The position numbers and the translations under genes were made by a program. Shown here one piece after another: positions 1 through 64,000 of a stretch of 64,000 nt of DNA. The stretch covers positions 2,326,881 through 2,390,880 of the forward strand of contig NZ_KI911784.1 in assembly GCF_000516515.1 (NCBI RefSeq), read 5' to 3'. The stretch comes from Chloroflexus sp. Y-396-1. GTDB taxonomy: Bacteria; Chloroflexota; Chloroflexia; Chloroflexales; Chloroflexaceae. The notes beneath the pieces were generated by a model. The model did no database searches and was not told the origin of the DNA. It was given only the letters and a program-made list of their open reading frames with translations. Each line of letters starts with the position of its first letter. Position 1 is the stretch's first letter.

Positions 1-219
1 CGGCGCAAATGCCTCGGCATAGCTGGGTGTTTCAATCCCACCAGGGATCAGGGCGTCGGGAACAATTGATCCGGCAATGGCCAGCGTGTATTGAATGGTA
101 TCGCCAGAGCCACAGCGGTTAAGCGCAGACCGTGGCCCTTCCGGCGGCTGCGCAGCGACAACCGGAGACCCAAGAACCGTCAATAGCACCAGTGCAAGAA
201 GCGCCAGCCGACCTGTCAT
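1..219 (-). CDS. secreted protein of unknown function, N-terminal part only
   Basis: An open frame of 73 codons runs from an ATG at 217-219 off the left edge of the window, so only the N-terminus is visible. A ribosome site GAGGTAA lies just upstream of the ATG. The first 24 or so residues form a typical signal peptide: MTGR, then a Leu/Val-rich core, then an Ala-x-Ala type end near VVAAQ. The mature part begins with a Pro/Gly-rich stretch and a single Cys (NRCGSGD). I do not recognise the family. The gene follows the metal permease by 86 bases on the same strand and could be co-transcribed with the transporter, but that is inference. Confidence 0.6.
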   Translation of the reverse strand, partial: MTGRLALLALVLLTVLGSPVVAAQPPEGPRSALNRCGSGDTIQYTLAIAGSIVPDALIPGGIETPSYAEAFAP

Positions 220-305
220 TGTTACCTCACCCCCGCCGGTACACCTATCGGCAGAGATCTCTGTCAGGCAATAAGGGCACTGACTGCAACAATTGTACTA
301 CAGGA

Positions 306-1142
306 TCAGCCATTCTGGCGAAGCAGGCGCGAACTGGCCCAAGCAAGGATGAAGATGATAGTACTGATAAGCACAATCGCAGCGCCCGAAGCAATACTGA
401 AGTAATATGAAGCGTACAGCCCCACGACACCGGCTAGCATCGCCAGCAATGCTGCCATAATCATCATAGAGTGCATGCGATGGGTAAAAAGTGCTGCTGT
501 GGCCGGTGGGGTAACGAGCACTGCCAACGTCAGCGCCACTCCAACCGTCTGGATCGCAACCACAATCGCGATGGCAAGCAGGATCAGCAAAAGCAGATCG
601 AAGGCCTGTACCGGCAAGCGCAAAGTCGCGGCTAACACCGGATCGAAGGTCACAACCATCAACTCCTTGTAAAAGAGGACTATCGCAGCGATCACAACCG
701 TACCAAACAGCGCAATGCGCCAGAGATCATACTCGCTCACGCCTAAAATATTGCCAAAAAGAAAGTGCGAGAGATCAACAGCCGAGTTCCGCACGGTTGA
801 GATCAACGCTACCCCCAGCGCAAACATCGCAGCAAAGACAATACCAATTGCTGTATCCTCACGAATTCGGGCAGCGCGACTGACGACCCCTATCGAGAGC
901 GAACTGATTATCGCCGCCCCCAATGCCCACCAGAAGAGTGCTCCTCGATCGGCACCATTGACCAGGTAACCCACGGCAATGCCGGGCAAAATGGTATGGG
1001 CCAGCGCATCACCCAGGAAGGCCATTCCACGCAACACGACATACACGCCGACCACGGCACAGACGGTTCCAACCAACAGCGCTGCGATTAGACCACGCTG
1101 CATAAACGCATAATTGAGGGGAGCAGTCAAAACATCGATCAT
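306..1142 (-). CDS. znuB: metal ABC transporter permease (ZnuB/MntB family)
   Basis: This 278-residue protein is the membrane part of an ABC importer for a divalent metal. It has about eight hydrophobic segments and the family hallmarks: a GMAFLGDALAHTILPG segment near residues 39-54 and the C-terminal half motif VALTLAVLVTPPATA near residues 202-216. The length is normal for ABC-3 permeases. Its start codon overlaps the stop of the ATPase gene by four bases (ATGA), so translation is probably coupled. It is the last transporter gene of the minus-strand znuA-znuC-znuB operon. Zinc is favoured over manganese because of the His-rich binding protein next door; the permease alone does not decide this. 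Confidence 0.92.
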   Translation of the reverse strand: MIDVLTAPLNYAFMQRGLIAALLVGTVCAVVGVYVVLRGMAFLGDALAHTILPGIAVGYLVNGADRGALFWWALGAAIISSLSIGVVSRAARIREDTAIGIVFAAMFALGVALISTVRNSAVDLSHFLFGNILGVSEYDLWRIALFGTVVIAAIVLFYKELMVVTFDPVLAATLRLPVQAFDLLLLILLAIAIVVAIQTVGVALTLAVLVTPPATAALFTHRMHSMMIMAALLAMLAGVVGLYASYYFSIASGAAIVLISTIIFILAWASSRLLRQNG

Positions 1143-1972
1143 AGGGTGTTGTCCAGAGAAGGATTACAGCAACTATCGGCCACAGTGAGCAGACCATCAC
1201 CACTGCTTAGGAGATGCAAATGACCACCGTAGGTAGCAACTAGATTGGCAGCGGTAAATGCCTCGCGAGCTGGCGCAAACGCGATTAGAGTGCGATTGAG
1301 CAACATCACCCGATCAAAATAGCGAGCCGCCTGTTGTAAGTCGTGCAACGCTGTCAAGACCGTAACATCCTCTTGCCGCAACGTGGCCAACGCCCGAAAT
1401 ATCTCGTCTTGCGATGGAATATCTAACCCGACCAGCGGTTCATCCATCAATAACAACCGTGCTTCTTGAGCCAGGGCACGCGCCAGAAAGACCCGTTGCT
1501 GTTGACCACCCGACAACTGCCCGATCTGCCGGTTGGCAAAGGCGGCCAACCCGACTCGCTCAAGCGCCCGCTGCACCATTAACCGATCATGACGTGAAGG
1601 ACGACGAAACAGCCCAATTCGCCCAACACGCCCCATCAAGACCACATCATAGACCGAGACAGGAAAGCGCCAGTCGATCTGTAGACGTTGCGGCACATAA
1701 GCTATCTCATTTGGCGCAATGCGCTCAACACCGAAATAGCGGACAGTACCAGACGAAATTGGCTGAAGACCGGCAATTGCCTTAAGCAACGTGCTCTTTC
1801 CGGCACCGTTTGGCCCCACGATGGCCACCTGTTCACCAACATTGATAGTGGCAGAAATATCGTGCAGGGCCTCGTGCTGGCGATAACGCACGGTCACTTG
1901 ATGCAGGCTCAGAGCCGGCACTGCCGTTACCGGAGCAACATCTCTCACAACAGAAACAGACGGCTCCACCAT
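1139..1972 (-). CDS. znuC: metal ABC transporter ATP-binding protein
   Basis: This 277-residue ATPase powers the metal importer. Visible motifs are Walker A GPNGAGKST near residue 53, the Q-loop in AYVPQRLQ, the signature LSGGQQQR, Walker B RLLLMDEP and the switch His in ALHDLQQA. The frame is also open from a GTG at 1990, but the ATG at 1970-1972 is preferred because GCGGAGAAACTC places a ribosome site at proper distance before it. The stop overlaps the permease start by four bases. A hairpin lies between this gene and znuA. Assignment to zinc rather than manganese rests on the operon context. Confidence 0.92.
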   Translation of the reverse strand: MVEPSVSVVRDVAPVTAVPALSLHQVTVRYRQHEALHDISATINVGEQVAIVGPNGAGKSTLLKAIAGLQPISSGTVRYFGVERIAPNEIAYVPQRLQIDWRFPVSVYDVVLMGRVGRIGLFRRPSRHDRLMVQRALERVGLAAFANRQIGQLSGGQQQRVFLARALAQEARLLLMDEPLVGLDIPSQDEIFRALATLRQEDVTVLTALHDLQQAARYFDRVMLLNRTLIAFAPAREAFTAANLVATYGGHLHLLSSGDGLLTVADSCCNPSLDNTL

Positions 1973-2016
1973 AAATGAGTTTCTCCGCACTTAATGTAGC
2001 ATCATCCGATGCCCAA

Positions 2017-2066
2017 ACCAGCGTAGCGTCGGTTAGGGCCGTTAACGAAACCGACGCTATGCTGGT
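2017..2066. other. 18-bp stem-loop between znuA and znuC
   Basis: Two arms of 18 bases (2017-2034 and 2049-2066) are inverted repeats with one mismatch around a 14-base loop. No T-run follows on the minus strand, so it is not a simple intrinsic terminator. Position between binding protein and ATPase fits a 3'-end stabiliser or processing site that lets znuA mRNA accumulate above znuCB. The function is inferred. Confidence 0.55.
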
Positions 2067-2085
2067 ATTGTACGCCAGAATGCAA

Positions 2086-3231
2086 CTATCCGCGCAGGCC
2101 ATCAACAATCGTCTGCACATTAAAGCGCATATAGTCGATGTACGTCGCCCCTGGCCCGTCTGCATCAGTTAGCGATTCGGTTAGCACCGTAAAGATGCGC
2201 ACACCCATATCACGTGCAATCTGTTCTGCTAATTGTTGATTGGCAATATCACCAACGAAGATAGCAGGTACGCCATAATCAGCAACCAAGTCTTGCAACG
2301 CAGCCAAATCTTGTGCCGAAGGTGAAGCACTGGTGCTCACACCGGGAATGATCGATCCCAATTGCCGTAAACCGTAGCGATCAGCCATATACCCGAAGAT
2401 GATGTGGTCAGAGACGATCAAGCGACGCTCGGCAGGAATGGCTGCAAATTGTTCAGCAATCCAGCGATCAAGATCATCGAGCTGGTTCCGGTACGCAGCC
2501 GCTCGCGCAGCATAAGTATCAGCATTGGTCGGATCAAGGCGACTCAGAGTCGCGTAAATCACCTCTACCCAGGCCTTCACATTGTTCGGATCCGTCCAGG
2601 TATGAGGATCGACGGTGCCAGCACCGTGTTCATCACTGTGCTCATCCCTATGCTTATCACTGTGCTCGTCACTATGCTTATCACTGTGCTTATCACTGTG
2701 CTCATCACTGTGCTCATCACTATGTTCGTCACCGTGCGTATGCCCTCCAACTTCCTCCTCACTCAGGGTACGCAGGGTCAGATTCTCCGACAGGGCCACC
2801 ACTTCAGCCTTTGTCCCTGAACTTGCGATCAGACGATCAAGAAACTCTTCGTAACCGGCCCCTACGGTAAAGATAATCTGGGCAGCACTGACTCGTGCCA
2901 AATCCGCAGGTGAAGGCTCGTAGTTGTGTCCATCCGCTCCAATCGGTACAATAGTCTCAACCTGCACCAATTCACCGCCAACTTGACGCACAACGTCAGC
3001 AACGATGCTCGTGCTTGCCATCACCATGAGAGGCGCTGCCGGAGCGGTAGTGGGCTGTGCCATTGATGCCGTTGCTGTAGGCTGCGCTGGAGCACTAGTA
3101 GGTTGTGCCATTGATACCGTTGCTGTAGGCTGCGCCGGGGCACTAGTAGGCTGGCCGGCCGGCGTCTTCCCACACGCAGCAATAAGTAATGCGCCGATCA
3201 GTAGTATCACAATCTGTCGAATATGCTGCAT
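2086..3231 (-). CDS. znuA: zinc/manganese ABC transporter substrate-binding lipoprotein
   Basis: This 381-residue cluster A-I binding protein captures the metal outside the membrane for the ZnuCB importer. The start is the ATG at 3229-3231, since AAGGAGA sits six bases before it; an upstream TTG frame is ignored. A lipoprotein signal ends with LLIAACGK, Cys about residue 20. A Pro/Thr/Gln-rich linker with duplicated PTSAPAQPTAT units follows. The fold shows ASTSIVADVV, then GADGHNYEPSPADL with the first metal-ligand His. An acidic His-rich loop of tetrapeptide repeats (HSDE/HSDK) comes next, then DPHTWTDP and IVSDHIIFGY with further ligands and a C-terminal GPGATYIDYMRFN. The long His-rich loop is typical of zinc-specific members, which supports ZnuA over MntA/PsaA. 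Confidence 0.92.
   Translation of the reverse strand: MQHIRQIVILLIGALLIAACGKTPAGQPTSAPAQPTATVSMAQPTSAPAQPTATASMAQPTTAPAAPLMVMASTSIVADVVRQVGGELVQVETIVPIGADGHNYEPSPADLARVSAAQIIFTVGAGYEEFLDRLIASSGTKAEVVALSENLTLRTLSEEEVGGHTHGDEHSDEHSDEHSDKHSDKHSDEHSDKHRDEHSDEHGAGTVDPHTWTDPNNVKAWVEVIYATLSRLDPTNADTYAARAAAYRNQLDDLDRWIAEQFAAIPAERRLIVSDHIIFGYMADRYGLRQLGSIIPGVSTSASPSAQDLAALQDLVADYGVPAIFVGDIANQQLAEQIARDMGVRIFTVLTESLTDADGPGATYIDYMRFNVQTIVDGLRG
2624..2740 (-). repeat. 12-bp tandem repeats coding the ZnuA His-rich loop
   Basis: About nine imperfect copies of a 12-base unit (minus-strand CAC/T-AGT/C-GAT-GAG/AAG) encode HSDE and HSDK tetrapeptides. The units differ mainly at wobble positions and in the first base of the Glu/Lys codon. 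The array can gain or lose units by slippage without changing frame. Confidence 0.8.
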
Positions 3232-3252
3232 GGCTTTCTCCTTCAACCTTAA

Positions 3253-3267
3253 TGAAACATTGTTTCA
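3253..3267. promoter_or_regulatory. palindromic operator in front of znuA
   Basis: TGAAACATTGTTTCA is a perfect 7+1+7 palindrome. It lies between the znuA -10 box and its ribosome site, covering the predicted transcription start. This is where a metal-dependent repressor (Zur/Fur or MntR type) would block transcription when metal is plentiful. The regulator class is inferred from context. Confidence 0.6.
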
Positions 3268-3273
3268 AGAGAT

Positions 3274-3303
3274 GTTATACTCTACCTAGGTATTGATTGT
3301 CAA
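3274..3303 (-). promoter_or_regulatory. znuA promoter
   Basis: On the minus strand a perfect -35 TTGACA (3298-3303) is followed after 18 bases by -10 TATAAC (3274-3279). The predicted start falls within the palindromic operator about 7 bases downstream. This is one of the best sigma-70-type promoters in the window. Confidence 0.7.
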
Positions 3304-3323
3304 ATCAGTGATTGTTGCTTCCA

Positions 3324-3458
3324 TCACGTATTTCCATATGCAAAAGTAGAGGCACGGCGCCGCCGGACCCCTAGCAGTGCTGTGCCGTCGATGGTGTCAA
3401 GACAGAGGTAATGGTCGCGGGCCAGAACGTGGATGGCAGAACGGTAGAGGCGAAACAT
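3324..3458 (-). CDS. small basic protein, 44 residues, unknown
   Basis: A short frame starts at an ATG (3456-3458) preceded by AGGAAGGGACGAAAT, a good ribosome site. The product begins MFRLYRSAIHVLARDHYL and ends with the basic tail RRRRASTFAYGNT. It lies alone between the divergent znuA promoter and the plus-strand SDR gene. Residue composition is protein-like, with an alternating hydrophobic first half, but I know no family. Comparison with related genomes would show whether the frame is conserved. Confidence 0.4.
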   Translation of the reverse strand: MFRLYRSAIHVLARDHYLCLDTIDGTALLGVRRRRASTFAYGNT

Positions 3459-3646
3459 ATTTCGTCCCTTCCTACCATCGATGCTATCGAACCAGCCAAC
3501 GCCATTCTTCCCGTGCATACCGTTGATACGGTCAATGCGAGCGATTCGGGTGTGACGGTAGCAGTTAGATCAATGTCAGTGGTTCCGTACCCCTGCCGTT
3601 CCCCCAAACGTGGTATGATAGCCACGATTGAAATCCTGGAGGCGTT

Positions 3647-4618
3647 ATGCGGGTCTTGATTACCGGTATTACCGGACCGGTGGGAAGTTTTCTGGCCGAC
3701 TATCTGTTAACCGTTCCTGGCCTAGAGATACATGCCTTTAAGCGTTGGCGGAGCGATCCGCGACCGATTGAGCATTTGCTGGGAAAGATCACCATTCACG
3801 AAGGTGACATTGAAGATGCGTTTTCGGTAGATCGAGCAGTTGCTACCGCCCGTCCAGATCGAATTTTTCACCTGGCGGCCCAGAGCTATCCGAGTGCTTC
3901 ATGGGATGCACCAATTCTAACCATGCGGGCAAATGTCGAGGGCACATTGAACCTGCTCGAAGCAGCGCGTCGTCATGTTCCCCATGCCCGTATCCACATT
4001 GCCGGCACCAGTGCCGAATATGGGCCGGTACGGCCTGACGAAGTACCAATACGCGAGGAACATCCGCTACGCCCGGCCAGCCCGTATGGGGTGAGCAAAG
4101 TCGCCGCCGAATTGAGCGGTCTTCAATATCACACTAGTTATGGGATGCATGTGATCGTTACCCGATCGTTCAACCATGTTGGGCCGCGGCAGGGCGATCG
4201 CTGCTCGATCCAAACGTTCTGCCGTCAGATGGCCCTTATCGAGGCTGGGAAACAGGCGCCGGTTATGTATGTCGGTAATTTATCACCGAAGCGTGATTTT
4301 ACCCATACTCGCGATGTAGCACGTGCCCTCTGGCTGCTCATCGAACACGGCGCGCCAGGCGAAGTGTACAATCTATGCTCAGGGCAGGCTATCAGGATCG
4401 GTGATATTGTTGATATGGTGGTTGCGATGGGGCGTGTACCGGTCACAGTGCAGGTTGATCCCTCTCGCCTGCGACTGGTCGATGAGCCCATCTTGCAAGG
4501 CGACAATCGCAAACTTCGGGCTGCCACCGGTTGGCAACCTGAGATTGGCATTGAGCAGATCGTTGCCGAAGTGCTTGACTACTGGCGTCAGCAATTGGCT
4601 ATCACCGACGGGCGATAA
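3647..4618 (+). CDS. NAD(P)-dependent GDP-sugar SDR (GDP-4-keto-6-deoxymannose reductase / GDP-mannose dehydratase type)
   Basis: This 323-residue extended short-chain dehydrogenase probably acts on a GDP-linked 6-deoxyhexose for surface polysaccharide. It begins with the Rossmann motif MRVLITGITGPVGS, has the second nucleotide motif FHLAAQS, and the catalytic pair YGVSK (Tyr and Lys, near residue 147) with GTSAEYG before it. The signatures FNHVGPRQ and NLSPKRDFTHTRDVARA resemble Rmd (reductase) more than Gmd. A ribosome site GGAGGCGTT precedes the ATG, and an extended -10 (TGG-TATGAT at 3611-3619) lies about 30 bases upstream within a CGTGG/CCACG inverted repeat. rsmI follows after five bases, so the two are probably co-transcribed. 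Confidence 0.8.
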   Translation: MRVLITGITGPVGSFLADYLLTVPGLEIHAFKRWRSDPRPIEHLLGKITIHEGDIEDAFSVDRAVATARPDRIFHLAAQSYPSASWDAPILTMRANVEGTLNLLEAARRHVPHARIHIAGTSAEYGPVRPDEVPIREEHPLRPASPYGVSKVAAELSGLQYHTSYGMHVIVTRSFNHVGPRQGDRCSIQTFCRQMALIEAGKQAPVMYVGNLSPKRDFTHTRDVARALWLLIEHGAPGEVYNLCSGQAIRIGDIVDMVVAMGRVPVTVQVDPSRLRLVDEPILQGDNRKLRAATGWQPEIGIEQIVAEVLDYWRQQLAITDGR

Positions 4619-4623
4619 GCAAT

Positions 4624-5499
4624 ATGGGCACTCTCTACATTGTTGCGACCCCGATTGGCAACCTCGAAGATATTACTCTCCGCGCCCTCCGCATCTTGCG
4701 CGAAGTGAGTCTGATCGCTGCCGAAGATACACGTCATACGCGCATCTTGCTCGATCATTATCAGATTAACACGCCCTGTATCTCGTATCATGAACACAAC
4801 AAACTTGCCCGGCGCGATGAGATTCTTACAGCCTTAAACAGTGGTGATGTAGCGTTGGTTTCTGACGCCGGTACACCGGCGATTGCCGATCCCGGCCAGG
4901 AACTGGTACAGGCGTGTCTGGCCGCTGGCCATACGATTACGCCTGTCCCTGGCCCTAGCGCACCCATCGCTGCACTGGTGGCATCAGGTATGGCAACTGA
5001 TCGCTTTGCTTTTATCGGCTTTCTCCCTCGTCAGCAGCGTGAACGACGTGAGATACTGCAAGAAATTGCTGATCTTACGCTAACCGTGATCTGTTTCGAG
5101 ACGCCACACCGCCTCCTTGAGACGCTAGCAGACATAGATACCATTCTTGGTCAGCGTCAACTGGCGATTGCCAATGATCTGACCAAGCGCTTTGAGGCGG
5201 TCTTCCGTGGTACAGCAGCCGAGCTACTGACTCACTTTACCCACCAGATGCCCCGTGGCGAATTTACTATTGTGATAGCCGGAGCCGCGGCGGGAGCCAC
5301 CCGGAAACGTGATCGCCTGCGTTTACGTACCACCACAGCAACCGTGGAACCGGCAGTGATCGCAGCCCATTTACAACGATTGCGCGCCGCAGGGGTGAGT
5401 GGCAGCGCCGCTGTCCGCCAGACGGCACAGGAACTCGGGGTAGCAAAAAATACTGTCTACGCGATCTGGCTGGAAATCGCCGCTGACGAAACTGCGTAA
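4624..5499 (+). CDS. rsmI: 16S rRNA (cytidine(1402)-2'-O)-methyltransferase
   Basis: RsmI adds the 2'-O-methyl group of C1402 in the decoding centre of 16S rRNA, using S-adenosylmethionine. The 291-residue protein has the family pattern from the first residue: MGTLYIVATPIGNLEDI, AEDTRHTRILLDHY, SDAGTPAIADPG and PVPGPSAPIAALVASG. A tetrapyrrole-methylase fold is expected. The C-terminal 40 residues (AAVRQTAQELGVAKNTVY) form a helix-turn-helix-like tail seen in many RsmI proteins. It lies five bases downstream of the SDR gene and is likely translated from the same message. Confidence 0.95.
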   Translation: MGTLYIVATPIGNLEDITLRALRILREVSLIAAEDTRHTRILLDHYQINTPCISYHEHNKLARRDEILTALNSGDVALVSDAGTPAIADPGQELVQACLAAGHTITPVPGPSAPIAALVASGMATDRFAFIGFLPRQQRERREILQEIADLTLTVICFETPHRLLETLADIDTILGQRQLAIANDLTKRFEAVFRGTAAELLTHFTHQMPRGEFTIVIAGAAAGATRKRDRLRLRTTTATVEPAVIAAHLQRLRAAGVSGSAAVRQTAQELGVAKNTVYAIWLEIAADETA

Positions 5500-5506
5500 G
5501 ACCGGC

Positions 5507-5626
5507 TCAAAACAAGAGCATCGCGACATTTTCGCCTTCAGATTCCATTCGCCGTGCACGGTTCAGTAACCGATGAACAGCATTCATTTCATCTGGGGTA
5601 AGACTGGAGTATCGCCGGCATCCTCT
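5507..5626 (-). pseudogene. C-terminal remnant of a small gene
   Basis: On the minus strand a frame ending at the TGA 5507-5509 reads like a helical protein end: SLTPDEMNAVHRLLNRARR, then MESEGENVAMLLF. Toward its 5' side the frame runs into the GC palindrome repeat near 5630 and there is no plausible start with a ribosome site. It may be a fragment left when a repeat inserted, or a very short protein starting at the internal Met (26 residues). Low certainty. Confidence 0.25.
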
Positions 5627-5627
5627 T

Positions 5628-5807
5628 GCATAGGGGTAGGGAAACCTGCCCCTACGCACGATCACGGGGAGGATTGGCGAGCCAACAGGGTAGGGCAGAC
5701 CATCCCCAACGAGAAGCTATGGCATCCGCACGCACGGCGGTTAGGTCACGAGTCGATACCACGCTGTCTCACTGGTGGGAATGGTAAAAACGTTGCCAAC
5801 CCCTGCT
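5628..5807. repeat. dispersed GC palindrome repeat and flanking non-coding DNA
   Basis: The segment carries GGTAGGGAAACCTGCCCCTAC followed by a tail (GGGGAGGATTGGCGAGCCAACAGGG) that matches the tail of the repeat at 40731-40800 (GATCGGCGAGAGAACAGGG). This marks it as a member of the family described at 9234, 40731 and 43991. It separates the convergent rsmI and rfbA genes. No gene is seen. Confidence 0.5.
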
Positions 5808-6875
5808 TCATAACACGCCAACCGTACTATTGTCGCCCAGCATAAAGCGGTACGCCTTCGGGCGCAACGGACTACGGGTAATCTCCACGTTCCGCCCGAT
5901 CAGGCTATCTTCCAGGCGATGTGGAAGACCACGAATTGTGCAGTATTCAAGCACAATACTGTGCTCTATTTCGCATTCTTCGATGTGGCAGTGGTGATAA
6001 ATTGATGTAAACGGGCCAACATAAGCATTCACAATCCGCGTATGCTCGCCGATGATCGCCGGCCCACGAATCGTACTGTTAATGATCTCAGCCCCTGGCT
6101 CGATAATCACCTTTCCGATAAGCTGCGAGTCGCGATCCACATACCCATGTACGGCGGGTTCAAGCTCTTCGAGAACTAGGCGGTTCGCTTCAAGCATATC
6201 ATCCTTTTTACCGGTATCGATCCACCACCCTTCGTGAACGTAGGGATAGACCCGGTAGCCATTGCTCACGAGCCACTGAATTGCATCGGTGATTTCCAGC
6301 TCACCACGTGCCGATGGCCTGATTGCCTCAACCGCTTCAAAGATGTGGTGGTCAAACATATAGATGCCAACCAACGCCAGATCAGACTTCGGCTCGCGCG
6401 GCTTTTCAACCAGACGCACAACACGCCCTTCGTCATCGAGTTCAGCTACGCCAAACGAACGTGGATCGCTGACCTTCTTCAATACGATCTGGGCATTGTA
6501 ATCACTCTGACCAAACTGCTCGATCAATGCGCTGATCCCACCTTGAATACAGTTATCACCCAAAAACATCACAAACCGCTCATTGCCGAGAAACTCCCGA
6601 CTGATCTTCACAGCATGGGCCAACCCGAGCGGCGCTTCTTGCGGGATGTAGGAAATCTTCACCCCCCAACGCCGACCATTACCTACCGCTGCCCGAATCT
6701 CATCGCCAGTATCACCGATAACGATGCCAATATCGGTAATTCCAGCATCACGGATCGCTTCAATAACACGAAAAAGAACCGGCTTATTTGCAACCGGCAC
6801 TAATTGCTTCGCACTAGTATACGTGATCGGTCGCAGTCGAGTTCCTTTACCACCACTAAGCACAAGACCTTTCAT
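5808..6875 (-). CDS. rfbA: glucose-1-phosphate thymidylyltransferase, long form
   Basis: The enzyme joins dTTP and glucose-1-phosphate to give dTDP-glucose, the first step to dTDP-rhamnose. The start is the ATG at 6873-6875, with AGAAGG upstream; the frame is open further but the family begins MKGLVLSGGKGTRLRP. The nucleotidyltransferase domain shows GGKGTRLRPIT, KQLVPVANKP and FLGDNCIQGG. After about residue 240 come hexapeptide-repeat (left-handed beta-helix) turns such as GPAIIGEHTRI, which mark the long form (355 residues) rather than the short RmlA. The other dTDP-rhamnose genes are not beside it here. A promoter candidate lies at 6923-6950. Confidence 0.9.
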   Translation of the reverse strand: MKGLVLSGGKGTRLRPITYTSAKQLVPVANKPVLFRVIEAIRDAGITDIGIVIGDTGDEIRAAVGNGRRWGVKISYIPQEAPLGLAHAVKISREFLGNERFVMFLGDNCIQGGISALIEQFGQSDYNAQIVLKKVSDPRSFGVAELDDEGRVVRLVEKPREPKSDLALVGIYMFDHHIFEAVEAIRPSARGELEITDAIQWLVSNGYRVYPYVHEGWWIDTGKKDDMLEANRLVLEELEPAVHGYVDRDSQLIGKVIIEPGAEIINSTIRGPAIIGEHTRIVNAYVGPFTSIYHHCHIEECEIEHSIVLEYCTIRGLPHRLEDSLIGRNVEITRSPLRPKAYRFMLGDNSTVGVL

Positions 6876-6922
6876 AGACTGCCTTCTCTGTTCGTGTAAA
6901 TCTAATTGACGCCGCCCGGTTG

Positions 6923-6950
6923 ATTCTACACCATGTAGCGTAAACAGCAA
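6923..6950 (-). promoter_or_regulatory. candidate rfbA promoter
   Basis: On the minus strand TTGCTG (6945-6950) and TAGAAT (6923-6928) are separated by 16 bases, about 50 bases before the rfbA start. The boxes are moderate matches to sigma-70 consensus. The remaining DNA up to 7154 shows no further gene. Confidence 0.35.
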
Positions 6951-7154
6951 CTTATGGTAGAGTGAAGCCAGGGAAAATCAAAATGACCTTTTTCGCTCGA
7001 TAAACGGCATCGATAGGTTACCAGGAGAGCCATTACTACGACGGAGAATGTCAGTGTACGCTTTCCATTCATCGTATGTATCAGAGACGTATAAAGCGTA
7101 ATCAATGTTCTCGAGATCGTATGATATCGCTTTAAATTGAAAGGAGACATTTCG

Positions 7155-8048
7155 ATGGCAGACATTCGTGGCATCATCAGTGCAATGCTGACCCCCTTTG
7201 TTAGCGATGTTGGACCGGTCGATTACGAATGGCTCCCAGGATACCTGCGTTTCCTGGCCGATGGCGGTTTACACGGGGTATTGGCGTTGGGTACAACCGG
7301 CGAAGGCCCCTCAATGAGTGTTGCCGAACGGATTCGCACCCTTGAAATCATTATGGCTCATCGTGGCGAACTGAGTGTCATTGCCGGTACCGGCTGCGCA
7401 GCGCTTACCGATACCATAGCGCTCAGTCGTGCTGCGATAGACCTGGGTGTCGATGCAATCCTGGTGATGCCACCATTTTACATTAAGCAACCGTGCGATC
7501 TCGGCATTCTCGCCTACTTCCGGGCACTGTGTGATGCGCTACCGGCTGAAGCACGAGTAATGCTCTACCATATTCCGCAAGTCACCGGAGTTCCTATCAG
7601 CACTTCAATTATTGATGGCTTGTTAGCAAGCCATAGCGAACAGTTTTACGGCATAAAAGACAGTAGCGGCGATTGGGAACATTCTAAAATGCTGATTGAT
7701 CGCTATCCCCAACTGCGCATCTTTACCGGTAGTGACCGTCTCATCGCCCGTGCTCTGACCGGCGGCGCGGCAGGCGCAATTACAGCCCTCTCTAGTGCCT
7801 TCCCGAAACTGGCCCGCGCCGTCTTCGATGCCTTCCATCAGGGTGGCGACGTTTCGGCAGCTCAGGCCCGGCTCAGCGCGGTGCGCGACCTGATTGATCC
7901 GATCAATACACCACCCGCACTTAAAGCCGCCTTGACCTGGACGAGTGATTTGCCGGAAACAGCCCTACGCTTGCCACTCATGCCATTGAGCAATGAGGAA
8001 GTAACTGCGCTGCGAGCAGCTTATGAGCGAATTATGACCGGCTCGTGA
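7155..8048 (+). CDS. DapA/NAL-superfamily class I aldolase or lyase
   Basis: This 297-residue protein belongs to the dihydrodipicolinate synthase superfamily of Schiff-base aldolases. The ATG at 7155 is chosen because AAGGAG lies just before it. Visible are GTTGEGPSMSVAER (residues 43-56), the catalytic Tyr in LYHIPQVTGV and the Schiff-base Lys in YGIKDSSGD. True DHDPS has an Arg a few residues after the Tyr (YNVPxRT) that binds the substrate carboxylate; here the segment reads YHIPQVTG and the Arg is missing. A 2-keto-3-deoxy-acid aldolase or dehydratase is therefore as likely as DapA. It stands between rfbA (divergent) and DAHP synthase, so context does not settle the substrate. Confidence 0.8.
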   Translation: MADIRGIISAMLTPFVSDVGPVDYEWLPGYLRFLADGGLHGVLALGTTGEGPSMSVAERIRTLEIIMAHRGELSVIAGTGCAALTDTIALSRAAIDLGVDAILVMPPFYIKQPCDLGILAYFRALCDALPAEARVMLYHIPQVTGVPISTSIIDGLLASHSEQFYGIKDSSGDWEHSKMLIDRYPQLRIFTGSDRLIARALTGGAAGAITALSSAFPKLARAVFDAFHQGGDVSAAQARLSAVRDLIDPINTPPALKAALTWTSDLPETALRLPLMPLSNEEVTALRAAYERIMTGS

Positions 8049-8153
8049 GGAGCTGAAAATCATCTACCGGTAGTAACCTGCCCTGATATGCAGAGCACGA
8101 AACCGCGTTATACTTCATTTTGACCGGAAACCATAGTAGAAACTGTTAGTCGT

Positions 8154-9209
8154 ATGAGCCAGACTCCATTAGCAAACCTACACGTTCGCGAACTTACGCC
8201 ACTCATGCCACCGCGAACGCTGAAGAACGAGCTACCGATCACCCCGACCGCAGCCCAGACGGTCGCCGAAACACGAGCGGCGATCCGACGCATCTTGCGT
8301 GGTGAAGATCATCGCCGCATCATGGTCGTTGGTCCGTGCTCGATCCACGATCCTGAAGCTGCTCTGGAATATGCCCGTCGCTTACAGACATTGCAGGAAC
8401 CGCTAGGCGATCAACTCCTGATCGTGATGCGCACTTACCTCGAAAAACCGCGCACCACTGTAGGTTGGCGTGGGTTGATTAACGACCCACATCTCGACGG
8501 ATCATTTGATATGGCTGCGGGTCTACGGATTGCGCGCCAACTATTACTTGCCATTAATGAGCTAGGTGTACCGGTGGCAACCGAAATGCTCGACCCGATC
8601 AGCCCTCAATATCTTGACGACCAGATCAGTCTGTCAACCATTGGCGCCCGCACCAGTGAAGCCCAAACGCATCGCGCATTAGCTAGTGGGGTCTCGATGC
8701 CGGTTGGGTTCAAGAATGGCACCGATGGCGGTATTCAGGTGGCGGTGAACGCATGCGTTTCGGCGGCGGTTCCACATAGCTTTCTGGGGATCGACGAAGA
8801 CGGACGCAGTGCAGTGGTACGTACTACCGGTAATCCCGACAGCTTTGTAATCCTGCGTGGAGGTCGTTATGGCCCCAACTATCACCTGGAATACATTGTG
8901 CAGGCAACTCGTCTCATGCGCGAGGCCGAACGCACGCCGGCAGTGATGATCGACTGTAGCCATGCCAACTCTGGCGGTGATTTCCGTCGCCAGGAAGCTG
9001 TTTGGCAGACAGTCCTCGGCTACATGGTCGAGGAGTCGCTGCCGATTATCGGGATGATGCTTGAAAGTAATCTCTTCGAGGGCAAACAACCGCTGGTTGC
9101 CGACCGCAGCGCTCTGCGTTACGGTGTATCACTCACCGATGGCTGTGTTGGTTGGGATACAACCGAACGGCTGCTCCACGAAGCCCATCTGGCCCTTGCA
9201 CGAAGGTAA
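8154..9209 (+). CDS. 3-deoxy-7-phosphoheptulonate synthase, AroFGH class
   Basis: DAHP synthase condenses phosphoenolpyruvate and erythrose-4-phosphate to start the shikimate pathway. The 351-residue protein has the class I-alpha landmarks in order: MVVGPCSIHDP near residue 60, TYLEKPRTTVGWRGLINDP, GARTSEAQTHR, PVGFKNGTDG, GPNYH and MIDCSHANSGGDF. Metal ligands (Cys in GPCS, His in DCSH, and acidic residues near the end) are present. The length and N-terminal extension match E. coli AroF/G/H, which are feedback-inhibited by aromatic amino acids; which one inhibits this enzyme cannot be read here. A -10-like TATACT lies at 8109-8114. No other aro gene is adjacent. Confidence 0.92.
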   Translation: MSQTPLANLHVRELTPLMPPRTLKNELPITPTAAQTVAETRAAIRRILRGEDHRRIMVVGPCSIHDPEAALEYARRLQTLQEPLGDQLLIVMRTYLEKPRTTVGWRGLINDPHLDGSFDMAAGLRIARQLLLAINELGVPVATEMLDPISPQYLDDQISLSTIGARTSEAQTHRALASGVSMPVGFKNGTDGGIQVAVNACVSAAVPHSFLGIDEDGRSAVVRTTGNPDSFVILRGGRYGPNYHLEYIVQATRLMREAERTPAVMIDCSHANSGGDFRRQEAVWQTVLGYMVEESLPIIGMMLESNLFEGKQPLVADRSALRYGVSLTDGCVGWDTTERLLHEAHLALARR

Positions 9210-9811
9210 CCAGAGGGAGAAGTGAGAAGGTAGGGGCGGGTTCCCCCACCCGCCCGCAGTGATGTGCAATGGTAATCCCAAGATGATCAATGAGTGGACG
9301 CGGTAGTGTCGATCCCTGGCATGGTAACGACCAAGGGCTGATGTTATCCGATGATGATGCCCTTACTGCACCAGTATAGTGATCTGATTTAGACAAAACA
9401 TCCAATCCTCTCCGCATAGATATTGGCACTCCTATCCATTGGCATCGTCATTAAGGCCTGTTATCATACCAGCGTCTACAAAAGCACAAATCAATGACTG
9501 CCACGATGCATTAATAGTGAGGGGGTGAGCGTGCGTTACGCGGACGTCTTCTGCGCTGTTGCAGCTTGAACCGCTGACGTAAAGAGCAGATCGCTTTTGA
9601 GTAACACCATTATTCGCCTAGTATTCCTTTTACAAGTTCATAGCAAGAGCTATCAGACTCTTGCAAACGCAATGGCGCCCATTCGGCCTGCGACGAGGCA
9701 GAGGTAGATGGTTTGTGCAAAACATCTAAATGAATGCCGGTCTCTTTGGTAAGACCAAACATTCATCACATGCAGGACCTTTTTTAGTACAGGGTATAAG
9801 GAGTAGTTCTC
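9210..9811. repeat. 602-base gene-free stretch with two hairpins
   Basis: Just after the DAHP synthase gene, GGGCGGGT and ACCCGCCC (9234-9255) form a GC palindrome of the family also seen at 40731 and 43991; it could fold in the mRNA end. Before amt, 9731-9765 holds a composite inverted repeat, TGAATG-cc-GGTCT facing AGACC-aaa-CATTCA. It lies about 50 bases upstream of the amt start and may be a leader hairpin or operator. Nothing else recognisable is seen. Confidence 0.5.
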
Positions 9812-11227
9812 ATGAAGCTTGCATGGCGCACAAAGATCGGTCTCGGTCTCGGCTTCGGCCTTGGTCTCTGGTTCATAGGAAGTGGACGCGCTTTTGCTCA
9901 GGAAGGACCTACCACTACCGAGCTGGCGGTAGCAATGAACACGTTCTTCCTACTTGTATCTGCTTTCCTGGTCTTCTTTATGCAGGCCGGTTTTGCAATG
10001 CTCACGGCCGGTTTGACCCGCTCGAAAAACACCACGAACATCCTGTTTAAGAATTTGATGGACTTCGTAATGTGTTCAATCGCCTTCTGGGCGGTAGGTT
10101 GGGGCCTTGCTTACGGCACTTCGGCGGGAGGATTTATCGGCACCGACCAGTTTTTCCTTTCGGCAATCACTGTTGAGGGAGAGGTACCGGTGTTGGCAAG
10201 CTGGCTCTTCCAGGTCGTGTTTGCCGGTACTGCTGCGACAATTGTCGCCGGTGCAATGGCCGAGCGCACAAAGTTTACCGCGTACCTGGTCTATAGCTTC
10301 ATAATTTCTCTCTTCATCTATCCGGTCGTTGTACACTGGGTCTGGAGTGGCTCTGGTTGGCTGAATACGTACAGTGGTAGCACCGAGGGCAACTGGGGAT
10401 TCACCGATTTTGCCGGTAGCACAGTCGTACACAGTGTAGGTGGCTGGGCCGCGTTGGTTGGTGCGATGATACTGGGTCCGCGCCTTGGTCGCTTTGGATC
10501 AGATGGTAAGCCGCGATCAATTCCAGGTCACAATATGTCGCTGGCCGCGCTTGGGACCTTCATTCTCTGGCTCGGCTGGTTTGGTTTCAACCCCGGTTCA
10601 CAGTTGGCAATTGCTTCGCAGAGCGATGCGGATGCAGTTGCAATGGTTGCCGTGACGACCAACCTGGCAGCGGCGGCCGGTGCGCTAGGCGCCCTCTTCA
10701 CCGCCTGGCTACGCTATGGAAAGCCAGATCTAGGTCAGACCCTTAACGGTGTCCTTGGTGGTCTAGTTGCAATTACAGCCGGTTGTGCCTACGTTGATCC
10801 GCTATCGTCGATCATCATCGGCTTTATTGCAGGCCCAATCGTCGTCCTCTCCGCAGAGCTGCTTGAAAAGCTCAAGATCGATGATCCGGTCGGCGCAGTA
10901 CCGGTGCACCTGTTTAGTGGTATCTGGGGTACGTTAGCCGTTGGCTTGTTTGCCTCAATCCCTGGCAATACCGGTACGACGGGGTTGTTCTACGGTGGCG
11001 GTTTAACACTGCTCATCTCGCAGATTGTTGGCGTGGTGGCTATTGGCTTGTGGACGGTAGCAACCGCAGCGCTGATGTTCTTCGCCATCAAGGCCACCAT
11101 TGGTCTACGTGTGAGCAAGGAAGAGGAAGAGGCGGGCCTCGATATTGGTGAGCACGGTGTACTGGCCTATCCTGATTTGGTTGGCACACCGGCCGGTAGC
11201 AGCGTGAGTGGCGCGCTGGCTAAGTAG
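9812..11227 (+). CDS. amt: ammonium transporter
   Basis: Amt/MEP/Rh channel for uptake of ammonium across the cytoplasmic membrane. The 471-residue protein starts at an ATG with AAGGAG eight bases upstream. A cleavable signal-like segment ends near GRAFAQEG, as in other bacterial Amt proteins. About eleven membrane helices follow. Family motifs are FFMQAGFAMLTAGLTRSKNT, MAERTKFTAY, the pore His region VVHSVGGWAALVGA and GTFILWLGWFGFNPGS, and the second pore His in VPVHLFSGIWG. The cytosolic tail is acidic (KEEEEAGLDIGEHG), the usual site for PII (GlnK) control, though no glnK gene follows. An intrinsic terminator at 11256-11287 closes the transcript, so the gene is probably monocistronic. Confidence 0.95.
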   Translation: MKLAWRTKIGLGLGFGLGLWFIGSGRAFAQEGPTTTELAVAMNTFFLLVSAFLVFFMQAGFAMLTAGLTRSKNTTNILFKNLMDFVMCSIAFWAVGWGLAYGTSAGGFIGTDQFFLSAITVEGEVPVLASWLFQVVFAGTAATIVAGAMAERTKFTAYLVYSFIISLFIYPVVVHWVWSGSGWLNTYSGSTEGNWGFTDFAGSTVVHSVGGWAALVGAMILGPRLGRFGSDGKPRSIPGHNMSLAALGTFILWLGWFGFNPGSQLAIASQSDADAVAMVAVTTNLAAAAGALGALFTAWLRYGKPDLGQTLNGVLGGLVAITAGCAYVDPLSSIIIGFIAGPIVVLSAELLEKLKIDDPVGAVPVHLFSGIWGTLAVGLFASIPGNTGTTGLFYGGGLTLLISQIVGVVAIGLWTVATAALMFFAIKATIGLRVSKEEEEAGLDIGEHGVLAYPDLVGTPAGSSVSGALAK

Positions 11228-11255
11228 TAACGTATTATACCCCTCTCCTCCTTGC

Positions 11256-11287
11256 CCCCGCCTCTGTGATGCAGAGGCGGGGTTTTT
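11256..11287 (+). terminator. intrinsic terminator of amt
   Basis: An 11-bp perfect stem (CCCCGCCTCTG / CAGAGGCGGGG) with a 5-base loop is followed directly by TTTTT. It begins 28 bases after the amt stop codon. Confidence 0.9.
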
Positions 11288-11489
11288 ATCCCGTCATCCC
11301 CATCTGTACAAACCGTGTATGGTGCTCCTTACCGCCATCCTTCAGCAAATGAACCAGGTGATCAGCCGTGGATGGTGTTTTGATGTTTTCAGCATCCCCA
11401 GCAGCGATGAGAAGAGTGTGGAAAGGAAAGCGAAACGAGCGCAGCAGTTTGTGCAGAAGCGGCAGAGAAATCCCCCTAGCAGGGCGCGG

Positions 11490-12332
11490 TTAGGATGGAG
11501 GTGCATCCTCGACCATGAACCAAAAGCGGTCACGAAAGCGACGTAATTCTTTGAGCACTGTACGCCCCAAGAGCGCGATCAAGATTGCATTGCCGATGGC
11601 CCGTACCGCATCCCATGCCAGCGATGTCACGAGGTAGAAGGTCATATACTGCTGAATTGTCTCGCGCAGACCGCTGCCGGGTATCCAACCTAACTCACCG
11701 GGCGGCGCAAATGGCCAGAACCAGAGATTCATCAAACCACCGAAGAGGAATCCCCAACCGTAACCAAAAGCACTGAGGAAGCCAATTTCGACCCATCCCC
11801 CCGCACGTAGATACTTTCCCAATCGGCCTAGAAGACCGGCGCTCATTCCCATCCAGCCACTGACAAACATTTGAAATGGCAGCCAGGGACCGACACCACC
11901 GGTCAACAGTGCCGAAACGAGCAAGGCTAATGCGCCAAGCAGAAACCCAAAACGCGCTCCATAGGTGTAACCGACCAGAATAATGAGAAAAAAGAAGGTC
12001 GGTGAGTCGCCCGGTCCGGCCGGTAGCCGTAAGACGGCGACAACCCCGGTGAGCACTCCAAGCACGGCGACCATGCGCGTGTTGAGCCGGCCAGCGCTGA
12101 GTTCGGCGATCAAAACGATCAGCAATCCTGGACCAAGGAGGGCAAAGACGATGGGAGCAGTAGTGGCATGCGCCGCCGTAAAGCCGGTTTCAGCCCGTCC
12201 TAGGAAAAAGGGATAGAGAAAAGCAATCGCGCCAAGCAGACAAATGAAGACCAGAACGAGATTGCTGGTGGATGCTGCCAGTTGTTTGCGCAGTCGTGAT
12301 GAGGTCGCTAACGGTGCTATCGCGTGAGACAT
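11490..12332 (-). CDS. ECF transporter S component-like membrane protein
   Basis: This 280-residue protein has six to seven membrane segments and reads like the substrate-binding (S) component of an energy-coupling factor vitamin transporter. Supporting features are the ALLGPGLLIVLIAELSAGRL helix, the VGYTYGARFGFLLGAL stretch and a conserved WLPFQMFVSGWMGMSAGLLG block, plus a cytosolic basic C-terminus (KELRRFRDRFWF). The ATPase and T components are not nearby, which fits group II ECF systems sharing one energising module. The ligand cannot be told; I see no riboswitch in the leader. A GGAG lies ten bases before the ATG. Confidence 0.75.
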   Translation of the reverse strand: MSHAIAPLATSSRLRKQLAASTSNLVLVFICLLGAIAFLYPFFLGRAETGFTAAHATTAPIVFALLGPGLLIVLIAELSAGRLNTRMVAVLGVLTGVVAVLRLPAGPGDSPTFFFLIILVGYTYGARFGFLLGALALLVSALLTGGVGPWLPFQMFVSGWMGMSAGLLGRLGKYLRAGGWVEIGFLSAFGYGWGFLFGGLMNLWFWPFAPPGELGWIPGSGLRETIQQYMTFYLVTSLAWDAVRAIGNAILIALLGRTVLKELRRFRDRFWFMVEDAPPS

Positions 12333-12440
12333 AAGTGCACTGCTCCAATGTGTTGATCTTCCTGGGTATAAGTTTACCCGCTTTATCAGGGGAACGGCGC
12401 TGCTCGCTCATCATACCCGCCATCGCTCCTTTCCGCTCTC

Positions 12441-12732
12441 AAAGCCTGATCAAAAATTCTCATTGGGCACGTACCGTGCCCGTGCAACCATTGTGTGAGG
12501 GGGTGCCAACATGCTTTCGCTCCATCCATTCTACATTCCCCGCCGTTTGGAGAGTACCGGATCGAACTCAGATTGCCAACGTGTTTTCGCTCCAGCTACC
12601 CCATATTCTCCCCACCTCTCCCCCATGGGGAGAGGCAGGGGGAAGGTGAAGGCGCCAGACGTGCTCCGCAGCACAGACGCTGAAACCGTTGCAACCCTAT
12701 TCCATCGCGAGCCTAGGTTTTTGATCATGCTC
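12441..12732 (+). repeat. dispersed element, copy A
   Basis: This 292-base stretch has the family layout. The left end is AAGCCTGATCAAAAATTCTC, followed by GTACCGTGCC(C)GTGCAACCA, a CT-rich inverted repeat (CCTCTCCCCCATGGGGAGAGG), AGGGGGAAGGTGAAGG and GTGCTCCGCAGCACAGACGC. The right end, GGTTTTTGATCATGCTC, is the reverse complement of the left end with a few changes. The same order occurs at 23495-23806 and 46835-47143. No transposase is inside, so it resembles a non-autonomous element. The rest of the 12333-12880 gap shows no gene. Confidence 0.7.
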
Positions 12733-12881
12733 CTCAAAAGAGGAATACCGTGTTTAGCCCGACGACTCGCAACCCCGGCCATAGCTGCTCTCACTTTCCC
12801 GTCGTATCAGCTTATTGGAATTTGGCGGCAACCGCAACAACCGTTTGCCGGCTAACCCTTCCACGGTTTTTTCAAATTATT

Positions 12882-12970
12882 GGTAATAATAGCCATTTTT
12901 AATATTGACTTTTTCTATACATCATGGTAATATTTTACAAGGACTGGTAAATATTACCATCTCGTTGGTA
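12882..12970 (+). promoter_or_regulatory. phased GGTAA operator repeats
   Basis: GGTAA-type motifs begin at 12882, 12926, 12946 and 12967, which gives spacings of 44, 20 and 21 bases, close to whole turns of B-DNA. The copy at 12946-12958 (GGTAAATATTACC) is near-palindromic, and that at 12926 overlaps the -10 box. The array suggests cooperative binding of a regulator on one face of the DNA. The regulator is unknown; the DUF2089 protein encoded just downstream is a candidate. Confidence 0.5.
12905..12933 (+). promoter_or_regulatory. promoter of the DUF2089/DUF4097 cluster
   Basis: TTGACT (12905-12910) and TAATAT (12928-12933) stand 17 bases apart, about 50 bases before the first gene. The -10 box is embedded in one of the GGTAA repeats, so repressor binding would mask it. 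Confidence 0.6.
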
Positions 12971-12984
12971 AAAAGGAGGGAGAC

Positions 12985-13194
12985 ATGCTGCGAGAATTGT
13001 ACCACCACGAGAAGCTTCATGCTCGTGAGCTAAACGAGCGCTATACGCAGCTTGCGCATAGACGTCACCTTCCACCTTCACGCTTGGGGCGTCGCCTTGC
13101 TCATTGGACGGGCTTACTCCTGGTGCGGCTGGGGGCCTGTCTGCTTCGCTACGCCGCTGACCGTCATTCACGTCGCCTAACGCCTGCACGCTAA
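12985..13194 (+). CDS. small basic protein with one membrane helix, 69 residues
   Basis: First gene of the cluster, with a very strong ribosome site (AAGGAGGGAGAC before the ATG). The N-terminal half is charged and His/Arg-rich (YHHEKLHARELNERY). Residues 41-58 (WTGLLLVRLGACLLRY) could form a short membrane helix, followed by an Arg-rich tail. I do not recognise the family. Its place ahead of a DUF2089 regulator suggests a role in the same envelope response, for instance as a membrane-bound sensor peptide, but this is only inference. Confidence 0.7.
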   Translation: MLRELYHHEKLHARELNERYTQLAHRRHLPPSRLGRRLAHWTGLLLVRLGACLLRYAADRHSRRLTPAR

Positions 13195-13205
13195 AGGAGA
13201 TTTCT

Positions 13206-13586
13206 ATGTATCCCTTACTCACCCGCGATCCCATTACCGGTGGCGAATTAATCGTTACCCGTCTCGAATCACCTGACAGCGGAATCGTGATTGAAGGACG
13301 CTTTAGCCTCGGCTGGATCGGTCGGCTTACCCCCGAACAACTAACCTTCGTCGAGCTACTTGTCAAGAATCGCGGCAATATTCAACGGCTCGCTGCCGAA
13401 CTCGACATCGCCTACAACACTGCCCGTGCTCGTCTCGATGAGATTGTCGCGCTCTTGGGTGGTACTCCCGAACAGGAACCACGGCTTGATCGACGCCAGA
13501 TTCTTGACCGCCTGGCCGCCCGTGAAATCTCGGTTGAGGAAGCCCTGCGTCTGCTAAAGGGAGCAGAACATGAACAGCGTAAATGA
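13206..13586 (+). CDS. DUF2089 family protein, putative DNA-binding regulator
   Basis: The 126-residue protein matches the DUF2089 pattern: TGGELIVTRLESPDSG near the start, an IEGRFSLG turn, then LTFVELLVKNRGNIQRLAAEL and DIAYNTARARLDEIVALLG (residues 70-88), a helix-turn-helix-like segment. Usual members open with a Cys-x-x-Cys zinc ribbon; here all those Cys positions are replaced (YPLLTRDPITGG). The last 31 residues (from RRQILDRL, residue 96) form a short helical hairpin also present in the next two proteins. Ribosome site AAAGGAGA precedes the ATG. The gene overlaps the next by 17 bases. A regulatory role is inferred. Confidence 0.8.
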   Translation: MYPLLTRDPITGGELIVTRLESPDSGIVIEGRFSLGWIGRLTPEQLTFVELLVKNRGNIQRLAAELDIAYNTARARLDEIVALLGGTPEQEPRLDRRQILDRLAAREISVEEALRLLKGAEHEQRK

Positions 13587-13935
13587 AGAACGCCATCGCA
13601 TTTTACAGATGGTTGAGCAGGGACACCTTTCGGCTGCTGAAGCTGCTCGCCTGCTCGACGCCCTCAGCGCTGATCCGCGACCACTCGAACGGTTGCAGGC
13701 ACGACTGGTTCGGATTCGCGTCACCGACTTGTCATCACAACGGCTGAAAGCATCAGTCGCTATTCCGGTGAGCCTAATCAATGTTGGACTGCGTCTTGGT
13801 GCACGTCTGGCACCCCAATTGCAAGGTAGTGCCCTCGAAGATCTGATCCGTAGCGTTGAACGTGGAACAACAGGCCTATTGCTCGAATGGCAAGACTTGG
13901 AAGAGGGCGAACGGATCGAAATTATTGTCGAATGA
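13570..13935 (+). CDS. SHOCT-like domain protein, 121 residues
   Basis: The N-terminus (residues 8-32, HRILQMVEQGHLSAAEAARL) is the short helical hairpin found in SHOCT/YvlB-LiaX-type proteins and shared with its neighbours. The remainder (ARLVRIRVTDLSSQRLKASV, then IPVSLINVGLRLGARLAPQL) has a beta-strand pair and a hydrophobic helix, and ends acidic (EEGERIEIIVE). This resembles the small DUF proteins that accompany DUF4097 proteins in Firmicutes Lia-like loci. A ribosome site AAGGGAG lies inside the upstream gene and the two frames overlap by 17 bases, so translation is coupled. Confidence 0.75.
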   Translation: MNSVNEERHRILQMVEQGHLSAAEAARLLDALSADPRPLERLQARLVRIRVTDLSSQRLKASVAIPVSLINVGLRLGARLAPQLQGSALEDLIRSVERGTTGLLLEWQDLEEGERIEIIVE

Positions 13936-13973
13936 ACGCTATGCCTGCACTTCAGATCATTAAGGAGTCTTGT

Positions 13974-15707
13974 ATGAAACAGCAAATTCCCGTCGATGTA
14001 CCGGTCACCCTCATCATTCAGGCTGTTCATGGTGATCTAACGATTCGTGGTTGGTCTGAGCCACTGCTCGAATGGCAATGTGAAGATGATCGGGTAACCG
14101 TACACACTCAGGACACCGGTCTGGTTTTGAGTCCATGCCAGAGTGATCTCACGCTCAAATTACCGCAGAGCGCCGAAGTTCACATTGCAACGATCCATGG
14201 CGACGCACATGTGACACATCTGCGGCGCGTGAGTATTGACCATATCAGTGGTGATCTCACGTTACGCCAGATTACCGAACAGGCAACCATCGGTGTTGTC
14301 AATGGTGATCTGACAGCTTCCGCCGTCGCTGAACTGACTGTCACGAGCGATGTTCAAAGTGATGTAACGCTAACCGACGTGCCGGTTGTCCGTCTGACAG
14401 GTGTGAACGGTGATCTGACCGGTCGTGGTGTTCTGAGTCTGTCGCTCGATCAGGTTGCCGGTGATCTCGATCTGACCGGTCTGCGTGAACAAGTGCAGAT
14501 CAGGAGTGTGAACGGTGACGTTGATCTAGAGACTTCCGGTTTCGCCAGTGCATCCCTTGAGCAGGTGAACGGTGATCTGACAATTCGTGGGCAAGCTGGT
14601 CATGTACAGTGCCTGGTGGTAAGTGGCGATATTGATACGACGGAAGCCCAGATCGATCAGCTCGCTGTTGAGACGGTCGCTGGCGATGTTGAGATAGGGA
14701 GCCTAGCTACCGGTCGTATAGCAACGATCGGGGGTGATCTGAAGATCAGGAACATCACGAGGGAGTTGACAATCGGTACGGTTGGCGGTGATTGTACGAT
14801 TGAACAGTCTACCGGTTCCGTTACGCTTAACACCATCGGTGGCGATCTCTGGTTGCGGGCCGCGTTCACAGCTAACACCTCCCTGCAAGCCCATGTCGCT
14901 GGCGATGCAACCATTGTTCTTCCCGAATCGCCAGATGTTACAGTGATGGCCGTTGTCGGTGGTGAAATTAGCGGTATCGAAGGGCAACCATCGTTGTCTG
15001 GCCAAACGGTTGAAATACGCTATGGGAATGGTACGGCTAGCATCCATCTGCACGTTGGAGGCGATCTGATGATAAAAGGCGCCGACCATCCGGGTTCGTT
15101 CAACAGTATGAGCGCACAATTAGGAAAAGAATTGAGCGAACTAGGCCGCGAATTGGGGCGCGAACTGAGCGAATTGGGGCGATCATTAGCAGCCGAACTC
15201 CGTAGTGCGTTATCCGGGCACGATCCTCATGCCCCTGAACGAGCCCGTGCTGTGGCCGAACGCTTCTCTGAACAGGCACAGCGCTGGCGCGATACTTCTG
15301 GTTCTGAACAAGTAAGGGTGCGGATTAATCAGCGTGAATGGCGACTCGATCCCGAACGAATTGAGCGTATCAAAGAGCAGGCCCGTCAGGCAGCGGCTGC
15401 CGGTCTGAGTAGCGCTCTCGAAGCAGTCGAACGGGCACTGAGCCGGATTCAGTCGCCCCAATCACCAGCAGCTCCGCAGCCGCCCCAATCGCCAGCAGCT
15501 CCACAACCACCTCAACCGCCGGCGCGACCGCCATCACCGGCGACCGGCCCAACTATTCAGCTTCGCAATCCGGTCTCTCAAACACCGCTCAACGATGCTG
15601 AACGTGAACAGCAGCGCGCTTCAATCTTGCAAATGGTCGCCGAAGGGCGTATCTCACCAGTAGAAGGCGACCTGCTGCTAGCTGCCCTCGATGACACCGA
15701 TAGGTGA
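13974..15707 (+). CDS. DUF4097 beta-strand repeat protein with C-terminal SHOCT-like hairpin
   Basis: The ATG at 13974 is chosen because AAGGAG lies six bases before it; the product has 577 residues. Residues 1 to about 370 consist of 14 or so repeats built on (V/G)GD-x-x-I/L-R, for example HGDLTIRG, VNGDLTASA, AGDLDLTG, GGDLKIRN and GGDLWLRA, the hallmark of DUF4097 right-handed beta folds. Around 380-410 is a heptad-like ELSELGRELGRELSELG helix. A Pro/Gln-rich linker (about 490-525) follows. The end (from residue 548, RASILQMVAEGRIS) is the same hairpin found in the two preceding proteins. No signal peptide is seen, so it is probably cytosolic, perhaps a scaffold of an envelope-stress response. 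Confidence 0.85.
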   Translation: MKQQIPVDVPVTLIIQAVHGDLTIRGWSEPLLEWQCEDDRVTVHTQDTGLVLSPCQSDLTLKLPQSAEVHIATIHGDAHVTHLRRVSIDHISGDLTLRQITEQATIGVVNGDLTASAVAELTVTSDVQSDVTLTDVPVVRLTGVNGDLTGRGVLSLSLDQVAGDLDLTGLREQVQIRSVNGDVDLETSGFASASLEQVNGDLTIRGQAGHVQCLVVSGDIDTTEAQIDQLAVETVAGDVEIGSLATGRIATIGGDLKIRNITRELTIGTVGGDCTIEQSTGSVTLNTIGGDLWLRAAFTANTSLQAHVAGDATIVLPESPDVTVMAVVGGEISGIEGQPSLSGQTVEIRYGNGTASIHLHVGGDLMIKGADHPGSFNSMSAQLGKELSELGRELGRELSELGRSLAAELRSALSGHDPHAPERARAVAERFSEQAQRWRDTSGSEQVRVRINQREWRLDPERIERIKEQARQAAAAGLSSALEAVERALSRIQSPQSPAAPQPPQSPAAPQPPQPPARPPSPATGPTIQLRNPVSQTPLNDAEREQQRASILQMVAEGRISPVEGDLLLAALDDTDR

Positions 15708-15747
15708 TAAAAGGGAAAAAGAGGAGTGAGAGAGGCTGGTATCTCAT

Positions 15748-15790
15748 CTCTCCCCCTTTCTCTCCCCACATGGGAGAGGAAGGGGGAGAG
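15748..15790. repeat. CT-rich inverted repeat between convergent genes
   Basis: CTCTCCCCCTTTCTCTCCC (15748-15766) pairs with 15772-15790 with one mismatch around ACATG-like loop bases. It can fold in transcripts from either side and may serve as a bidirectional terminator, although no T-run follows. The same core occurs inside the dispersed element copies A, B and C and at 16767. Confidence 0.6.
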
Positions 15791-15827
15791 TGCCATGCAC
15801 ACCACGTTGACGAGCTACCAAACAAAC

Positions 15828-16628
15828 CTACTGTTGCTGTAGCGCATCAACCTTCATGACCAGCTCAACCAGCGCCAGATTGAATTCAGCCGGTCGTTCA
15901 ATAGCACTAAGGTGACCTGCTGCCGGGATAACAACGAAGCGGCTCTCTGGAATTGCTTCATGCATCGTGCGCGCCTCAGCAGGAGGCGTGAGCACATCTT
16001 CGGCGCCGACCACCACGGTTGTTGGCACACGAATATTGGCAAGTAATGAGGTCGAGTCAGGGCGTTTGGCCATAGCGTGAAGCGCAGCCGCAATCCCTTC
16101 CGGTGGATTGGCTGATGCGATCTGTAACAGCTCAGCCCGGAGTGCTTCACTTGCTTGTGGTGCGACCAGATTGGGCAATACCCGCTCGGCGAGCGCCGCA
16201 CTCCCTTCGCGTAACACAAGCTCGGCATTAGCTGCCCGCGTCGCACGTACCTCATCACTATCGGCAGTAGCGCGCGTATCGGCTAGTAACAGACCACTGA
16301 TCCGTTCTGGTGCCCGTCGCAACAGGGCAAAGGCAATGTACCCGCCCATCGATAACCCGGCCAGCACAACTTGGTCAAGACCTAGCGCATCGAGCAGCTC
16401 CAGCACATCAGATGCGTAGTCATCAAGCGACTGAGCAGGTGGATTTCCTCCTGAACCACCAAAACCGCGTAGATCGGGGGCAATCATTCGCATCCGATCA
16501 CGCAGACTCGTTAACTGGACGCGCCATAACGCTGCACTTAATGGGAACGCATGTAACAAGATGACCGGTCGTCCAGTTCCTTCATCATCGTAGCGTAGAC
16601 GTACACCGCTTGGGAGGGTTATCTGCAT
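15828..16628 (-). CDS. alpha/beta hydrolase
   Basis: A 266-residue alpha/beta-fold hydrolase, probably an esterase or lactonase of the 3-oxoadipate enol-lactonase-like group. The ATG at 16626-16628 follows GGAGG by six bases. Visible are the oxyanion segment VILLHAFPLSAALW, the turn APDLRGFGGSGG, the nucleophile Ser in LAGLSMGGYIAF, the acid Asp in VVVGAEDVLTPP and the catalytic His in PAAGHLSAIERP. The triad is complete. A stand-alone gene; substrate unknown. It converges with the DUF4097 gene, with an inverted repeat between them. Confidence 0.88.
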   Translation of the reverse strand: MQITLPSGVRLRYDDEGTGRPVILLHAFPLSAALWRVQLTSLRDRMRMIAPDLRGFGGSGGNPPAQSLDDYASDVLELLDALGLDQVVLAGLSMGGYIAFALLRRAPERISGLLLADTRATADSDEVRATRAANAELVLREGSAALAERVLPNLVAPQASEALRAELLQIASANPPEGIAAALHAMAKRPDSTSLLANIRVPTTVVVGAEDVLTPPAEARTMHEAIPESRFVVIPAAGHLSAIERPAEFNLALVELVMKVDALQQQ

Positions 16629-16766
16629 ATCTGCCTCCGTGTGGTACATCAATAGTGTGATGGATATACGGGTAGTATAGCAGATGGCAGAGACGGAAGA
16701 GGGATGAAGACCGGATTGACATTTTTAGAAGTTTCATCTTTTGGTGTCGTAAAGGCTGCTTGCCAC

Positions 16767-16803
16767 CTCCCCCTTCCTCTCCCCTGACGGGGAAGGAAGG
16801 GGG
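16767..16803. repeat. CT-rich inverted repeat
   Basis: CCTCCCCCTTCCTCTCCCC faces GGGGAAGGAAGGGGG around TGAC, followed by CTAGGGGGAAGGTGAGG. The same core and tail lie in the dispersed elements at 12441, 23495 and 46835, so this is a solitary fragment of that family. The 16629-16924 gap otherwise contains only the terminator at 16868. Confidence 0.6.
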
Positions 16804-16867
16804 CTAGGGGGAAGGTGAGGGGCGAAAGACGAAAACGCCAGGCTCGACCGTCCCTGCCAGTGACATC

Positions 16868-16900
16868 AAAAAGAGGGGAAGGGCTTTAGCCCTCCCCTCT
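16868..16900 (-). terminator. intrinsic terminator of the DUF4388 gene
   Basis: Read on the minus strand, AGAGGGGAGGGCT pairs with AGCCCTTCCCCTCT (one bulged base, tiny AA loop) and is followed by TTTTT. It starts 25 bases after the stop codon at 16925. Confidence 0.85.
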
Positions 16901-16924
16901 CCTTGCACCCTCATACAACCCGTA

Positions 16925-17554
16925 TCACGAACGCAGGATTGAAAGGAGCCGGTCGAGCGATGGTACAACCGTCGATTGTTGCTTCGGTTGCAATTCTGGC
17001 TTATGCTCTCCTCGTTCTGTTGCGACCGATTCAAGACGAACAACCTGTTGTGCAACCAACTGTGCAATACCTTCAACCACATCTATCGCTGACCACCGCA
17101 GTTCACGGGCAATATCGCTCAGCCGTTTACGTCCATCTATCACCTCAAGTAAGAGATGTAACGCCACGTTCGTCTTCTGTAATGCCACCTCACGAGGTAC
17201 AGTCAACACCGGAACCAGTTCCAGTGAAGTTACCTGATGCCATAAGCGTCGCCAGCGCAGGGCTGTGCGCTCAGCGTTACGCAACAATGTCTCTGCATCG
17301 CCCCATACCGATTGCTGATCGCTGCGAGCGCCACTGGTAACATTAAACATTCCCTGCTGGACATTAAGCAACATACCCAACGCTTCAATCCCGATTTGTC
17401 CGTCACATTCAACGTGATATATCTGCCCATTGGAAAAATAAATCCGTCCTGATCGTTCACCATCGATATCAAGCGAGCCAGATAGCGCACTATATACGGC
17501 CAGGTCAATCAATTCGCGCAATGGTACTTGCTGCAATGATCCGTGTAATGCCAT
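16925..17554 (-). CDS. DUF4388 (PATAN-like) domain protein
   Basis: A 209-residue cytosolic protein. The ATG at 17552-17554 follows AGGAGG at good spacing. Residues 1-90 match DUF4388: MALHGSLQQVPLRELIDL, SGSLDIDGERSGRIYFSNGQ and HVECDGQIGIEAL. Such domains occur in Deinococcus, Chloroflexota and myxobacterial signalling proteins, often with two-component systems and gliding machinery. The second half (LLLEVIDGRKRLSDIARELR) looks like a second winged or helical module. Function unknown; a signalling scaffold is the usual guess. A terminator follows directly. Confidence 0.8.
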   Translation of the reverse strand: MALHGSLQQVPLRELIDLAVYSALSGSLDIDGERSGRIYFSNGQIYHVECDGQIGIEALGMLLNVQQGMFNVTSGARSDQQSVWGDAETLLRNAERTALRWRRLWHQVTSLELVPVLTVPREVALQKTNVALHLLLEVIDGRKRLSDIARELRWSAIDVVEGIAQLVAQQVVRLESVATERGEHKPELQPKQQSTVVPSLDRLLSILRS

Positions 17555-17914
17555 CGTGGGCCTCCTGGGCAAGAACACAATACGATGGGATGCCCTTTAC
17601 AATTGGTTATACTACAATTCTGGATGTATCACAATATGACTATAGTCCAGTGATAACGTGAGTTGTCATAGTACCGGTAGTTGGTAACGGCTACCTTGAA
17701 AAATCATTCCTAGCTCAGGACAGCACCCACTGGATAGACGAAGCAAGAGGAGAGTTTTTGCTTGACATAATAATGGGGCGAGGTTGACCTCGCCCCTATC
17801 GGAAAACCTTATCTTGCTGGTGACCTGCTTTGCTAACAAGAGGTAACAAGAGGTGTAGCGTCTACTCAACGCAACAAATAAACGCGAAAACCTGTATGTA
17901 TTGTGTCAGGGCAA
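17555..17914. other. 360-base gene-free stretch
   Basis: It contains the palindrome GGGGCGAGGT-tg-ACCTCGCCCC (17775-17796), a member of the dispersed GC palindromes. Near the 3' end of ctaA there is a direct repeat AACAAGAGGTAACAAGAGGT (about 17835-17854). A stretch of Ts (AGTTTTTGCTTGACATAATAA) around 17755 has a TTGACA on the plus strand without a convincing -10. No gene is seen. Confidence 0.5.
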
Positions 17915-18883
17915 CTATACCGAACGAACTGGCGTAGAAGCCGATACCGAATGCGCGATCCGCGCATCACTCGGTCGGGCTAACAGCGTTGCGCTCAACA
18001 AGACCAGGGCCAGCCATGCCAGATCGGCGAAGAGCAGGTGAATCAGTTGCATCCAGACCGGTGCCTTAAGCATGACATTCAACGCGCCCAAAAAGATTTG
18101 GCCGACAAAGATTGTCGCAGTTGCCCATGCCAGTCGACGGGTTGTCGGTGAGGGATCGTAACGCATAGCCCGTTGCGCCAATGAAATCATTGCTAATCCA
18201 ACCAGTGTGCCCAGCACCGGATGGATAATGCGCATTAACACCAGTGGATGGCTATCACGATTGATCGGCTGCGAGACCCCGCCGGGTAAGACACCCAATT
18301 GCAAGAGAGTATCGCCCAGCGCTGTCACTGCACCGCTCGAACCAACCAACGCCGTGCCAATCAATGCTGCAATAAGCATGGCCATCAATCCACCTTTGCC
18401 TCGTAGATCGGGCGCCGGTTTGCCACCAGCATACCAGGCGGTAAGCGCCATTGCACCGATAAGTAGGAATGTATTGATCAAATGTAAGCCTAACGATAGA
18501 GCGCGAGTCATTGAGGCATCGTGAGCTACTAGGCGGAACAAGACTAGGGCTGCACCGATCAGAGATTCAACTATCATGAGCACCATCGCGGCAATCGCAG
18601 CCCGCCGGGCCGGATGACCGGCAGCAAACAATCGTAAGGCCCAAACCAACAGAACAATCGTTAAGAGCAGTGCAATGCCACTGGTGACGCGATGCGAAAA
18701 CTCAATAAGCTGCGCTACATCAGGCGCACGAGGGATAACCTGCCCGTCACATAACGGCCAGTGATCACCACAACCGGCGCCAGAACCGGTGGCACGGACA
18801 AATGCGCCCCACATGATAACCAACAGGTTGTACCCGACATTCAGCCAGGCAAAGGTAACAAAGGTGCGGTGCCGGGGTTCCAT
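17915..18883 (-). CDS. ctaA: heme A synthase
   Basis: CtaA oxidises the methyl group of heme O to give heme A for aa3-type cytochrome c oxidase. The 322-residue protein has eight membrane segments in two four-helix halves. Its landmarks are the GAFVRATGSGAGCGDHWPLCDG loop with the paired Cys (residues 26-47), the heme-ligand His in EFSHRVTSG, GLHLINTFLLIG in the first half, and the second-half His pair in RIIHPVLGTL and QLIHLLFADLAW. An AGGA lies before the ATG. No ctaB or cox genes are adjacent. Its presence suggests that the organism can respire aerobically. Confidence 0.93.
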   Translation of the reverse strand: MEPRHRTFVTFAWLNVGYNLLVIMWGAFVRATGSGAGCGDHWPLCDGQVIPRAPDVAQLIEFSHRVTSGIALLLTIVLLVWALRLFAAGHPARRAAIAAMVLMIVESLIGAALVLFRLVAHDASMTRALSLGLHLINTFLLIGAMALTAWYAGGKPAPDLRGKGGLMAMLIAALIGTALVGSSGAVTALGDTLLQLGVLPGGVSQPINRDSHPLVLMRIIHPVLGTLVGLAMISLAQRAMRYDPSPTTRRLAWATATIFVGQIFLGALNVMLKAPVWMQLIHLLFADLAWLALVLLSATLLARPSDARIAHSVSASTPVRSV

Positions 18884-19039
18884 GCAACTTCCTCCCGCCG
18901 CGACTTGGCAGTCGCGGATTGCAAGAATAATGTGACATTTCGCACTTTATTCTACCATGGTCATGATGCAGTAGGCAGTAAACACCGTGTTATAATTCGT
19001 TCACCAAACACAATATTGATCCTGAGAAAGGGTGCATAG

Positions 19040-20371
19040 GTGACTGTACACGCACCACCATCAACTGAACAGCTTGTACAAACTTTACGGCACCTCTGCC
19101 GGCGACCATCGACCAGTGGTCAGATCGAAGAGTTGCACGATACGGCTGAATTTATCGCGCTCTTCACCCGACAGCTTGGGATGCACGTGCGCATCGCGGC
19201 GACTGGGATGGCGCCAGTAGTGATTGCCCGTCGTGCGGGACGGCGTCCACAGACGATCTTACTGTATCACCATTTTGATACACCGCCGACCGGCCCATGG
19301 CGTTACTGGTCGCACGAACCCTTTGATCTTGCCGAGCGTGACGATAAGCTGTTCGGACGAGGCGTGGCAGGTGGCAAAGGTGCGCTGGCAGCTCACCTTA
19401 CGGCATTACAAACCATTTTGCAACGCGAAGGTGAATTACCGTGTGGTGTCACCATGGTTATCGAAGGTGCTGCCATGATCGGTAGCGCTGGTTTAGCGGA
19501 AGCATTACGAGCGCACGACGATCTCTTGCAATGTGATGCGATCCTGGCCAGTATGGGTGATCGTGATGCCACCGGCGCCCCTATTTGTACCAGTGGCAGT
19601 AAGGGATGGATTCGCCTACGTTTGACCGCTCACGGTCCGGCTTACCCCTTACCTCCCGGCCTGGCAGCTAGTGTTGTCAATCCACTCTGGCGTTTGATCT
19701 GGGCTGTGGCTTCGCTGAAAGGTGACGACGAAGATGTGCGGATCGAAGGTTTCTACGATGCCGTCGAAGGCCCATCGCGTGCCGATAATGCGGTCATTCG
19801 TCAGTTGCAATTGGACTCCGCTGCTCGCCGTCGGGCCTGGCAGATCGACCAATTTCTCTTCGGTATCGACGGTGCGGCACTGAGTCGTTCGGAAGTTACC
19901 CTTCCCACCTGTAATGTGAGCAGATTGACCGTTGAACCCGCTGGTGATACACCGGCAATACCGGCGCAGGCTAGTGCATTACTCGATATCCAGTTAGTAC
20001 CGCACCAACAACCTGATACAATCGTGACCTTGATCCAGCAACACCTTCACGATAAAGGGTTTGCTGATATTACCCTCGAACGCTTGCCCGGTGGATACCC
20101 ACCGCTGGTCACGGCGACTGATAATCCCTTCGTGACCCGTGTTGCTACTGTCGGTGCGACGGTGTTTGAACGTCCGCTGTCAGTGGTACCGGCTGGTCCG
20201 TATACGGTGCCGTTCAGCTTGCTGGTCGGGCAGCATCCCATCCCCACGGCAAGTATTGGTTTTACGCCAACGGTAAGTGCGCTCTTTGCCCCCGATGAAT
20301 ACATTCCTCTTGCAGACCTCATCCGGCATAGCCGATTGCTGATCGAGGTTCTTGACCGTTGGTGGAGCTAG
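19040..20371 (+). CDS. M20-family metallopeptidase homologue, probably inactive
   Basis: The 443-residue protein follows the M20/M28 carboxypeptidase fold: the HxD block YHHFDTPP (residues 76-83), a dimerisation domain at about 205-325 and a C-terminal end EYIPLADLIRHSR. The catalytic residues are mostly gone. The bridging Asp of GRG-x-x-D-x-K-G is Gly (GRGVAGGKG, position 111). The Glu-Glu pair before Gly-Ser is Ala-Met (EGAAMIGS, 145-146). The His of HxPDE is Phe (LFAPDE). The frame is intact with normal codon use, so this is more likely a non-catalytic paralogue than a decaying gene. A -10 TATAAT lies at 18991-18996. The start is a GTG. Confidence 0.85.
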   Translation: MTVHAPPSTEQLVQTLRHLCRRPSTSGQIEELHDTAEFIALFTRQLGMHVRIAATGMAPVVIARRAGRRPQTILLYHHFDTPPTGPWRYWSHEPFDLAERDDKLFGRGVAGGKGALAAHLTALQTILQREGELPCGVTMVIEGAAMIGSAGLAEALRAHDDLLQCDAILASMGDRDATGAPICTSGSKGWIRLRLTAHGPAYPLPPGLAASVVNPLWRLIWAVASLKGDDEDVRIEGFYDAVEGPSRADNAVIRQLQLDSAARRRAWQIDQFLFGIDGAALSRSEVTLPTCNVSRLTVEPAGDTPAIPAQASALLDIQLVPHQQPDTIVTLIQQHLHDKGFADITLERLPGGYPPLVTATDNPFVTRVATVGATVFERPLSVVPAGPYTVPFSLLVGQHPIPTASIGFTPTVSALFAPDEYIPLADLIRHSRLLIEVLDRWWS

Positions 20372-20528
20372 CTGTCTATTACGCTCCAGCGCGATGTTGC
20401 CAATATTTTAAATGTCTTAACCAAAATATTCCTAAATTTACCAAAGGTTTGGATATACTAACTTCAGCCTTGCGCAAGTTCGTGACCATCGTCACAAGTA
20501 ATCGTGAGCGAGATCGAGGAGCATAACT

Positions 20529-21535
20529 GTGAGTCGCGTTTTTCTTATATCATTGATCGTACTGGCAGCTCTATTAGCTGCATACGGCAATAACGCCAAC
20601 TCAGGCTCCGGGAAAGATTGTTGTCTATTCGGGTCGCTCTGAAAAGCTCGTTGCTCCACTCTTTACTCAGTTTACCGAGGTAACCGGTATTCAGGTTGAA
20701 GTGCGTTACGGTGACACTGCGGAACTGGCGGCCACTATTCTGGAAGAAGGCCCGAATAGCCCAGCCGATCTTTTCTTTGCTCAGGATGCTGGGGCGTTAG
20801 GGGCATTGGCAGCCGCAGAGATGCTGACTTTACTACCCTCCACTCTTCCTGAACAGGTTGAACCTCGTTTTCGCTCAGCGGATGGCTTGTGGATTGGCAT
20901 TAGTGGCCGGGACCGGCTTGTCGTCTACAACACCAACAAGCTTACCGAGGCCGATTTGCCGCGCTCAATCACCGGCTTTGTCGATCCGAGGTGGCAGGGG
21001 CGTGTTGGGTGGGCGCCCACCAATGGTTCCTTCCAAGCCTTTGTGACCGCAATGCGCGTTCAGTTGGGTGAAGAGGCGACTAAAGCCTGGCTCGAAGGGA
21101 TGATTGCCAACGATGTGAAGACCTATGAACGCAATGCTGCCATCGTACAGGCAGTGGCTGATGGTGAAATTGATGTAGGCTTCGTGAACCATTACTATCT
21201 ATCAGATGCAGAGCCAATCGGGTAATGCATTAGCCGCTGCAAATTACTATCCGGCTGATGGTGATGTTGGTGCACTGATTAATATTGCCGGTGTTGGTAT
21301 TCTCAAGACGGCAAAGAATTCTTCGGCTGCCCAACGGCTGATCGAATATATGCTATCGACCGAGGGTCAGCGCTATTTTGCCGAACAGACGTATGAATAT
21401 CCCCTATCCGGTGGGGTCCAACCTGATCCACGCCTCAAGCCGTTGTCAGAGATTAAGACCCCTGACATCGATCTGAATCAGTTGCGCGATCTGCAGGGGA
21501 CATTGCAACTACTACGGGAAGTTGGTGCGCTGTGA
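20529..21535 (+). pseudogene. iron(III)-type ABC transporter substrate-binding protein, broken
   Basis: Three reading frames together spell one FbpA/FutA-like protein. Frame 1 from a GTG at 20529 gives the lipoprotein signal, but its lipobox Cys is Tyr (LLAAYGNN), and it ends at a TGA at 20641-20643. From about 20590 the second frame continues as TPTQAPGKIVVYSGRSEKL and runs to AAIVQAVADGEIDVGFVNHY. Near 21203 a second shift moves to the frame beginning QMQSQSGNALAAANYYPADG and ends QLLREVGAL. Two frameshifts plus the lipobox change show the gene is no longer functional. A -10-like TATACT (20454-20459) with CCAAAggTTTGG beside it remains upstream. Confidence 0.85.
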
Positions 21536-21748
21536 CAGCCAACGAGCGTTGCGTTCAACAATGATCGCAACGCTCGCTCCGTTCGCAACAGGAGCTACTG
21601 TATAGGTATTCCTGTTATGGTCTAACCGCCTCAATTGCAATGTATCGTGCAATGTATCGGCGAGATAATGAAGTGATTCTGTCCGTTTAGAGCGACGTGT
21701 CGGTATGTTCTGTGAGTCTTTTTGCAGACACTGTAGAGTGTACACTGT

Positions 21749-23363
21749 ATGATCCGTCGAGCTACCCTCTCAACGTTAACCACAAACACAACCCCGATAA
21801 GGTCACGGCCATGGGGGCTGATGAGTCTAAGTATCGGTATCGTGGTGCTTATCCTCCTGCCAATCAGCTACTTGCCGGTGCGTGCCCTCGAAGCCGGGCC
21901 TGAAGCCTGGACTGTTCTGCTCCGTCCACGTACACTGCAGGTTGTTTTCAATAGTGTGGGGGTAGCTTTCGCAACCGCGCTCCTTAGTGTGCTGATTGCT
22001 ACACCGCTGGCCTGGCTAACCGTATGCGTCAATGTGCCAGGCCGTCGCTTTTGGACGATTGCGACTGCTCTGCCATTGACTGTGCCATCGTATATCATAT
22101 GGATTCGCGATCATCGTAGTGTTGGGGCCGGTGGGCCTGTTACAATAAGTGCTGGCGCCGTTTGGCGTTGAGCGGTTACCACCGATCTATGGGTTTGGTG
22201 GCGCTGTACTAGCGCTTACGCTCAGCAGTTATCCATACGTGTTGCTCAGTGTGCGGGCTGCCCTGCAACGGTGTGATCCGGCAGTTGAGGACGCAGCCCG
22301 TAGTATGGGCGATACCCCCTGGCAGGTGTTATGGCGCATCCTGATCCCCCAGGTACGTCCGGCTATCGCCATTGGCGCCTTGCTAGCCGCGCTCTACAGT
22401 CTGAGTGACTTTGGCGCTGTATCACTCTTGCAGTTTGAAACGTTTACCCGTTCAATTTATGTTCAGTACCGAGGATCATTTGATCGCAGCGGCGCAGCTT
22501 TACTCTCGCTCGTATTAATCGGGTTGACGTTAGGGCTGATTGGGCTTGAACAGATGATCAGCGGGCGGCCAAGTCTGAGCCGCACGACCTGCGCAGTTGC
22601 GCGGCCACGTCGGTTGGCCGATATTGGGTTGTGGCGCTGGCCAGCAGCAGGTTATGCCGCTGTTGTGACAATGCTCGGTGTTGGGATGCCGGTCATTGCG
22701 CTTGGGTATTGGCTGATCAGAGGACTACTAAACGGTCAAACGCTCGATACCCTCTGGCGACCCGTCATGAATTCTTTGATCGCGGCTGGTGGCGCCGCAG
22801 GAGTGACGGTACTGGCGGCGCTGCCACTTGCTGTATTGGCTGCACGTTTCCCTTCCCGACTCAGCCGTATGCTTGATGCTGCGGCTTACACCGGTTACAC
22901 TCTACCCGGCATTGTCGTGGCACTGGCACTGGTCTTCTTCGGCGCTAACTACGTTCCCTGGCTCTATCAGACTCTCCCAATGCTTATGTTTGGGTTAGCG
23001 GTGCGGTTTTTGCCGCAGGCGGTTGGCAGTTTACGCACAACCTTGCAGCAGATCAATCCACGGGTTGAGGAAGCTGCCCGCTCATTGGGGCGCAAACCGC
23101 TTACCGTTTTTGCAGGGGTTACGTTGCCGCTCATGCTTCCCGGTGTCTTCTCTGCCGCAGCCCTTGTTTTTCTAACCTCGATCAAAGAGCTACCAACCAC
23201 CCTTCTTTTAAGTCCGACCGGTTTTCCAACTCTGGCAACGGTGATCTGGAGTGCCACCACGGAAGCGATGTTTACGCAGGCAGCCGCACCAGCATTGGTG
23301 CTGTTAGCGATATCGGCTACGGCGATGACGGTAATGCTGATGCACGAACGAGTTGATCACTAG
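21749..23363 (+). pseudogene. iron(III)-type ABC transporter permease, broken
   Basis: Two frames make one FbpB/SfuB-like permease with duplicated six-helix halves. The first, from ATG 21749, runs through TPLAWLTVCVNVPGRRFW to PSYII. Near 22100 the correct frame changes: the next frame reads AIIVVLGPVGLLQ, meets a TAA at 22146-22148, then continues VLAPFGVERLPPIYG to the end. One frameshift and one nonsense codon are thus present. Both EAA-type loops survive (VEDAARSMGDTPWQV and VEEAARSLGRKPLTV). No ATPase gene follows. Together with the broken binding protein upstream, this is a decaying importer. Confidence 0.85.
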
Positions 23364-23494
23364 CGTTTAGATGACGCTTACGCAGAGCGTACCTGAATAT
23401 CTCCTGTCCGAACGATTTTGGCGCCGATGCTGAGCGTGTGTCTAAACATTTCTTTTCCAACAGCCGCTTCAACCCTCTTTGCGTCACGTCACCT

Positions 23495-23806
23495 AGAGCC
23501 TGATCAAAAACCCGGATTTCTCATCGGGTACGTACCGTACCTGTGCAACCACTGCATGGGAGGTTGTCAATATGCTTTCGTTGCCGCCCCTCACGCTCCC
23601 CCTTCCGCTCCCACACGGCGAGAGGAAGGGGGTGGGGGAAGGTGAGGGCTGCCAGGCGTGCTCCGCAACACAGACGCCAAACCTTTTGCGACCCTGTTCC
23701 AGCATGTTGCGGAGACGCATGCGTTGCCCGCCAACGTTTCCCTAACTATTATGGCGATGTCATTGGTCGAGACTTATCAAAAGCCCAGGTTTTCGATCAC
23801 GCTCTT
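23495..23806 (+). repeat. dispersed element, copy B
   Basis: A 312-base copy of the family. The left end is AGAGCCTGATCAAAAACCCG, followed by GTACGTACCGTACCTGTGCA, the CT-rich inverted repeat (CTCCCCCTTCCGCTCCC / GCGAGAGGAAGGGGG), GGGGGAAGGTGAGGGCTGCC and GTGCTCCGCAACACAGACGC. The right end AGGTTTTCGATCACGCTCTT is an imperfect reverse complement of the left end. No coding capacity is seen. Confidence 0.75.
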
Positions 23807-24587
23807 AGTGCCTATCCGTAACGTTCTGTTGCGAGAAAGGTTGTTCCGTGGAAGCGGGGCGACGCCTCGCCCCAACGCACCTGTCGGGTTCCTCCTGTAG
23901 GGCAAGACGGTACCATGCCTTAGCTCTGCGCGACGTCGTGTCCCAACCTGCCCGTAGGGGTACAACAATGCTGTGCCCTTACCGACGATGCCGCTGGCCT
24001 GAGAATCGATCATCTTGGTTTAATCCATCATGTCTGGTCATCTTCAGCAACGTCAGTGCGTTTCGTGAAAGGTTCTGTATCCATCATAACGGTTTTCCTC
24101 TGTCGTGAAGCGACCATAAGGTATTCAGATAGGCATCCAGGGGTTTTCAGAGTTCTCAGCTTCGCGGTACATACGACTAAAAGATTCAAAAACGGAGCGA
24201 CACCAACGAACGTCACGTACCTATCAATGGCGATCCCTGAGCCGTACAGGGTTACCTGGGTATGCGGGCCTCTGGCCCTGCCGACCTCGTGCAGGCACTT
24301 GTCGGCGCGGCTGTGCAAAAGTTCCCTGGGTGCGCGGGCCGCTGGCCCGCGTCCATCTCAGGAGAATGCTAGTAGGGCGGATTTGGCACCCGCCCTTCCC
24401 AATGCGGTGAGCGCCTGATCAGCGAATCAACAGAGGTTTAGCCGCAGACATTTGTTACAACCTGCCTTGCGAGGTCTGGTTAAACAACAAGCGGAGTTAG
24501 TCCCCTCAAATATGCGGGTCTCTGACCCGCATAGCCCGGCAAGAGGCACTTTTCAGACATGCTTGAAACGACGTGGTAACAATCTGC
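23807..24587. repeat. 780-base gene-free stretch of clustered GC palindromes
   Basis: Palindromes follow one another: GGGGCGA/TCGCCCC (23856-23873), GCGGGCC-gct-GGCCCGC (24334-24350) and TATGCGGGTC/GACCCGCATA (24511-24533), with a degenerate one near 24260. The segment after 24350 (CATCTCAGGAGAATGC, then GGGCGGATTTGGCACCCGCC and AATGCGGTGA) matches the tails at 28650-28720 and 39235-39300. The area looks like a sink for repeats next to the decaying transporter. Open frames here are short and not protein-like. Confidence 0.55.
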
Positions 24588-24923
24588 CTAGTGATTACGA
24601 TACGCCGCTAACGCAGATTCGCGGTCGGGATAAATCTTGAACAGCGTATCAAACCGGCTTTTACGAAAGATTTCGGCAATTTGCGGTTGCAAATGACACA
24701 GACGGAGATCACCACCGTAGGATTGTACAGAACGCAGGTTCGTCAATAACATCCGCAAGGCCAGACTCGCCACAAAGTTAACTTCACTCATATCGGCCAG
24801 CACCTTACCGCGATGCTGATTCACTGTTTCGGCCAATTCATGTTCGATTGCCGCGATACCAGCCGCATCAAGGCGAGCCGGCAAATTAATGATGAGGACA
24901 TCATCTACGAGATCGGTTTTCAC
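24588..24923 (-). CDS. STAS-domain anti-sigma factor antagonist
   Basis: A 111-residue single STAS domain of the RsbV/SpoIIAA type: LIINLPARLDAAGIAAIEHEL, then GKVLADMSEVNFVASLALRMLL. The Ser in VASLALR (about residue 53) sits at the phosphorylated position of the family. The start is a GTG with GAGGGA upstream. An extended -10 (TGGTATAAT, 24984-24989 on the minus strand) lies about 60 bases before it. It is 230 bases downstream of the phosphatase/kinase fusion on the same strand, which is the likely partner: the kinase domain would phosphorylate the Ser and the SpoIIE domain remove the phosphate. Confidence 0.88.
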   Translation of the reverse strand: MKTDLVDDVLIINLPARLDAAGIAAIEHELAETVNQHRGKVLADMSEVNFVASLALRMLLTNLRSVQSYGGDLRLCHLQPQIAEIFRKSRFDTLFKIYPDRESALAAYRNH

Positions 24924-25153
24924 GCCGGAATCCCTCTTTCTAGCGGATGACTCTACCGCTGTACAATGTTGCAGGATGTGGTCATTATACCACGCGACCG
25001 GGTGAAGGTTTATATCTGCCGTCTAACCCTGGAAGCGCGGGCCTCTGGCTGGCATCCTGACATAAAGCGGACGCGAACGAGTACAACTCACTGTGCCCCT
25101 GCAAGTGGTGGACGACGTAAAATCCCAGGCAAGAGGTGCTAATTCAGAACACT

Positions 25154-26851
25154 CTACACACTATTTACCGGCAACCGCTCGACAATCAACAACGTAATAT
25201 CATCAGCCTGGAGTGCTCCGGCAGCGAATGTCTCAACCGCTGCCACCAGACCGGTTACGAGGTCGGCAGCCGATTGATGCGCGTAGGTCTGCAAATAGGT
25301 TTGTAACCGTTCATCGCCAAACAACTCGCCAGCAGGATTCATCGCTTCCGTAATACCATCGCTGAACGCAACCAATTTTTCGCCAGGGTCGATCTGCAAT
25401 TCGTGTACATCATACGTCTGCGCGGCAATAATCCCTATCGGTAGGGAACCTTCGTGCAATTCTTCGACCAGCTCACCATTACATCTAATCCGTAGTGGCG
25501 GATTATGACCGGCATTGATATAGGTCATGAGACCGCTTTCCGGATCGAGCAAGCCATAGAAGAGCGTGATAAACATGTTGGCTTCGCCGTGCTCACGACA
25601 AATATAGTCGTTGGTGAGACTGACCGCATGGCGCAACACTGCTGCGCTATCGTTGCTATGGCGTTGCGGCAAATCAACCGCCTGTGAGGCGGCGCGGAGC
25701 AATGATCGGCTGAGGGCAACAAACAGCGCCGCCGTTACCCCTTTTCCGCAAGCATCGGCAACCACCAACCCAATGCGACCGTCGGGGAGGGTGATCGTAT
25801 CGTAGAAATCCCCGCCTACTGCCTGTGCCCCCCGGCTGAAACCAGCGATTCGCCAGCCCGACGGTTGGGGAAGAACGCGCGGCAAAAACGATTGCTGAAT
25901 GCGGCGAGCAATATCTAACTCCTCTTCGAGACGGTTGAGGCGAATCAATTCTGCCTGCGCTGCTTGTAACTGTTGATAAGCAGTCAGCAACTCGGCATTT
26001 TTGCGTTCCAGATCGTGGATCATGCGCAGATTGGTGTTACGCACTCGACTGACAATGCTTCGCAGCATATTCATTGCTAGCGCCGGGCTTGAGCTGATCA
26101 GCGTAGCAAAAACTGTTTCGTTTAAGCCAACGAGACGGCTAGGTTCGATAGCACGTACTGTTGCAGAACGTGGGCTATGATCGATCAGGCTCATCTCACC
26201 GATGATTTGACCCGCCTGAAATACCTCTAGCCGCAGTTCAGCGCCATTCACGAATGTGATTACTTCAACGGCGCCGCTCAAGATCACAAAGCATTCGTTA
26301 CCTGGATCACCCTGATGAAACAGCACTTCCCCTGCCGCCAACCGACACTCAGCTAGGCGAGGGGCCAGCTCGGCTAGTACCGCTTCAGGCACTACCTGAA
26401 ACAACGGTAAGCTGCGTAAGCGATCCAGCATAGTCATCGTTTTCGTAATCACTAGCTCGTTCCAACCGCTTGTCGGATCATGCCGATAATCGAGCGAATC
26501 GGCGTATTCGCGCACAAAAAAGAGACCGAGTCCACCGACGGCTCGTTGATCGACAACACTGCTGAGATCAGGAGGTGGTGCATCACGGGGATCGAACGCT
26601 CGACCCCGATCACGAATAGTGATGGTCAGTGTGCCCTGTTCATACTGGCAAAATAACTGAATCTGATCGCGGTTGTGATCATCATAACCATACTTGATAA
26701 TATTGGTGGCAACCTCTTCGATGACCAACCGCAAGAGATACACATAATCGTGTGGCAAATGCCAGTCAGCCTCCAGTGTATCACTGAAGGCCAACAAGGC
26801 AGGAATAGCGTTCCAATCTGCAAAGACACTGGTTTGACGCTGCATGCCCAT
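25154..26851 (-). CDS. three-domain stress regulator: HATPase kinase, cNMP-binding and SpoIIE phosphatase
   Basis: The 565-residue protein joins activities that are usually on separate proteins. Residues 1-140 are an RsbW-like ATPase (EEVATNIIKYGY, DRGRAFDP, GGLGLFFVREYAD). Residues about 148-262 are a cyclic-nucleotide-binding beta-roll with the phosphate-binding cassette GEMSLIDHSPRSATVRA. A coiled coil at about 270-320 leads into a PP2C/SpoIIE phosphatase with GGDFYDTITLPDGR, VVADACGKGVTAALF, FSDGITEAMN and QADDITLLIVE; the metal-binding Asp residues are present. A STAS protein lies downstream. The gene starts two bases after the HEAT-repeat gene stops, so the two are one transcript. A cAMP- or cGMP-tuned partner switch is the natural reading. 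Confidence 0.92.
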   Translation of the reverse strand: MGMQRQTSVFADWNAIPALLAFSDTLEADWHLPHDYVYLLRLVIEEVATNIIKYGYDDHNRDQIQLFCQYEQGTLTITIRDRGRAFDPRDAPPPDLSSVVDQRAVGGLGLFFVREYADSLDYRHDPTSGWNELVITKTMTMLDRLRSLPLFQVVPEAVLAELAPRLAECRLAAGEVLFHQGDPGNECFVILSGAVEVITFVNGAELRLEVFQAGQIIGEMSLIDHSPRSATVRAIEPSRLVGLNETVFATLISSSPALAMNMLRSIVSRVRNTNLRMIHDLERKNAELLTAYQQLQAAQAELIRLNRLEEELDIARRIQQSFLPRVLPQPSGWRIAGFSRGAQAVGGDFYDTITLPDGRIGLVVADACGKGVTAALFVALSRSLLRAASQAVDLPQRHSNDSAAVLRHAVSLTNDYICREHGEANMFITLFYGLLDPESGLMTYINAGHNPPLRIRCNGELVEELHEGSLPIGIIAAQTYDVHELQIDPGEKLVAFSDGITEAMNPAGELFGDERLQTYLQTYAHQSAADLVTGLVAAVETFAAGALQADDITLLIVERLPVNSV

Positions 26852-26853
26852 CT

Positions 26854-27945
26854 CTACACGGCTAAAGGCTCGGTCGGATGCCGGCTAGGGCTGAGCGGCA
26901 GCGTCGCACGGAGCTTACGCAGACGGGTAATCGCATCAACCGCCGCTTCATGCACATTAGGATCGGTATCGTCAACTGCTTGGGTTAGTGCATTGAGAAC
27001 AGGAGTTGTTGCTGCGGCTACCCCAAGACGGCCAAGAGCGCGAGCCGCAGCTTCACGAGCGTAAGCATCATTATCGGTAAGCATCGGGAGGAGGCGTTCA
27101 ATCATTTGGGCTGTACCTGCCAGCTCTCCTAGTTGGCTGACAACCAGCGCCGCTGCCGAACGCACAAAACTATCGGGGTCTGACAGACTCTCGGCCAGAT
27201 AATCGAGCAACTGGGGCGATGCAATACGGTCGCGCAATTGCCCTAATGTACGTGCAGCCGCAAAACGAGTCTCCAGATCACAGTCGTGAATTGCCAGTCG
27301 AATGAGAGTCTTAACCAACGGCTGCGGTGGGACACCGGCAATCAAACCTAGCATACGGGCAGCGGCTGCTCGCACGTGCGATGCGCTATCGCTCAGGCCA
27401 TCGTGAAGCAGGACAAGATCAGCAGCGGTGTAGTGACCTTCCCGCACGCGCAGGCGACGAATTGCTTCGTAGCGACTCTGCCAACCGGGGTCTTGCAATT
27501 GCCGACGTAACTGTTCAAAATCACCGCTCTCGAATGTGTCAAGTTCAGCAAGGAGTGTTAACCGCAGCCATTCATCTCGCGAACTGTTCAGACGTTGGCG
27601 AGCGAGATGAAGGACATTCAACGTCAACAAGATTTCTTCAATGGTGAGGCGTAACTCAGGACGCGATCGTAGCTCACGTTCAATGAGATGAGATACCTGA
27701 TAGCGCCAGTGACCGGCACGTCGCACAATATGATTTGCACCAGGCCCACGTGAAATGTCGGCCAACGTTAAAACAGCCGCTACCGGTTCCTCTTGGAATG
27801 CGATGAGAAACGGCTCAAGCGTGCGCAGGGAAAGGAAACCAAGCACGGTACTGACCCCGGCAATCTGAATCTCTTGTCGGGGATTGCGGGCAAAGTTGTT
27901 GAGTCGTTCAGCTATTCGCTGCCGCCATGTCTCACGATCAAACAT
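26854..27945 (-). CDS. HEAT-repeat protein
   Basis: The 363-residue protein starts at the ATG 27943-27945, with AAGGAG seven bases before it. From about residue 155 to the end it is built of HEAT/PBS-lyase-type repeats: RYEAIRRLRVREGHYTAADL, ASHVRAAAARMLGLIAG, DLETRFAAARTLGQLRD, DSFVRSAAALVVSQLGE, DAYAREAAARALGRLG and DPNVHEAAVDAITRLR. The N-terminal 140 residues are helical without clear repeats. Such solenoids bind proteins. Its tight coupling to the kinase/phosphatase gene suggests a partner or target-presenting role in that switch. Function otherwise unknown. Confidence 0.88.
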   Translation of the reverse strand: MFDRETWRQRIAERLNNFARNPRQEIQIAGVSTVLGFLSLRTLEPFLIAFQEEPVAAVLTLADISRGPGANHIVRRAGHWRYQVSHLIERELRSRPELRLTIEEILLTLNVLHLARQRLNSSRDEWLRLTLLAELDTFESGDFEQLRRQLQDPGWQSRYEAIRRLRVREGHYTAADLVLLHDGLSDSASHVRAAAARMLGLIAGVPPQPLVKTLIRLAIHDCDLETRFAAARTLGQLRDRIASPQLLDYLAESLSDPDSFVRSAAALVVSQLGELAGTAQMIERLLPMLTDNDAYAREAAARALGRLGVAAATTPVLNALTQAVDDTDPNVHEAAVDAITRLRKLRATLPLSPSRHPTEPLAV

Positions 27946-28129
27946 AGGCAGCTCCTTTCCCCTGCGCCATCGCGGCAACGTATCTGTTCATCTATACTTG
28001 TAGTATAGCATATCGATGCGGGATGATACAGTACTTTGGTACTATTCTCTGATTGCAAAACTATTACAAATAGCAAGCTCGCTGTCTTGTGGTAAGATAC
28101 CACAGGAAGTACATATTTATGAAGATCGT

Positions 28130-28321
28130 ATGACTCAAACACCAGAAGATCCTGACGTTACATCCAGTATTCGCCGGGTACGCCGTGGCTGCATCATGAT
28201 GGCGATTATTGTCGTCGCGATGACGATTTTTCTCATCAGTGCTACGGGAAATCTGGCATTCTCTCTGCTCCTGTTTGTAGCTGTTGCCCTGCTCTTGCTA
28301 GCCTTTTTTGTGGTACGGTGA
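28130..28321 (+). CDS. small membrane protein, 63 residues
   Basis: The product has a polar N-terminus (MTQTPEDPDVTSSIRRVRRG) and two hydrophobic segments that together span the rest (MMAIIVVAMTIFLIS, then LLLFVAVALLLLAFFVV). The frame is open further upstream, but the segment before this Met is not protein-like. The ribosome site is weak. The next small membrane gene starts nine bases after its stop. Unknown family; position beside the stress regulators is the only context. Confidence 0.55.
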   Translation: MTQTPEDPDVTSSIRRVRRGCIMMAIIVVAMTIFLISATGNLAFSLLLFVAVALLLLAFFVVR

Positions 28322-28329
28322 GGCTTTCG

Positions 28330-28485
28330 ATGTCGCCAGTTTATCGCCGGGCATTCCTGGCCGTCCTTGGGTTACTTTGCGTCCTAATCTCAATCATTGT
28401 TGCCTTTCAGCAACCGTTTGGGTTGTGGCACTGGTTTTGGCTGGCGCTGGCCGGATTGTGTCTCTTTGGCATCCGCCGTCAGTAA
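28330..28485 (+). CDS. small membrane protein, 51 residues
   Basis: An ATG at 28330 follows GGTGAGG, which overlaps the end of the previous gene. The product MSPVYRRAFLAVLGLLC... has two membrane segments (residues 8-25 and 31-48, the second WHWFWLALAGLCLFG) and ends in RRQ at the TAA 28483-28485. It pairs with the 63-residue protein upstream as a two-gene unit. Unknown family. Confidence 0.55.
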   Translation: MSPVYRRAFLAVLGLLCVLISIIVAFQQPFGLWHWFWLALAGLCLFGIRRQ

Positions 28486-29215
28486 TGTTCGGTAGAAAAC
28501 GTAAAAGTGAAAGCGGAGAATTTCAGATTTTTCTGCTGTAATCGACTATTCACAAGCGGAGTGACACCGACAAACAATGTATCAATTCCCTGTCCTCCCT
28601 GTCCACACGGTTGCATTCCCTGCGAGCGCGGGCCGCTGGCCCGCATGCAATGGCAGTTGTGAGACTCGCGCCTGTCTCAGGAGCGCGCCAATTGGGTTGG
28701 GCACCTGTTCTTAATAATTAGGTTCCTGAAGGCAGATTGAATGACAGAGTGCAATAGCAAAAAACGAGTGGTTTATCAAACCTATTCTCGTCTAACCCTC
28801 TAGTGAGGAGGCCAGGGGGATGATCCCTCTGGTTCTCAGACCTTACCCTAGGGTTGTTCAACGTTTTCACCCTACCAAGCAGAGGTGCTGAGAGAAGGGA
28901 GAGGAAAGGGAAACGAGTGTAGCAGTATGAAGATATGGGTTCCTCTCCAATCCCCTAGCGCCCGCATGGCTTCCCGTTCTGACCGTGCTTTGCCCACCCC
29001 CTGTCTGGCTCGCCGATGACGCCCGTCCCTGCCTTGTCAGGTCGGGCTTCTCGCCTGCCCGCCGTCTCCAGCATTCCGGCCCGACGCGGGCCAGCGGCCT
29101 GCACACTTAGGGAACCCATGTGCGTCAGAGGTAGGATCGTGGGTGAAAGATGGTCATTGGTGAACACGACCAAAACCTGATAACCCTGAAAAGCCCTGAC
29201 CTACCCGCGCTTTAG
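28486..29215. repeat. 730-base gene-free stretch with dispersed repeats
   Basis: It holds GCGGGCC-gct-GGCCCGC (28628-28644), followed by the GTCTCAGGAGCGCGCC tail seen also near 24352 and 39237. Around 28885-28935 a segment (GAGAGGAAAGGGAAACGAGT) resembles 11410-11450 (GTGGAAAGGAAAGCGAAACGAG). Near 29085 another palindrome (CGCGGGCCAGCGGCCTGC) occurs. No supported gene. Confidence 0.5.
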
Positions 29216-29244
29216 TTGCACAATCCTTCAGCCTTCGTTATAAT
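29216..29244 (+). promoter_or_regulatory. promoter of the liv/CoA-ligase operon
   Basis: TTGCAC (29216-29221) and TATAAT (29239-29244) are 17 bases apart. The predicted leader of about 145 bases contains CTCGATgtagATCGAG (about 29319-29335) and the palindrome GGTACGTACC, nested within ACAGG/CCTGT, so the leader could fold into an extended hairpin. No known riboswitch is recognised. Confidence 0.7.
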
Positions 29245-29396
29245 AAGAATTAAGGTCTCCCCATCCGATTGAGATATTACCGGTCACCTACAGTATTGTG
29301 TATATAACAGGCTCAAGTACTCGATGTAGATCGAGCAACGGTACGTACCTGTTTTAAGCACTATCGAAGGGGATGTGCATCATCAATGAGGATCGC

Positions 29397-30200
29397 ATGA
29401 CGCATCGTGATTCAACTACACTTCCGGCACCCCAAATGGAGATAGACCACATTGGTCTGAGCTTTGGTGGAGTGCGAGCACTACTTTCTGTCACCTTTAA
29501 CATTTACCCTGGAACAATTCAAGCGATCATCGGGCCTAACGGTGCCGGCAAGACTAGTCTGCTCAATTGCATTAGTGGTCTATACCGTCCGCAGCAGGGC
29601 CAGATTCGCTTTGAAGGACGGAACATCATTGGCCTACCGCCACACCAGATTGCCCGCTTGGGGATTGCACGCTCCTTCCAGAATATTGAGCTGTTTCGCC
29701 ATATGACCGTTGTCGATAACCTGATGCTCGGTCGGCACATCCATATGCGCAGTGGAGTCTTCAGTGGCGGTTTCTACTGGGGACGGGCACAACGCGAAGA
29801 GGTCGAGCATCGGGAGTTTGTCGAGCATGTGATCGATCTGCTTGAGATTCAATCGATTCGTAAGAAGATAGTTGGCGCCCTTTCGTATGGGTTGCAAAAG
29901 CGAGTTGAGTTGGGGCGGGCATTGGCGATGAATCCGCGCCTGCTACTGCTTGATGAGCCAATGGCCGGGATGAATACCGAAGAAAAAGAGGATATGGCCC
30001 GCTTCATCCTCGACATCAACGAAGAGTTCGGTACGACCATTGTCCTGATCGAGCACGACATGGGTGTCGTTATGGATATTAGTGACCGGGTAGCGGTGCT
30101 TGAATTTGGGCAACTGATCGCATACGGCACGCCAGCCGAGGTGCGCAATGATCCAAAGGTGATCGATGCGTACCTCGGTCGTGAGCATGCAATGGTATAA
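29397..30200 (+). CDS. livG: branched-chain-type ABC transporter ATP-binding protein LivG
   Basis: A 267-residue ATPase of the HAAT (LIV-I) importer family. Walker A is GPNGAGKTS, the Q-loop lies in RSFQNIELF, the signature is LSYGLQKRVELGRAL and Walker B LLLLDEPMAGM. The insert after the Q-loop (GRHIHMRSGVF...) is typical of LivG, whereas LivF lacks it. The Met at 29397 is preferred over 29373 because GAGG lies five bases before it. It opens a seven-gene operon with an acyl-CoA ligase second. Confidence 0.9.
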   Translation: MTHRDSTTLPAPQMEIDHIGLSFGGVRALLSVTFNIYPGTIQAIIGPNGAGKTSLLNCISGLYRPQQGQIRFEGRNIIGLPPHQIARLGIARSFQNIELFRHMTVVDNLMLGRHIHMRSGVFSGGFYWGRAQREEVEHREFVEHVIDLLEIQSIRKKIVGALSYGLQKRVELGRALAMNPRLLLLDEPMAGMNTEEKEDMARFILDINEEFGTTIVLIEHDMGVVMDISDRVAVLEFGQLIAYGTPAEVRNDPKVIDAYLGREHAMV

Positions 30201-30262
30201 AGTTGAACTCATACGACTCGTTGACATCGTCCAGTCGGCTTTACATCACATTAGGTGAGACA

Positions 30263-32212
30263 ATGGTACAGATACCGGAGACTACGCTCCCACGGCTGTT
30301 GTTTGAGAATGCCAAACGCTTCGGCGACAAGGTGGCTCTGCGTGAAAAGGATTACGGCATCTGGCAGACAGTTACCTGGCGACAGTTTGCCGACCACGTG
30401 CGTGCTTTCGCAATGGGGTTACATGCGCTTGGGGTACGGCGTGGTGATGTGGTAGCCATTCTGGGTGATAACCGTCCTGAATGGCTGTACGCCGAATTTG
30501 CTGCCCAATCGATTGGCGCGATGTCCATCGGCATATACCAGGACTCGGTTGCCAGAGAGGTTTACGATATTCTCTCAGCGGCTGAAGCCAGAGTGATTGT
30601 AGTCGAAGACCAGGAACAGGTCGATAAGATCATCGAAATCTGGCCGCAGCTAGAGGGTGTGCTCAAAGTTATCTACTATGAACCGAAGGGCATGCGCAAT
30701 TATCGTCAGCCCTACCTTGCCTATTTTCCCAATATCGAAGAGCTTGGCCGGAGCTATGATCGTGAGCACCCCGGTCTGTTTGAGGCTGAGCTGGCCGCTG
30801 GCAAGCCTGATGATGTAGCCATTCTGTCCACTACCTCTGGAACAACTGGTAAGCCGAAGTTGGCGATGCTGACCCATCGCAATATGATCAGTCAGGGAGC
30901 CGGTTTGCTCGCCGTTGACCCGCTCGGTCCAGATGATGAGTTTGTCAGTTTCCTGCCGCTGGCATGGGTAGGCGAACAGATGGTAACCGTCGCCGCCGGA
31001 ATGCAGTGCGGATTCACCATCAACTTCCCCGAGTCGGCCAGTACCGTGCAAGAAAATATTCGCGAGATTGGGCCGCGGGTAATGTTCTCGCCGCCGCGCA
31101 TCTGGGAGAATATGCTGTCGCAGGTGCAGGTGAAGATTCAGGACTCGACGCCACTGAAGCGGGCGATCTTTGAATGGGCTATGAAGCAGGGATACGAAAT
31201 GGCCGATACCCGTTTTAGTGGGAAGCAACCCAACCTCTGGTTGCGTGTGCGCTATGGTCTTGCTCGCTTGCTGGTGTTCGAGATGCTAAAAGACCATCTC
31301 GGTCTGCGCTTCCTCAAACGAGCTTATACCGGTGGGGCCGCGCTCGGTCCCGATGTCTTCCGCTTCTACCACGCTATTGGCGTCAACTTGAAACAGGTTT
31401 ATGGGCAGACTGAGAGCGCTGGCCTGAGTGTGATCCACCGTGATGGTCAGATTAAGTTTCAAACCGTCGGTACACCTTTGCCGAACACCCAGATTCGGAT
31501 CGCCGAAAACGGCGAAATCCTGGTCAAGAGTCCGTCAGTTTTTGTCGGTTATTACCGGAATCCTGAAGCAACTGCGGAAGCGCTGGAAGATGGCTGGTTG
31601 CACAGCGGCGATGCCGGTTACTTCGATGAAGATGGTCACCTGATCGTAATTGATCGGGCGAAAGATGTGATGACGCTACACGATGGCACGAAGTTCTCAC
31701 CCCAATTCATTGAAAATAAGCTCAAGTTTAGCCCGTACATCAAAGAGGCGGTGGTATTCGGCGGCGACTGGCCCTTCGTGACGGCAATGATCAACATCGA
31801 TTTTGCGAACGTCGGCAAGTGGGCGGAAAATGCGCAGATCTCATATACGACATATACCGATCTGTCCCAGAAACCGCAAGTCTATGCCCTGATCCGTAAA
31901 GATGTTGAACGAGCAAACGCCGATCTCCCGCCAGCCGCACGGATTCGCCGCTTTCTGTTGCTGCATAAAGAGCTTGACGCCGACGACGGTGAATTAACGC
32001 GGACTCGTAAGGTGCGCCGTCGATTGGTTGCGCAACGCTATCAGGAAATTGTCGAAGCCCTGTACAGCGATCAGGACGAACTGGAGATTGAGACGACGAT
32101 TACCTACCAGGATGGCCGTACAGCACTCATCAAGACTCGCCTGCACATCGAGGAAATAGACGATCCAACGGTGTCAATACCGACATCGGCATCACGTGTG
32201 GCATCTCACTGA
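30263..32212 (+). CDS. AMP-dependent long-chain acyl-CoA synthetase-like ligase
   Basis: The 649-residue enzyme activates a carboxylic acid to its CoA thioester via an acyl-adenylate. The P-loop is STTSGTTGKPKLAMLTHRN without its first Ser run (about residues 190-205). Further motifs are YGQTESAG (A5), LHSGDAGYFDEDGHL (A7) and IDRAKDVMTLHDGTKFSP (A8), where the usual Lys-containing end is altered to a Thr/His segment as in Faa1-type (bubblegum) synthetases. The Met at 30263 fits the family start (MVQIPETTLPRLL). Lying between livG and livH in the same direction, it probably activates the acid imported by the transporter; long-chain fatty or aromatic acids are both possible. Confidence 0.88.
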   Translation: MVQIPETTLPRLLFENAKRFGDKVALREKDYGIWQTVTWRQFADHVRAFAMGLHALGVRRGDVVAILGDNRPEWLYAEFAAQSIGAMSIGIYQDSVAREVYDILSAAEARVIVVEDQEQVDKIIEIWPQLEGVLKVIYYEPKGMRNYRQPYLAYFPNIEELGRSYDREHPGLFEAELAAGKPDDVAILSTTSGTTGKPKLAMLTHRNMISQGAGLLAVDPLGPDDEFVSFLPLAWVGEQMVTVAAGMQCGFTINFPESASTVQENIREIGPRVMFSPPRIWENMLSQVQVKIQDSTPLKRAIFEWAMKQGYEMADTRFSGKQPNLWLRVRYGLARLLVFEMLKDHLGLRFLKRAYTGGAALGPDVFRFYHAIGVNLKQVYGQTESAGLSVIHRDGQIKFQTVGTPLPNTQIRIAENGEILVKSPSVFVGYYRNPEATAEALEDGWLHSGDAGYFDEDGHLIVIDRAKDVMTLHDGTKFSPQFIENKLKFSPYIKEAVVFGGDWPFVTAMINIDFANVGKWAENAQISYTTYTDLSQKPQVYALIRKDVERANADLPPAARIRRFLLLHKELDADDGELTRTRKVRRRLVAQRYQEIVEALYSDQDELEIETTITYQDGRTALIKTRLHIEEIDDPTVSIPTSASRVASH

Positions 32213-32232
32213 CTGGTTATACGGAGAAGGTT

Positions 32233-33114
32233 ATGGATCGGTTTATCCAACTGGCGCTCAGCGGGATTGCAAATGGCGCAATCTTCGCATTGGTAGCGCT
32301 CGGTTTTGTCTTGATTTACAAGAGCAGTGATGTGATCAACTTTGCGCAAGGAGAGCTGTTGTTAATCGGTGCATATCTGACTTACGCCATGGTTGAGCAA
32401 TTTGGCCTCTGGTGGCCGGCAGGGGTGATCATTGCCGTTGTGTTAGCGGCAATCGTTGGTGTATTGATCGAGCAGTTGGTGTTACGTCCGCTGATTGGCG
32501 AACCGGTGATCTCGGTGATTATGGTGACGATAGGTCTTTCTTCACTCTTGCGAGCAATCGTCGGCGCAATCTGGGGGGTGACACCGCGTCCAGCGCCGCA
32601 GTTTTTACCCACCGATACAGTGACTATTCTGGGCGCCAATGTTGGCGTTGATCGTATCTGGGCCTTTGGTCTGGCAATTACCCTCTTCGTTGTTCTAACT
32701 CTCTTTTTCCGCTACAGCCGTGAAGGTATTGCCATGCGTGCCGTGGCCGATGATCAGCAGGCGGCGCTCAGTATGGGAATCAGCGTCAAGAAGGTGTGGG
32801 CAGTGGCGTGGGCAATCGCCGCTATTACGGCAGCAGTAGGCGGCATTCTACTGATGAGCATCTTTGGTGGTGTATCAGGGACCATTGCACGTGTGGGCCT
32901 GATTGTCTTCCCGGTTGTTATTCTCGGCGGCCTTGATAGTATCCCCGGTGCAATTATTGGCGGCCTGATTATCGGTCTGCTGCAATCGTTTGCTGGTGGC
33001 TATCTCCCCCCAGAATGGGGTTTAGGCGAAGTGGTACCGTTCATTGTCCTCTTGTTGATCCTCTTAGTGCGACCATATGGGCTGTTTGGACAGCGGATCA
33101 TCGAACGGGTATAA
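32233..33114 (+). CDS. livH: branched-chain-type ABC transporter permease LivH
   Basis: A 293-residue permease of the HAAT family with about eight membrane helices. Family stretches are LALSGIANGAIFALVALGF, SSDVINFAQGELLLIGAY, the EAA-like loop GIAMRAVADDQQAALSMGI and VVILGGLDSIPGAIIGG. A ribosome site GGAGAAGG precedes the ATG. It is followed after 29 bases by livM, with which it forms the membrane heterodimer. Confidence 0.92.
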   Translation: MDRFIQLALSGIANGAIFALVALGFVLIYKSSDVINFAQGELLLIGAYLTYAMVEQFGLWWPAGVIIAVVLAAIVGVLIEQLVLRPLIGEPVISVIMVTIGLSSLLRAIVGAIWGVTPRPAPQFLPTDTVTILGANVGVDRIWAFGLAITLFVVLTLFFRYSREGIAMRAVADDQQAALSMGISVKKVWAVAWAIAAITAAVGGILLMSIFGGVSGTIARVGLIVFPVVILGGLDSIPGAIIGGLIIGLLQSFAGGYLPPEWGLGEVVPFIVLLLILLVRPYGLFGQRIIERV

Positions 33115-33143
33115 CCCGACACACAGAGATGAGGGTGTGAACG

Positions 33144-34202
33144 ATGCAAAGTGGAACCTTTCACACAACATACGCCAGTGATGTCAGTCTGCGCCCATAC
33201 TGGCCGCAACGGATACGGATCGTCATGGTGTTGGTGGCAGCGCTGATCTTCCCGTGGTTTGCCGACCGCTACTGGCTAAATTTAGCCAACACCATTGCAA
33301 TTGCTGCCATCGGTGCTATCGGCTTGAATATTCTGGTAGGTTATACCGGTCAGATCAGTATCGGTCACGGTGGCTTCCTGGCGGTTGGCGCCTACACTGC
33401 CGGTCTGCTGGCCGTTCATCTTGGCACCCCGATGTGGTTGACCATTCCTATTGCCAGTTTCTTCACTGCTGCTGTTGGCGCCTTCTTCGGGTTGCCATCA
33501 CTCCGCTTAAAGGGGTTGTATCTCGCTATCGCCACCCTGGCCTCACAAGAGATTATTATCTGGTTGCTTACCCACGGAAAACTGCTCGGTATCGGTGAGT
33601 CGCTTTCCCTTCCCCGATCAACAAATAATCTGTTTGGTTTACCGGTTGAATGGCTAGGGAACAACGACTTCGCTTTCTACTGGATATGCCTTGCATTTCT
33701 GATTTTTACCGTCATTTTTGTCAGTAATCTCTTCCGTACTCGTACCGGACGTGCGTTTGTGGCAATTCGTGATCAAGACATTGCCGCGCAAGTAATCGGT
33801 GTTGATCTGTTCCGTTATAAGCTCCTGGCCTTTGCCACCTCGTCATTCTTTGCCGGTTTAGCCGGTGCCCTTACAGCGCATTATCGTGGCGTCATTTCGT
33901 GGGAACGCTTTACTATCGATACCAGCATTCTCTACCTGGCGATGATTATTATCGGCGGACTGGGCAGCGTCTCGGGTTCAATCTATGGCGCGGCATTTAT
34001 GGTTCTACTGCCGGCGTTCCTGTCTAACATGGCTCGTGCGCTCAGTAGTGTTGTTCCTGACATTAATTCTTATTTGCCTTATTTGCAACAAGGAGCATTT
34101 GGATTAGCGATCATCCTCTTCCTGATCTTCGAGCCAGAAGGCATTGTCAAGATGTGGCGGAATGTCAAAGATTATTTCCGGCTATGGCCGTTTAGTTATT
34201 GA
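33144..34202 (+). CDS. livM: branched-chain-type ABC transporter permease LivM
   Basis: The 352-residue partner permease has the LivM hallmarks: AIGAIGLNILVGYTGQISIGHGGFLAVGAYT, split here between residues 57 and 87, then FVAIRDQDIAAQVIGVDL (the EAA loop) and MIIIGGLGSVSGSIYGAAF. About ten membrane segments are expected. The N-terminal 20 residues are polar and cytosolic. A GAGGGTG lies before the ATG. It stands directly before the binding protein gene, with 22 bases between. Confidence 0.92.
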   Translation: MQSGTFHTTYASDVSLRPYWPQRIRIVMVLVAALIFPWFADRYWLNLANTIAIAAIGAIGLNILVGYTGQISIGHGGFLAVGAYTAGLLAVHLGTPMWLTIPIASFFTAAVGAFFGLPSLRLKGLYLAIATLASQEIIIWLLTHGKLLGIGESLSLPRSTNNLFGLPVEWLGNNDFAFYWICLAFLIFTVIFVSNLFRTRTGRAFVAIRDQDIAAQVIGVDLFRYKLLAFATSSFFAGLAGALTAHYRGVISWERFTIDTSILYLAMIIIGGLGSVSGSIYGAAFMVLLPAFLSNMARALSSVVPDINSYLPYLQQGAFGLAIILFLIFEPEGIVKMWRNVKDYFRLWPFSY

Positions 34203-34224
34203 GGTATGTAGCAAGGAGGATGGT

Positions 34225-35427
34225 ATGCACAGGTGGAAACGGACGTTCGGTTGGTGGGTCGTACTGGCGCTCTTTGCCACACTGCTGGCCGCTTGTGGTG
34301 GCGCCGGAGGTGGTGGTGGTGCAAGTAGCGAGCCGATCAAAGTTGGCGCAATCTTTGACTTGACCGGTGCAACGGCTGACGTTGGGACCCCTTATTCCCG
34401 TGGACAGATTGCCTTTATCGAATGGAAGAATGAACAGGGAGGTATCAAGGGACGACGTCTTCAGTTGATCAGTGAAGACTATGCGTATCAGGTGCCACGT
34501 GCTGAGGAATTATATACAAAATTCGTTACGCAAGATAAGGTGTTAGTCTTCTCGGGCTGGGGTACCGGCGATACCGAAGCTTTACGCCCCAAGATTACCG
34601 AGGACAAAATCCCATTTATCTCAGCGTCGTATTCGGCAACGCTCGCCAATCCGGCCGAGACACCCTACAATTTCCTGGTTGCCCCAACCTATTCCGATCA
34701 GTTGATTATCGCAATGAAGTGGGCCATTGACGACTGGAAAGCAAAGGGCAACAGTGGTCTGCCGAAGTTCGCATATCTGATCAACGACAGCCCCTTCGGT
34801 CGATCACCACTGGCTGATGGTACTGCCTTCGCGACTTCTCAAGGCATCGACACTCCTCTTGAAGTTCCTTCGCCACGTGGCGCAACCGATCTTACGCCAC
34901 AATTGACCCAGATTCGCGATTACGGCGCTAACTACATCTTCTTACAGAATGTCTCTAGCCCGGCAGCATTGGCGATTAAGAATGCGAAGAGTCTGGGATA
35001 CGACGTACAATTTGTCTGCCTCAACTGGTGCGCCAACGAGATTCTGATCAAGCAGGCGGGGGCAGATGCCGAGGGCGTGGTGGGGGTTGTCCCCTTTGAC
35101 CACCAGGCTGAAGGCGCGAAAGTGGCGCTCGAATATGCCCGTCAGAAGAATATTGACTACGGCGGCGCCGATAGCACCTTCGTGCAGGGTTGGACCGCCC
35201 TGTCAATCCTGATTGCCGGCATTGAGAAAGTAGTGAACGATGGCAAAGAGCTGACTGGCGAAAATATCAAGAATGCGCTGGAGACAATGGGTGAAATTGA
35301 CACTAAAGGGGTAACGTTACCGGTCAAGTTCAGCCCAACCGATCACGCAGGGGTGAAGTCAACGCGCATATTCCGCGTTGAGAATGGCAAGTGGGTCGCG
35401 ATTACCGATTTCATTAGCGCACGATAA
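34225..35427 (+). CDS. HAAT-family ABC transporter substrate-binding lipoprotein
   Basis: The 400-residue LivK-like protein captures the substrate outside the membrane. The ATG at 34225 follows AAGGAGG by six bases. The lipobox is LLAACGG (Cys about residue 24), followed by a Gly-rich linker and PIKVGAIFDLTGATADVGTPY. The Leu/Ile/Val-binding fold is seen in GGIKGRRLQLISEDY and FVTQDKVLVFSGWGTGDTEAL. In many relatives with ligase neighbours the ligand is an aromatic or fatty acid rather than an amino acid; this cannot be decided here. A strong stem-loop follows the stop. Confidence 0.9.
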   Translation: MHRWKRTFGWWVVLALFATLLAACGGAGGGGGASSEPIKVGAIFDLTGATADVGTPYSRGQIAFIEWKNEQGGIKGRRLQLISEDYAYQVPRAEELYTKFVTQDKVLVFSGWGTGDTEALRPKITEDKIPFISASYSATLANPAETPYNFLVAPTYSDQLIIAMKWAIDDWKAKGNSGLPKFAYLINDSPFGRSPLADGTAFATSQGIDTPLEVPSPRGATDLTPQLTQIRDYGANYIFLQNVSSPAALAIKNAKSLGYDVQFVCLNWCANEILIKQAGADAEGVVGVVPFDHQAEGAKVALEYARQKNIDYGGADSTFVQGWTALSILIAGIEKVVNDGKELTGENIKNALETMGEIDTKGVTLPVKFSPTDHAGVKSTRIFRVENGKWVAITDFISAR

Positions 35428-35438
35428 GTGATCGGTCA

Positions 35439-35468
35439 CCGGCGTGTCGTTGCTAAGCGACACGCCGG
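35439..35468 (+). other. stem-loop after the binding-protein gene
   Basis: CCGGCGTGTCG and CGACACGCCGG form a perfect 11-bp stem with an 8-base loop, 11 bases after the stop codon. No T-run follows, and the operon continues with livF 38 bases later. It likely protects the 3' end of the binding-protein mRNA or partly ends transcription, so that binding protein is made in excess. Confidence 0.7.
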
Positions 35469-35506
35469 AACTTATTCTACAGACAATAATGTAATGCTCT
35501 CTGCCT

Positions 35507-36298
35507 ATGCTTGTACTCAACAACATTGAAGTGATTTACAACGATGTCGTGCTGGTTCTTAAGGGTTTATCGCTTGAGGTGCCGGAAGGTCGCATCGTTG
35601 CATTACTCGGCTCGAACGGTGCCGGTAAAAGTACAACTCTGAAAGCCATTTCGGGCTTGCTCAAGCCGGAAAACGGTGAAGTGACCGACGGTGAAATCTT
35701 GTTTCAAGGCCAGCCTATTCATAAAAAAGATGCCGCTGAGATTGTCCGCATGGGTATTTTTCAGGTGATGGAAGGTCGGCGGGTCTTCGAGCATTTAACA
35801 GTTGAAGAGAATCTGCGAGCTGGCGCCTATACGCAATCAGCGCGCCGGTTTGGAGAAGATCTGGCCCTGGTTTACGACTATTTTCCTCGCTTGAAGGAAC
35901 GACGCAATCAGGTAGCCGGGTTTCTCAGCGGTGGTGAACAGCAAATGTTGGCGATTGGGCGGGCACTGATGGCGCATCCAAAATTGATCATGCTCGATGA
36001 ACCATCGCTTGGGCTGGCACCGTTGTTAGTCGCCGAGATATTTGAGATTATCCGGCGCATCAATCGCGAACAAGGGACAACCATTTTGCTGGTTGAACAG
36101 AATGCACGTCTGGCCCTTGAAGCAGCGCACCATGCGTACATTATGGAAAATGGACGGATTGTGCTCGACGGATCACCTGCTGATTTGAAAGATAATGCTG
36201 ACGTGCGCGAGTTTTACCTCGGTTTGAACGAAATTGGTAGCCGCAAGAGTTATCGTGAAGTCAAGCATTACAAGCGGCGAAAGCGCTGGCTCTCTTGA
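35507..36298 (+). CDS. livF: branched-chain-type ABC transporter ATP-binding protein LivF
   Basis: The 263-residue second ATPase of the importer. Walker A is GSNGAGKST, the signature LSGGEQQMLAIGRAL, Walker B KLIMLDEPSLGLAP, and the switch region LLVEQNARLALEAAHHAYIMENGRI, here split across residues 195-220. These are LivF-type features. The C-terminus carries an extra basic tail of about 25 residues (KSYREVKHYKRRKRWLS) not usual in LivF. No good ribosome site is seen before the ATG. Confidence 0.9.
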   Translation: MLVLNNIEVIYNDVVLVLKGLSLEVPEGRIVALLGSNGAGKSTTLKAISGLLKPENGEVTDGEILFQGQPIHKKDAAEIVRMGIFQVMEGRRVFEHLTVEENLRAGAYTQSARRFGEDLALVYDYFPRLKERRNQVAGFLSGGEQQMLAIGRALMAHPKLIMLDEPSLGLAPLLVAEIFEIIRRINREQGTTILLVEQNARLALEAAHHAYIMENGRIVLDGSPADLKDNADVREFYLGLNEIGSRKSYREVKHYKRRKRWLS

Positions 36299-36369
36299 GA
36301 AAAACGCATACACCACTTCGTTAACGCTTATCACCAGCACATCGCCAGCTAAGAGGCAGCGAGGACAGT

Positions 36370-37590
36370 ATGGATATTCAGGCATTTTACGCTGGTTTTG
36401 ATCGGCGAGTACGGGAGATTGTTGCCTTCGGTTACGAACATTCACCGGCGTTTCGTCGCCGAATGGAAGCCGCTGGTCTGACGCCTGCTGATATTCAGAC
36501 CACTGCCGATCTCAGCCGACTGCCGGTTTTGCGTAAAGAACAGTTGGTCGAATTACAGCGACAAGGTCCCCAACTCGGTGGTATGCTCACCGTACCTCTC
36601 TCGCGTCTCCGACGTATCTTTCAGTCGCCAGGGCCGATCTACGACCCCGAATCTGATGAACCAGACCCCTGGCGTTGGGCGCCGGCATTTCGAGCAGCCG
36701 GTTTTGGTCCCGATGATCTTGTGATCAACTGCTTTGGGTACCATCTCACACCCGCCGGGGTGATGTTTGAAGAAGGAGCACGTGCGGTTGGCTGTGCCGT
36801 GATCCCTGCCGGAGTCGGTAACCAGGCTCAGCAAATTGAAGTGATCGCCCAACTCGGCGTCACGGCGTATGCCGGTCTGCCAAGCTACCTCAAAGCGCTC
36901 CTCGAACGGGCAGTTGAACTCGGCCACGATCCGCGATCCTGGCCGCTCAACAAGGCGTTTGTTGCAGCCGAACCATTACCACCTTCACTGCGTGCCCTGT
37001 TTGAAGAGCAGTATGGCATTCTAGTCTACGATGGCTACGGCACTGCCGAAACGGGGAATCTGGGCTATAACGGCCCTGAACGTCAGGGCTGGCATCTGCC
37101 CGAAGATGCGTTAGTGCAGATTTGTGACCTTAACACCGGTGAACCAGTACCACCTGGCCAGACCGGTGAAGTAGTTGTCACGCTCTTCCGGCGCGATTAC
37201 ATCCTCATCCGCTTTGCAGTCGGTGATCTCTCGGCGTTGATGGACACCTCTACACCAACGGTTATCCCAACTCCGCGCCTGGTAGGGTGGCTCGGTCGCA
37301 GTGGTGAAAGTGTTAAGGTACGTGGTCTGTTCGTGCATCCCCGTCATATTGCCGAGACAATGCGCCGGTTAGAGGGCGTCCAGGCTTATCAAGCGGTTGT
37401 CATTCGAGAAAACCACCGCGATGAGCTGATCTGTCGGATCGTGCCGACGGCTGATGCCGATCCTGATCGGCTCCGCGACGCTGCGGCTCAGAGTTTACAT
37501 GAAGTGCTCAAACTTCACTGCAAGGTCGAACTGGTCACCGAACTCCCTGCCGACGCCAAGCCATTCGTCGATTTGCGAACCTGGGAATAG
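36370..37590 (+). CDS. phenylacetate-CoA ligase-like (PaaK family) enzyme
   Basis: A 406-residue AMP-forming ligase of the PaaK family, shorter than true PaaK (about 430-440). Visible are the N-terminal helix region (HSPAFRRRMEAAGLTPADIQ), LRKEQLVELQ, ARAVGCAVIPAGVGNQAQQ, YGTAETGNLGYN (A5-like) and the C-terminal GRSGESVKVRGLFVHPRHIAE (A8-like). The Ser/Thr-rich P-loop that PaaK has near residue 95 is replaced by FQSPGPIYDPESDEP, so the adenylation loop is atypical. The ATG follows GAGG. It ends the transporter operon and, like the acyl ligase at 30263, may activate the imported acid. Confidence 0.85.
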   Translation: MDIQAFYAGFDRRVREIVAFGYEHSPAFRRRMEAAGLTPADIQTTADLSRLPVLRKEQLVELQRQGPQLGGMLTVPLSRLRRIFQSPGPIYDPESDEPDPWRWAPAFRAAGFGPDDLVINCFGYHLTPAGVMFEEGARAVGCAVIPAGVGNQAQQIEVIAQLGVTAYAGLPSYLKALLERAVELGHDPRSWPLNKAFVAAEPLPPSLRALFEEQYGILVYDGYGTAETGNLGYNGPERQGWHLPEDALVQICDLNTGEPVPPGQTGEVVVTLFRRDYILIRFAVGDLSALMDTSTPTVIPTPRLVGWLGRSGESVKVRGLFVHPRHIAETMRRLEGVQAYQAVVIRENHRDELICRIVPTADADPDRLRDAAAQSLHEVLKLHCKVELVTELPADAKPFVDLRTWE

Positions 37591-37770
37591 AGCAGGCGTG
37601 GTAAAGGAAATGTACCGGGCGCGTTGCTGCTTACCGTTACCTTGAAGATATGGGTAGTGTACTCTGCAAGCAGCAGCACGTGACCGAGAAACGTTGAAAC
37701 CCGTTGGGTCGTATGTGCGCGATACCAGCGCGTCTTTTCAAACTAACCGTGAGTTGCTGATGATGCACTC

Positions 37771-37809
37771 AGAGCCTGATCGACAGCTCAAACGGTTGAA
37801 TCAGGCTCT
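37771..37809. repeat. stem-loop made of dispersed-element ends
   Basis: AGAGCCTGAT (37771-37780) faces ATCAGGCTCT (37800-37809) around 19 bases. The arms equal the terminal inverted repeats of the 290-320 bp element found at 12441 and 23495. It may be a minimal derivative of that element and could end transcription of the convergent genes on both sides. The rest of the 37591-37866 gap holds nothing I recognise. Confidence 0.6.
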
Positions 37810-37866
37810 TACCAATCACTTCTATCCCATCATTCATTGCTGGGCAGGGAACATTCAGACAAGCTC

Positions 37867-38448
37867 TTACCCATCTGTAGTTATTTCGCCTCCCTGATAC
37901 AGGCATGCGAGAATGTCAATCCGCGAACGGTTGATCTCGACCCAATCACCACTCGTTAATCGCTCGCGTCCGATTAGACTGACGATCCGGGGGGCGCTCA
38001 GGGTTGTGCGCAGGCCAATCGTCGCCGCTTCGCCCACGTTGATCACTAACTCGGTATACAGCGTTTCAAACGGAAGCTGTGCGTGTTGTACCTCCCACGT
38101 TAACACCTCTGCGATCTGACCGTAAATGACAGGATCGCTCAGCGGCTGGTCTGGCAGGCTTCCTGGTGATGGCACAAAACCGGCGCGAAATGGCGGCGTT
38201 TGTAACCGGATAGTGCTGAGGGCGCAGAGGAGACGCATTGTTGTGATACGACCGACGAGCGTTGGGTCAACCCGATGATGGCGATCAACCAACCAGAGGC
38301 GAGCGCCAGGAGGTGTGTCTGGGCCGGCGTTCAAGGGAGTCACGATAATGTTTGGTAAGTAACGCCGCCCGTCCTCGTGGAGTTCGCCCGGAATAAATTG
38401 CTCGTAACGGCAGCGGAGATGGAGCCGATCCGATGCGCTAAACTTCAT
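37867..38448 (-). CDS. protein of unknown function, 193 residues
   Basis: The ATG at 38446-38448 follows GGAGTGGAAC inside the upstream gene, which it overlaps by 11 bases. The protein is soluble and beta-rich, with segments such as YLPNIIVTPLNAGPDTPPGA, ARLWLVDRHHRVDP and LTSGDWVEINRSRIDILAC. I do not recognise the family. The overlap with the PH-like membrane protein suggests that the two act together, for instance as a membrane platform and its partner. Confidence 0.7.
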   Translation of the reverse strand: MKFSASDRLHLRCRYEQFIPGELHEDGRRYLPNIIVTPLNAGPDTPPGARLWLVDRHHRVDPTLVGRITTMRLLCALSTIRLQTPPFRAGFVPSPGSLPDQPLSDPVIYGQIAEVLTWEVQHAQLPFETLYTELVINVGEAATIGLRTTLSAPRIVSLIGRERLTSGDWVEINRSRIDILACLYQGGEITTDG

Positions 38449-39019
38449 GTTCCACTCCGATTGATTGCTCCATCTTTCTCGTTGCCGAGGCCAGCCGTTG
38501 CTCGTTCAGGGCGTTAATAAAGTCACGCGGCCGATCAGGGCTGATGATGAGAACCGAGGCATCGTAGCGCGCAATCGCTACCAATCGGCGGCGGTTCGTA
38601 GCGAAGAGCATAACTTTGCCATACGGATCGAGCCGAAATGGTCCTTGATAGCCGAAGACGCCGGGGTTAAAAGCAAAGCGTAGTCCGAAACGGGGCATAT
38701 CGGCTAGCCCACTGGCTAGCGAAACGCCGCTGATATGATCAAAAGGGATACTCAGCGCTGGCGCCCAGCGGCGTTCAATCACGAGAGCATCGGGATCAAT
38801 GCGGTATGCCCGTGGCTGAAAGGCGTAGCTCAGCAAGAGGTAACATGCCAGCGCCGCTGCCAGTCCTAGCGGTATCTGCAAACCATTCCAGCGCAGGTTG
38901 GCGAGGTAGGCGAAGAATTGGGGGAGAACTAATAATCCCCCTAGATATGCTAAACCATACGTAACTTTGGCTGCGTAGTCATCTAGCGGTGCTGGCGTAA
39001 AGCGTTCAGGTGCAGACAT
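38438..39019 (-). CDS. membrane protein with bacterial PH-like domain
   Basis: A 193-residue protein. Residues about 20-65 form two membrane helices (LAYLGGLLVLPQFFAYL and IPLGLAAALACYLLLSY). The rest resembles a bacterial pleckstrin-homology domain: YRIDPDALVIERRWAPALSI, then FDHISGVSLASG, PYGKVMLFATNRRRLVAIA and a final helix SPDRPRDFINALNEQRL. Such domains often bind protein or lipid at the membrane. AAGGG lies before the ATG. It overlaps the next gene by 11 bases. Confidence 0.75.
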   Translation of the reverse strand: MSAPERFTPAPLDDYAAKVTYGLAYLGGLLVLPQFFAYLANLRWNGLQIPLGLAAALACYLLLSYAFQPRAYRIDPDALVIERRWAPALSIPFDHISGVSLASGLADMPRFGLRFAFNPGVFGYQGPFRLDPYGKVMLFATNRRRLVAIARYDASVLIISPDRPRDFINALNEQRLASATRKMEQSIGVEHEV

Positions 39020-39596
39020 TGGACAACCCTTTTCATCATTATCCGATATGTTTCACAAACGTTGTTGGTACCAGGTGAGCAGGAAATCAGTTTGTCTCTC
39101 TTTTCGCCATCTGGCCTATTTCGTCTGTCAATAATAATGAACCTCATTTATAGTCTCACGGCGATCTCTGAACCGCACAGTTTCTTTGGGAGCACTGGCC
39201 GCTGGCCTGCGACGTCTTGTAGTGGAACTCACGCCCGTCTCAGGAGCACGCCGAGAGGGCGGGTTTGGAACTTGCCGCTACTAATGTGGTGACGGGCATA
39301 TTCGACAAGACAGTACGCTTGTCTCATCGCAGATTACCGTTAGAACCAGAAGATGCTGATCTCCTCACGCACGATGATTCGGGTCGGGAAACCTACCCCT
39401 CTCTGCTCCATCACCATTACCAGGTTGAATGGCAGGTGACAGAGGTTTCTTCCATTATAACGTGATTGATCGCAGTAAAGAACTTTTACATATAAAACAT
39501 ATAATTGCATTTCATTTGATCCTGTTGCATAATGACGATTGAGCTGCCTCAATCTTTTTTATCCGGCCAGATCGCATAGTCAACAGGACATGGTTT
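39020..39596. other. 577-base gene-free stretch with a repeat
   Basis: Around 39190-39300 the sequence CACTGGCCGCTGGCCTGC, CCCGTCTCAGGAGCACGCC, AGGGCGGGTTTGG and AATGTGGTGA parallels the segments at 24330-24410 and 28625-28715. It is a third copy of that composite repeat. The A/T-rich part near 39460-39530 could hold a promoter for the hydrolase gene, but no clear pair of boxes is seen. Confidence 0.5.
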
Positions 39597-40457
39597 ATGG
39601 TATCTGGAACGCCGTTGCCTCTCTTACCGGTACCCCCTGTGTACACAACGTGGCGCGATCAGGCGATTGCTACCTATCGTGCTGGTTCCGGTCGCTCGGT
39701 TCTGCTCATTCACAGTATCAATGCTGCGGCTTCGGTCTTTGAGATGCGTGAGCCGTTTCAACGGTTGAGTGCACATTTTGCTGTGCACGCCATTGACCTG
39801 CTTGGTTACGGCAATTCTGCACGACCACCGTGGCGTTATCGCGCCGCTATGTACGTTGATCTGATCGAGGCGCTGCTCGAACAGATCGGCCAACCAACCG
39901 CACTGATTGCCAGTTCGTTGGGTGCAGCGTATGCGGTGATCGCAGCAACCCACCGACCGCATCTGGTCGACCGATTAGTGCTGATTTGTCCGACCGGGAT
40001 CGGACAGCTTGACCGGCCTCCCGGAATTGCCGCCTACACGACGTATCAAATCTTGCGTAGTCCATTCGGTCGCTTGCTGTACCGGCTGTTAACAACTCGG
40101 CCCAGTATCCGTCTCTTCCTGGCCTCACAGGCGTATGCCGATCCGGCCAGCATCACCGACGGGCGGTTGGACATGTTTTATCAAACCTGCCGTCGCCCTG
40201 GCGCTTACTATGCCCCGATCTGTTTCCTCAGCGGTCTGCTCAATTGCGATATTTCGACAGCCTTTGCGAGCTTGACTCAACCGACGCTGCTGGTTTGGGG
40301 TAGCGATGCCAGAACCAGTCCGCTGTCGCTGGCCTCTCATTTTGTGCGTGTCCGCGTCGCAACAAAGGTAGCAGTGATCGACCGGGCCAGTCTGCTGGTG
40401 CAGGACGAACAGCCGGAAGCCTTTATTGAAAAGGTTATGCCGTTTCTGAGCCACTGA
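39597..40457 (+). CDS. alpha/beta hydrolase with altered catalytic His
   Basis: A 286-residue alpha/beta-fold protein. It has the oxyanion region SVLLIHSINAAASVFE (usual HG is HS), DLLGYGNSARP, the nucleophile Ser107 in IASSLGAAY and an acid Asp in LLVWGSDARTSP. Relatives end with a His in an LLPH-x-EQPE segment; here it reads LLVQDEQPE, so Gln (about residue 269) takes its place. The enzyme may be inactive or use another base. The gene is monocistronic by spacing. AGGA lies eight bases before the ATG. Confidence 0.8.
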   Translation: MVSGTPLPLLPVPPVYTTWRDQAIATYRAGSGRSVLLIHSINAAASVFEMREPFQRLSAHFAVHAIDLLGYGNSARPPWRYRAAMYVDLIEALLEQIGQPTALIASSLGAAYAVIAATHRPHLVDRLVLICPTGIGQLDRPPGIAAYTTYQILRSPFGRLLYRLLTTRPSIRLFLASQAYADPASITDGRLDMFYQTCRRPGAYYAPICFLSGLLNCDISTAFASLTQPTLLVWGSDARTSPLSLASHFVRVRVATKVAVIDRASLLVQDEQPEAFIEKVMPFLSH

Positions 40458-40499
40458 TCATTCAGGGGTTTTCGGTGTTTTCAGTATTCGTGTTACTGA

Positions 40500-40686
40500 G
40501 TGCACCCTCCCCTTGCTTCTCTCACATTACGAGCGGAAGGGGGAGCCTGCGGTAGATTTGGCGTTCGTCCTGCATACCGCTCCCTCATGGGGAGTGGGAG
40601 TGAAAGAATATTGGCAACCTTCGGCGCAATGGTTGCACAGGCACGGTACGTGTCTGATGAGAAATCCGGGTTTTTGATCAGGCTCT
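40500..40686 (-). repeat. dispersed element, partial copy D (inverted)
   Basis: In reverse orientation it shows AGAGCCTGATCAAAAACCCG (ending at 40686), CACGTACCGTGCCTGTGCAA and a CT-rich block, matching copies A-C. The far terminal repeat is missing, so it is truncated. Confidence 0.7.
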
Positions 40687-40730
40687 GAGAACCCGCCTAG
40701 ACTGTTGTGAGGACGATGAGGCACTGCTAT

Positions 40731-40800
40731 GGGCGGGTTGAGAACCCGCCCCTACAATGCGCTGACGGGAACGATCGGCGAGAGAACAGGGATGGGGCTG
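40731..40800. repeat. GC palindrome repeat
   Basis: GGGCGGGTT-gag-AACCCGCCC (40731-40751) is followed by CTAC and GATCGGCGAGAGAACAGGGA. The core matches 9234-9255 and 43991-44011; the tail matches 5660-5695. The rest of the 40458-41013 gap shows no gene; the frame open upstream of the helicase start at 41014 lacks protein-like character. Confidence 0.55.
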
Positions 40801-41013
40801 CACAGGAAGCTACCGCTTCTGGGCATATTTCGCTTGCTTGGCCCCTCGTAGGCGAGTTGCGCAGCCACCCCAACCGTGGCGAGGAATGGGCAATTGAAAA
40901 GCCACGGCTACCACGCTGTTGGTAACGCAAGGATCCACAACTGCGTGGTACAATTGTCTCATGTTACGGGCAACTATGCCGATCACCTGCCGCCATCTGG
41001 TCTGCAAAACTGT

Positions 41014-43824
41014 ATGAACAACCGCATCTATGTTGCTATTGATGTCGAGACCACCGGTTTACAGAGTGGTCTCGATGAAATCATCGAGGTTGCAGCGGTA
41101 ACCTTTCGTGGCCGTGAGATTCTCGACCGATTCAGCCAACTGGTTCGCCCCCGCCAATCGGTGCCACTCAAGGTTACCCGGCTGACCGGTATTGATCCCA
41201 CGGCTCTGACACAGGCGCCGCGTTTCAACGAGATTGGCGCTGAGCTGGCCCGATTTATCGGCAATCGCCCGATAGTGGGTCACTCGATTGGCTTTGATCT
41301 AACGATGCTACGGGCCCAGGGGATGCATTTCAATCAGCCGGTTTACGATACGTTTGAATTAGCGACGTTGCTCTTACCGCAGCTCGCCAGTTACAAACTC
41401 TCGACGCTGGCTGCCCATCTCGGTATTCCTCACCCCGATGCCCATCGTGCGCTCAATGATGCCGAGGTAACGGCTCAGCTTTTCGCTGCGCTCTGTGAGC
41501 GGATGTTACACCTTGATCTGGCAACGCTGAGCGAGATTGTGCGCCTAACCAGTAAGATTGGGCTGCCACTACGTGATCTGTTTGAAGAGGCGTTGCGGCA
41601 GAAGGCGCGGAATGCTTTTCTTGAACCAATTGCGGCGCCGCACGATGCGACCGATACCGCCGATACCGAGGTACCGCCACTCCGCCCCACCGGCTACACT
41701 CGACTGCTCGATATCGAGGCGATTGGCGCCTTTTTCAGTCCTAATGGGGTGTTTGGGCAGGCCTTCCCTGGCTATGAGCCTCGTCAGCCACAGATCGAGA
41801 TGGCGCAGGCTGTGGCAACGGCGTTTAATCGGAGTGAGCCGTTGATTGTAGAAGCTGGAACCGGCACCGGGAAGAGTATGGCGTATTTGGTTCCAGCGGC
41901 AATGTATGCTGCGCAACGCGGCGAACGGGTTGTGATTTCGACCAATACCATCAATTTGCAAGATCAACTTTACAATAAAGACATTCCCGATCTGCAACGA
42001 ATCTTCGCAACAGCAGGATTGCCGCCGTTTCGTGCGGTTCTCTTGAAAGGGCGCAGTAATTACCTCTGCCTGAAGCGGTATCACGAGCTACGTCGGCTCG
42101 ATACCTTAAACGGCGAAGAGGTACGGGCGCTGTTGAAGATTCAACTCTGGCTACCAACTACCAAGAGCGGTGATCGTACCGAGCTACCACTGATTGACCG
42201 CGAGCAGGCGGTGTGGAATAAGGTGAATGTCTCGGTCGAGACCTGCACCGGCGCCCGTTGTCCGCATTTTCGGGAATGTTACTTCTTCCGTGCGCGTCGT
42301 GCTGCCGAAGCTGCGCATCTGGTGGTCGTCAATCATGCACTGTTGATCGCCGATCTGGCAGCGGCCTCGCAGGTATTGCCTCCTTACGATCATTTGGTGA
42401 TTGACGAAGCCCACAATCTGGAAGATGTCGCAACCGACCAGCTCAGTTTTAATCTCGATCAGGCCGGCCTACTCAAGTTTCTCGATGATCTATTTCAGAC
42501 CGGTGGAGTGCAGATTGTGAGTGGTCTGCTCAGCGAAATACCGGCAGTACTTACCGAAATCGGTGGCGGCGGCGCAGCCGGAGAGCGCATTACCGCCGCT
42601 ATTGAACGGATACGCCCTACACTGATTCGGATGCGAACTGCGGTCTACGAGTGTTTTCATCTGCTCACCCGTTTTGTGCAGATCGATTCCGATCCCAATC
42701 AGCAGTACGATCTGCGACTCCGCTTAACGAATGATGTCAGAAAGCGCCCGGAATGGCAAGAGATTGAGCTGGCCTGGCAAAATCTGAACGACATGCTGGC
42801 ACTGATCGGCAAAGAGCTGGCAACGATCGAAGAGCAACTCCACGACTTGAACGAGGCTAACGGTACGCTCGATGATCTGCTGTTGCGAACGGAAGTCTTG
42901 CGCCGATTTGCTACCGACGTGCGGGTGCGCAGTGGTCATGTCATTTTTGGCGATGAAGAAAGTATCTGCTGGCTGACGTATGATCGGCAGCGTGATACGC
43001 TCACGCTGACGGCAGCGCCGTTGAGTGTAGCCGACATTTTGCAGAGTCAGCTCTTTGCCCAGAAACAGACCAGTGTGCTCGCTTCGGCAACATTGAGCAT
43101 TGCCGGTCGTTTCGATTTTGTGAAGAGTCGGATCGGTCTGGCCGAATGTCAGGAACTGATGCTCGATTCACCGTTTGATTACGCCCAACAAGCTCTTGTC
43201 TACATTCCCAACGACATTCCCGAACCAAACCAGCGCGGCTATCAACAGATGATCGAACGGGCAATTATCGACCTGGCTATCGCTTCGGAAGGTCGGATGC
43301 TGGCGCTCTTTACCGCTTCCAATGCCTTACGGCAGACCTACGCCGCCATTCAAGAGCCGCTTGAAGATCGGGGCATCGGGGTGATGGCACAGGGCATCGA
43401 CGGTTCACGACGGGCGCTAGTTGATCGGTTGAAGGAGTTTCCGCGCTCGGTTTTGCTCGGTACCAACAGCTTTTGGGAAGGAGTGGATGTGGTTGGCGAA
43501 GCGCTCTCGGTGTTGGTGATTACCAAACTTCCGTTTGCCGTACCGACCGATCCGATTGTCGCAGCCCGCAGCGAGTTGTTCGATGATCCGTTCAACGAAT
43601 ACAGCGTGCCGCAGAGCATCTTGCGTTTCAAGCAAGGGTTTGGCCGTCTGATCCGTTCCCGTGAGGATCGGGGAATTGTGGTTGTACTCGACCGGCGATT
43701 GCTGACTAAGAAATATGGGCAACAGTTCCTCGATTCGTTACCGCCAACGCGAGTACGCACCGGGCCGTTGGCTCACTTGCCGGGGCTGGTGGCGCGCTTT
43801 TTGCAGAGGCTGAATGGCGGGTAA
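41014..43824 (+). CDS. dinG: DinG-family ATP-dependent helicase fused to a DEDD exonuclease
   Basis: The 936-residue protein combines a DnaQ-like 3'-5' exonuclease and an XPD/DinG superfamily 2 helicase for DNA repair. The exonuclease covers about 1-170: IDVETTGLQSG (D, E), VGHSIGFDLTML (D) and HPDAHRALNDAEVT (H, D). The helicase has Walker A VEAGTGTGKSMAY, the DEAH box VIDEAHNLED and the late motifs GTNSFWEGVDVVG and GFGRLIRSREDRG. Between motifs I and II the Cys of CTGARCPHFRECYF are likely iron-sulfur ligands, as in DinG/XPD. The Met at 41014 (MNNRIYVAIDVETTG) is chosen from the domain start; its ribosome site is weak. This domain order is common in Firmicutes and Chloroflexota. Confidence 0.93.
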   Translation: MNNRIYVAIDVETTGLQSGLDEIIEVAAVTFRGREILDRFSQLVRPRQSVPLKVTRLTGIDPTALTQAPRFNEIGAELARFIGNRPIVGHSIGFDLTMLRAQGMHFNQPVYDTFELATLLLPQLASYKLSTLAAHLGIPHPDAHRALNDAEVTAQLFAALCERMLHLDLATLSEIVRLTSKIGLPLRDLFEEALRQKARNAFLEPIAAPHDATDTADTEVPPLRPTGYTRLLDIEAIGAFFSPNGVFGQAFPGYEPRQPQIEMAQAVATAFNRSEPLIVEAGTGTGKSMAYLVPAAMYAAQRGERVVISTNTINLQDQLYNKDIPDLQRIFATAGLPPFRAVLLKGRSNYLCLKRYHELRRLDTLNGEEVRALLKIQLWLPTTKSGDRTELPLIDREQAVWNKVNVSVETCTGARCPHFRECYFFRARRAAEAAHLVVVNHALLIADLAAASQVLPPYDHLVIDEAHNLEDVATDQLSFNLDQAGLLKFLDDLFQTGGVQIVSGLLSEIPAVLTEIGGGGAAGERITAAIERIRPTLIRMRTAVYECFHLLTRFVQIDSDPNQQYDLRLRLTNDVRKRPEWQEIELAWQNLNDMLALIGKELATIEEQLHDLNEANGTLDDLLLRTEVLRRFATDVRVRSGHVIFGDEESICWLTYDRQRDTLTLTAAPLSVADILQSQLFAQKQTSVLASATLSIAGRFDFVKSRIGLAECQELMLDSPFDYAQQALVYIPNDIPEPNQRGYQQMIERAIIDLAIASEGRMLALFTASNALRQTYAAIQEPLEDRGIGVMAQGIDGSRRALVDRLKEFPRSVLLGTNSFWEGVDVVGEALSVLVITKLPFAVPTDPIVAARSELFDDPFNEYSVPQSILRFKQGFGRLIRSREDRGIVVVLDRRLLTKKYGQQFLDSLPPTRVRTGPLAHLPGLVARFLQRLNGG

Positions 43825-44685
43825 GGCGTATTCTTACCACCGACGGCATATCAGTCGGGATGACCCGTATTTTTGAACAGGCGCCGCGCCAGGGTTGACC
43901 ATAGTGTGGTCGCCGGTGGCCGGGACGGGGTCTCGAACCACCCGCAGCAATACGGTGGCCTACAATACCTGCTCGTTCCTGTACCGGTTAGGGTGGGTTC
44001 TAAACCCACCCGCGGCAGCGCTGCGTCGCAATACTTGCATATCCTCGCAACGGTCCTAACCCATAAGCTAAATTATTGCGTTGATCCGGAGGAGGACAGT
44101 GCAGGAGCAGCCGCGTCACTGCACTATCAACTAGCGCAATCCACGCCAGATCGTTCGTACACCTAGCTCGTCATCGCTGTTGCGGTTTAGAAAACTCTCA
44201 ATTGCGCAATTCCAGCACTTCTTGCCGCAGTGGTAGAGGAATGCGGTTTCTGATGGTTCGTGCAGTGCAGGTCCTGCCATTCGTGGTGCGCCAAGACGTC
44301 ATCTGGCTTCCTCCGTATCCTGACGCGCTAACACACATGTCGGCTACAACTCCCAGTCGGCGACCACACCTATGCGGCAAATGGCAGGATAGCCTGCTAC
44401 GTTACGTGCCGATAGGTCTCCTGGCACTGGCGTTCCTTGTCTGCGGTGGTGCACGTGGTGCGTTAGGAATTCTTGCCCTCCTGCGCTGCAAGCGCACACC
44501 CAGAGTGACGGAGCGATCATTTCCAATAGAACGCCGTCTATGGGAGCGGCCATGGTGGAGTTGAGAAGGAAAAGCCCTGCGATGCAACGCTTTGCCGTGA
44601 AATTATGTAACCATGGTATCATGGAAACAAGAAGGCCCTGAGCATTGGTTGTATCGGACAGAGTGCAGTAGCAGAGATAGCAGGT
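43825..44685. repeat. 861-base gene-free stretch
   Basis: It holds the palindrome GGGTGGGTT-cta-AACCCACCC (43991-44011) and, at about 43926-43945, a looser relative (GACGGGGTCTCGAACCACCC). Frames here reach 120 codons on the plus strand (44202-44564) but are rich in Arg, Trp, Ser and Cys and have no ribosome site. No gene can be supported. Near 44610-44630 ATGTAACCATGGTATCAT is an imperfect inverted repeat about 60 bases before the next gene. Confidence 0.5.
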
Positions 44686-45384
44686 GTGGTAGTGTCAAAC
44701 GGAGAACGGCGGGTAACGACAGTCCTCTTAATCCGTCACGGAATGAATGATTGGGTGCATGGTCGGTTAGCTGGCTGGTTGCCGGGGGTTCATCTGAGTG
44801 AAGAGGGACGACGGCAAGCGCTGGCGCTTAGTGAACGGCTCGGCGATCTACCGATCACGGCACTCTACACTAGCCCCCTTGACCGTTGTATCGAGACCGC
44901 ACGGGCGATTGCAGAACCGCGCGGCTTGCCATTGCGCATTGTCGAGCAGATCGGCGAGGTGCGCTATGGCGAATGGGAAGGGGCTGAGCTGAAAGAGTTA
45001 TATACCCATGAGTTATGGCCAGGGGTTCAGCATTATCCGAGTGGTACCCGCTTTCCTCGTGGCGAGACCCTCGGTGAGGCCCAGATGCGTATGGTGAGTG
45101 CAGTTGATCAATTACGTGCTCGCCATGTAGGAGAAATGATTGCAGTGGTGTCGCACGCCGATTTGATCCGGTTGGCATTAGCGTACTACATTGGTGTGCA
45201 CATCGATTTGTTTCAGCGGCTGGTTGTCAACCCATGCTCATTGAGTGCAATAGCGTTTGAGCCGATGGGGCCTCGTTTGTTGGCCTACAATGATACCGGG
45301 TCGCTTGATCATCTTCGCTCTAAACCGTCGTCGCCATCGCCTACACCGGAGGCAGCGTCCCCGTCATCAACGGAGGCAGAGTAG
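44686..45384 (+). CDS. histidine phosphatase (MSMEG_4193-type phosphoglycerate mutase family)
   Basis: A 232-residue member of the histidine phosphatase superfamily. The catalytic RHG is in VLLIRHGMNDWVHGRLAGW (His about residue 18), the phosphate pocket includes SPLDRCIETARA, and the second His is in VVSHADLIRLALAYY. The C-terminal 25 residues are a disordered Ser/Pro tail. The start is a GTG; 44686 and 44692 are both possible. It is followed by a DUF3090 gene after four bases and an SCO1664-type gene, the same trio known from Actinobacteria. The substrate is unknown. Confidence 0.87.
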   Translation: MVVSNGERRVTTVLLIRHGMNDWVHGRLAGWLPGVHLSEEGRRQALALSERLGDLPITALYTSPLDRCIETARAIAEPRGLPLRIVEQIGEVRYGEWEGAELKELYTHELWPGVQHYPSGTRFPRGETLGEAQMRMVSAVDQLRARHVGEMIAVVSHADLIRLALAYYIGVHIDLFQRLVVNPCSLSAIAFEPMGPRLLAYNDTGSLDHLRSKPSSPSPTPEAASPSSTEAE

Positions 45385-45388
45385 TACC

Positions 45389-45916
45389 ATGGCAGAGTTT
45401 ACGTTTGATCTCGAATCGGTGCATCGCATTACCGCCGGCGCAGTTGGGCCGCGAGGTCGGCGGGTCTTCTACTTGCAGGCCCGACGTGGAAACCGTCTGG
45501 TGACCTTACTGGCGGAAAAAGAGCAAATTCGCGAGCTGGCGAACGCCATTAATCGCTTGTTGGAAGCTATCGGTGAACGTAATCCACGTCTGGCAACCTC
45601 CGACGATCTCCTGGTCACCGATATGAGCCTTGAAGAGCCACTTGAACCGCAGTTTCGTATTTACCAGATGGGGTTGGGCTACGATAGCGAGCGAGATCGG
45701 ATCGTCTTGCTGGCGCAGGGAATGCCCGATGAAGGAAATGAAGAACCCTTATCGGCGCGTTTTTCAGCTACGCGCGAGCAAATGAAGGCCTTGAGCATTC
45801 ACGCGGAGCAGGTGGTTGCCGCTGGCCGCCCAATCTGCGGCAATTGCGGTCGTCCGATTGATCCCAGTGGTCATTTCTGTCCGCATCGTAACGGTCACGG
45901 CCCAGTCTACAGTTAG
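45389..45916 (+). CDS. DUF3090 family protein
   Basis: The ATG at 45389 follows GGAGGCAG inside the previous gene's end; the product has 175 residues. Family features are MAEFTFDLESVHRITAGAVG, GRRVFYLQARRGNRLVTLLA with LAEKEQIRELANAINRLLE, and the C-terminal CGNCGRPIDPSGHFCPHRNGH, a likely small zinc site (three Cys and two or three His). The N-terminal 160 residues are typical for the family. Function unknown. It always travels with the phosphatase and the kinase-like protein in Actinobacteria, which suggests one pathway. Confidence 0.9.
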   Translation: MAEFTFDLESVHRITAGAVGPRGRRVFYLQARRGNRLVTLLAEKEQIRELANAINRLLEAIGERNPRLATSDDLLVTDMSLEEPLEPQFRIYQMGLGYDSERDRIVLLAQGMPDEGNEEPLSARFSATREQMKALSIHAEQVVAAGRPICGNCGRPIDPSGHFCPHRNGHGPVYS

Positions 45917-46091
45917 CGAAGTGAAACGGTTGTCGTACTGACCTCTGTTTCGAGTGGCGTGGTGTGTTTGCACGTGCTAAACCTGCCAACCGCTCATGAC
46001 CTTACTGAACCTGAGTTGGCAGAAAGGGAGAGCCAGAGACGATCCATCTCAGAATGTACGTAACCTCCTACCTTATTGTGAAAGGGATGGT

Positions 46092-46835
46092 ATGGAAGGT
46101 GGTCACTCATACGAGCTGAGCGTTGCGCGGGTGTTGACAGCACTGGCCCAGGGTACGATGAATATTGAGGCAGCGATGCCGTACAGTAGCAACTATACCC
46201 TGTTGACCAGTATTGTCCACGAAGATCTGCACCTGCTTGCGGTGTATAAGCCACAGCGCGGAGAGCGCCCACTGTGGGATTTTCCGCGCGGGACGCTCTA
46301 CCGTCGAGAGGCGGCGGCGTATATCGTGAGTGAGGCGCTCGGTTTTCATCTTGTGCCGCCAACTGTGGTGCGCGATGGACCGTATGGCATCGGAATGGTG
46401 CAGTTGTTCATCGATAACGATGAAGATATTCACCTGTTCACGATGCTGAAGCAAGGCGGATACGAGCGTGAAATCAGGCAACTCTGCGCCTTCGATTGTC
46501 TGGTCAACAATGCCGACCGTAAGAGTGGCCACTGTTTGCAAGGACGAGACGGACGTTTGTGGGCTATAGACCACGGAATTTGTTTCCATGTCGAACCCAA
46601 ATTGCGGACAGTGCTCTGGGATTTTGTGGGTGAACCGTTTCCTGATGAGGTGATGACCGCGTTTACCAGTTTTCGCCAGCAGCTCGATCAGAACGAACAC
46701 CTGATCCAGGCACTGCATACGTTGCTCGACCGGTCAGAGGTGAGAGCGCTTCGGCGGCGGCTTAATAACTTGATCGAGAGTGGTTGCTATCCACCGCCGG
46801 GGCCAGGGCCTCACGTACCATGGCCGCCAGTCTAA
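46092..46835 (+). CDS. SCO1664-family kinase-like protein
   Basis: A 247-residue protein with a remote phosphatidylinositol 3/4-kinase fold. The ATG at 46092 follows AAGGGA. Conserved pieces are VYKPQRGERPLWDFP, RREAAAYIVSEALGFHLVPPTVVRDGP, the catalytic-loop-like CLVNNADRKSGHCL and AIDHGICFH (metal Asp). Whether it phosphorylates a small molecule, lipid or protein is not known. A gap of 175 bases separates it from the DUF3090 gene. The dispersed element copy C starts at the last base of its stop codon. Confidence 0.87.
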   Translation: MEGGHSYELSVARVLTALAQGTMNIEAAMPYSSNYTLLTSIVHEDLHLLAVYKPQRGERPLWDFPRGTLYRREAAAYIVSEALGFHLVPPTVVRDGPYGIGMVQLFIDNDEDIHLFTMLKQGGYEREIRQLCAFDCLVNNADRKSGHCLQGRDGRLWAIDHGICFHVEPKLRTVLWDFVGEPFPDEVMTAFTSFRQQLDQNEHLIQALHTLLDRSEVRALRRRLNNLIESGCYPPPGPGPHVPWPPV

Positions 46836-47143
46836 GAGCCTGATCAAAAAACCCGGATTTCTTATTGGGAACGTCCCGTGCCTGGGCAACCACGACGTTG
46901 AGGGGCTAACGCTTTGTTCCTCCATCCGCCGCACGTCCCCTCTGCCGAGCGGGCAGCGCCCGGCGCTGCCCGTGACGGGTTGGGTGAGCGACATTCACCC
47001 CGTGCCGCACGCTCCCCCTTCCGTTCTCCCACAGGGAGCGGAAGGAGGCCAGGGGGAAGGTGAGGGCCGCCAGGCGTGCGCCGCAACACCGACGCTGATA
47101 CCGTTGCAACCCTTAAGAGCGCGGACTTCTAGCCCGCGCTCTT
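46835..47143 (+). repeat. dispersed element, copy C
   Basis: AGAGCCTGATCAAAAAACCC starts right at the stop codon of the SCO1664-type gene. Then follow ACGTCCCGTGCCTGGGCAAC, a GC-rich insertion (GCGGGCAGCGCCCGGCGCTG at about 46958-46978), the CT-rich inverted repeat, GGGGGAAGGTGAGGGCCGCC and GTGCGCCGCAACACCGACGC. The right terminal repeat is replaced by AAGAGCGCGG/CCGCGCTCTT (47115-47143). The remaining 300 bases up to 47440 show no gene. Confidence 0.7.
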
Positions 47144-47440
47144 ACTGACGTGAGCAGATGCAAACCTATCCTTTTGGGCGAGGAAGAAGACAAGGATAGC
47201 AGAAAAGTGAGGCTCACTCCTCGGTTCTCCATGACAGAGCGTCTAACTCGCTCGTTACAATCCAACTACGGCCAATTGCGAATCTATCCCTTGCACTGCT
47301 GCTCACGATAGTTTAGCCTTTCTACGCACGGTCGATCTGTTCCTGCACGCTGCATATGCCACATCCCGACTGTATGCGCAGGAAACATGTCGTTGAGCAA
47401 CTGGTAAAGAAGCTATTAGAACGCCCGTTTCAGCAATAGT

Positions 47441-47978
47441 ATGAGCAATTTCCGCATCGAATGGGTTGCAAACACATTCCCGTTGGCTAATCGAGTTGTA
47501 CTTCGACAATTGCCCATCATAGTCGGAGCGCCAGCACTCTTTCTGTTTCTCTTCATGGCGATTATCACTGAAGAAAACCGTTTGCTTGTTGCGCTACAGG
47601 TTACGGGTATTGTGGTTGCCATCATTGTTGTATTGCTCGCATTGGCTGCCCTGATCGTGTGGCTGGTTGGCTATCAACAGCACTTTGTGTTGGATCAGAA
47701 AGGTGTTCGTTCTCAACTGCATGGCCGTACCAAAATATTCCTTCGTGTTGTCCGAGTCATTCTTCTGTTAAGCGGACGACCGATCATGATGGGGTCAGCG
47801 CTCCTCGCACGCCCACGTGATGCTATTGACTGGGAAGAAGTGCAGCGTGTAGAAGTTGATCCACGGCAATACCTTGTTGCATCGAGAAGGATGCCCACCG
47901 TTTTACTTGTTCTGTACCCCAGAACATTTCACTACCGTGTGTGAGATTGTACATGCGCAAACCGGTCTTCATTGGTGA
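47441..47978 (+). pseudogene. membrane protein of unknown function with a 3' frameshift
   Basis: The frame from ATG 47441 gives 167 residues with two membrane helices (LPIIVGAPALFLFLFMAII and ALQVTGIVVAIIVVLLALAALIVWLVG) and a following PH-like region (AIDWEEVQRVEVDPRQYLVAS). It ends abruptly as LYPRTFHYRV. One base over, the sequence continues as TPEHFTTVCEIVHAQTGLHW with a stop at 47976-47978, a far better protein end. A one-base loss near 47917 (CTGTACCCC) explains this. It may be a real lesion or a sequencing error; the protein would be otherwise intact. No ribosome site is clear. Confidence 0.55.
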
Positions 47979-48080
47979 AGGTCAGAAGAACACTTGCTGG
48001 TATCGTACAACCTTAAATCGTTCTTCTGTCCGTACCCCCGCACTGCTAAAGAATGCGCTGCTCGCTACGCTTCACCTACG

Positions 48081-48869
48081 CTACGCCCCAACCGCACTGT
48101 AACGGCGCACCCCGTTGTTCCAAAGCCAGTGCAATAACGTTCCCAGCACTACAATCCAACCGAGCTGATGAGCGAATCCCCAGATGATGGCCGTCTGATC
48201 AAGACGGCCAAGCAGTAATTCGAGGGGAAAAGCTAGCATCGCCCGAAAAGGCAACCAGTTCAGAACCGCCGTAACCGGTGCCGGTAAGAGGTCGAGCGGC
48301 ACGAGATAGCCGCTGCAAAAGGCATATACGCCAAACCAGAAATCTTGCAACGCTAGTACCTGTGTCCACCAGAAACTGAGTACACCGATGCAGCACTGGT
48401 TCAGAAAGTAAACGGTGAAGGCCAGCCCGATTGCAAGTGGTAGCAGGCTCCACCTGAGAAGATCGGGCTGTGGAATGGCTCCAGGAGCAATCAGACCGGC
48501 GATCAAGACGATAGGAGCGATCATTAGCAGGCGTAGTGGCTTGTCGGCCAACGCCATCGCCAGATAGCGCCACAGCGGATGTACCGGTCGCAGCAGGTGC
48601 GGCGATAGCTCGCCTAAGCGAATCTCGCGTTCCATATCCCAAATAATCCAGACACCGGTGAGCTGTCGAATACAGAGGGCGCCAACGAAATAGGCAACAA
48701 AATCATCGCTAGCGTAACCGCCGATTGTGCCATCCCCCGCGAGAGTTCGCCAGATTGCCAGCATGATCAGTGGCAACATCCCGGTGGTTACCCAGATAAA
48801 CAGTTGAGCACGATAGGCCAGCGCATCGACCCACGCTGCACGGAGCAAGACGACGAATTTAGCAGTCAT
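48081..48869 (-). CDS. ABC-2 type transporter permease
   Basis: A 262-residue permease with six membrane segments, of the ABC-2 family related to Bacillus/cyanobacterial DUF990 exporters (AYRAQLFIWVTTGMLPLIML, IWDMEREIRLGELSPHLLRP, FWFGVYAFCSGYLVPLDLLP). The ATG at 48867-48869 follows GGAG. A -10 TATAAT on the minus strand lies at 48903-48908. The matching ATPase is encoded on the other side of the glycosyltransferase gene, on the plus strand. Such exporters usually have two permeases; no second one is seen here. Confidence 0.8.
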   Translation of the reverse strand: MTAKFVVLLRAAWVDALAYRAQLFIWVTTGMLPLIMLAIWRTLAGDGTIGGYASDDFVAYFVGALCIRQLTGVWIIWDMEREIRLGELSPHLLRPVHPLWRYLAMALADKPLRLLMIAPIVLIAGLIAPGAIPQPDLLRWSLLPLAIGLAFTVYFLNQCCIGVLSFWWTQVLALQDFWFGVYAFCSGYLVPLDLLPAPVTAVLNWLPFRAMLAFPLELLLGRLDQTAIIWGFAHQLGWIVVLGTLLHWLWNNGVRRYSAVGA

Positions 48870-48939
48870 ATATTCTCCATCACGAAAATCTGTTCTTGTA
48901 GTATTATAAATGAGGATCATTGAAACAACAGGTTTTGAC

Positions 48940-49995
48940 ATGCGTATTGCTTTTCTGGACTCATGGCTTCAGCAAGTGGCTGAAGGCAGCGGCACTGCTG
49001 CTGCTATCGGGGGGTTAGGACGCGCTCTGCGTGTCCATGGCCATCACGTGGCCCGTATCTCGCCATTGGTGGCGTGGCCATCTAATCTGACGCTGCGGCG
49101 ATTGCTGTTTAATCTCTATGTACCGGCACTCCTGCGTGCATTACCCTACGATTTGATTGTAGGGGTGGATATTGATGGTGTACTGGTGGCCCGTCGGATA
49201 GCAACACCGTATATCTGTAGTATCAAGGGCGTGATCGCCGAGGAGCTACAGCACGAGCGTGGACAGGTACGCCGTTTATTATGGTTGCTTTCGCGACTCG
49301 AACGAATCAATGCCCGCCAGGCTCCAATCGTCATTACAACCAGTCACTATTGTCGGGTAAGTATTCAACGACACTACGGTGTACCGGCGGAACGGATACG
49401 TCTAGTGCCAGAGGGAATTGATCTGGCTTCGTGGCCCACACCACTCCCACGTCACGATGGACAGACGATTCTGTGCGTGGCTCGCCAGTATCCGCGTAAA
49501 CACATTGCCGATCTGATCCAGGCATTTGCCCGAATCCGCCCTCGTTTTCCCGCTGCGCGTCTGGTGATCATCGGCGACGGTCCTGAACACGCTCATCTCC
49601 GTAATCTTGCGCGTCAGCTCGCGCTTGGAGCAAGTTGCCAGTTACTCGGCGCACTCCCCGACGATACGGCAGTGAAAGAGTGGTACTACCGCGCCGACAT
49701 CTTCTGTCTACCCAGTGTGCAAGAGGGTTTCGGTATCGTGTTTCTCGAAGCAATGGCCGCCGGACTACCGATTGTCGCCACGACCGCAGCCGCAATTCCC
49801 GAAGTGGTGCCTCACGGTCAGGCAGGTCTGCTGGTGCCACCTGCTGATGTAACAGCCCTGGCTGAGGCGCTGACAACCCTGTTAGCCGATCCGGAGCTAC
49901 GGCGGCGCTATGGAACATTCGGTCGTGAGTACGTTACTCGTTTCGATTGGATGCGAGTCGCCGAGCAGTTTCTGGAAGTAGCGCGTGGTCGTTAA
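48940..49995 (+). CDS. GT4-type glycosyltransferase
   Basis: A 351-residue family 1/4 glycosyltransferase of the GT-B fold. The N-terminal domain begins MRIAFLDSWLQQVAEGSGTA; the C-terminal donor-binding domain contains RLVPEGIDLASWP, ILCVARQYPRKHIADLIQAF, LVIIGDGPEHAHLRNLAR and the E-x7-E motif EGFGIVFLEAMAAGLPIV, with E-V-V-PHGQAGLLVPP. It likely transfers a sugar from a nucleotide donor to a lipid or polysaccharide. The ATPase gene starts two bases after its stop, so the two are translated together. The Met at 48940 is preferred to 48910 because the fold begins there. Confidence 0.88.
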   Translation: MRIAFLDSWLQQVAEGSGTAAAIGGLGRALRVHGHHVARISPLVAWPSNLTLRRLLFNLYVPALLRALPYDLIVGVDIDGVLVARRIATPYICSIKGVIAEELQHERGQVRRLLWLLSRLERINARQAPIVITTSHYCRVSIQRHYGVPAERIRLVPEGIDLASWPTPLPRHDGQTILCVARQYPRKHIADLIQAFARIRPRFPAARLVIIGDGPEHAHLRNLARQLALGASCQLLGALPDDTAVKEWYYRADIFCLPSVQEGFGIVFLEAMAAGLPIVATTAAAIPEVVPHGQAGLLVPPADVTALAEALTTLLADPELRRRYGTFGREYVTRFDWMRVAEQFLEVARGR

Positions 49996-49997
49996 GT

Positions 49998-50972
49998 ATG
50001 ACAATTGAAGTACGTAATCTGCGCAAATACTATCAGGTTCATCGCAAAGAGGCCGGCCTGCGGGGGTCACTACAAGCGTTCATCAGACGCCGCTACGAGA
50101 CCGTCAAGGCTGTTGATGGGATCGATTTCACGATTGATAGCGGTGAGATGGTTGGGTTTCTGGGTCCCAACGGTGCCGGAAAGACGACAACGCTCAAGGT
50201 ACTGGCCGGTTTACTACACCCGACGGCCGGTGAGGTACGGGTATTGGGTTATACGCCATTTGAACGGAAGACGGCCTTCCTCAAGCAAATCACGCTGGTC
50301 ATGGGCCAGAAACAGCAACTGCTCTGGGATTTACCGGCTATCGAGACCTTTGAAGTAAACCGCGTTATCTTTGAGGTGCCAGTACATGAATATCGCCGGA
50401 TGCTCAACGAGTTGACCGACCTGCTTGAACTAGGTGATCTGCTGAATAAGCAGGTGCGCAAGCTGAGTCTAGGCGAACGGATGAAGTGTGAGCTGGCCGC
50501 TGCCCTGCTCCACCGGCCACAAGTGCTCTTTCTCGACGAACCAACCATCGGCCTCGATGTAACGATGCAGGCCCGTGTTCGTGAATTTGTCGCCGAATAT
50601 AATCGGCGTTACGGTGCAACGGTGCTGCTAACCAGCCACTACATGGCCGATGTGACAGCGCTCTGTCGGCGGGTCATTGTAATCAACCATGGTCGCCTAC
50701 TCTACGATGGCAATCTCCAGCGAATGGTTGAACAGGTTGCCCCTCACAAGATCATTCACCTGACGCTCCACCAACCGATTGCACTTGAGACCCTGAACCG
50801 CTACGGCGAGGTGCAACGGTACGATGGGTTGGAGGTTGAACTGAAAGTGCCTCGCTACGAAACGTCGCGCATTGGCGCCCAATTGCTCAGTGAGCTGCCG
50901 GTAGCCGATGTCAACATCGCTGAGCCACCGATTGAGGAGATTATCAGCGAGGTATTTGGCCAGCCGGTGTAA
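49998..50972 (+). CDS. ABC transporter ATP-binding protein (ABC-2 exporter type)
   Basis: A 324-residue ATPase that should energise the ABC-2 permease at 48081. Walker A is GPNGAGKTTT, the signature LSLGERMKCELAAALLH, Walker B VLFLDEPTIGLD, and the switch His is in LLTSHYMADV. The last 80 residues (from HLTLHQPIAL) form a regulatory domain typical of this exporter subgroup. A polar linker AGLRGSLQAFIRRRYETVKA follows the N-terminal strand, as in homologous DUF990-associated ATPases. It is two bases behind the glycosyltransferase gene. Confidence 0.9.
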   Translation: MTIEVRNLRKYYQVHRKEAGLRGSLQAFIRRRYETVKAVDGIDFTIDSGEMVGFLGPNGAGKTTTLKVLAGLLHPTAGEVRVLGYTPFERKTAFLKQITLVMGQKQQLLWDLPAIETFEVNRVIFEVPVHEYRRMLNELTDLLELGDLLNKQVRKLSLGERMKCELAAALLHRPQVLFLDEPTIGLDVTMQARVREFVAEYNRRYGATVLLTSHYMADVTALCRRVIVINHGRLLYDGNLQRMVEQVAPHKIIHLTLHQPIALETLNRYGEVQRYDGLEVELKVPRYETSRIGAQLLSELPVADVNIAEPPIEEIISEVFGQPV

Positions 50973-51019
50973 GCAAAAACAGAATGACCATTGTTGTGAC
51001 GGGTAATTGCGGCCCATTT

Positions 51020-51047
51020 GGGTGCGGAAGCCGATTCGTCCGCACCC
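51020..51047. other. stem-loop between convergent genes
   Basis: GGGTGCGGA and TCCGCACCC make a 9-bp stem around 10 bases, 47 bases after the ATPase stop and 92 bases after the nuoN stop on the other strand. It may end both transcripts; no T-run is present. Confidence 0.5.
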
Positions 51048-51139
51048 CATAGATGGTGATGTTCTGCTTCAGCCGACTTCCCTCTCAAACCTGTGGTCAT
51101 GCGTAGCCCAACACAGAGGGGCACTGCGTGGCTATGGGC

Positions 51140-52723
51140 CTACACCCGTTCCAGAACACTCAAAATCAGATTAGGGAAGATACCCAAAACCAACACCCCA
51201 ACCACGGCAATCGCCAGTGCGGCGCCAATTCCACGTGGGAGCGACACCGGCGTCAAATCGGTTGCCGGCTCGATAAACATTGCTTTAAGCAGACGAAGGT
51301 AATAATAAAGACTGACAATCGTCATCACAACTGCAATCACAACCAACCAGGTTGCACCACTCTGCCAGCCGACCATAAAGATGTAAAACTTAGCAAAGAA
51401 GCCACCGAGGGGCGGGATTCCGGCCAGCGAGAGGATACAGACGGTAAATAGCAGCGCAAGCGGCAGATTACGTCGCGAAAGACCACGTAGATGGGTTAGG
51501 TCATCGCCACCGGTTTGCTGTCCGATCAATGCCAATGCACCAAAAGCGCCAAGGTTTGTCAGACTGTAGATGAACAGGTAGTAGAGCAGTGCCGTCAAGC
51601 CCTGTTCCCGATCAAACGGTTGCGCAGCAGCCCAGGCCAGCAAACCCAACACGACAAAGCCGGCATGCGCGATACTTGAATACGCTAACAGCCGTTTGAC
51701 ATTCGTCTGTGGCAGCGCAGCCAGATTTCCGATCACCACTGTCAGCAGTGCCAGTACCGCCAGCACTGCCGTCCATCCACTAGCGGTATCGAGCGTCGGC
51801 GATCCCACAATGGCCGGGAATGTCTTTGTCAATAGTCGGAAGAGCAAGATAAAACCGGCTGCCTTCGAGGCGGTTGAAATGAAGGCCGTAATTGGGGTTG
51901 GTGCACCTTCATAGACATCAGGTGACCAACCGTGAAACGGAACAACTGCTAGCTTGTACCCCATACCGGCCACAATAAAGAGCATTGCCAGTGTTATCAG
52001 GCCACCACTTGACGCGGTAAAGGTACCGATCCGATCAAAACGAGTCAGGTCATTAAAATTGGTTGCACCACCGACACTATTGAGTGCTGCGCCAAAAGCC
52101 AGACTCATGCCGTACAGGAGAATTGCCGACGAGATAGCGCCAAACAGGAAGTATTTCAGGCCTGCCTCTGCCGAGCGCGGGTCATTACGAAAGTAGCCGG
52201 CCAACAGATACAGTGGGATCGAAGTTAACTCAATAGCGAGATACGCCAGCAGCAACTCATTGGCGCCCACCATCAGACACATACCGAGGGTGGCAAAAAT
52301 GATCAATGCGTAAAACTCACCCGGATGAGCGCTGGGCCGAATATCAAGGCAGAGCAGACTGGTGACCAGCGCAGACCCGATAATGAGCAGACGCGCAATC
52401 ATCGTCAAGTGATCGGTTGCAAAAGCCCCGACGATCGGCTCACCGCCAGGTCCACCACTTTGGAGATTGCGAATAATATTGGTGAAGAAATTGACGGGGG
52501 CTGTTTCGGGTAATCGGTAAATATAGCCACTCTGCAACAATGCAACAAACAATACCATTCCTAGCCCAATGGCCGTGAGTGAGGCTGAAGATTTGACGCG
52601 CTCAAGCTGTGCGGCCGGTGTACGCCCCCACCGCTCAAGAATATCCGAACCCAGCACCAGTAACGCCAGTACCAGAAGCAAAATCTCCGGCAAAAGACGT
52701 GGGATGTCGGTCAACTGAAACAT
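51140..52723 (-). CDS. nuoN: NADH-quinone oxidoreductase subunit N
   Basis: One of the antiporter-like membrane subunits of complex I that drive proton pumping. The 527-residue protein has about 14 helices. Key features are the Glu in [16 protein letters not shown], the Lys in [13 protein letters not shown], the Lys in [22 protein letters not shown] and [20 protein letters not shown] lies before the ATG. It is the last gene of the operon, 23 bases after the second nuoM. The order L-M-M-N shows that four antiporter-type subunits are encoded here instead of the usual three. Confidence 0.93.
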
Positions 52724-52746
52724 ACGTCCCTCTTTATTCCTGCCAA

Positions 52747-54258
52747 TCAGCGTAGCGCCACGACCACCTCATTGAGTCGGGCCACCAGTGGCTGTACACC
52801 GGAATCAATCAGCTCGGTCATCCACGCCGGATACAATCCCAATCCAACGAGCACCAACGCCAACACCAACGCACCGCTGTATTCCTGCCACGTTAATTTA
52901 GGAAGATGTAGAAATTCGGGATTTTTCACCTCATCGTAAAAGACAGCCCACACGGCGCGTAGAATGTAGGCTCCCGTGATTGGAATGCTCAGAGCCGCAA
53001 TGACGGCAACGAGCGGGTACCGTTCCCACACGCCAATGAAGATGTTAAACTCGGCCCAAAATCCGGCCAACCCCGGCATGCCCATCGATGAAAGGCCGCC
53101 CAGAATAAACATCGCTGCCGCAAAAGGCATCACCCGACCCAGCCCACCCAATTCGGGCAACTGTCGGGTATGGGTGCGGTCGTAGATCATTCGTCCCACT
53201 ACCGCAAAGAAGAGCGCAGTCATAATCCCGTGCGCAAACATCTGGAGCACTGCTCCCATCACTGCAATCTGGGTTCCGGCGGCCAACCCCATCACGACCA
53301 GCCCCATGTGGCTGACCGACGAATAGCCGATGATAAACTTCGCATCGCGTTGTACCATCGCAATGCTGGCACCGTACACGACATTGAAAATCGTTAAAAT
53401 CACGATAATTGGGAGCCATTCTCGGGCACCATTGGGCATGAGCCACATAGCCGCCCGTAAACAGCCGTAGGCTCCCAGTTTCATCAAAACCCCGGCGTGC
53501 AACATACTGACCGCCGTCGGCGCGGCGACATGGCCGGTCGGACTCCAGGTGTGGAAGGGGAACATACCGGCCAACACTCCAAAACCGACGAATAAGGCCG
53601 GGAAGAGGAGACGTTGTAAATCACCGGCAATGAAACCCTGTTCAGCCAGCACCAGCATATTAAAGGTGCGCAGACCGCTCCCAAAGTAGAGACCGATCAT
53701 CCCGATAATAACTAGCGCACTCCCTGCCATCAGAAACAGGGTCAGCTTCATTGCACCGTACTCTTTGCGGGTACTACCCCAAATGCCGATCAACAAGTAC
53801 ATCGGCAATACAGCTAACTCGTAGAAGACAAAAAAGAGAAAGAGATCAAGCGCGCTAAAAACGCCGTAAACGCCGGTGGTCAAGAGTAACAACCAGACCC
53901 AATACTCTTTGGCGCGCTCTTCGATATTCCAGCTCATTAGAGCGCCGGTAAAGATCACAATACCGTTGAGCAGCAGCATCGGTAGATTGATGCCGTCAAC
54001 ACCCAACAGATAACTCATCCCAAGCTGCGGTATCCAGTCAAGTTGTTCGATGAATTGAAAACCGCCTCGAACTGGATCATACGCCAGAAAGACCAACAAC
54101 GACAGGACGAGCGAGATAAAGGCGAATCCTGTCCCGACCCAACGCATCAGATCGGGATACCGATCAGGAATGAAGGCAATGATGATGGCCGGTACGAGCA
54201 TACTAAGCCAGATCAGGCTCAACCACGGTATATCGGTGGAAAGCGTTAGTACCCCCAT
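52747..54258 (-). CDS. nuoM: NADH-quinone oxidoreductase subunit M, second copy
   Basis: A 503-residue antiporter-like subunit. The ATG at 54256-54258 follows AAGGGTGA. Motifs: [20 protein letters not shown], the Glu in [19 protein letters not shown], the Lys in [15 protein letters not shown] and [24 protein letters not shown], plus KLGAYGCLR. It is the NuoM type that matches single-copy NuoM of most bacteria. It differs clearly from the other copy upstream, so the pair is an old duplication or an acquired paralogue, not a recent one. Confidence 0.92.
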
Positions 54259-54308
54259 GTGGTCACCCTTGTGCAATGCATCTGGCAAGCCAGATGGCGA
54301 TCGGTTCT

Positions 54309-55973
54309 CTAACTAAATGCACGGGCAAAGATAGCGACCAATTGCCCTGCCGCAGCATTACCCAGATTGATGAGCGGGCCAGGGTAGACTCCAATCAATA
54401 ATGAGAGGCTTAAGATTGGTACGATTGACCAAAATTCTGGTGCGCGGAGATCGGTAATTGTGCGTGGTGTACCGATGGCCGGCCCCAAAAAGATGCGCTG
54501 GAACATAAGTAATAATGCCAGCGCTGTCACGACCAGCCCAATGACGGCCAGCGCCGTGAAGAGCGGTAACGTCGCCCAGGCTCCGCGAAAGATGAAAAAT
54601 TCGCCGACAAAGCCGGCCAATCCGGGAAGACCCAGGTTAGCGAAGAGCGCAATGCCCATCACACCGGCAAAGGTTGGGGCACTGGCGCGCAAACCACCCA
54701 GACCGCTGAGTTCCCACCGACCGGTACGTTCATACAAGACGCCGGCCAGATAGAAGAGAGCACCGGTGCTAAGACCGTGGGCGACCATCTGTACCAGTGC
54801 CCCATTGATCGCACTCGCCCGTGCATCAATCCCTGCTTCGCCCGCCGCTGCCGCCCCGGCGATTGCCAGCATGACGTAACCCATGTGATTGATCGAGGTA
54901 TAACCAATCAGTCGCTTAATATCGCCATTGACCTGACTGAGTGCGCCAAATGCACCGGCAACAACACCCACTACTGCCAGTGCAGCCAGCACCGGCGCAA
55001 AATACTGAGCAGCATCAGGCGTGAACGGCAAAAGGAGCCGCAACATTCCGTAGGCTCCCATCTTGCTCATCACCGCCGACAGCAGAATACTCGCTGCTGT
55101 TGGGCCTTCCGCATAGGCATCAGGGAGCCAGGTGTGGAACGGCCACACCGCCAGTTTGATAGCGAAGGCAATGAAGATTGCCCACATCGCGATACTACTA
55201 TAGAGCATCGGATAGCGACCAAGCACATTGGTTACTCCGAGTTGATCCATGTAGGCAAAAAGAATATCGCGCAGCGTCCCTTCAACTCCGGCCACCGCTA
55301 ATCCCTGACCTAAGCGACCAAGGGCAATCAAATCAAACGTTGGCATCCCAACCTGACGCATCGCCAGATAGATCAATTGGAAGAGTAGGAGCATCCCCAG
55401 TGAACCGGCCATTGTGTACACAAAGAACTTGAAAGCCGCATAGCGACGTTGTTCACGCCCCCAGCCCTGGATCAGGAAGAAGGCCGGTACCAGACTGAAT
55501 TCCCAGCAGATGAAGAAAAAGAAGAAGTCAAGCGCAACAAAGTAACCCAACATCGCTGCTTCTAGCAAGAGCAGCAATGCCAGATGCGCCCGGTATCGCT
55601 CGTGCACACCCCAACTAGCGATGATAGCGAGCGGAGTCATCACCACTGTCAACAAGACCAGCGGCAGGCTTAGCCCATCAACTCCGAGAAAGTAATCAAC
55701 CCGGACAGCTTGAATCCAGGGAATCCGTTCGACTAATTGTACTGCCCCCTGGCCTCCTGCCACAGCCTGCGGATCGAACCGCATCCAGATCATAACGGCC
55801 AACAGCAACGGCACACCCGTCCAGGCCAGGACCCCAACCTTGACAATCCGCTCATTGAGTCTGATCAGCCATGCTAACCCGATCAGTGCAATACCGACCA
55901 ACGGTGAAAGCACCAGCAATGTAAGCCAAGGAACGCCATCGGCGGCAGGAATGAGATAATCCGGCAGATTCAT
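54309..55973 (-). CDS. nuoM: NADH-quinone oxidoreductase subunit M, first copy
   Basis: A 554-residue NuoM paralogue, longer by about 50 residues than the second copy. Motifs: YFLGVDGLSLPLVLLTVVMT, the Glu in FICWEFSLVPAFFLIQGWG, the Lys in RYAAFKFFVYTMAGS, AVWPFHTWLPDAYAEGPTAA and KMGAYGMLRLLLPF. The insertion GLAVAGVEGTLRDILFAYMD with LGVTNVLGRYPMLY (about residues 225-258) is not in the other copy. It starts three bases after the nuoL stop and has no ribosome site, so it depends on nuoL translation. A second NuoM would add one more proton channel or act in an alternate complex. Confidence 0.92.
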   Translation of the reverse strand: MNLPDYLIPAADGVPWLTLLVLSPLVGIALIGLAWLIRLNERIVKVGVLAWTGVPLLLAVMIWMRFDPQAVAGGQGAVQLVERIPWIQAVRVDYFLGVDGLSLPLVLLTVVMTPLAIIASWGVHERYRAHLALLLLLEAAMLGYFVALDFFFFFICWEFSLVPAFFLIQGWGREQRRYAAFKFFVYTMAGSLGMLLLFQLIYLAMRQVGMPTFDLIALGRLGQGLAVAGVEGTLRDILFAYMDQLGVTNVLGRYPMLYSSIAMWAIFIAFAIKLAVWPFHTWLPDAYAEGPTAASILLSAVMSKMGAYGMLRLLLPFTPDAAQYFAPVLAALAVVGVVAGAFGALSQVNGDIKRLIGYTSINHMGYVMLAIAGAAAAGEAGIDARASAINGALVQMVAHGLSTGALFYLAGVLYERTGRWELSGLGGLRASAPTFAGVMGIALFANLGLPGLAGFVGEFFIFRGAWATLPLFTALAVIGLVVTALALLLMFQRIFLGPAIGTPRTITDLRAPEFWSIVPILSLSLLIGVYPGPLINLGNAAAGQLVAIFARAFS

Positions 55974-55976
55974 ACG

Positions 55977-58187
55977 CTATCGTCCAATTACATACAGCCA
56001 GAACATGGCTAGCGCGAGCAGACCACCAAATACGTAGATCAGATAATCCTGCGCTTTTCCGGTTTGCAAACGTCGAACCTGACGACCACTCCCCTGCGTG
56101 CCGCTTGCTAATCCGTCCGGCCCGTCGTTGAGCAGGGTGTCATCGATGATGAAGTTCACTTTGCCTAAGCCGAAGGTAAAGCGCCCCATGCCATCAATCA
56201 ACCGATCAATGACCGCTCGATCCAGTAACGACCAGGCTGCGGCTAGGCTGGCAGTCAATTGGCCGAGGGTAGCCGCGTACAGCTCATCAATGTAGTATTT
56301 GGCGTTGAGCAGCGTAAATAATCCCGGCGCTCGTGCAGCCAATGGATCGGTATCGCTTGCTGATGTAAAGGCCTGACGATACCCGTACCAACCAATCGCA
56401 ATACCGGCCAGCGCAATGATAAGTGATAGACCGGCCACCAGCGGATCGAGTTTCGCGGCCTCTTGCCCCCAGAGAGTGGCTAACCAGTGCCCAAACGGAA
56501 GGTCAAATGGGAGATTGAGCAAACCGGCAGTGAGCGCAAAGCTCGCCAATATGACCAGCGGTGCAATCATGCGTGGGTCTTCATGCCAATGCTCGCCATG
56601 CTCATGATGATCATCGTGATGGTGATCTCGATGATGACCGTGTTCACTCACTGGTGCATCGGGATTCACGAACACCACCGGTTGCGCACCACGATACTCA
56701 CCGAAGAAGACCAACCACCATTGGCGCGTCATATAAACTGCGGTCAGGAAGGCGGCAACACTAAGCGTCACATAGACCGCGATATTGTGTTTGAAGGCAT
56801 CGAGCAAAATCTCGTCTTTGCTCCAAAAGCCAGCAAAGGGAACAATCCCGGCCAGCGCCAGATAACCGGCAGTATATGTCCAGAACGTCCACGGCAGGCG
56901 GGTACGCAACCCCCCCATATTGCGAATATCTTGCGCGGTCTGCTGGGCCGCGTATTCATCGTAATGATGTATCTGCCGGATTGACGGCTGCTGTTCCATC
57001 GCATGAATGATCGACCCCGAACCGAGGAAGAGGAGCGCTTTGAAGAAGGCGTGGGTGATCAAATGGAACATTGCCGCCACCCAACCACCGACACCAAGCG
57101 CCGCTACCATAAAACCAAGCTGCGACAGCGTACTGTAGGCCAGGATGCGTTTGATGTCGAATTGAGCAACGGCAATTGTTGCGGCAAACAGAGCAGTAAA
57201 GGCGCCGATAAAGGCAACTACGCCTAACGAGGTAGGATCGGCGGTAAAGATGGGAAAGGTACGTGCCACGAGAAAGACACCGGCAGCAACCATCGTTGCC
57301 GCGTGAATGAGCGCCGATACTGGGGTGGGGCCTTCCATCGCATCTGGCAACCAGACATGCAGCGGAAATTGCGCCGATTTCCCCACCGTACCGGCAAACA
57401 GCAACAAGGCAATACCGGCTGCATGGCTCAGACCCAGCACGCCGGTCTCGCTTGCCAGCCGTTCAAGTAAAGGCGGAAAGAAGATGCCATGCTCATCCTG
57501 CCCAAAGGAGATGCCACCAGCCTGCGCGTACAGGTACACGATACCCAGTAAAAGGAGCACATCACCTACGCGAGTAGTGATAAACGCTTTCACTGCTGCT
57601 CGTGCTGCACTAGGACGTTCGTAGAAAAAGCCGATCAGCAGATACGAGCAAAGTCCCATTACCTCCCACGCCATAAAGAAGAGGAGTAGATTATCGGCCA
57701 TGCTCATCAGCAGCATCGCCGCTGTAAAGAGGGCAATAAAGCTAAAGAAGCGGCTCTGACGTGGGTGGGCAGCCATATAGCCAATAGAGAAGAGATGAAT
57801 GCAGGTTGAGGCAATTGTCACCATCGCCAGCATCGCAGCGGCAGCGCCATCAATGTAGATACCCATCTGTAACGTCGTCTCACCAGTTGGCGCCCACACA
57901 AACCGCTGTACCACATTCGGTTCAGGAAAAGCAAATGCACCGTGTTCACCGTGGTGTACAGCAAGTTGCACCAGTTGGCCATCGTGCAGTGCCCAACCAT
58001 TGGCGACTGCCGCCAGCAATCCCAACGCCATGACAGTTGCGATCATCATCAGACTGGTCGCCAACCACGCACTCGCCATCGCCATGCGCCGTATTGGCGT
58101 CAGGGTGATGAGAGCGCTAGCCAGTAACGGCCAGAACGGAATCAGCCATGCATTTTGCAGAAAAAACGCCATATACGTTCCCGTCAT
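55977..58187 (-). CDS. nuoL: NADH-quinone oxidoreductase subunit L
   Basis: The 736-residue distal antiporter subunit (about 613 in E. coli). The ATG at 58185-58187 is used since an upstream TTG frame lacks support. Core motifs are FMAWEVMGLCSYLLIGFFYERP, here spanning residues 147-168, AVKAFITTRVGDVLLLLG, KSAQFPLHVWLPDAMEGPTPVSALIHAATMV in the channel region, and ILAYSTLSQLGFM. A loop near residues 510-535 is very rich in His (11 His in 22 residues). Close to the C-terminus, about 27 extra residues (VNFIIDDTLLNDGPDGLAS...) precede VRRLQTGKAQDY, in the lateral-helix region. Confidence 0.93.
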   Translation of the reverse strand: MTGTYMAFFLQNAWLIPFWPLLASALITLTPIRRMAMASAWLATSLMMIATVMALGLLAAVANGWALHDGQLVQLAVHHGEHGAFAFPEPNVVQRFVWAPTGETTLQMGIYIDGAAAAMLAMVTIASTCIHLFSIGYMAAHPRQSRFFSFIALFTAAMLLMSMADNLLLFFMAWEVMGLCSYLLIGFFYERPSAARAAVKAFITTRVGDVLLLLGIVYLYAQAGGISFGQDEHGIFFPPLLERLASETGVLGLSHAAGIALLLFAGTVGKSAQFPLHVWLPDAMEGPTPVSALIHAATMVAAGVFLVARTFPIFTADPTSLGVVAFIGAFTALFAATIAVAQFDIKRILAYSTLSQLGFMVAALGVGGWVAAMFHLITHAFFKALLFLGSGSIIHAMEQQPSIRQIHHYDEYAAQQTAQDIRNMGGLRTRLPWTFWTYTAGYLALAGIVPFAGFWSKDEILLDAFKHNIAVYVTLSVAAFLTAVYMTRQWWLVFFGEYRGAQPVVFVNPDAPVSEHGHHRDHHHDDHHEHGEHWHEDPRMIAPLVILASFALTAGLLNLPFDLPFGHWLATLWGQEAAKLDPLVAGLSLIIALAGIAIGWYGYRQAFTSASDTDPLAARAPGLFTLLNAKYYIDELYAATLGQLTASLAAAWSLLDRAVIDRLIDGMGRFTFGLGKVNFIIDDTLLNDGPDGLASGTQGSGRQVRRLQTGKAQDYLIYVFGGLLALAMFWLYVIGR

Positions 58188-58281
58188 TTGAACTTCTGCA
58201 TGTCCTTCGACCAAACGACCTGCTATCTCCGGTCACCCTTCCCTGCAACGCAGCCATGTTACCTGGCCGCCACCATGCGGC

Positions 58282-58599
58282 TTACCCGCGTAATTGATCA
58301 ACTTCATCGGCCTGAACGGTGACATAGTGGCGATAGACGGCAATCACCATCGCCAGACCTACGGCTGCTTCTGCTGCCGCAACAGCAATAATAAAGATGG
58401 CAAATGTTTGACCGGTAATATAACGGGCCTCGAAATAGCGCCAAAAGGCGACCAGATTGATATTGACGGCATTGAGCATCAGCTCGACACCCATCAATAC
58501 CCCGATCAGGTTCCGCCGTGAAAGAGCGCCAAAGAGACCAATACAAAAGAGAGCAGCAGCCAATGTCAATACTGCGGGTAATGGAACTGCATTCAGCAT
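58282..58599 (-). CDS. nuoK: NADH-quinone oxidoreductase subunit K
   Basis: A 105-residue membrane subunit with three helices. It has the two conserved buried Glu: [16 protein letters not shown] and [29 protein letters not shown] lies before the ATG, which is two bases after the nuoJ stop. Normal length for the family. Confidence 0.95.
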
Positions 58600-58601
58600 A
58601 A

Positions 58602-59252
58602 TTACCTCTCGCTGGCTGGTCGAGACTCCTGTACAACTGGCTCTGCCTCAACCGGTTCTGACACGGTTGGCGACGTTTGTTCACGCAAGCGCTTCAATTC
58701 CAGCTCTTCAGCCAGGGTTAGCACCTTGCGACGGCGCGCTCGCTCCTCATAAGCGATCACAATCGCCCCGATCAACGCAACTGTCAACAAGACCCCTACC
58801 ACCTGAAACTGGATGAGAAACTCATTGACAAAACCACGCCCTAGCTCTGCTGGGCCGGCAATCGGCTCAGGCGTACCCAGGGGTGGTGCTGGTGGCACAT
58901 TCCATTGCTGGTTAATCAACGTGGGCGCCAGCACTGTCGCGAAGAGCAATGCGGTAATTGCCAGTACAACCGGCCAGCGATTGGTGAGTTGACGCACCCC
59001 TTCACCGGTGATCTGGCGGGTGAGCATGATGGCAAACAGGATCAAGACCGACACGGCACCAACGTAGATCAACACCTGCACAACGGCCAGAAACTCGGCT
59101 TCGAGCAGCATATAGAGTGCACCAACGCCAAAGAAACAGGCAATCAGCCAGAGTGCAGCGTGGATCACATTCCGCACCGAGACGACCATCGCCGCCGCAA
59201 CCAGAATAAACACGGCAATCACGCCAAAGGTTATTTGCACAACAACTTCCAT
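58602..59252 (-). CDS. nuoJ: NADH-quinone oxidoreductase subunit J
   Basis: A 216-residue membrane subunit. It matches the family in [52 protein letters not shown], seen here as consecutive helices between residues 23 and 75, and [16 protein letters not shown] cytosolic Glu/Arg/Pro-rich tail of about 45 residues follows. The ATG at 59252 has AGGA at good distance; the GTG at 59255 is an alternative. The gene lies 54 bases after nuoH. Confidence 0.93.
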
Positions 59253-59309
59253 CACTCGTTCCTGCCCCAGCCTTCCGCTGCCATTATTACTGCATCTATT
59301 CGCAACCGC

Positions 59310-60632
59310 TTACAACGTGGCGCTCAATTCCTCTAGCTCCACTCGTCGTCGTTCGGCTTGTGACGCCGCATAGACTTGAGTCAACCAGAGGTATACACCG
59401 ATATTAATAGCCAGGGTGATGATAAATGCCGCCAACCAACGTAGCACTGGCGACCAGCCAACGGTAATCAACATCCCTTCGGCCGGTCCCCAACGGGTGA
59501 ACGCGACCCACACCGCAGCGCTAAACAGATTAGCCAGCGTTAGCGGAATGAGAAACTTCCAGCCAAAATCCATAAGTTGATCGATCCGCAACCGGGGGAA
59601 TGCTCCGCGCAGCCAGACCATCACAAAGAAGAAGATATACGTTTTGAGCAGGAAGTAGAAGACGCCAAGCGCGCCGGCCAGTACGTTAAAGAGACCGTTG
59701 CCATCAGGGTTAGTCGGTGTGATTGCCTGCGCATAGAGCCAATTCACGCCTGGCCCCTGCCATCCCCCAAAAAAGAGGATCGCAGTGATAGCGCAGAGCA
59801 GAAAATTCAATACGTACTGGGCCAGGTAGAACAGACCGAATTTCATCCCGCTGTATTCGGTCATATAACCGGCAACAATCTCAGAGTCAGCTTCTGGAAT
59901 ATCAAACGGCGTGCGCTCGCCTTCGGCCAGCGCGGCGATAAAGAAGGCAATAAAGGCGACAAAGCCAACCGGTGTGAAAACAAACCACCCTAAGCCGAGA
60001 TCGGGAATTCCAGGGAGATCACGATTGCTGATCAACAAACCAGCTTGATATTCGATAATACTGTTGATAGAGAGCGAACCAACGATCATCACAATCGCAA
60101 TCAGTGACAAGACGGCAGGAATCTCATACGAGACCATCTGGGCGACGGCCCGCATCGCGCCCAACAGCGAAAACTTGTTGTTGCTGGCCCAACCCGCCAT
60201 CATGAGCCCGACTGCACTGATTGACGATACCGCAAAGAAGAAGAGCAGACCGGTCGGCAGATCAACCGGCGTCATACCTGGCCCCCACGGAACCACGGCA
60301 AACATTAGGATGGTAGGGGCGACCACCACACAGGGCGCGAGGAAGTGAACAATCCGATCGGCAGCGGCTGGCACGATGTCTTCTTTGGTAAACATCTTGA
60401 CGCCGTCGGCAATTGGTTGCCAGATACCTTCCGGGCCAACACGGTTGGGGCCGATCCGATCCTGCATACGCGCAATGACTCGACGCTCATAATAGGTGAA
60501 AAAGAGCATCTGGAACGGCGCAACTATCAGGATAATTGTTACGATGACAATATAGCTGATCAGATGGATCAACCAGTCAGGCCATCCCCAACCGAAGGTC
60601 CCATTGATCAGTGCCTGTAAGATGTCGTACAT
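59310..60632 (-). CDS. nuoH: NADH-quinone oxidoreductase subunit H
   Basis: The 440-residue heel subunit forms the quinone chamber with NuoB and NuoD. Markers are [39 protein letters not shown] in the first loop region (residues 46-84), [26 protein letters not shown] and [27 protein letters not shown]. An extra stretch near 280-310 ([20 protein letters not shown]) enlarges a loop. GGAG lies eight bases before the ATG. It is between nuoI and nuoJ, so the order is D-I-H-J rather than the common D-H-I-J. Confidence 0.94.
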
Positions 60633-60650
60633 TGGGGCTTCTCCATCGGG

Positions 60651-61859
60651 TTATGATCCCTCTTCTGAACCACTACTATCAGCGGTCTGCTTGCGCTTCG
60701 CCGCGTTAGCCGCCCGGATTGCTGCCAGGCGCGCTGCTTTATCGTCGGCTGGAGAGGGCGTCGTCGGCTCACCTGTCGCTGCCGGTGCCGCATCGGTTGC
60801 GGCGGCCTTCTTCGCCGCGTTAGCCGCCCGGATTGCTGCCAGGCGCGCTGCTTTATCGTCGGCTGGAGAGGGCGTCGTCGGCTCACCTGTCGCTGCCGGT
60901 GCCGCATCGGTTGCGGCGGCCTTCTTCGCCGCGTTAGCCGCCCGGATTGCTGCCAGTTTAGCCGCTTTGTCGTCGGTTGATGGCATCCCGGCAGGGGGGG
61001 CCTCTTCAGCCAAGGATGTGGCGCCATCTCCAGCTTGGGCTGCCTTTGCCGCCCGAATCGCTGCTAGCTTTGCTGCCTTCTCTTCGGGCGTTAGCTTGCG
61101 TGCTTCGGTCGATGCTGTCTGTGCTGGCGGTGATACAGACTCCGCCGTTACTGCCGATGGCGTAGCCGTGGTCGCTTGAGCAGCCAATTCAGCTCGCCGC
61201 GCCGCAATGCGCTCAGTGAGATGCGGTGCAATCCCAATGACATCAGGACGACGGCGAATATTACCTTGCAACTTCTTCAAAGCACTCTCGCGCACTTCGG
61301 CCCACATCGTTGGGGCAATGCTCGCGTAGTAGCTAATGGGGCGATTCAACTGGACTTTATGCACGGTCAACTGAGCATGATCGTCGGTCGATAACTCAAA
61401 GGCGTGATCCATCTTGATCGCGTCGAACGGGCACACTTCCGCGCAAAAGCCACAACTCATACAGGCGTCGTACTCGATAATAAACTCTGCAACTGCCGGT
61501 ACCGGTTTGCCAGTGGCCGGGTCCTTTGCCTGGGTCATGTGGATGACTTGCGGTGGACAGATACGCTCGCACTGGAAGCACGAAGTGCAGAGTTCATGAC
61601 CGGTTTCGTCATCGTAGAGGAGAATGGGCATGTTGCGGTAGGCCTCTGGAATCCGTGGCTTTTCTTCAGGATATTGAATTGTGAACGTACCGTGAATCTG
61701 GCTATAGCTGCGATTCAGGCGAAATGACTCTTTCCAATGTTTCCAGATCACCGCCATTCCACGGAGCAAACCGCCGCCGCGTCGCACACGAGAATCATCG
61801 CGTTGCACTTCGATAACGCGACCGCGTGAAATCTCTATCTCAAATGGTGGTTCCATCAT
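60651..61859 (-). CDS. nuoI: NADH-quinone oxidoreductase subunit I with a long repetitive tail
   Basis: NuoI carries two [4Fe-4S] clusters (N6a, N6b) in the peripheral arm. Ligand Cys are 91, 94, 97, 101 ([11 protein letters not shown]) and 133, 136, 139, 143 ([11 protein letters not shown]). The first 200 residues are a normal NuoI core. Residues about 215-402 are an extension unknown in standard NuoI (about 160-220 residues): Ala-, Lys- and Pro-rich, with units of [18 protein letters not shown] followed by a Pro/Thr linker. The start codon overlaps the nuoD stop by four bases. The tail is helix-forming and positively charged in places; it could bind another protein or nucleic acid, or take the place of missing NuoEFG contacts. 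Confidence 0.93.
60693..60974 (-). repeat. 114-bp tandem repeats in nuoI
   Basis: Two nearly identical units of 114 bases (38 codons, residues 296-333 and 334-371) and a partial third (372-389). The unit reads [18 protein letters not shown], then [21 protein letters not shown] degenerate earlier copy begins at residue 259 ([17 protein letters not shown]). Near identity at DNA level points to recent expansion. Confidence 0.9.
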
Positions 61860-62965
61860 CGATCCACCTCTCCCATCACGATATCGATACTGCCGAGGAT
61901 GACCACAATATCAGCCACCTTGTACCCACGACACATATCGGCCAAGGGGGTAAGATTGATAAACGATGGTGCGCGCACTTTATAACGGTACGGCTTGCCA
62001 CTGCCATCGCTGACCAGGTAGAAACCTAGCTCACCCTTCGGCGACTCTATCCGGGCATACGCATCCCCAACCGGTGGTCGTACATTCTGGCGCGCTTTGG
62101 GATTGATATGACCACCTTTTGCGTCAGGCAGTTGTTCAAGCACCTGCTCGATAATGCGTTTACTCTGACGCATCTCCTCGATCCGAACCAGAAACCGGTC
62201 ATACACATCACCCACCTTACCGATGGGAATATCGAAATCAAACCGGTCGTAGACACTGTAGGGTTCGGCTTTACGCACATCGTAAGGAATACCCGAACCA
62301 CGCAACACCGGCCCGGTCACGCCATACGAGAGGGCAACTTCACGCGGCAGAATCCCGATTCCGATCGCTCGTTGCAGTAAAATCTCGTTATCGCGCAACA
62401 GGCGTTCAAGCTCATCAATATACGCTGGCAAAGCGATCAGCAACTCGCGCAGATTAGGGATAAACTCAGATGGCAAATCGCGCGCTACACCGCCAAAACG
62501 AAAATAGTTACACATCAGCCGGGCGCCGCTCGCCATCTCAAAGAGATCGAGGATCTTCTCCCGTTCTCGCATCCCAAAGGCCAGCGGTGTCTGCCATGCC
62601 CCCATATCGTTGATCATGAAGCCAACTGCGCTGGCATGGTTGAGAATCCGCGTCAACTCAACCATCAACACCCGAATGTATTCAGCGCGCTCAGGCACTT
62701 CAATCCCGGCTAGCCGTTCGACGGCCATTGCATAGGCGTGGTTATTCGCCATCGAATTAAAATAGTCGAGCCGGTCTGTATAAGGCATATTTTGCAAATA
62801 TGTATTCGCCTCGGCGATCTGCTCGTGATTCCGATGCAGATAACCGAACACCGGCTTGAGATCAATCACCGTTTCGCCGTCAACCGTCACTAGCATACGA
62901 AACACACCGTGCGTTGACGGATGTTGCGGACCAATATTGACTTGCAGCTCTTGGGTCTGGAGCAT
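61856..62965 (-). CDS. nuoD: NADH-quinone oxidoreductase subunit D
   Basis: The 369-residue 49-kDa-type subunit lines the quinone site. Markers are [22 protein letters not shown] with [51 protein letters not shown] and the C-terminal [28 protein letters not shown] region, each given here in part. The Cys ligands seen in [NiFe] hydrogenases are absent, as expected for NuoD. It ends in an overlap with nuoI and follows nuoC by 30 bases. Confidence 0.95.
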
Positions 62966-62995
62966 AGCGGCACCAATCCCTCATCTCTCAGCTTC

Positions 62996-63517
62996 TTACT
63001 CATCGCCACCCAGATACTTATCGCCCTGGCGGGGAAAGTCTTTACGCATCGGAAAGCCTTCAAATTCATCCCACATGTAGATCCGCCGTAGGTAAGGATG
63101 ACCGACAAACTCAACACCGAACAGATCAAAGGCTTCACGTTCGTGGAAATTGGCTGCCGGCCAGTGTGGGGTCAACGACGGCACCTTCGGCGCATCACGT
63201 GGGACACGTACTCGTAAGACAATCCCTGACCCACCGGAGGGATGGTAGAAGCGGTATACCAACTCAAAACATCCCGCATAGAGATAATCAACGACTGCAA
63301 TATCAGATAATAAGGCATAGCCGAGCTTATCACGCACGAAGAGCGCTGCCGCAACGAGATGATCAGGATGCACAAACGGATCAGGCGGATGAAACAGACC
63401 AGGTTGAGGTCCATGGGCAGGTGGTGGCGTGATCGCCAGGGGAGCCACATCAACCAACGCATCCGGCAGCGCTGCCGCCAATCGGGCACGAAGCTCGGCA
63501 GGAGACATCTCAGGCAT
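62996..63517 (-). CDS. nuoC: NADH-quinone oxidoreductase subunit C
   Basis: The 173-residue 30-kDa-type subunit. It has the family pattern [13 protein letters not shown], then [59 protein letters not shown], of which [11 protein letters not shown] and the ending [11 protein letters not shown] are diagnostic. The start overlaps the end of nuoB by eight bases. Unlike in E. coli, nuoC and nuoD are separate genes. Confidence 0.95.
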
Positions 63518-64000
63518 CGTTCACTACACTCCGTTTCAGATCATCGGCTGCGATTTCAGGGGCTACCCCTCGTGCCTTCAGCGCATTCTCAAGCTCTACC
63601 TCCGGATCCATGATCGGGAATTGGCGCACAACTTCAGGGTGTTCGATCTGCCCCGAACGACGTTCACCGTGACTCGGCGATGTATATGGGCTGAGCAGCG
63701 GTAAACCGCCAACCGGATCGACCAGTTTGCCGTCAATCTCCAGCCCCTTCGCCCCGAAGGTCGGCACCGGAAAATCGCTGGTTTGCGGTTTGTCACCACT
63801 ACCGTACCAACGTACCCGCCCTAACTTTTGCCGGTCAATTTGCTCTTGTAATGTCATCAGCGCGTGTAACAATGCTTCAGGGCGCGGCGGACAACCCGGC
63901 ACATAGACATCCACCGGAATAAGGAGATCGATGCCGCGTAACACGTTATAGCCATCGCGGAAGGGACCACCAGAGGTAGCACACGCGCCCATCGAGATCA
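63510..64000 (-). CDS. nuoB: NADH-quinone oxidoreductase subunit B, C-terminal part
   Basis: The gene continues beyond the right edge; at least 162 codons are visible. The first residues seen are [13 protein letters not shown], which contains a cluster N2 ligand Cys; the last Cys ligand is in [13 protein letters not shown]. The C-terminal 90 residues after RWYGSGDK ([20 protein letters not shown]) are an extension beyond the usual NuoB end. The upstream part with the CC pair, and probably nuoA, lie outside the window. Confidence 0.93.

Follow-up and report, generated by a model that had tools for sequence, protein, structure and literature searches.

Organization of the locus

The window analysed here, a 64-kb stretch of the Chloroflexus sp. 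Y-396-1 genome, contains a set of four adjacent genes encoding a small basic protein, a DUF2089 regulator, a SHOCT-like adaptor and a Toastrack (DUF4097) scaffold, preceded by a predicted promoter with a series of operator-like sites (Table 1). The order of the genes is kept in relatives, and the adaptor gene begins inside the 3' end of the regulator gene. An Rfam scan of the whole window at the gathering threshold returned no matches.

Table 1. Features of the operon and its promoter (positions in the window; a dot marks features without strand).
Feature	Position	Strand	Remarks
Operator-like site TGGTAATAATAGCCA	12881..12895	.	14/15 to TGGYRAWWWTYRCCA; upstream of -35
-35 hexamer TTGACT, predicted operon promoter	12905..12910	+	same promoter in relatives
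Operator-like site TGGTAATATTTTACA	12925..12939	.	13/15 to TGGYRAWWWTYRCCA; overlaps -10
-10 hexamer TAATAT, predicted operon promoter	12928..12933	+	
Palindromic operator-like site TGGTAAATATTACCA	12945..12959	.	15/15 to TGGYRAWWWTYRCCA
Further half-site TGGTAA	12966..12971	.	21 bp past palindrome start
Small basic protein, 69 aa, first gene	12985..13194	+	ORF; kept in relatives
DUF2089 regulator, 126 aa	13206..13586	+	ribbon without cysteines, HTH, C-terminal hairpin
SHOCT-like hairpin of regulator	13491..13574	+	residues 96-123; PF22746 match
Adaptor, 121 aa	13570..13935	+	N-terminal hairpin and beta-beta-alpha-alpha-beta-beta body
SHOCT-like hairpin of adaptor	13585..13671	+	residues 6-34; PF22746 match
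Toastrack (DUF4097) protein, 577 aa	13974..15707	+	Pro-rich linker ahead of C-terminal hairpin
SHOCT-like hairpin of Toastrack protein	15615..15698	+	about residues 548-575; PF22746 match

The regulator matches the DUF2089 HTH model PF09862 well above its cut-off (62.2 against 33.4 bits), while the N-terminal zinc ribbon model PF22747 falls just below (27.2 against 27.6 bits). The four zinc-ligand columns of the ribbon are occupied by D, T, S and S, all four cysteines being missing; the complete set is present in 14 of 54 aligned relatives. In the AF2 model of the regulator (pLDDT 84.3) the predicted HTH resembles those of NarL/LuxR types and of Fis, with all PDB matches at Z below 8. The alignment with Fis gives Z 6.7 and rmsd 4.9 (48 aligned), values of Z similar to those of LuxR types and of unrelated rows, and an unrelated spliceosome chain is level with these matches. 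Sequence searches for solved relatives, including those of DUF2089, gave none at a meaningful E-value. For the adaptor body, the rows of the fold search that span it reach Z of at most 3.9, and no fold was assigned. The Toastrack protein is well recognized by PF13349 (52.8 against a cut-off of 22.9 bits); its start is more likely at 13974, judging from the preceding AAGGAG, than at the ORF start at 13887. The first-pass annotation had placed a membrane peptide in front of the three larger proteins. A conserved small protein does lie there; a membrane span in it was rejected on hydropathy alone, the maximal Kyte-Doolittle mean over 19 residues being 1.1 and the net charge +10.

DUF2089 regulators are known from several phyla. 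In a scan of named genomes, the regulator, adaptor and Toastrack families occur together in 42 of 62 loci, invariably on the same strand, and the DUF2089-adaptor pair in 55 of the 62, bearing out the proposal that the trio forms a conserved neighbourhood. The co-occurrence of regulator, SHOCT-like and Toastrack genes, by which a DUF2089-Toastrack operon is recognized, is found here. The operon is probably a Chloroflexota version of this PSP/Lia-like envelope-stress operon, with a presumed role in stress. Within the literature consulted on DUF2089, its domains are treated only by Ravi et al. 2024 (PMC11237479), who, in the part of that paper drawn on here, describe the Toastrack/DUF2089/SHOCT-like gene context as an analogue of PSP/Lia in diverse lineages. 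The initial description of such modules as little known outside Firmicutes is thus not upheld. The kind of operon is already known; what appears to be new is the phased row of DNA sites at its promoter.

A hairpin shared by three neighbouring proteins

The three larger proteins had been proposed to carry one common short helical hairpin. This is confirmed by Pfam PF22746 (SHOCT-like_DUF2089-C), which matches all three at the expected places, with E-values in the protein scan of 3.8e-6 (DUF2089), 9.4e-10 (adaptor) and 1.4e-5 (Toastrack). Relative to the curated cut-off of 27 bits, the regulator and Toastrack matches lie slightly below in the protein scan (26.8 and 24.9 bits, with 38.2 for the adaptor), while in the genome scan all three exceed it (27.6 bits for the regulator, 39.2 for the adaptor and 30.5 for Toastrack). 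That scan, covering 4,890,986 bases, gave seven matches at E <=1, of which the three adjacent ones are the only ones above cut-off; the fourth-best scores 13.8 bits. Outside the three families the hairpin was found in only 5 of 4,785 ORFs scanned. In profile-profile comparison the three segments are similar with probabilities of 96.7-98.9%, against at most 5.9% in six column-shuffled controls, as the first-pass annotation anticipated; the comparison is partly circular, because all three profiles were gathered with one joint model. The alignments A3 (regulator) and A4 (adaptor), which were chosen via other domains, align solely at the hairpin (91.7%, E 7.8e-7).

A phased array of sites at the operon promoter

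The operon promoter of Chloroflexaceae, Ktedonobacteria and some Roseiflexus holds a row of 15-bp sites (TGGYRAWWWTYRCCA) that follow one another at intervals of about 21 bp, or two DNA turns; relative to the predicted start, they are centred near -70, -49, -28, -8, +12 and +33. Arrays of three sites are present in 23 of 32 loci and lacking in nine, against a mean of 0.35 and a maximum of 3 in shuffled sequences, and every array in the 32 loci is upstream of DUF2089. Shifting the required spacing by 3, 5, 8 or 10 left 0, 0, 1 and 2 loci with a three-site array. Among 36 non-redundant upstream regions, 34 site pairs occur at lag 21, where 0.3 are expected. Sixteen Ktedonobacteria regions, fetched once the motif was fixed, gave raw counts, without a shuffle control, of 19 pairs at lag 21, 24 at lags 40-42 and 12 at lag 62. 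Self-matching of 29 promoters independently of the motif is strongest at lag 21 (z 2.7) and lag 62 (z 2.6).

The array is present in 21 of 32 A3 loci in which the recognition helix of the regulator reads AYNTAR, and in none of the 21 loci where this helix is different or unmatched; this association is confounded by operon ancestry. The array was found in none of four loci of Herpetosiphon, which belongs to the same class as Chloroflexus and has a regulator with a different recognition helix, in one of nine Anaerolineae, Bacillota and Trueperaceae loci, where it is not upstream of DUF2089, and in none of the final ten loci, which are mostly from Actinobacteria. Separately, a motif-free peak at lag 21 (z 3.0) was observed in 17 Anaerolineae and other regions.

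In the window itself the array is irregular, with sites 44 and 20 bp apart, and does not pass the three-site rule, whereas two arrays of weak sites, arising by chance at other positions of the window, satisfy it. The palindromic site is the sole exact match to TGGYAAWTATYACCA in the Chloroflexus sp. Y-396-1 genome. Exact copies are located at the operon promoter in six of the seven Chloroflexus-genus genomes, and both exact sites elsewhere are inside ORFs. With up to one mismatch, the seven genomes hold 41 sites, of which only the exact ones were inspected, compared with 14 for the reversed control.

Genome-wide searches were made for further targets. Two full adjacent sites were found in none of 41 family genomes. 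Triple half-sites gave matches in 24 of the 41, with the DUF2089 operon among them in three (G000, G198 and G267); the remaining matches are mostly tandem repeats, plus a few single sites, and the reversed control frequently matches too. In eight Ktedonobacteria genomes, a search with a right-half pair pattern returned 0-5 matches per genome, compared with 0-2 for the control. None of the matches had the AT-rich letters seen in the known arrays, and the arrays themselves were not recovered.

Proposed mechanism and alternatives

The best reading of the locus, which we consider to have a little better than an even chance of being correct, is an autoregulated DUF2089-Toastrack operon, in which the binder of the array and the role of the hairpin are inferred. 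DUF2089 dimers, with an HTH of the Fis or LuxR type, would bind the array, lying side by side and touching their neighbours along one face of the DNA, and would repress the operon that encodes them. With lower confidence, the hairpin of DUF2089 may make the dimer-dimer contacts, which the adaptor and Toastrack proteins might join or compete with through the same hairpin; in this way transcription could receive feedback on the state of the scaffold. A more specific version, which we regard as speculative and distinctly unlikely, has DUF2089 as a filament-forming repressor whose hairpin links dimers along the two-turn-phased array, with the adaptor and Toastrack proteins breaking or capping the filament by donating their hairpins; the operon would then be a one-component envelope-stress switch working through hairpin exchange.

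That DUF2089 is the binder is itself a prediction, and the sites might instead be occupied by a separate, unlinked regulator or nucleoid protein, with DUF2089 acting elsewhere. The AT-rich, Fis-like middle of the site is of the kind preferred by nucleoid proteins, but the limitation of the array to the operon promoter in the 32 loci, its presence in two Chloroflexota classes with near-identical DUF2089 proteins and its absence from Herpetosiphon make this unlikely. A further reading, in which the periodicity reflects AT-tracts or bending at a strong promoter rather than an operator, is very improbable. The promoters are AT-rich and the spacing corresponds to a whole number of DNA turns, but the outer GG and CC belong to the repeated letters, lags near 10 and 31 fall outside the top motif-free lags, and the density of sites in other AT-rich intergenic DNA from these loci is 0.73 per kb, compared with 5.55.

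The sharing of the hairpin had been taken to suggest homotypic docking and a physical complex, both of which are conjectural. Identities between hairpins are hardly higher within than across genomes for DUF2089/adaptor (0.340 and 0.335, p 0.18), adaptor/Toastrack (0.427 and 0.438, p 0.92) and DUF2089/Toastrack (0.363 and 0.351, p 0.008; dereplicated, p 0.044). Co-evolution of the hairpins was discarded as support for docking, within-genome co-variation being absent or weak. A fusion of a classical SHOCT domain was monomeric in an oligomerization test (PMC3581485). These observations also agree with a different role in the same operon, namely that the hairpin serves not for self-docking but as a tag that anchors its protein to the membrane or to a partner, and that the three proteins meet via the membrane or a fourth factor, e.g. 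the small basic protein. This follows the proposal of Ravi et al. 2024 (PMC11237479), where, in the part drawn on here, SHOCT-like domains are predicted to anchor proteins at the inner leaflet. All four proteins lack a likely membrane span (maximal 19-residue Kyte-Doolittle values 0.79-1.39), and therefore something must tie them to the envelope. A tethered DNA-binding regulator would, however, require a release step, and none is seen here; we regard the anchoring tag as a genuine possibility, though on balance doubtful. An array with a measurable period makes the predicted stress module directly testable, and provides a handle on the role of SHOCT-like hairpins, a question that dates back to the naming of the domain.

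Comparison with known systems

The closest counterpart is the gene context of Ravi et al. 2024 (PMC11237479), in which, as here, a regulator with ribbon, HTH and SHOCT-like domains adjoins Toastrack and an output in membrane stress is predicted. The Chloroflexus operon differs from that context, as far as the sections of the paper drawn on here describe it, in the ribbon without cysteines, in that Pfam finds neither a LiaI-LiaF-TM nor a PspC domain in any of the four, and in the phased operator array and the conserved small basic first protein, which were not found there.

In LiaX/YvlB of the Firmicutes Lia system, hairpin and Toastrack are combined in a single protein, as they are here. The NCBIfam matches to LiaX (E 2.5e-7) and LiaG (E 3.1e-9) are both weak and far below cut-off, the LiaX model NF038025 giving 29.8 bits against a cut-off of 350. 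The hairpin is C-terminal in the Toastrack protein but N-terminal in LiaX, as taken from the model match of the adaptor, and in contrast to the Lia system the operon has no two-component system.

The predicted HTH of the regulator may share the fold of Fis and NarL/LuxR-type domains. The 15-bp dyad site, with its YR steps and AT centre, resembles the Fis consensus GNtYAaWWWtTRaNC, as given in the part of PMC2816674 used here, to which its middle nine bases fit, whereas the outer bases differ (TGG..CCA). Unlike those of Fis and NarL/LuxR types, the sites follow a two-turn phase at a single promoter, and DUF2089 additionally bears the ribbon and the hairpin.

Organization of the operon and the shared hairpin

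The four genes of the operon lie head to tail, and the products of the last three carry the same short hairpin, SHOCT-like_DUF2089-C (PF22746), as the first-pass annotation had proposed. In the whole genome PF22746 scores over its cut-off exactly three times, in these three proteins, and the next match reaches 13.8 bits. Profile comparison bears out the relationship: the alignments of the regulator and the adaptor meet at the hairpin alone, the sole aligning part, with 91.7% probability. The regulator hairpin (13491-13574) also gives sub-threshold matches to the exonuclease VII small subunit (PF02609, E 3.6e-4; TIGR01280, E 8.4e-4).

Genes of the operon and operator-like sites of its promoter
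Feature	Position	Strand	Family or score
Operator-like site	12881		14/15
Operator-like site	12925		13/15
Operator-like site	12945		15/15
Half-site	12966		
69-aa protein, first	12985-13194	+	ORF
126-aa DUF2089 regulator, second	13206-13586	+	PF09862 (DUF2089 HTH), PF22746
121-aa adaptor, third	13570-13935	+	PF22746
577-aa Toastrack protein, fourth	13974-15707	+	PF13349 (Toastrack), PF22746

The AF2 model of the regulator (mean pLDDT 84.3) consists of a two-strand ribbon, an HTH and the hairpin. Its best PDB matches fall on the HTH, with DosR at Z 7.7 (rmsd 2.4, 45 aligned), Fis at Z 6.7 (rmsd 4.9, 48 aligned), a spliceosome chain also at Z 6.7, and LiaR at Z 6.3 (rmsd 1.9, 50 aligned); matches with Z under 8 may reflect merely a common arrangement. 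As modelled, the HTH may resemble the Fis and NarL types. The adaptor model (pLDDT 84.5) joins the hairpin to a β-β-α-α-β-β body and has no clear match in the PDB.

The four zinc-ligand columns of 54 DUF2089 sequences read CCCC in 14 and DSCS in 24, with DTSS in the window's protein and two close relatives and other letters in the remaining 13, which include Actinobacteria-like rows without Cys. Since the letters vary in this way, the ribbon ligands have been lost in more than one lineage. In the alignment of the regulators (A3; window 13206-13586), the cysteines are gone in several lineages with the neighbouring letters still conserved.

Conservation of the gene neighbourhood

Of 301 genomes sampled from the phylum, 218 have a PF22746 match at E ≤ 0.05 and 144 have one above the cut-off. 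Regulator, adaptor and Toastrack protein are found together in 18 of 20 stretches from nearer relatives; the 69-residue protein is present too in the six members of the genus and in one other locus. Scanning named genomes yielded 62 loci, including Chloroflexus, Oscillochloris, Roseiflexus, Herpetosiphon, Ktedonobacter, Dictyobacter, Thermosporothrix, Anaerolineae, Bacillota, Trueperaceae and Actinobacteria. The neighbourhood is conserved there: all three families are present in 42 of the 62 loci, on one strand in every case, and some of the other 20 are cut by contig ends. Regulator and adaptor are present in 55, and each of the three families has a detected hairpin in 36. Every Toastrack hairpin detected in Chloroflexota loci is C-terminal; N-terminal ones occur at two loci of Trueperaceae and one of Bacillota. 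Counted across the 36 loci, 36 proteins have it at the C-terminus and 2 at the N-terminus.

The Ktedonobacteria DUF2089 proteins (L125-L145) are mostly 74-78% identical to that of the window; in the nearer class (L150-L159 compared) the values are 62-66% for Roseiflexus and 51% for Herpetosiphon. That the more distant proteins are the more similar hints at transfer of the operon. At L133 (4733-6270), two ORFs (127 and 396 aa) make up the Toastrack frame, which may have been broken by a frameshift or by faulty assembly. Genome G000 encodes, away from the operon, another Toastrack protein whose N-terminus includes a hydrophobic stretch (G000:C1:3516818-3517396, locus L009); the same genome has one PspA and three PspC matches.

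The small first protein is conserved in relatives. Its iterated profile recovers 21 ORFs, one in the window and the others in 20 loci of the scan, with E-values no worse than 1.3e-16; these values are flattering, since the iteration fed on hits of the profile itself, and the next match comes only at E 0.53. Each of the 21 precedes DUF2089 in the same orientation, at a distance of more than 1 kb in L131 and L162. At L131 (2220-4001), DUF2089 follows the operator-like array and the small-protein ORF at 1.4-1.8 kb, which would fit an insertion between them. The N-terminal half of the protein is charged, and a G..L(I/V).LG..L stretch is present. It had been described as a membrane peptide; its maximum 19-residue hydropathy of 1.1 makes a membrane span unlikely (the other three operon proteins reach 0.79, 1.39 and 1.14).

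A phased array of operator-like sites at the operon promoter

In six genus genomes the operon is preceded by a sigma70-type promoter (TTGAC, N-17-18 spacing, TAATAT); in the seventh a contig breaks off inside the promoter, which is present at the end of another contig. Of 26 upstream regions, 19 (18 from the family and one from the order) were usable, five having no recognised promoter and two being impossible to orient. In these, dyad sites TGGYRAWWWTYRCCA recur at about -42, -21, -1, +20, +40 and +61 from the start of the -35 element. A site of 13/15 or better is present in 18 of the 19 (0.5 expected), a count that is circular because the motif was drawn from the same regions; the spacing of the sites was not built into the motif.

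Among 36 non-redundant upstream regions, Ktedonobacteria included, the top lag between site pairs is 21 (34 pairs against 0.3), followed by lags 22 (18), 61 (18), 62 (15) and 42 (13). Lag 21 accounts for 19 pairs in the Ktedonobacteria alone (16 regions; 17 were given, one of them, L133, assigned by similarity and not by title). Motif-free self-matching of 29 promoters, after nine of 38 were dropped as mis-anchored, peaks at lags 21, 62, 20, 22 and 40, where z is modest (2.7 to 1.7).

Within the 32 loci scanned for it, the array is confined to this promoter. The density of sites of 12/15 or better is 5.55 per kb in the 26 operon-upstream regions; in the remaining intergenic DNA of these loci it is 0.50 over 86 regions and 0.73 over the 29 of them that are AT-rich. 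Three or more sites form an array in 23 of 32 loci (239,155 bases), compared with an average of 0.35 and a maximum of 3 in 20 shuffles, and with 0, 0, 1 and 2 loci in shifted-spacing controls. Each of these arrays precedes DUF2089 by no more than about 750 bp, save that of L131, which is 1.78 kb away and ahead of the small-protein ORF. Roseiflexus-like loci have the array in three of five cases, Herpetosiphon loci in none of four, and the remaining loci in one of 19, that one not upstream of DUF2089.

In the window itself the spacings are 44, 20 and 21, and the promoter therefore fails the three-site rule; the rule is passed, apparently by chance, by two weak-site arrays elsewhere in the window (42735 and 56543). 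TGGYAAWTATYACCA has a single exact match in the genome, the site at 12945; allowing one mismatch gives seven sites, against three for the reversed control. Of eight exact matches listed for seven genus genomes, six are at the operon promoter and two inside long ORFs (one each in genomes G230 and G118); the operon promoter of G230 has a 13/15 site.

Proposed mechanism

Among the A3 loci, the array is present in 21 of 32 with the AYNTAR recognition helix and in none of 21 with other or unmatched helices. From this association, the position in the operon, the HTH type and the confinement to this promoter, we infer that DUF2089 binds the array. The middle nine bases of the site fit the Fis consensus as given in PMC2816674. 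If transcription starts seven bases after the -10 element, the site centres would lie near -70, -49, -28, -8, +12 and +33. A two-turn spacing would place the sites on one side of the DNA, which would suit cooperative side-by-side binding, and sites over -35 to +33 would suit repression. A separate sequence, TTGACATTATCAA, is common to the promoters upstream of DUF2089 in one Anaerolineae-like and two Bacillota loci (L014, L165, L166), at the -35 element, and is perhaps another operator, for SYPT-type regulators.

A bolder suggestion is that the hairpin links DUF2089 dimers and is exchanged with the adaptor and the Toastrack protein. Against it, hairpins from the same genome show hardly any co-variation, and a fusion carrying a classical SHOCT domain failed to multimerise, according to PMC3581485.

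Comparison with known systems

In the main text of Ravi et al. (PMC11237479), DUF2089 is already divided into ribbon, HTH and SHOCT-like parts and a four-gene Toastrack context is treated as a PSP/Lia analogue, and the kind of module is thus already known; the word 'operator' is absent from that main text. Passages of PMC10707071 and PMC7332713 on leaderless bacteriocin clusters merely name a short DUF2089 family protein (98 and 89 aa) beside membrane proteins. Neither the phased array nor the Cys-free ribbon nor the conserved small basic protein was found in these portions of the three sources, and all three appear to be additions to them. As a module the operon is ordinary, and the phased array is its sharp, testable and apparently new feature.
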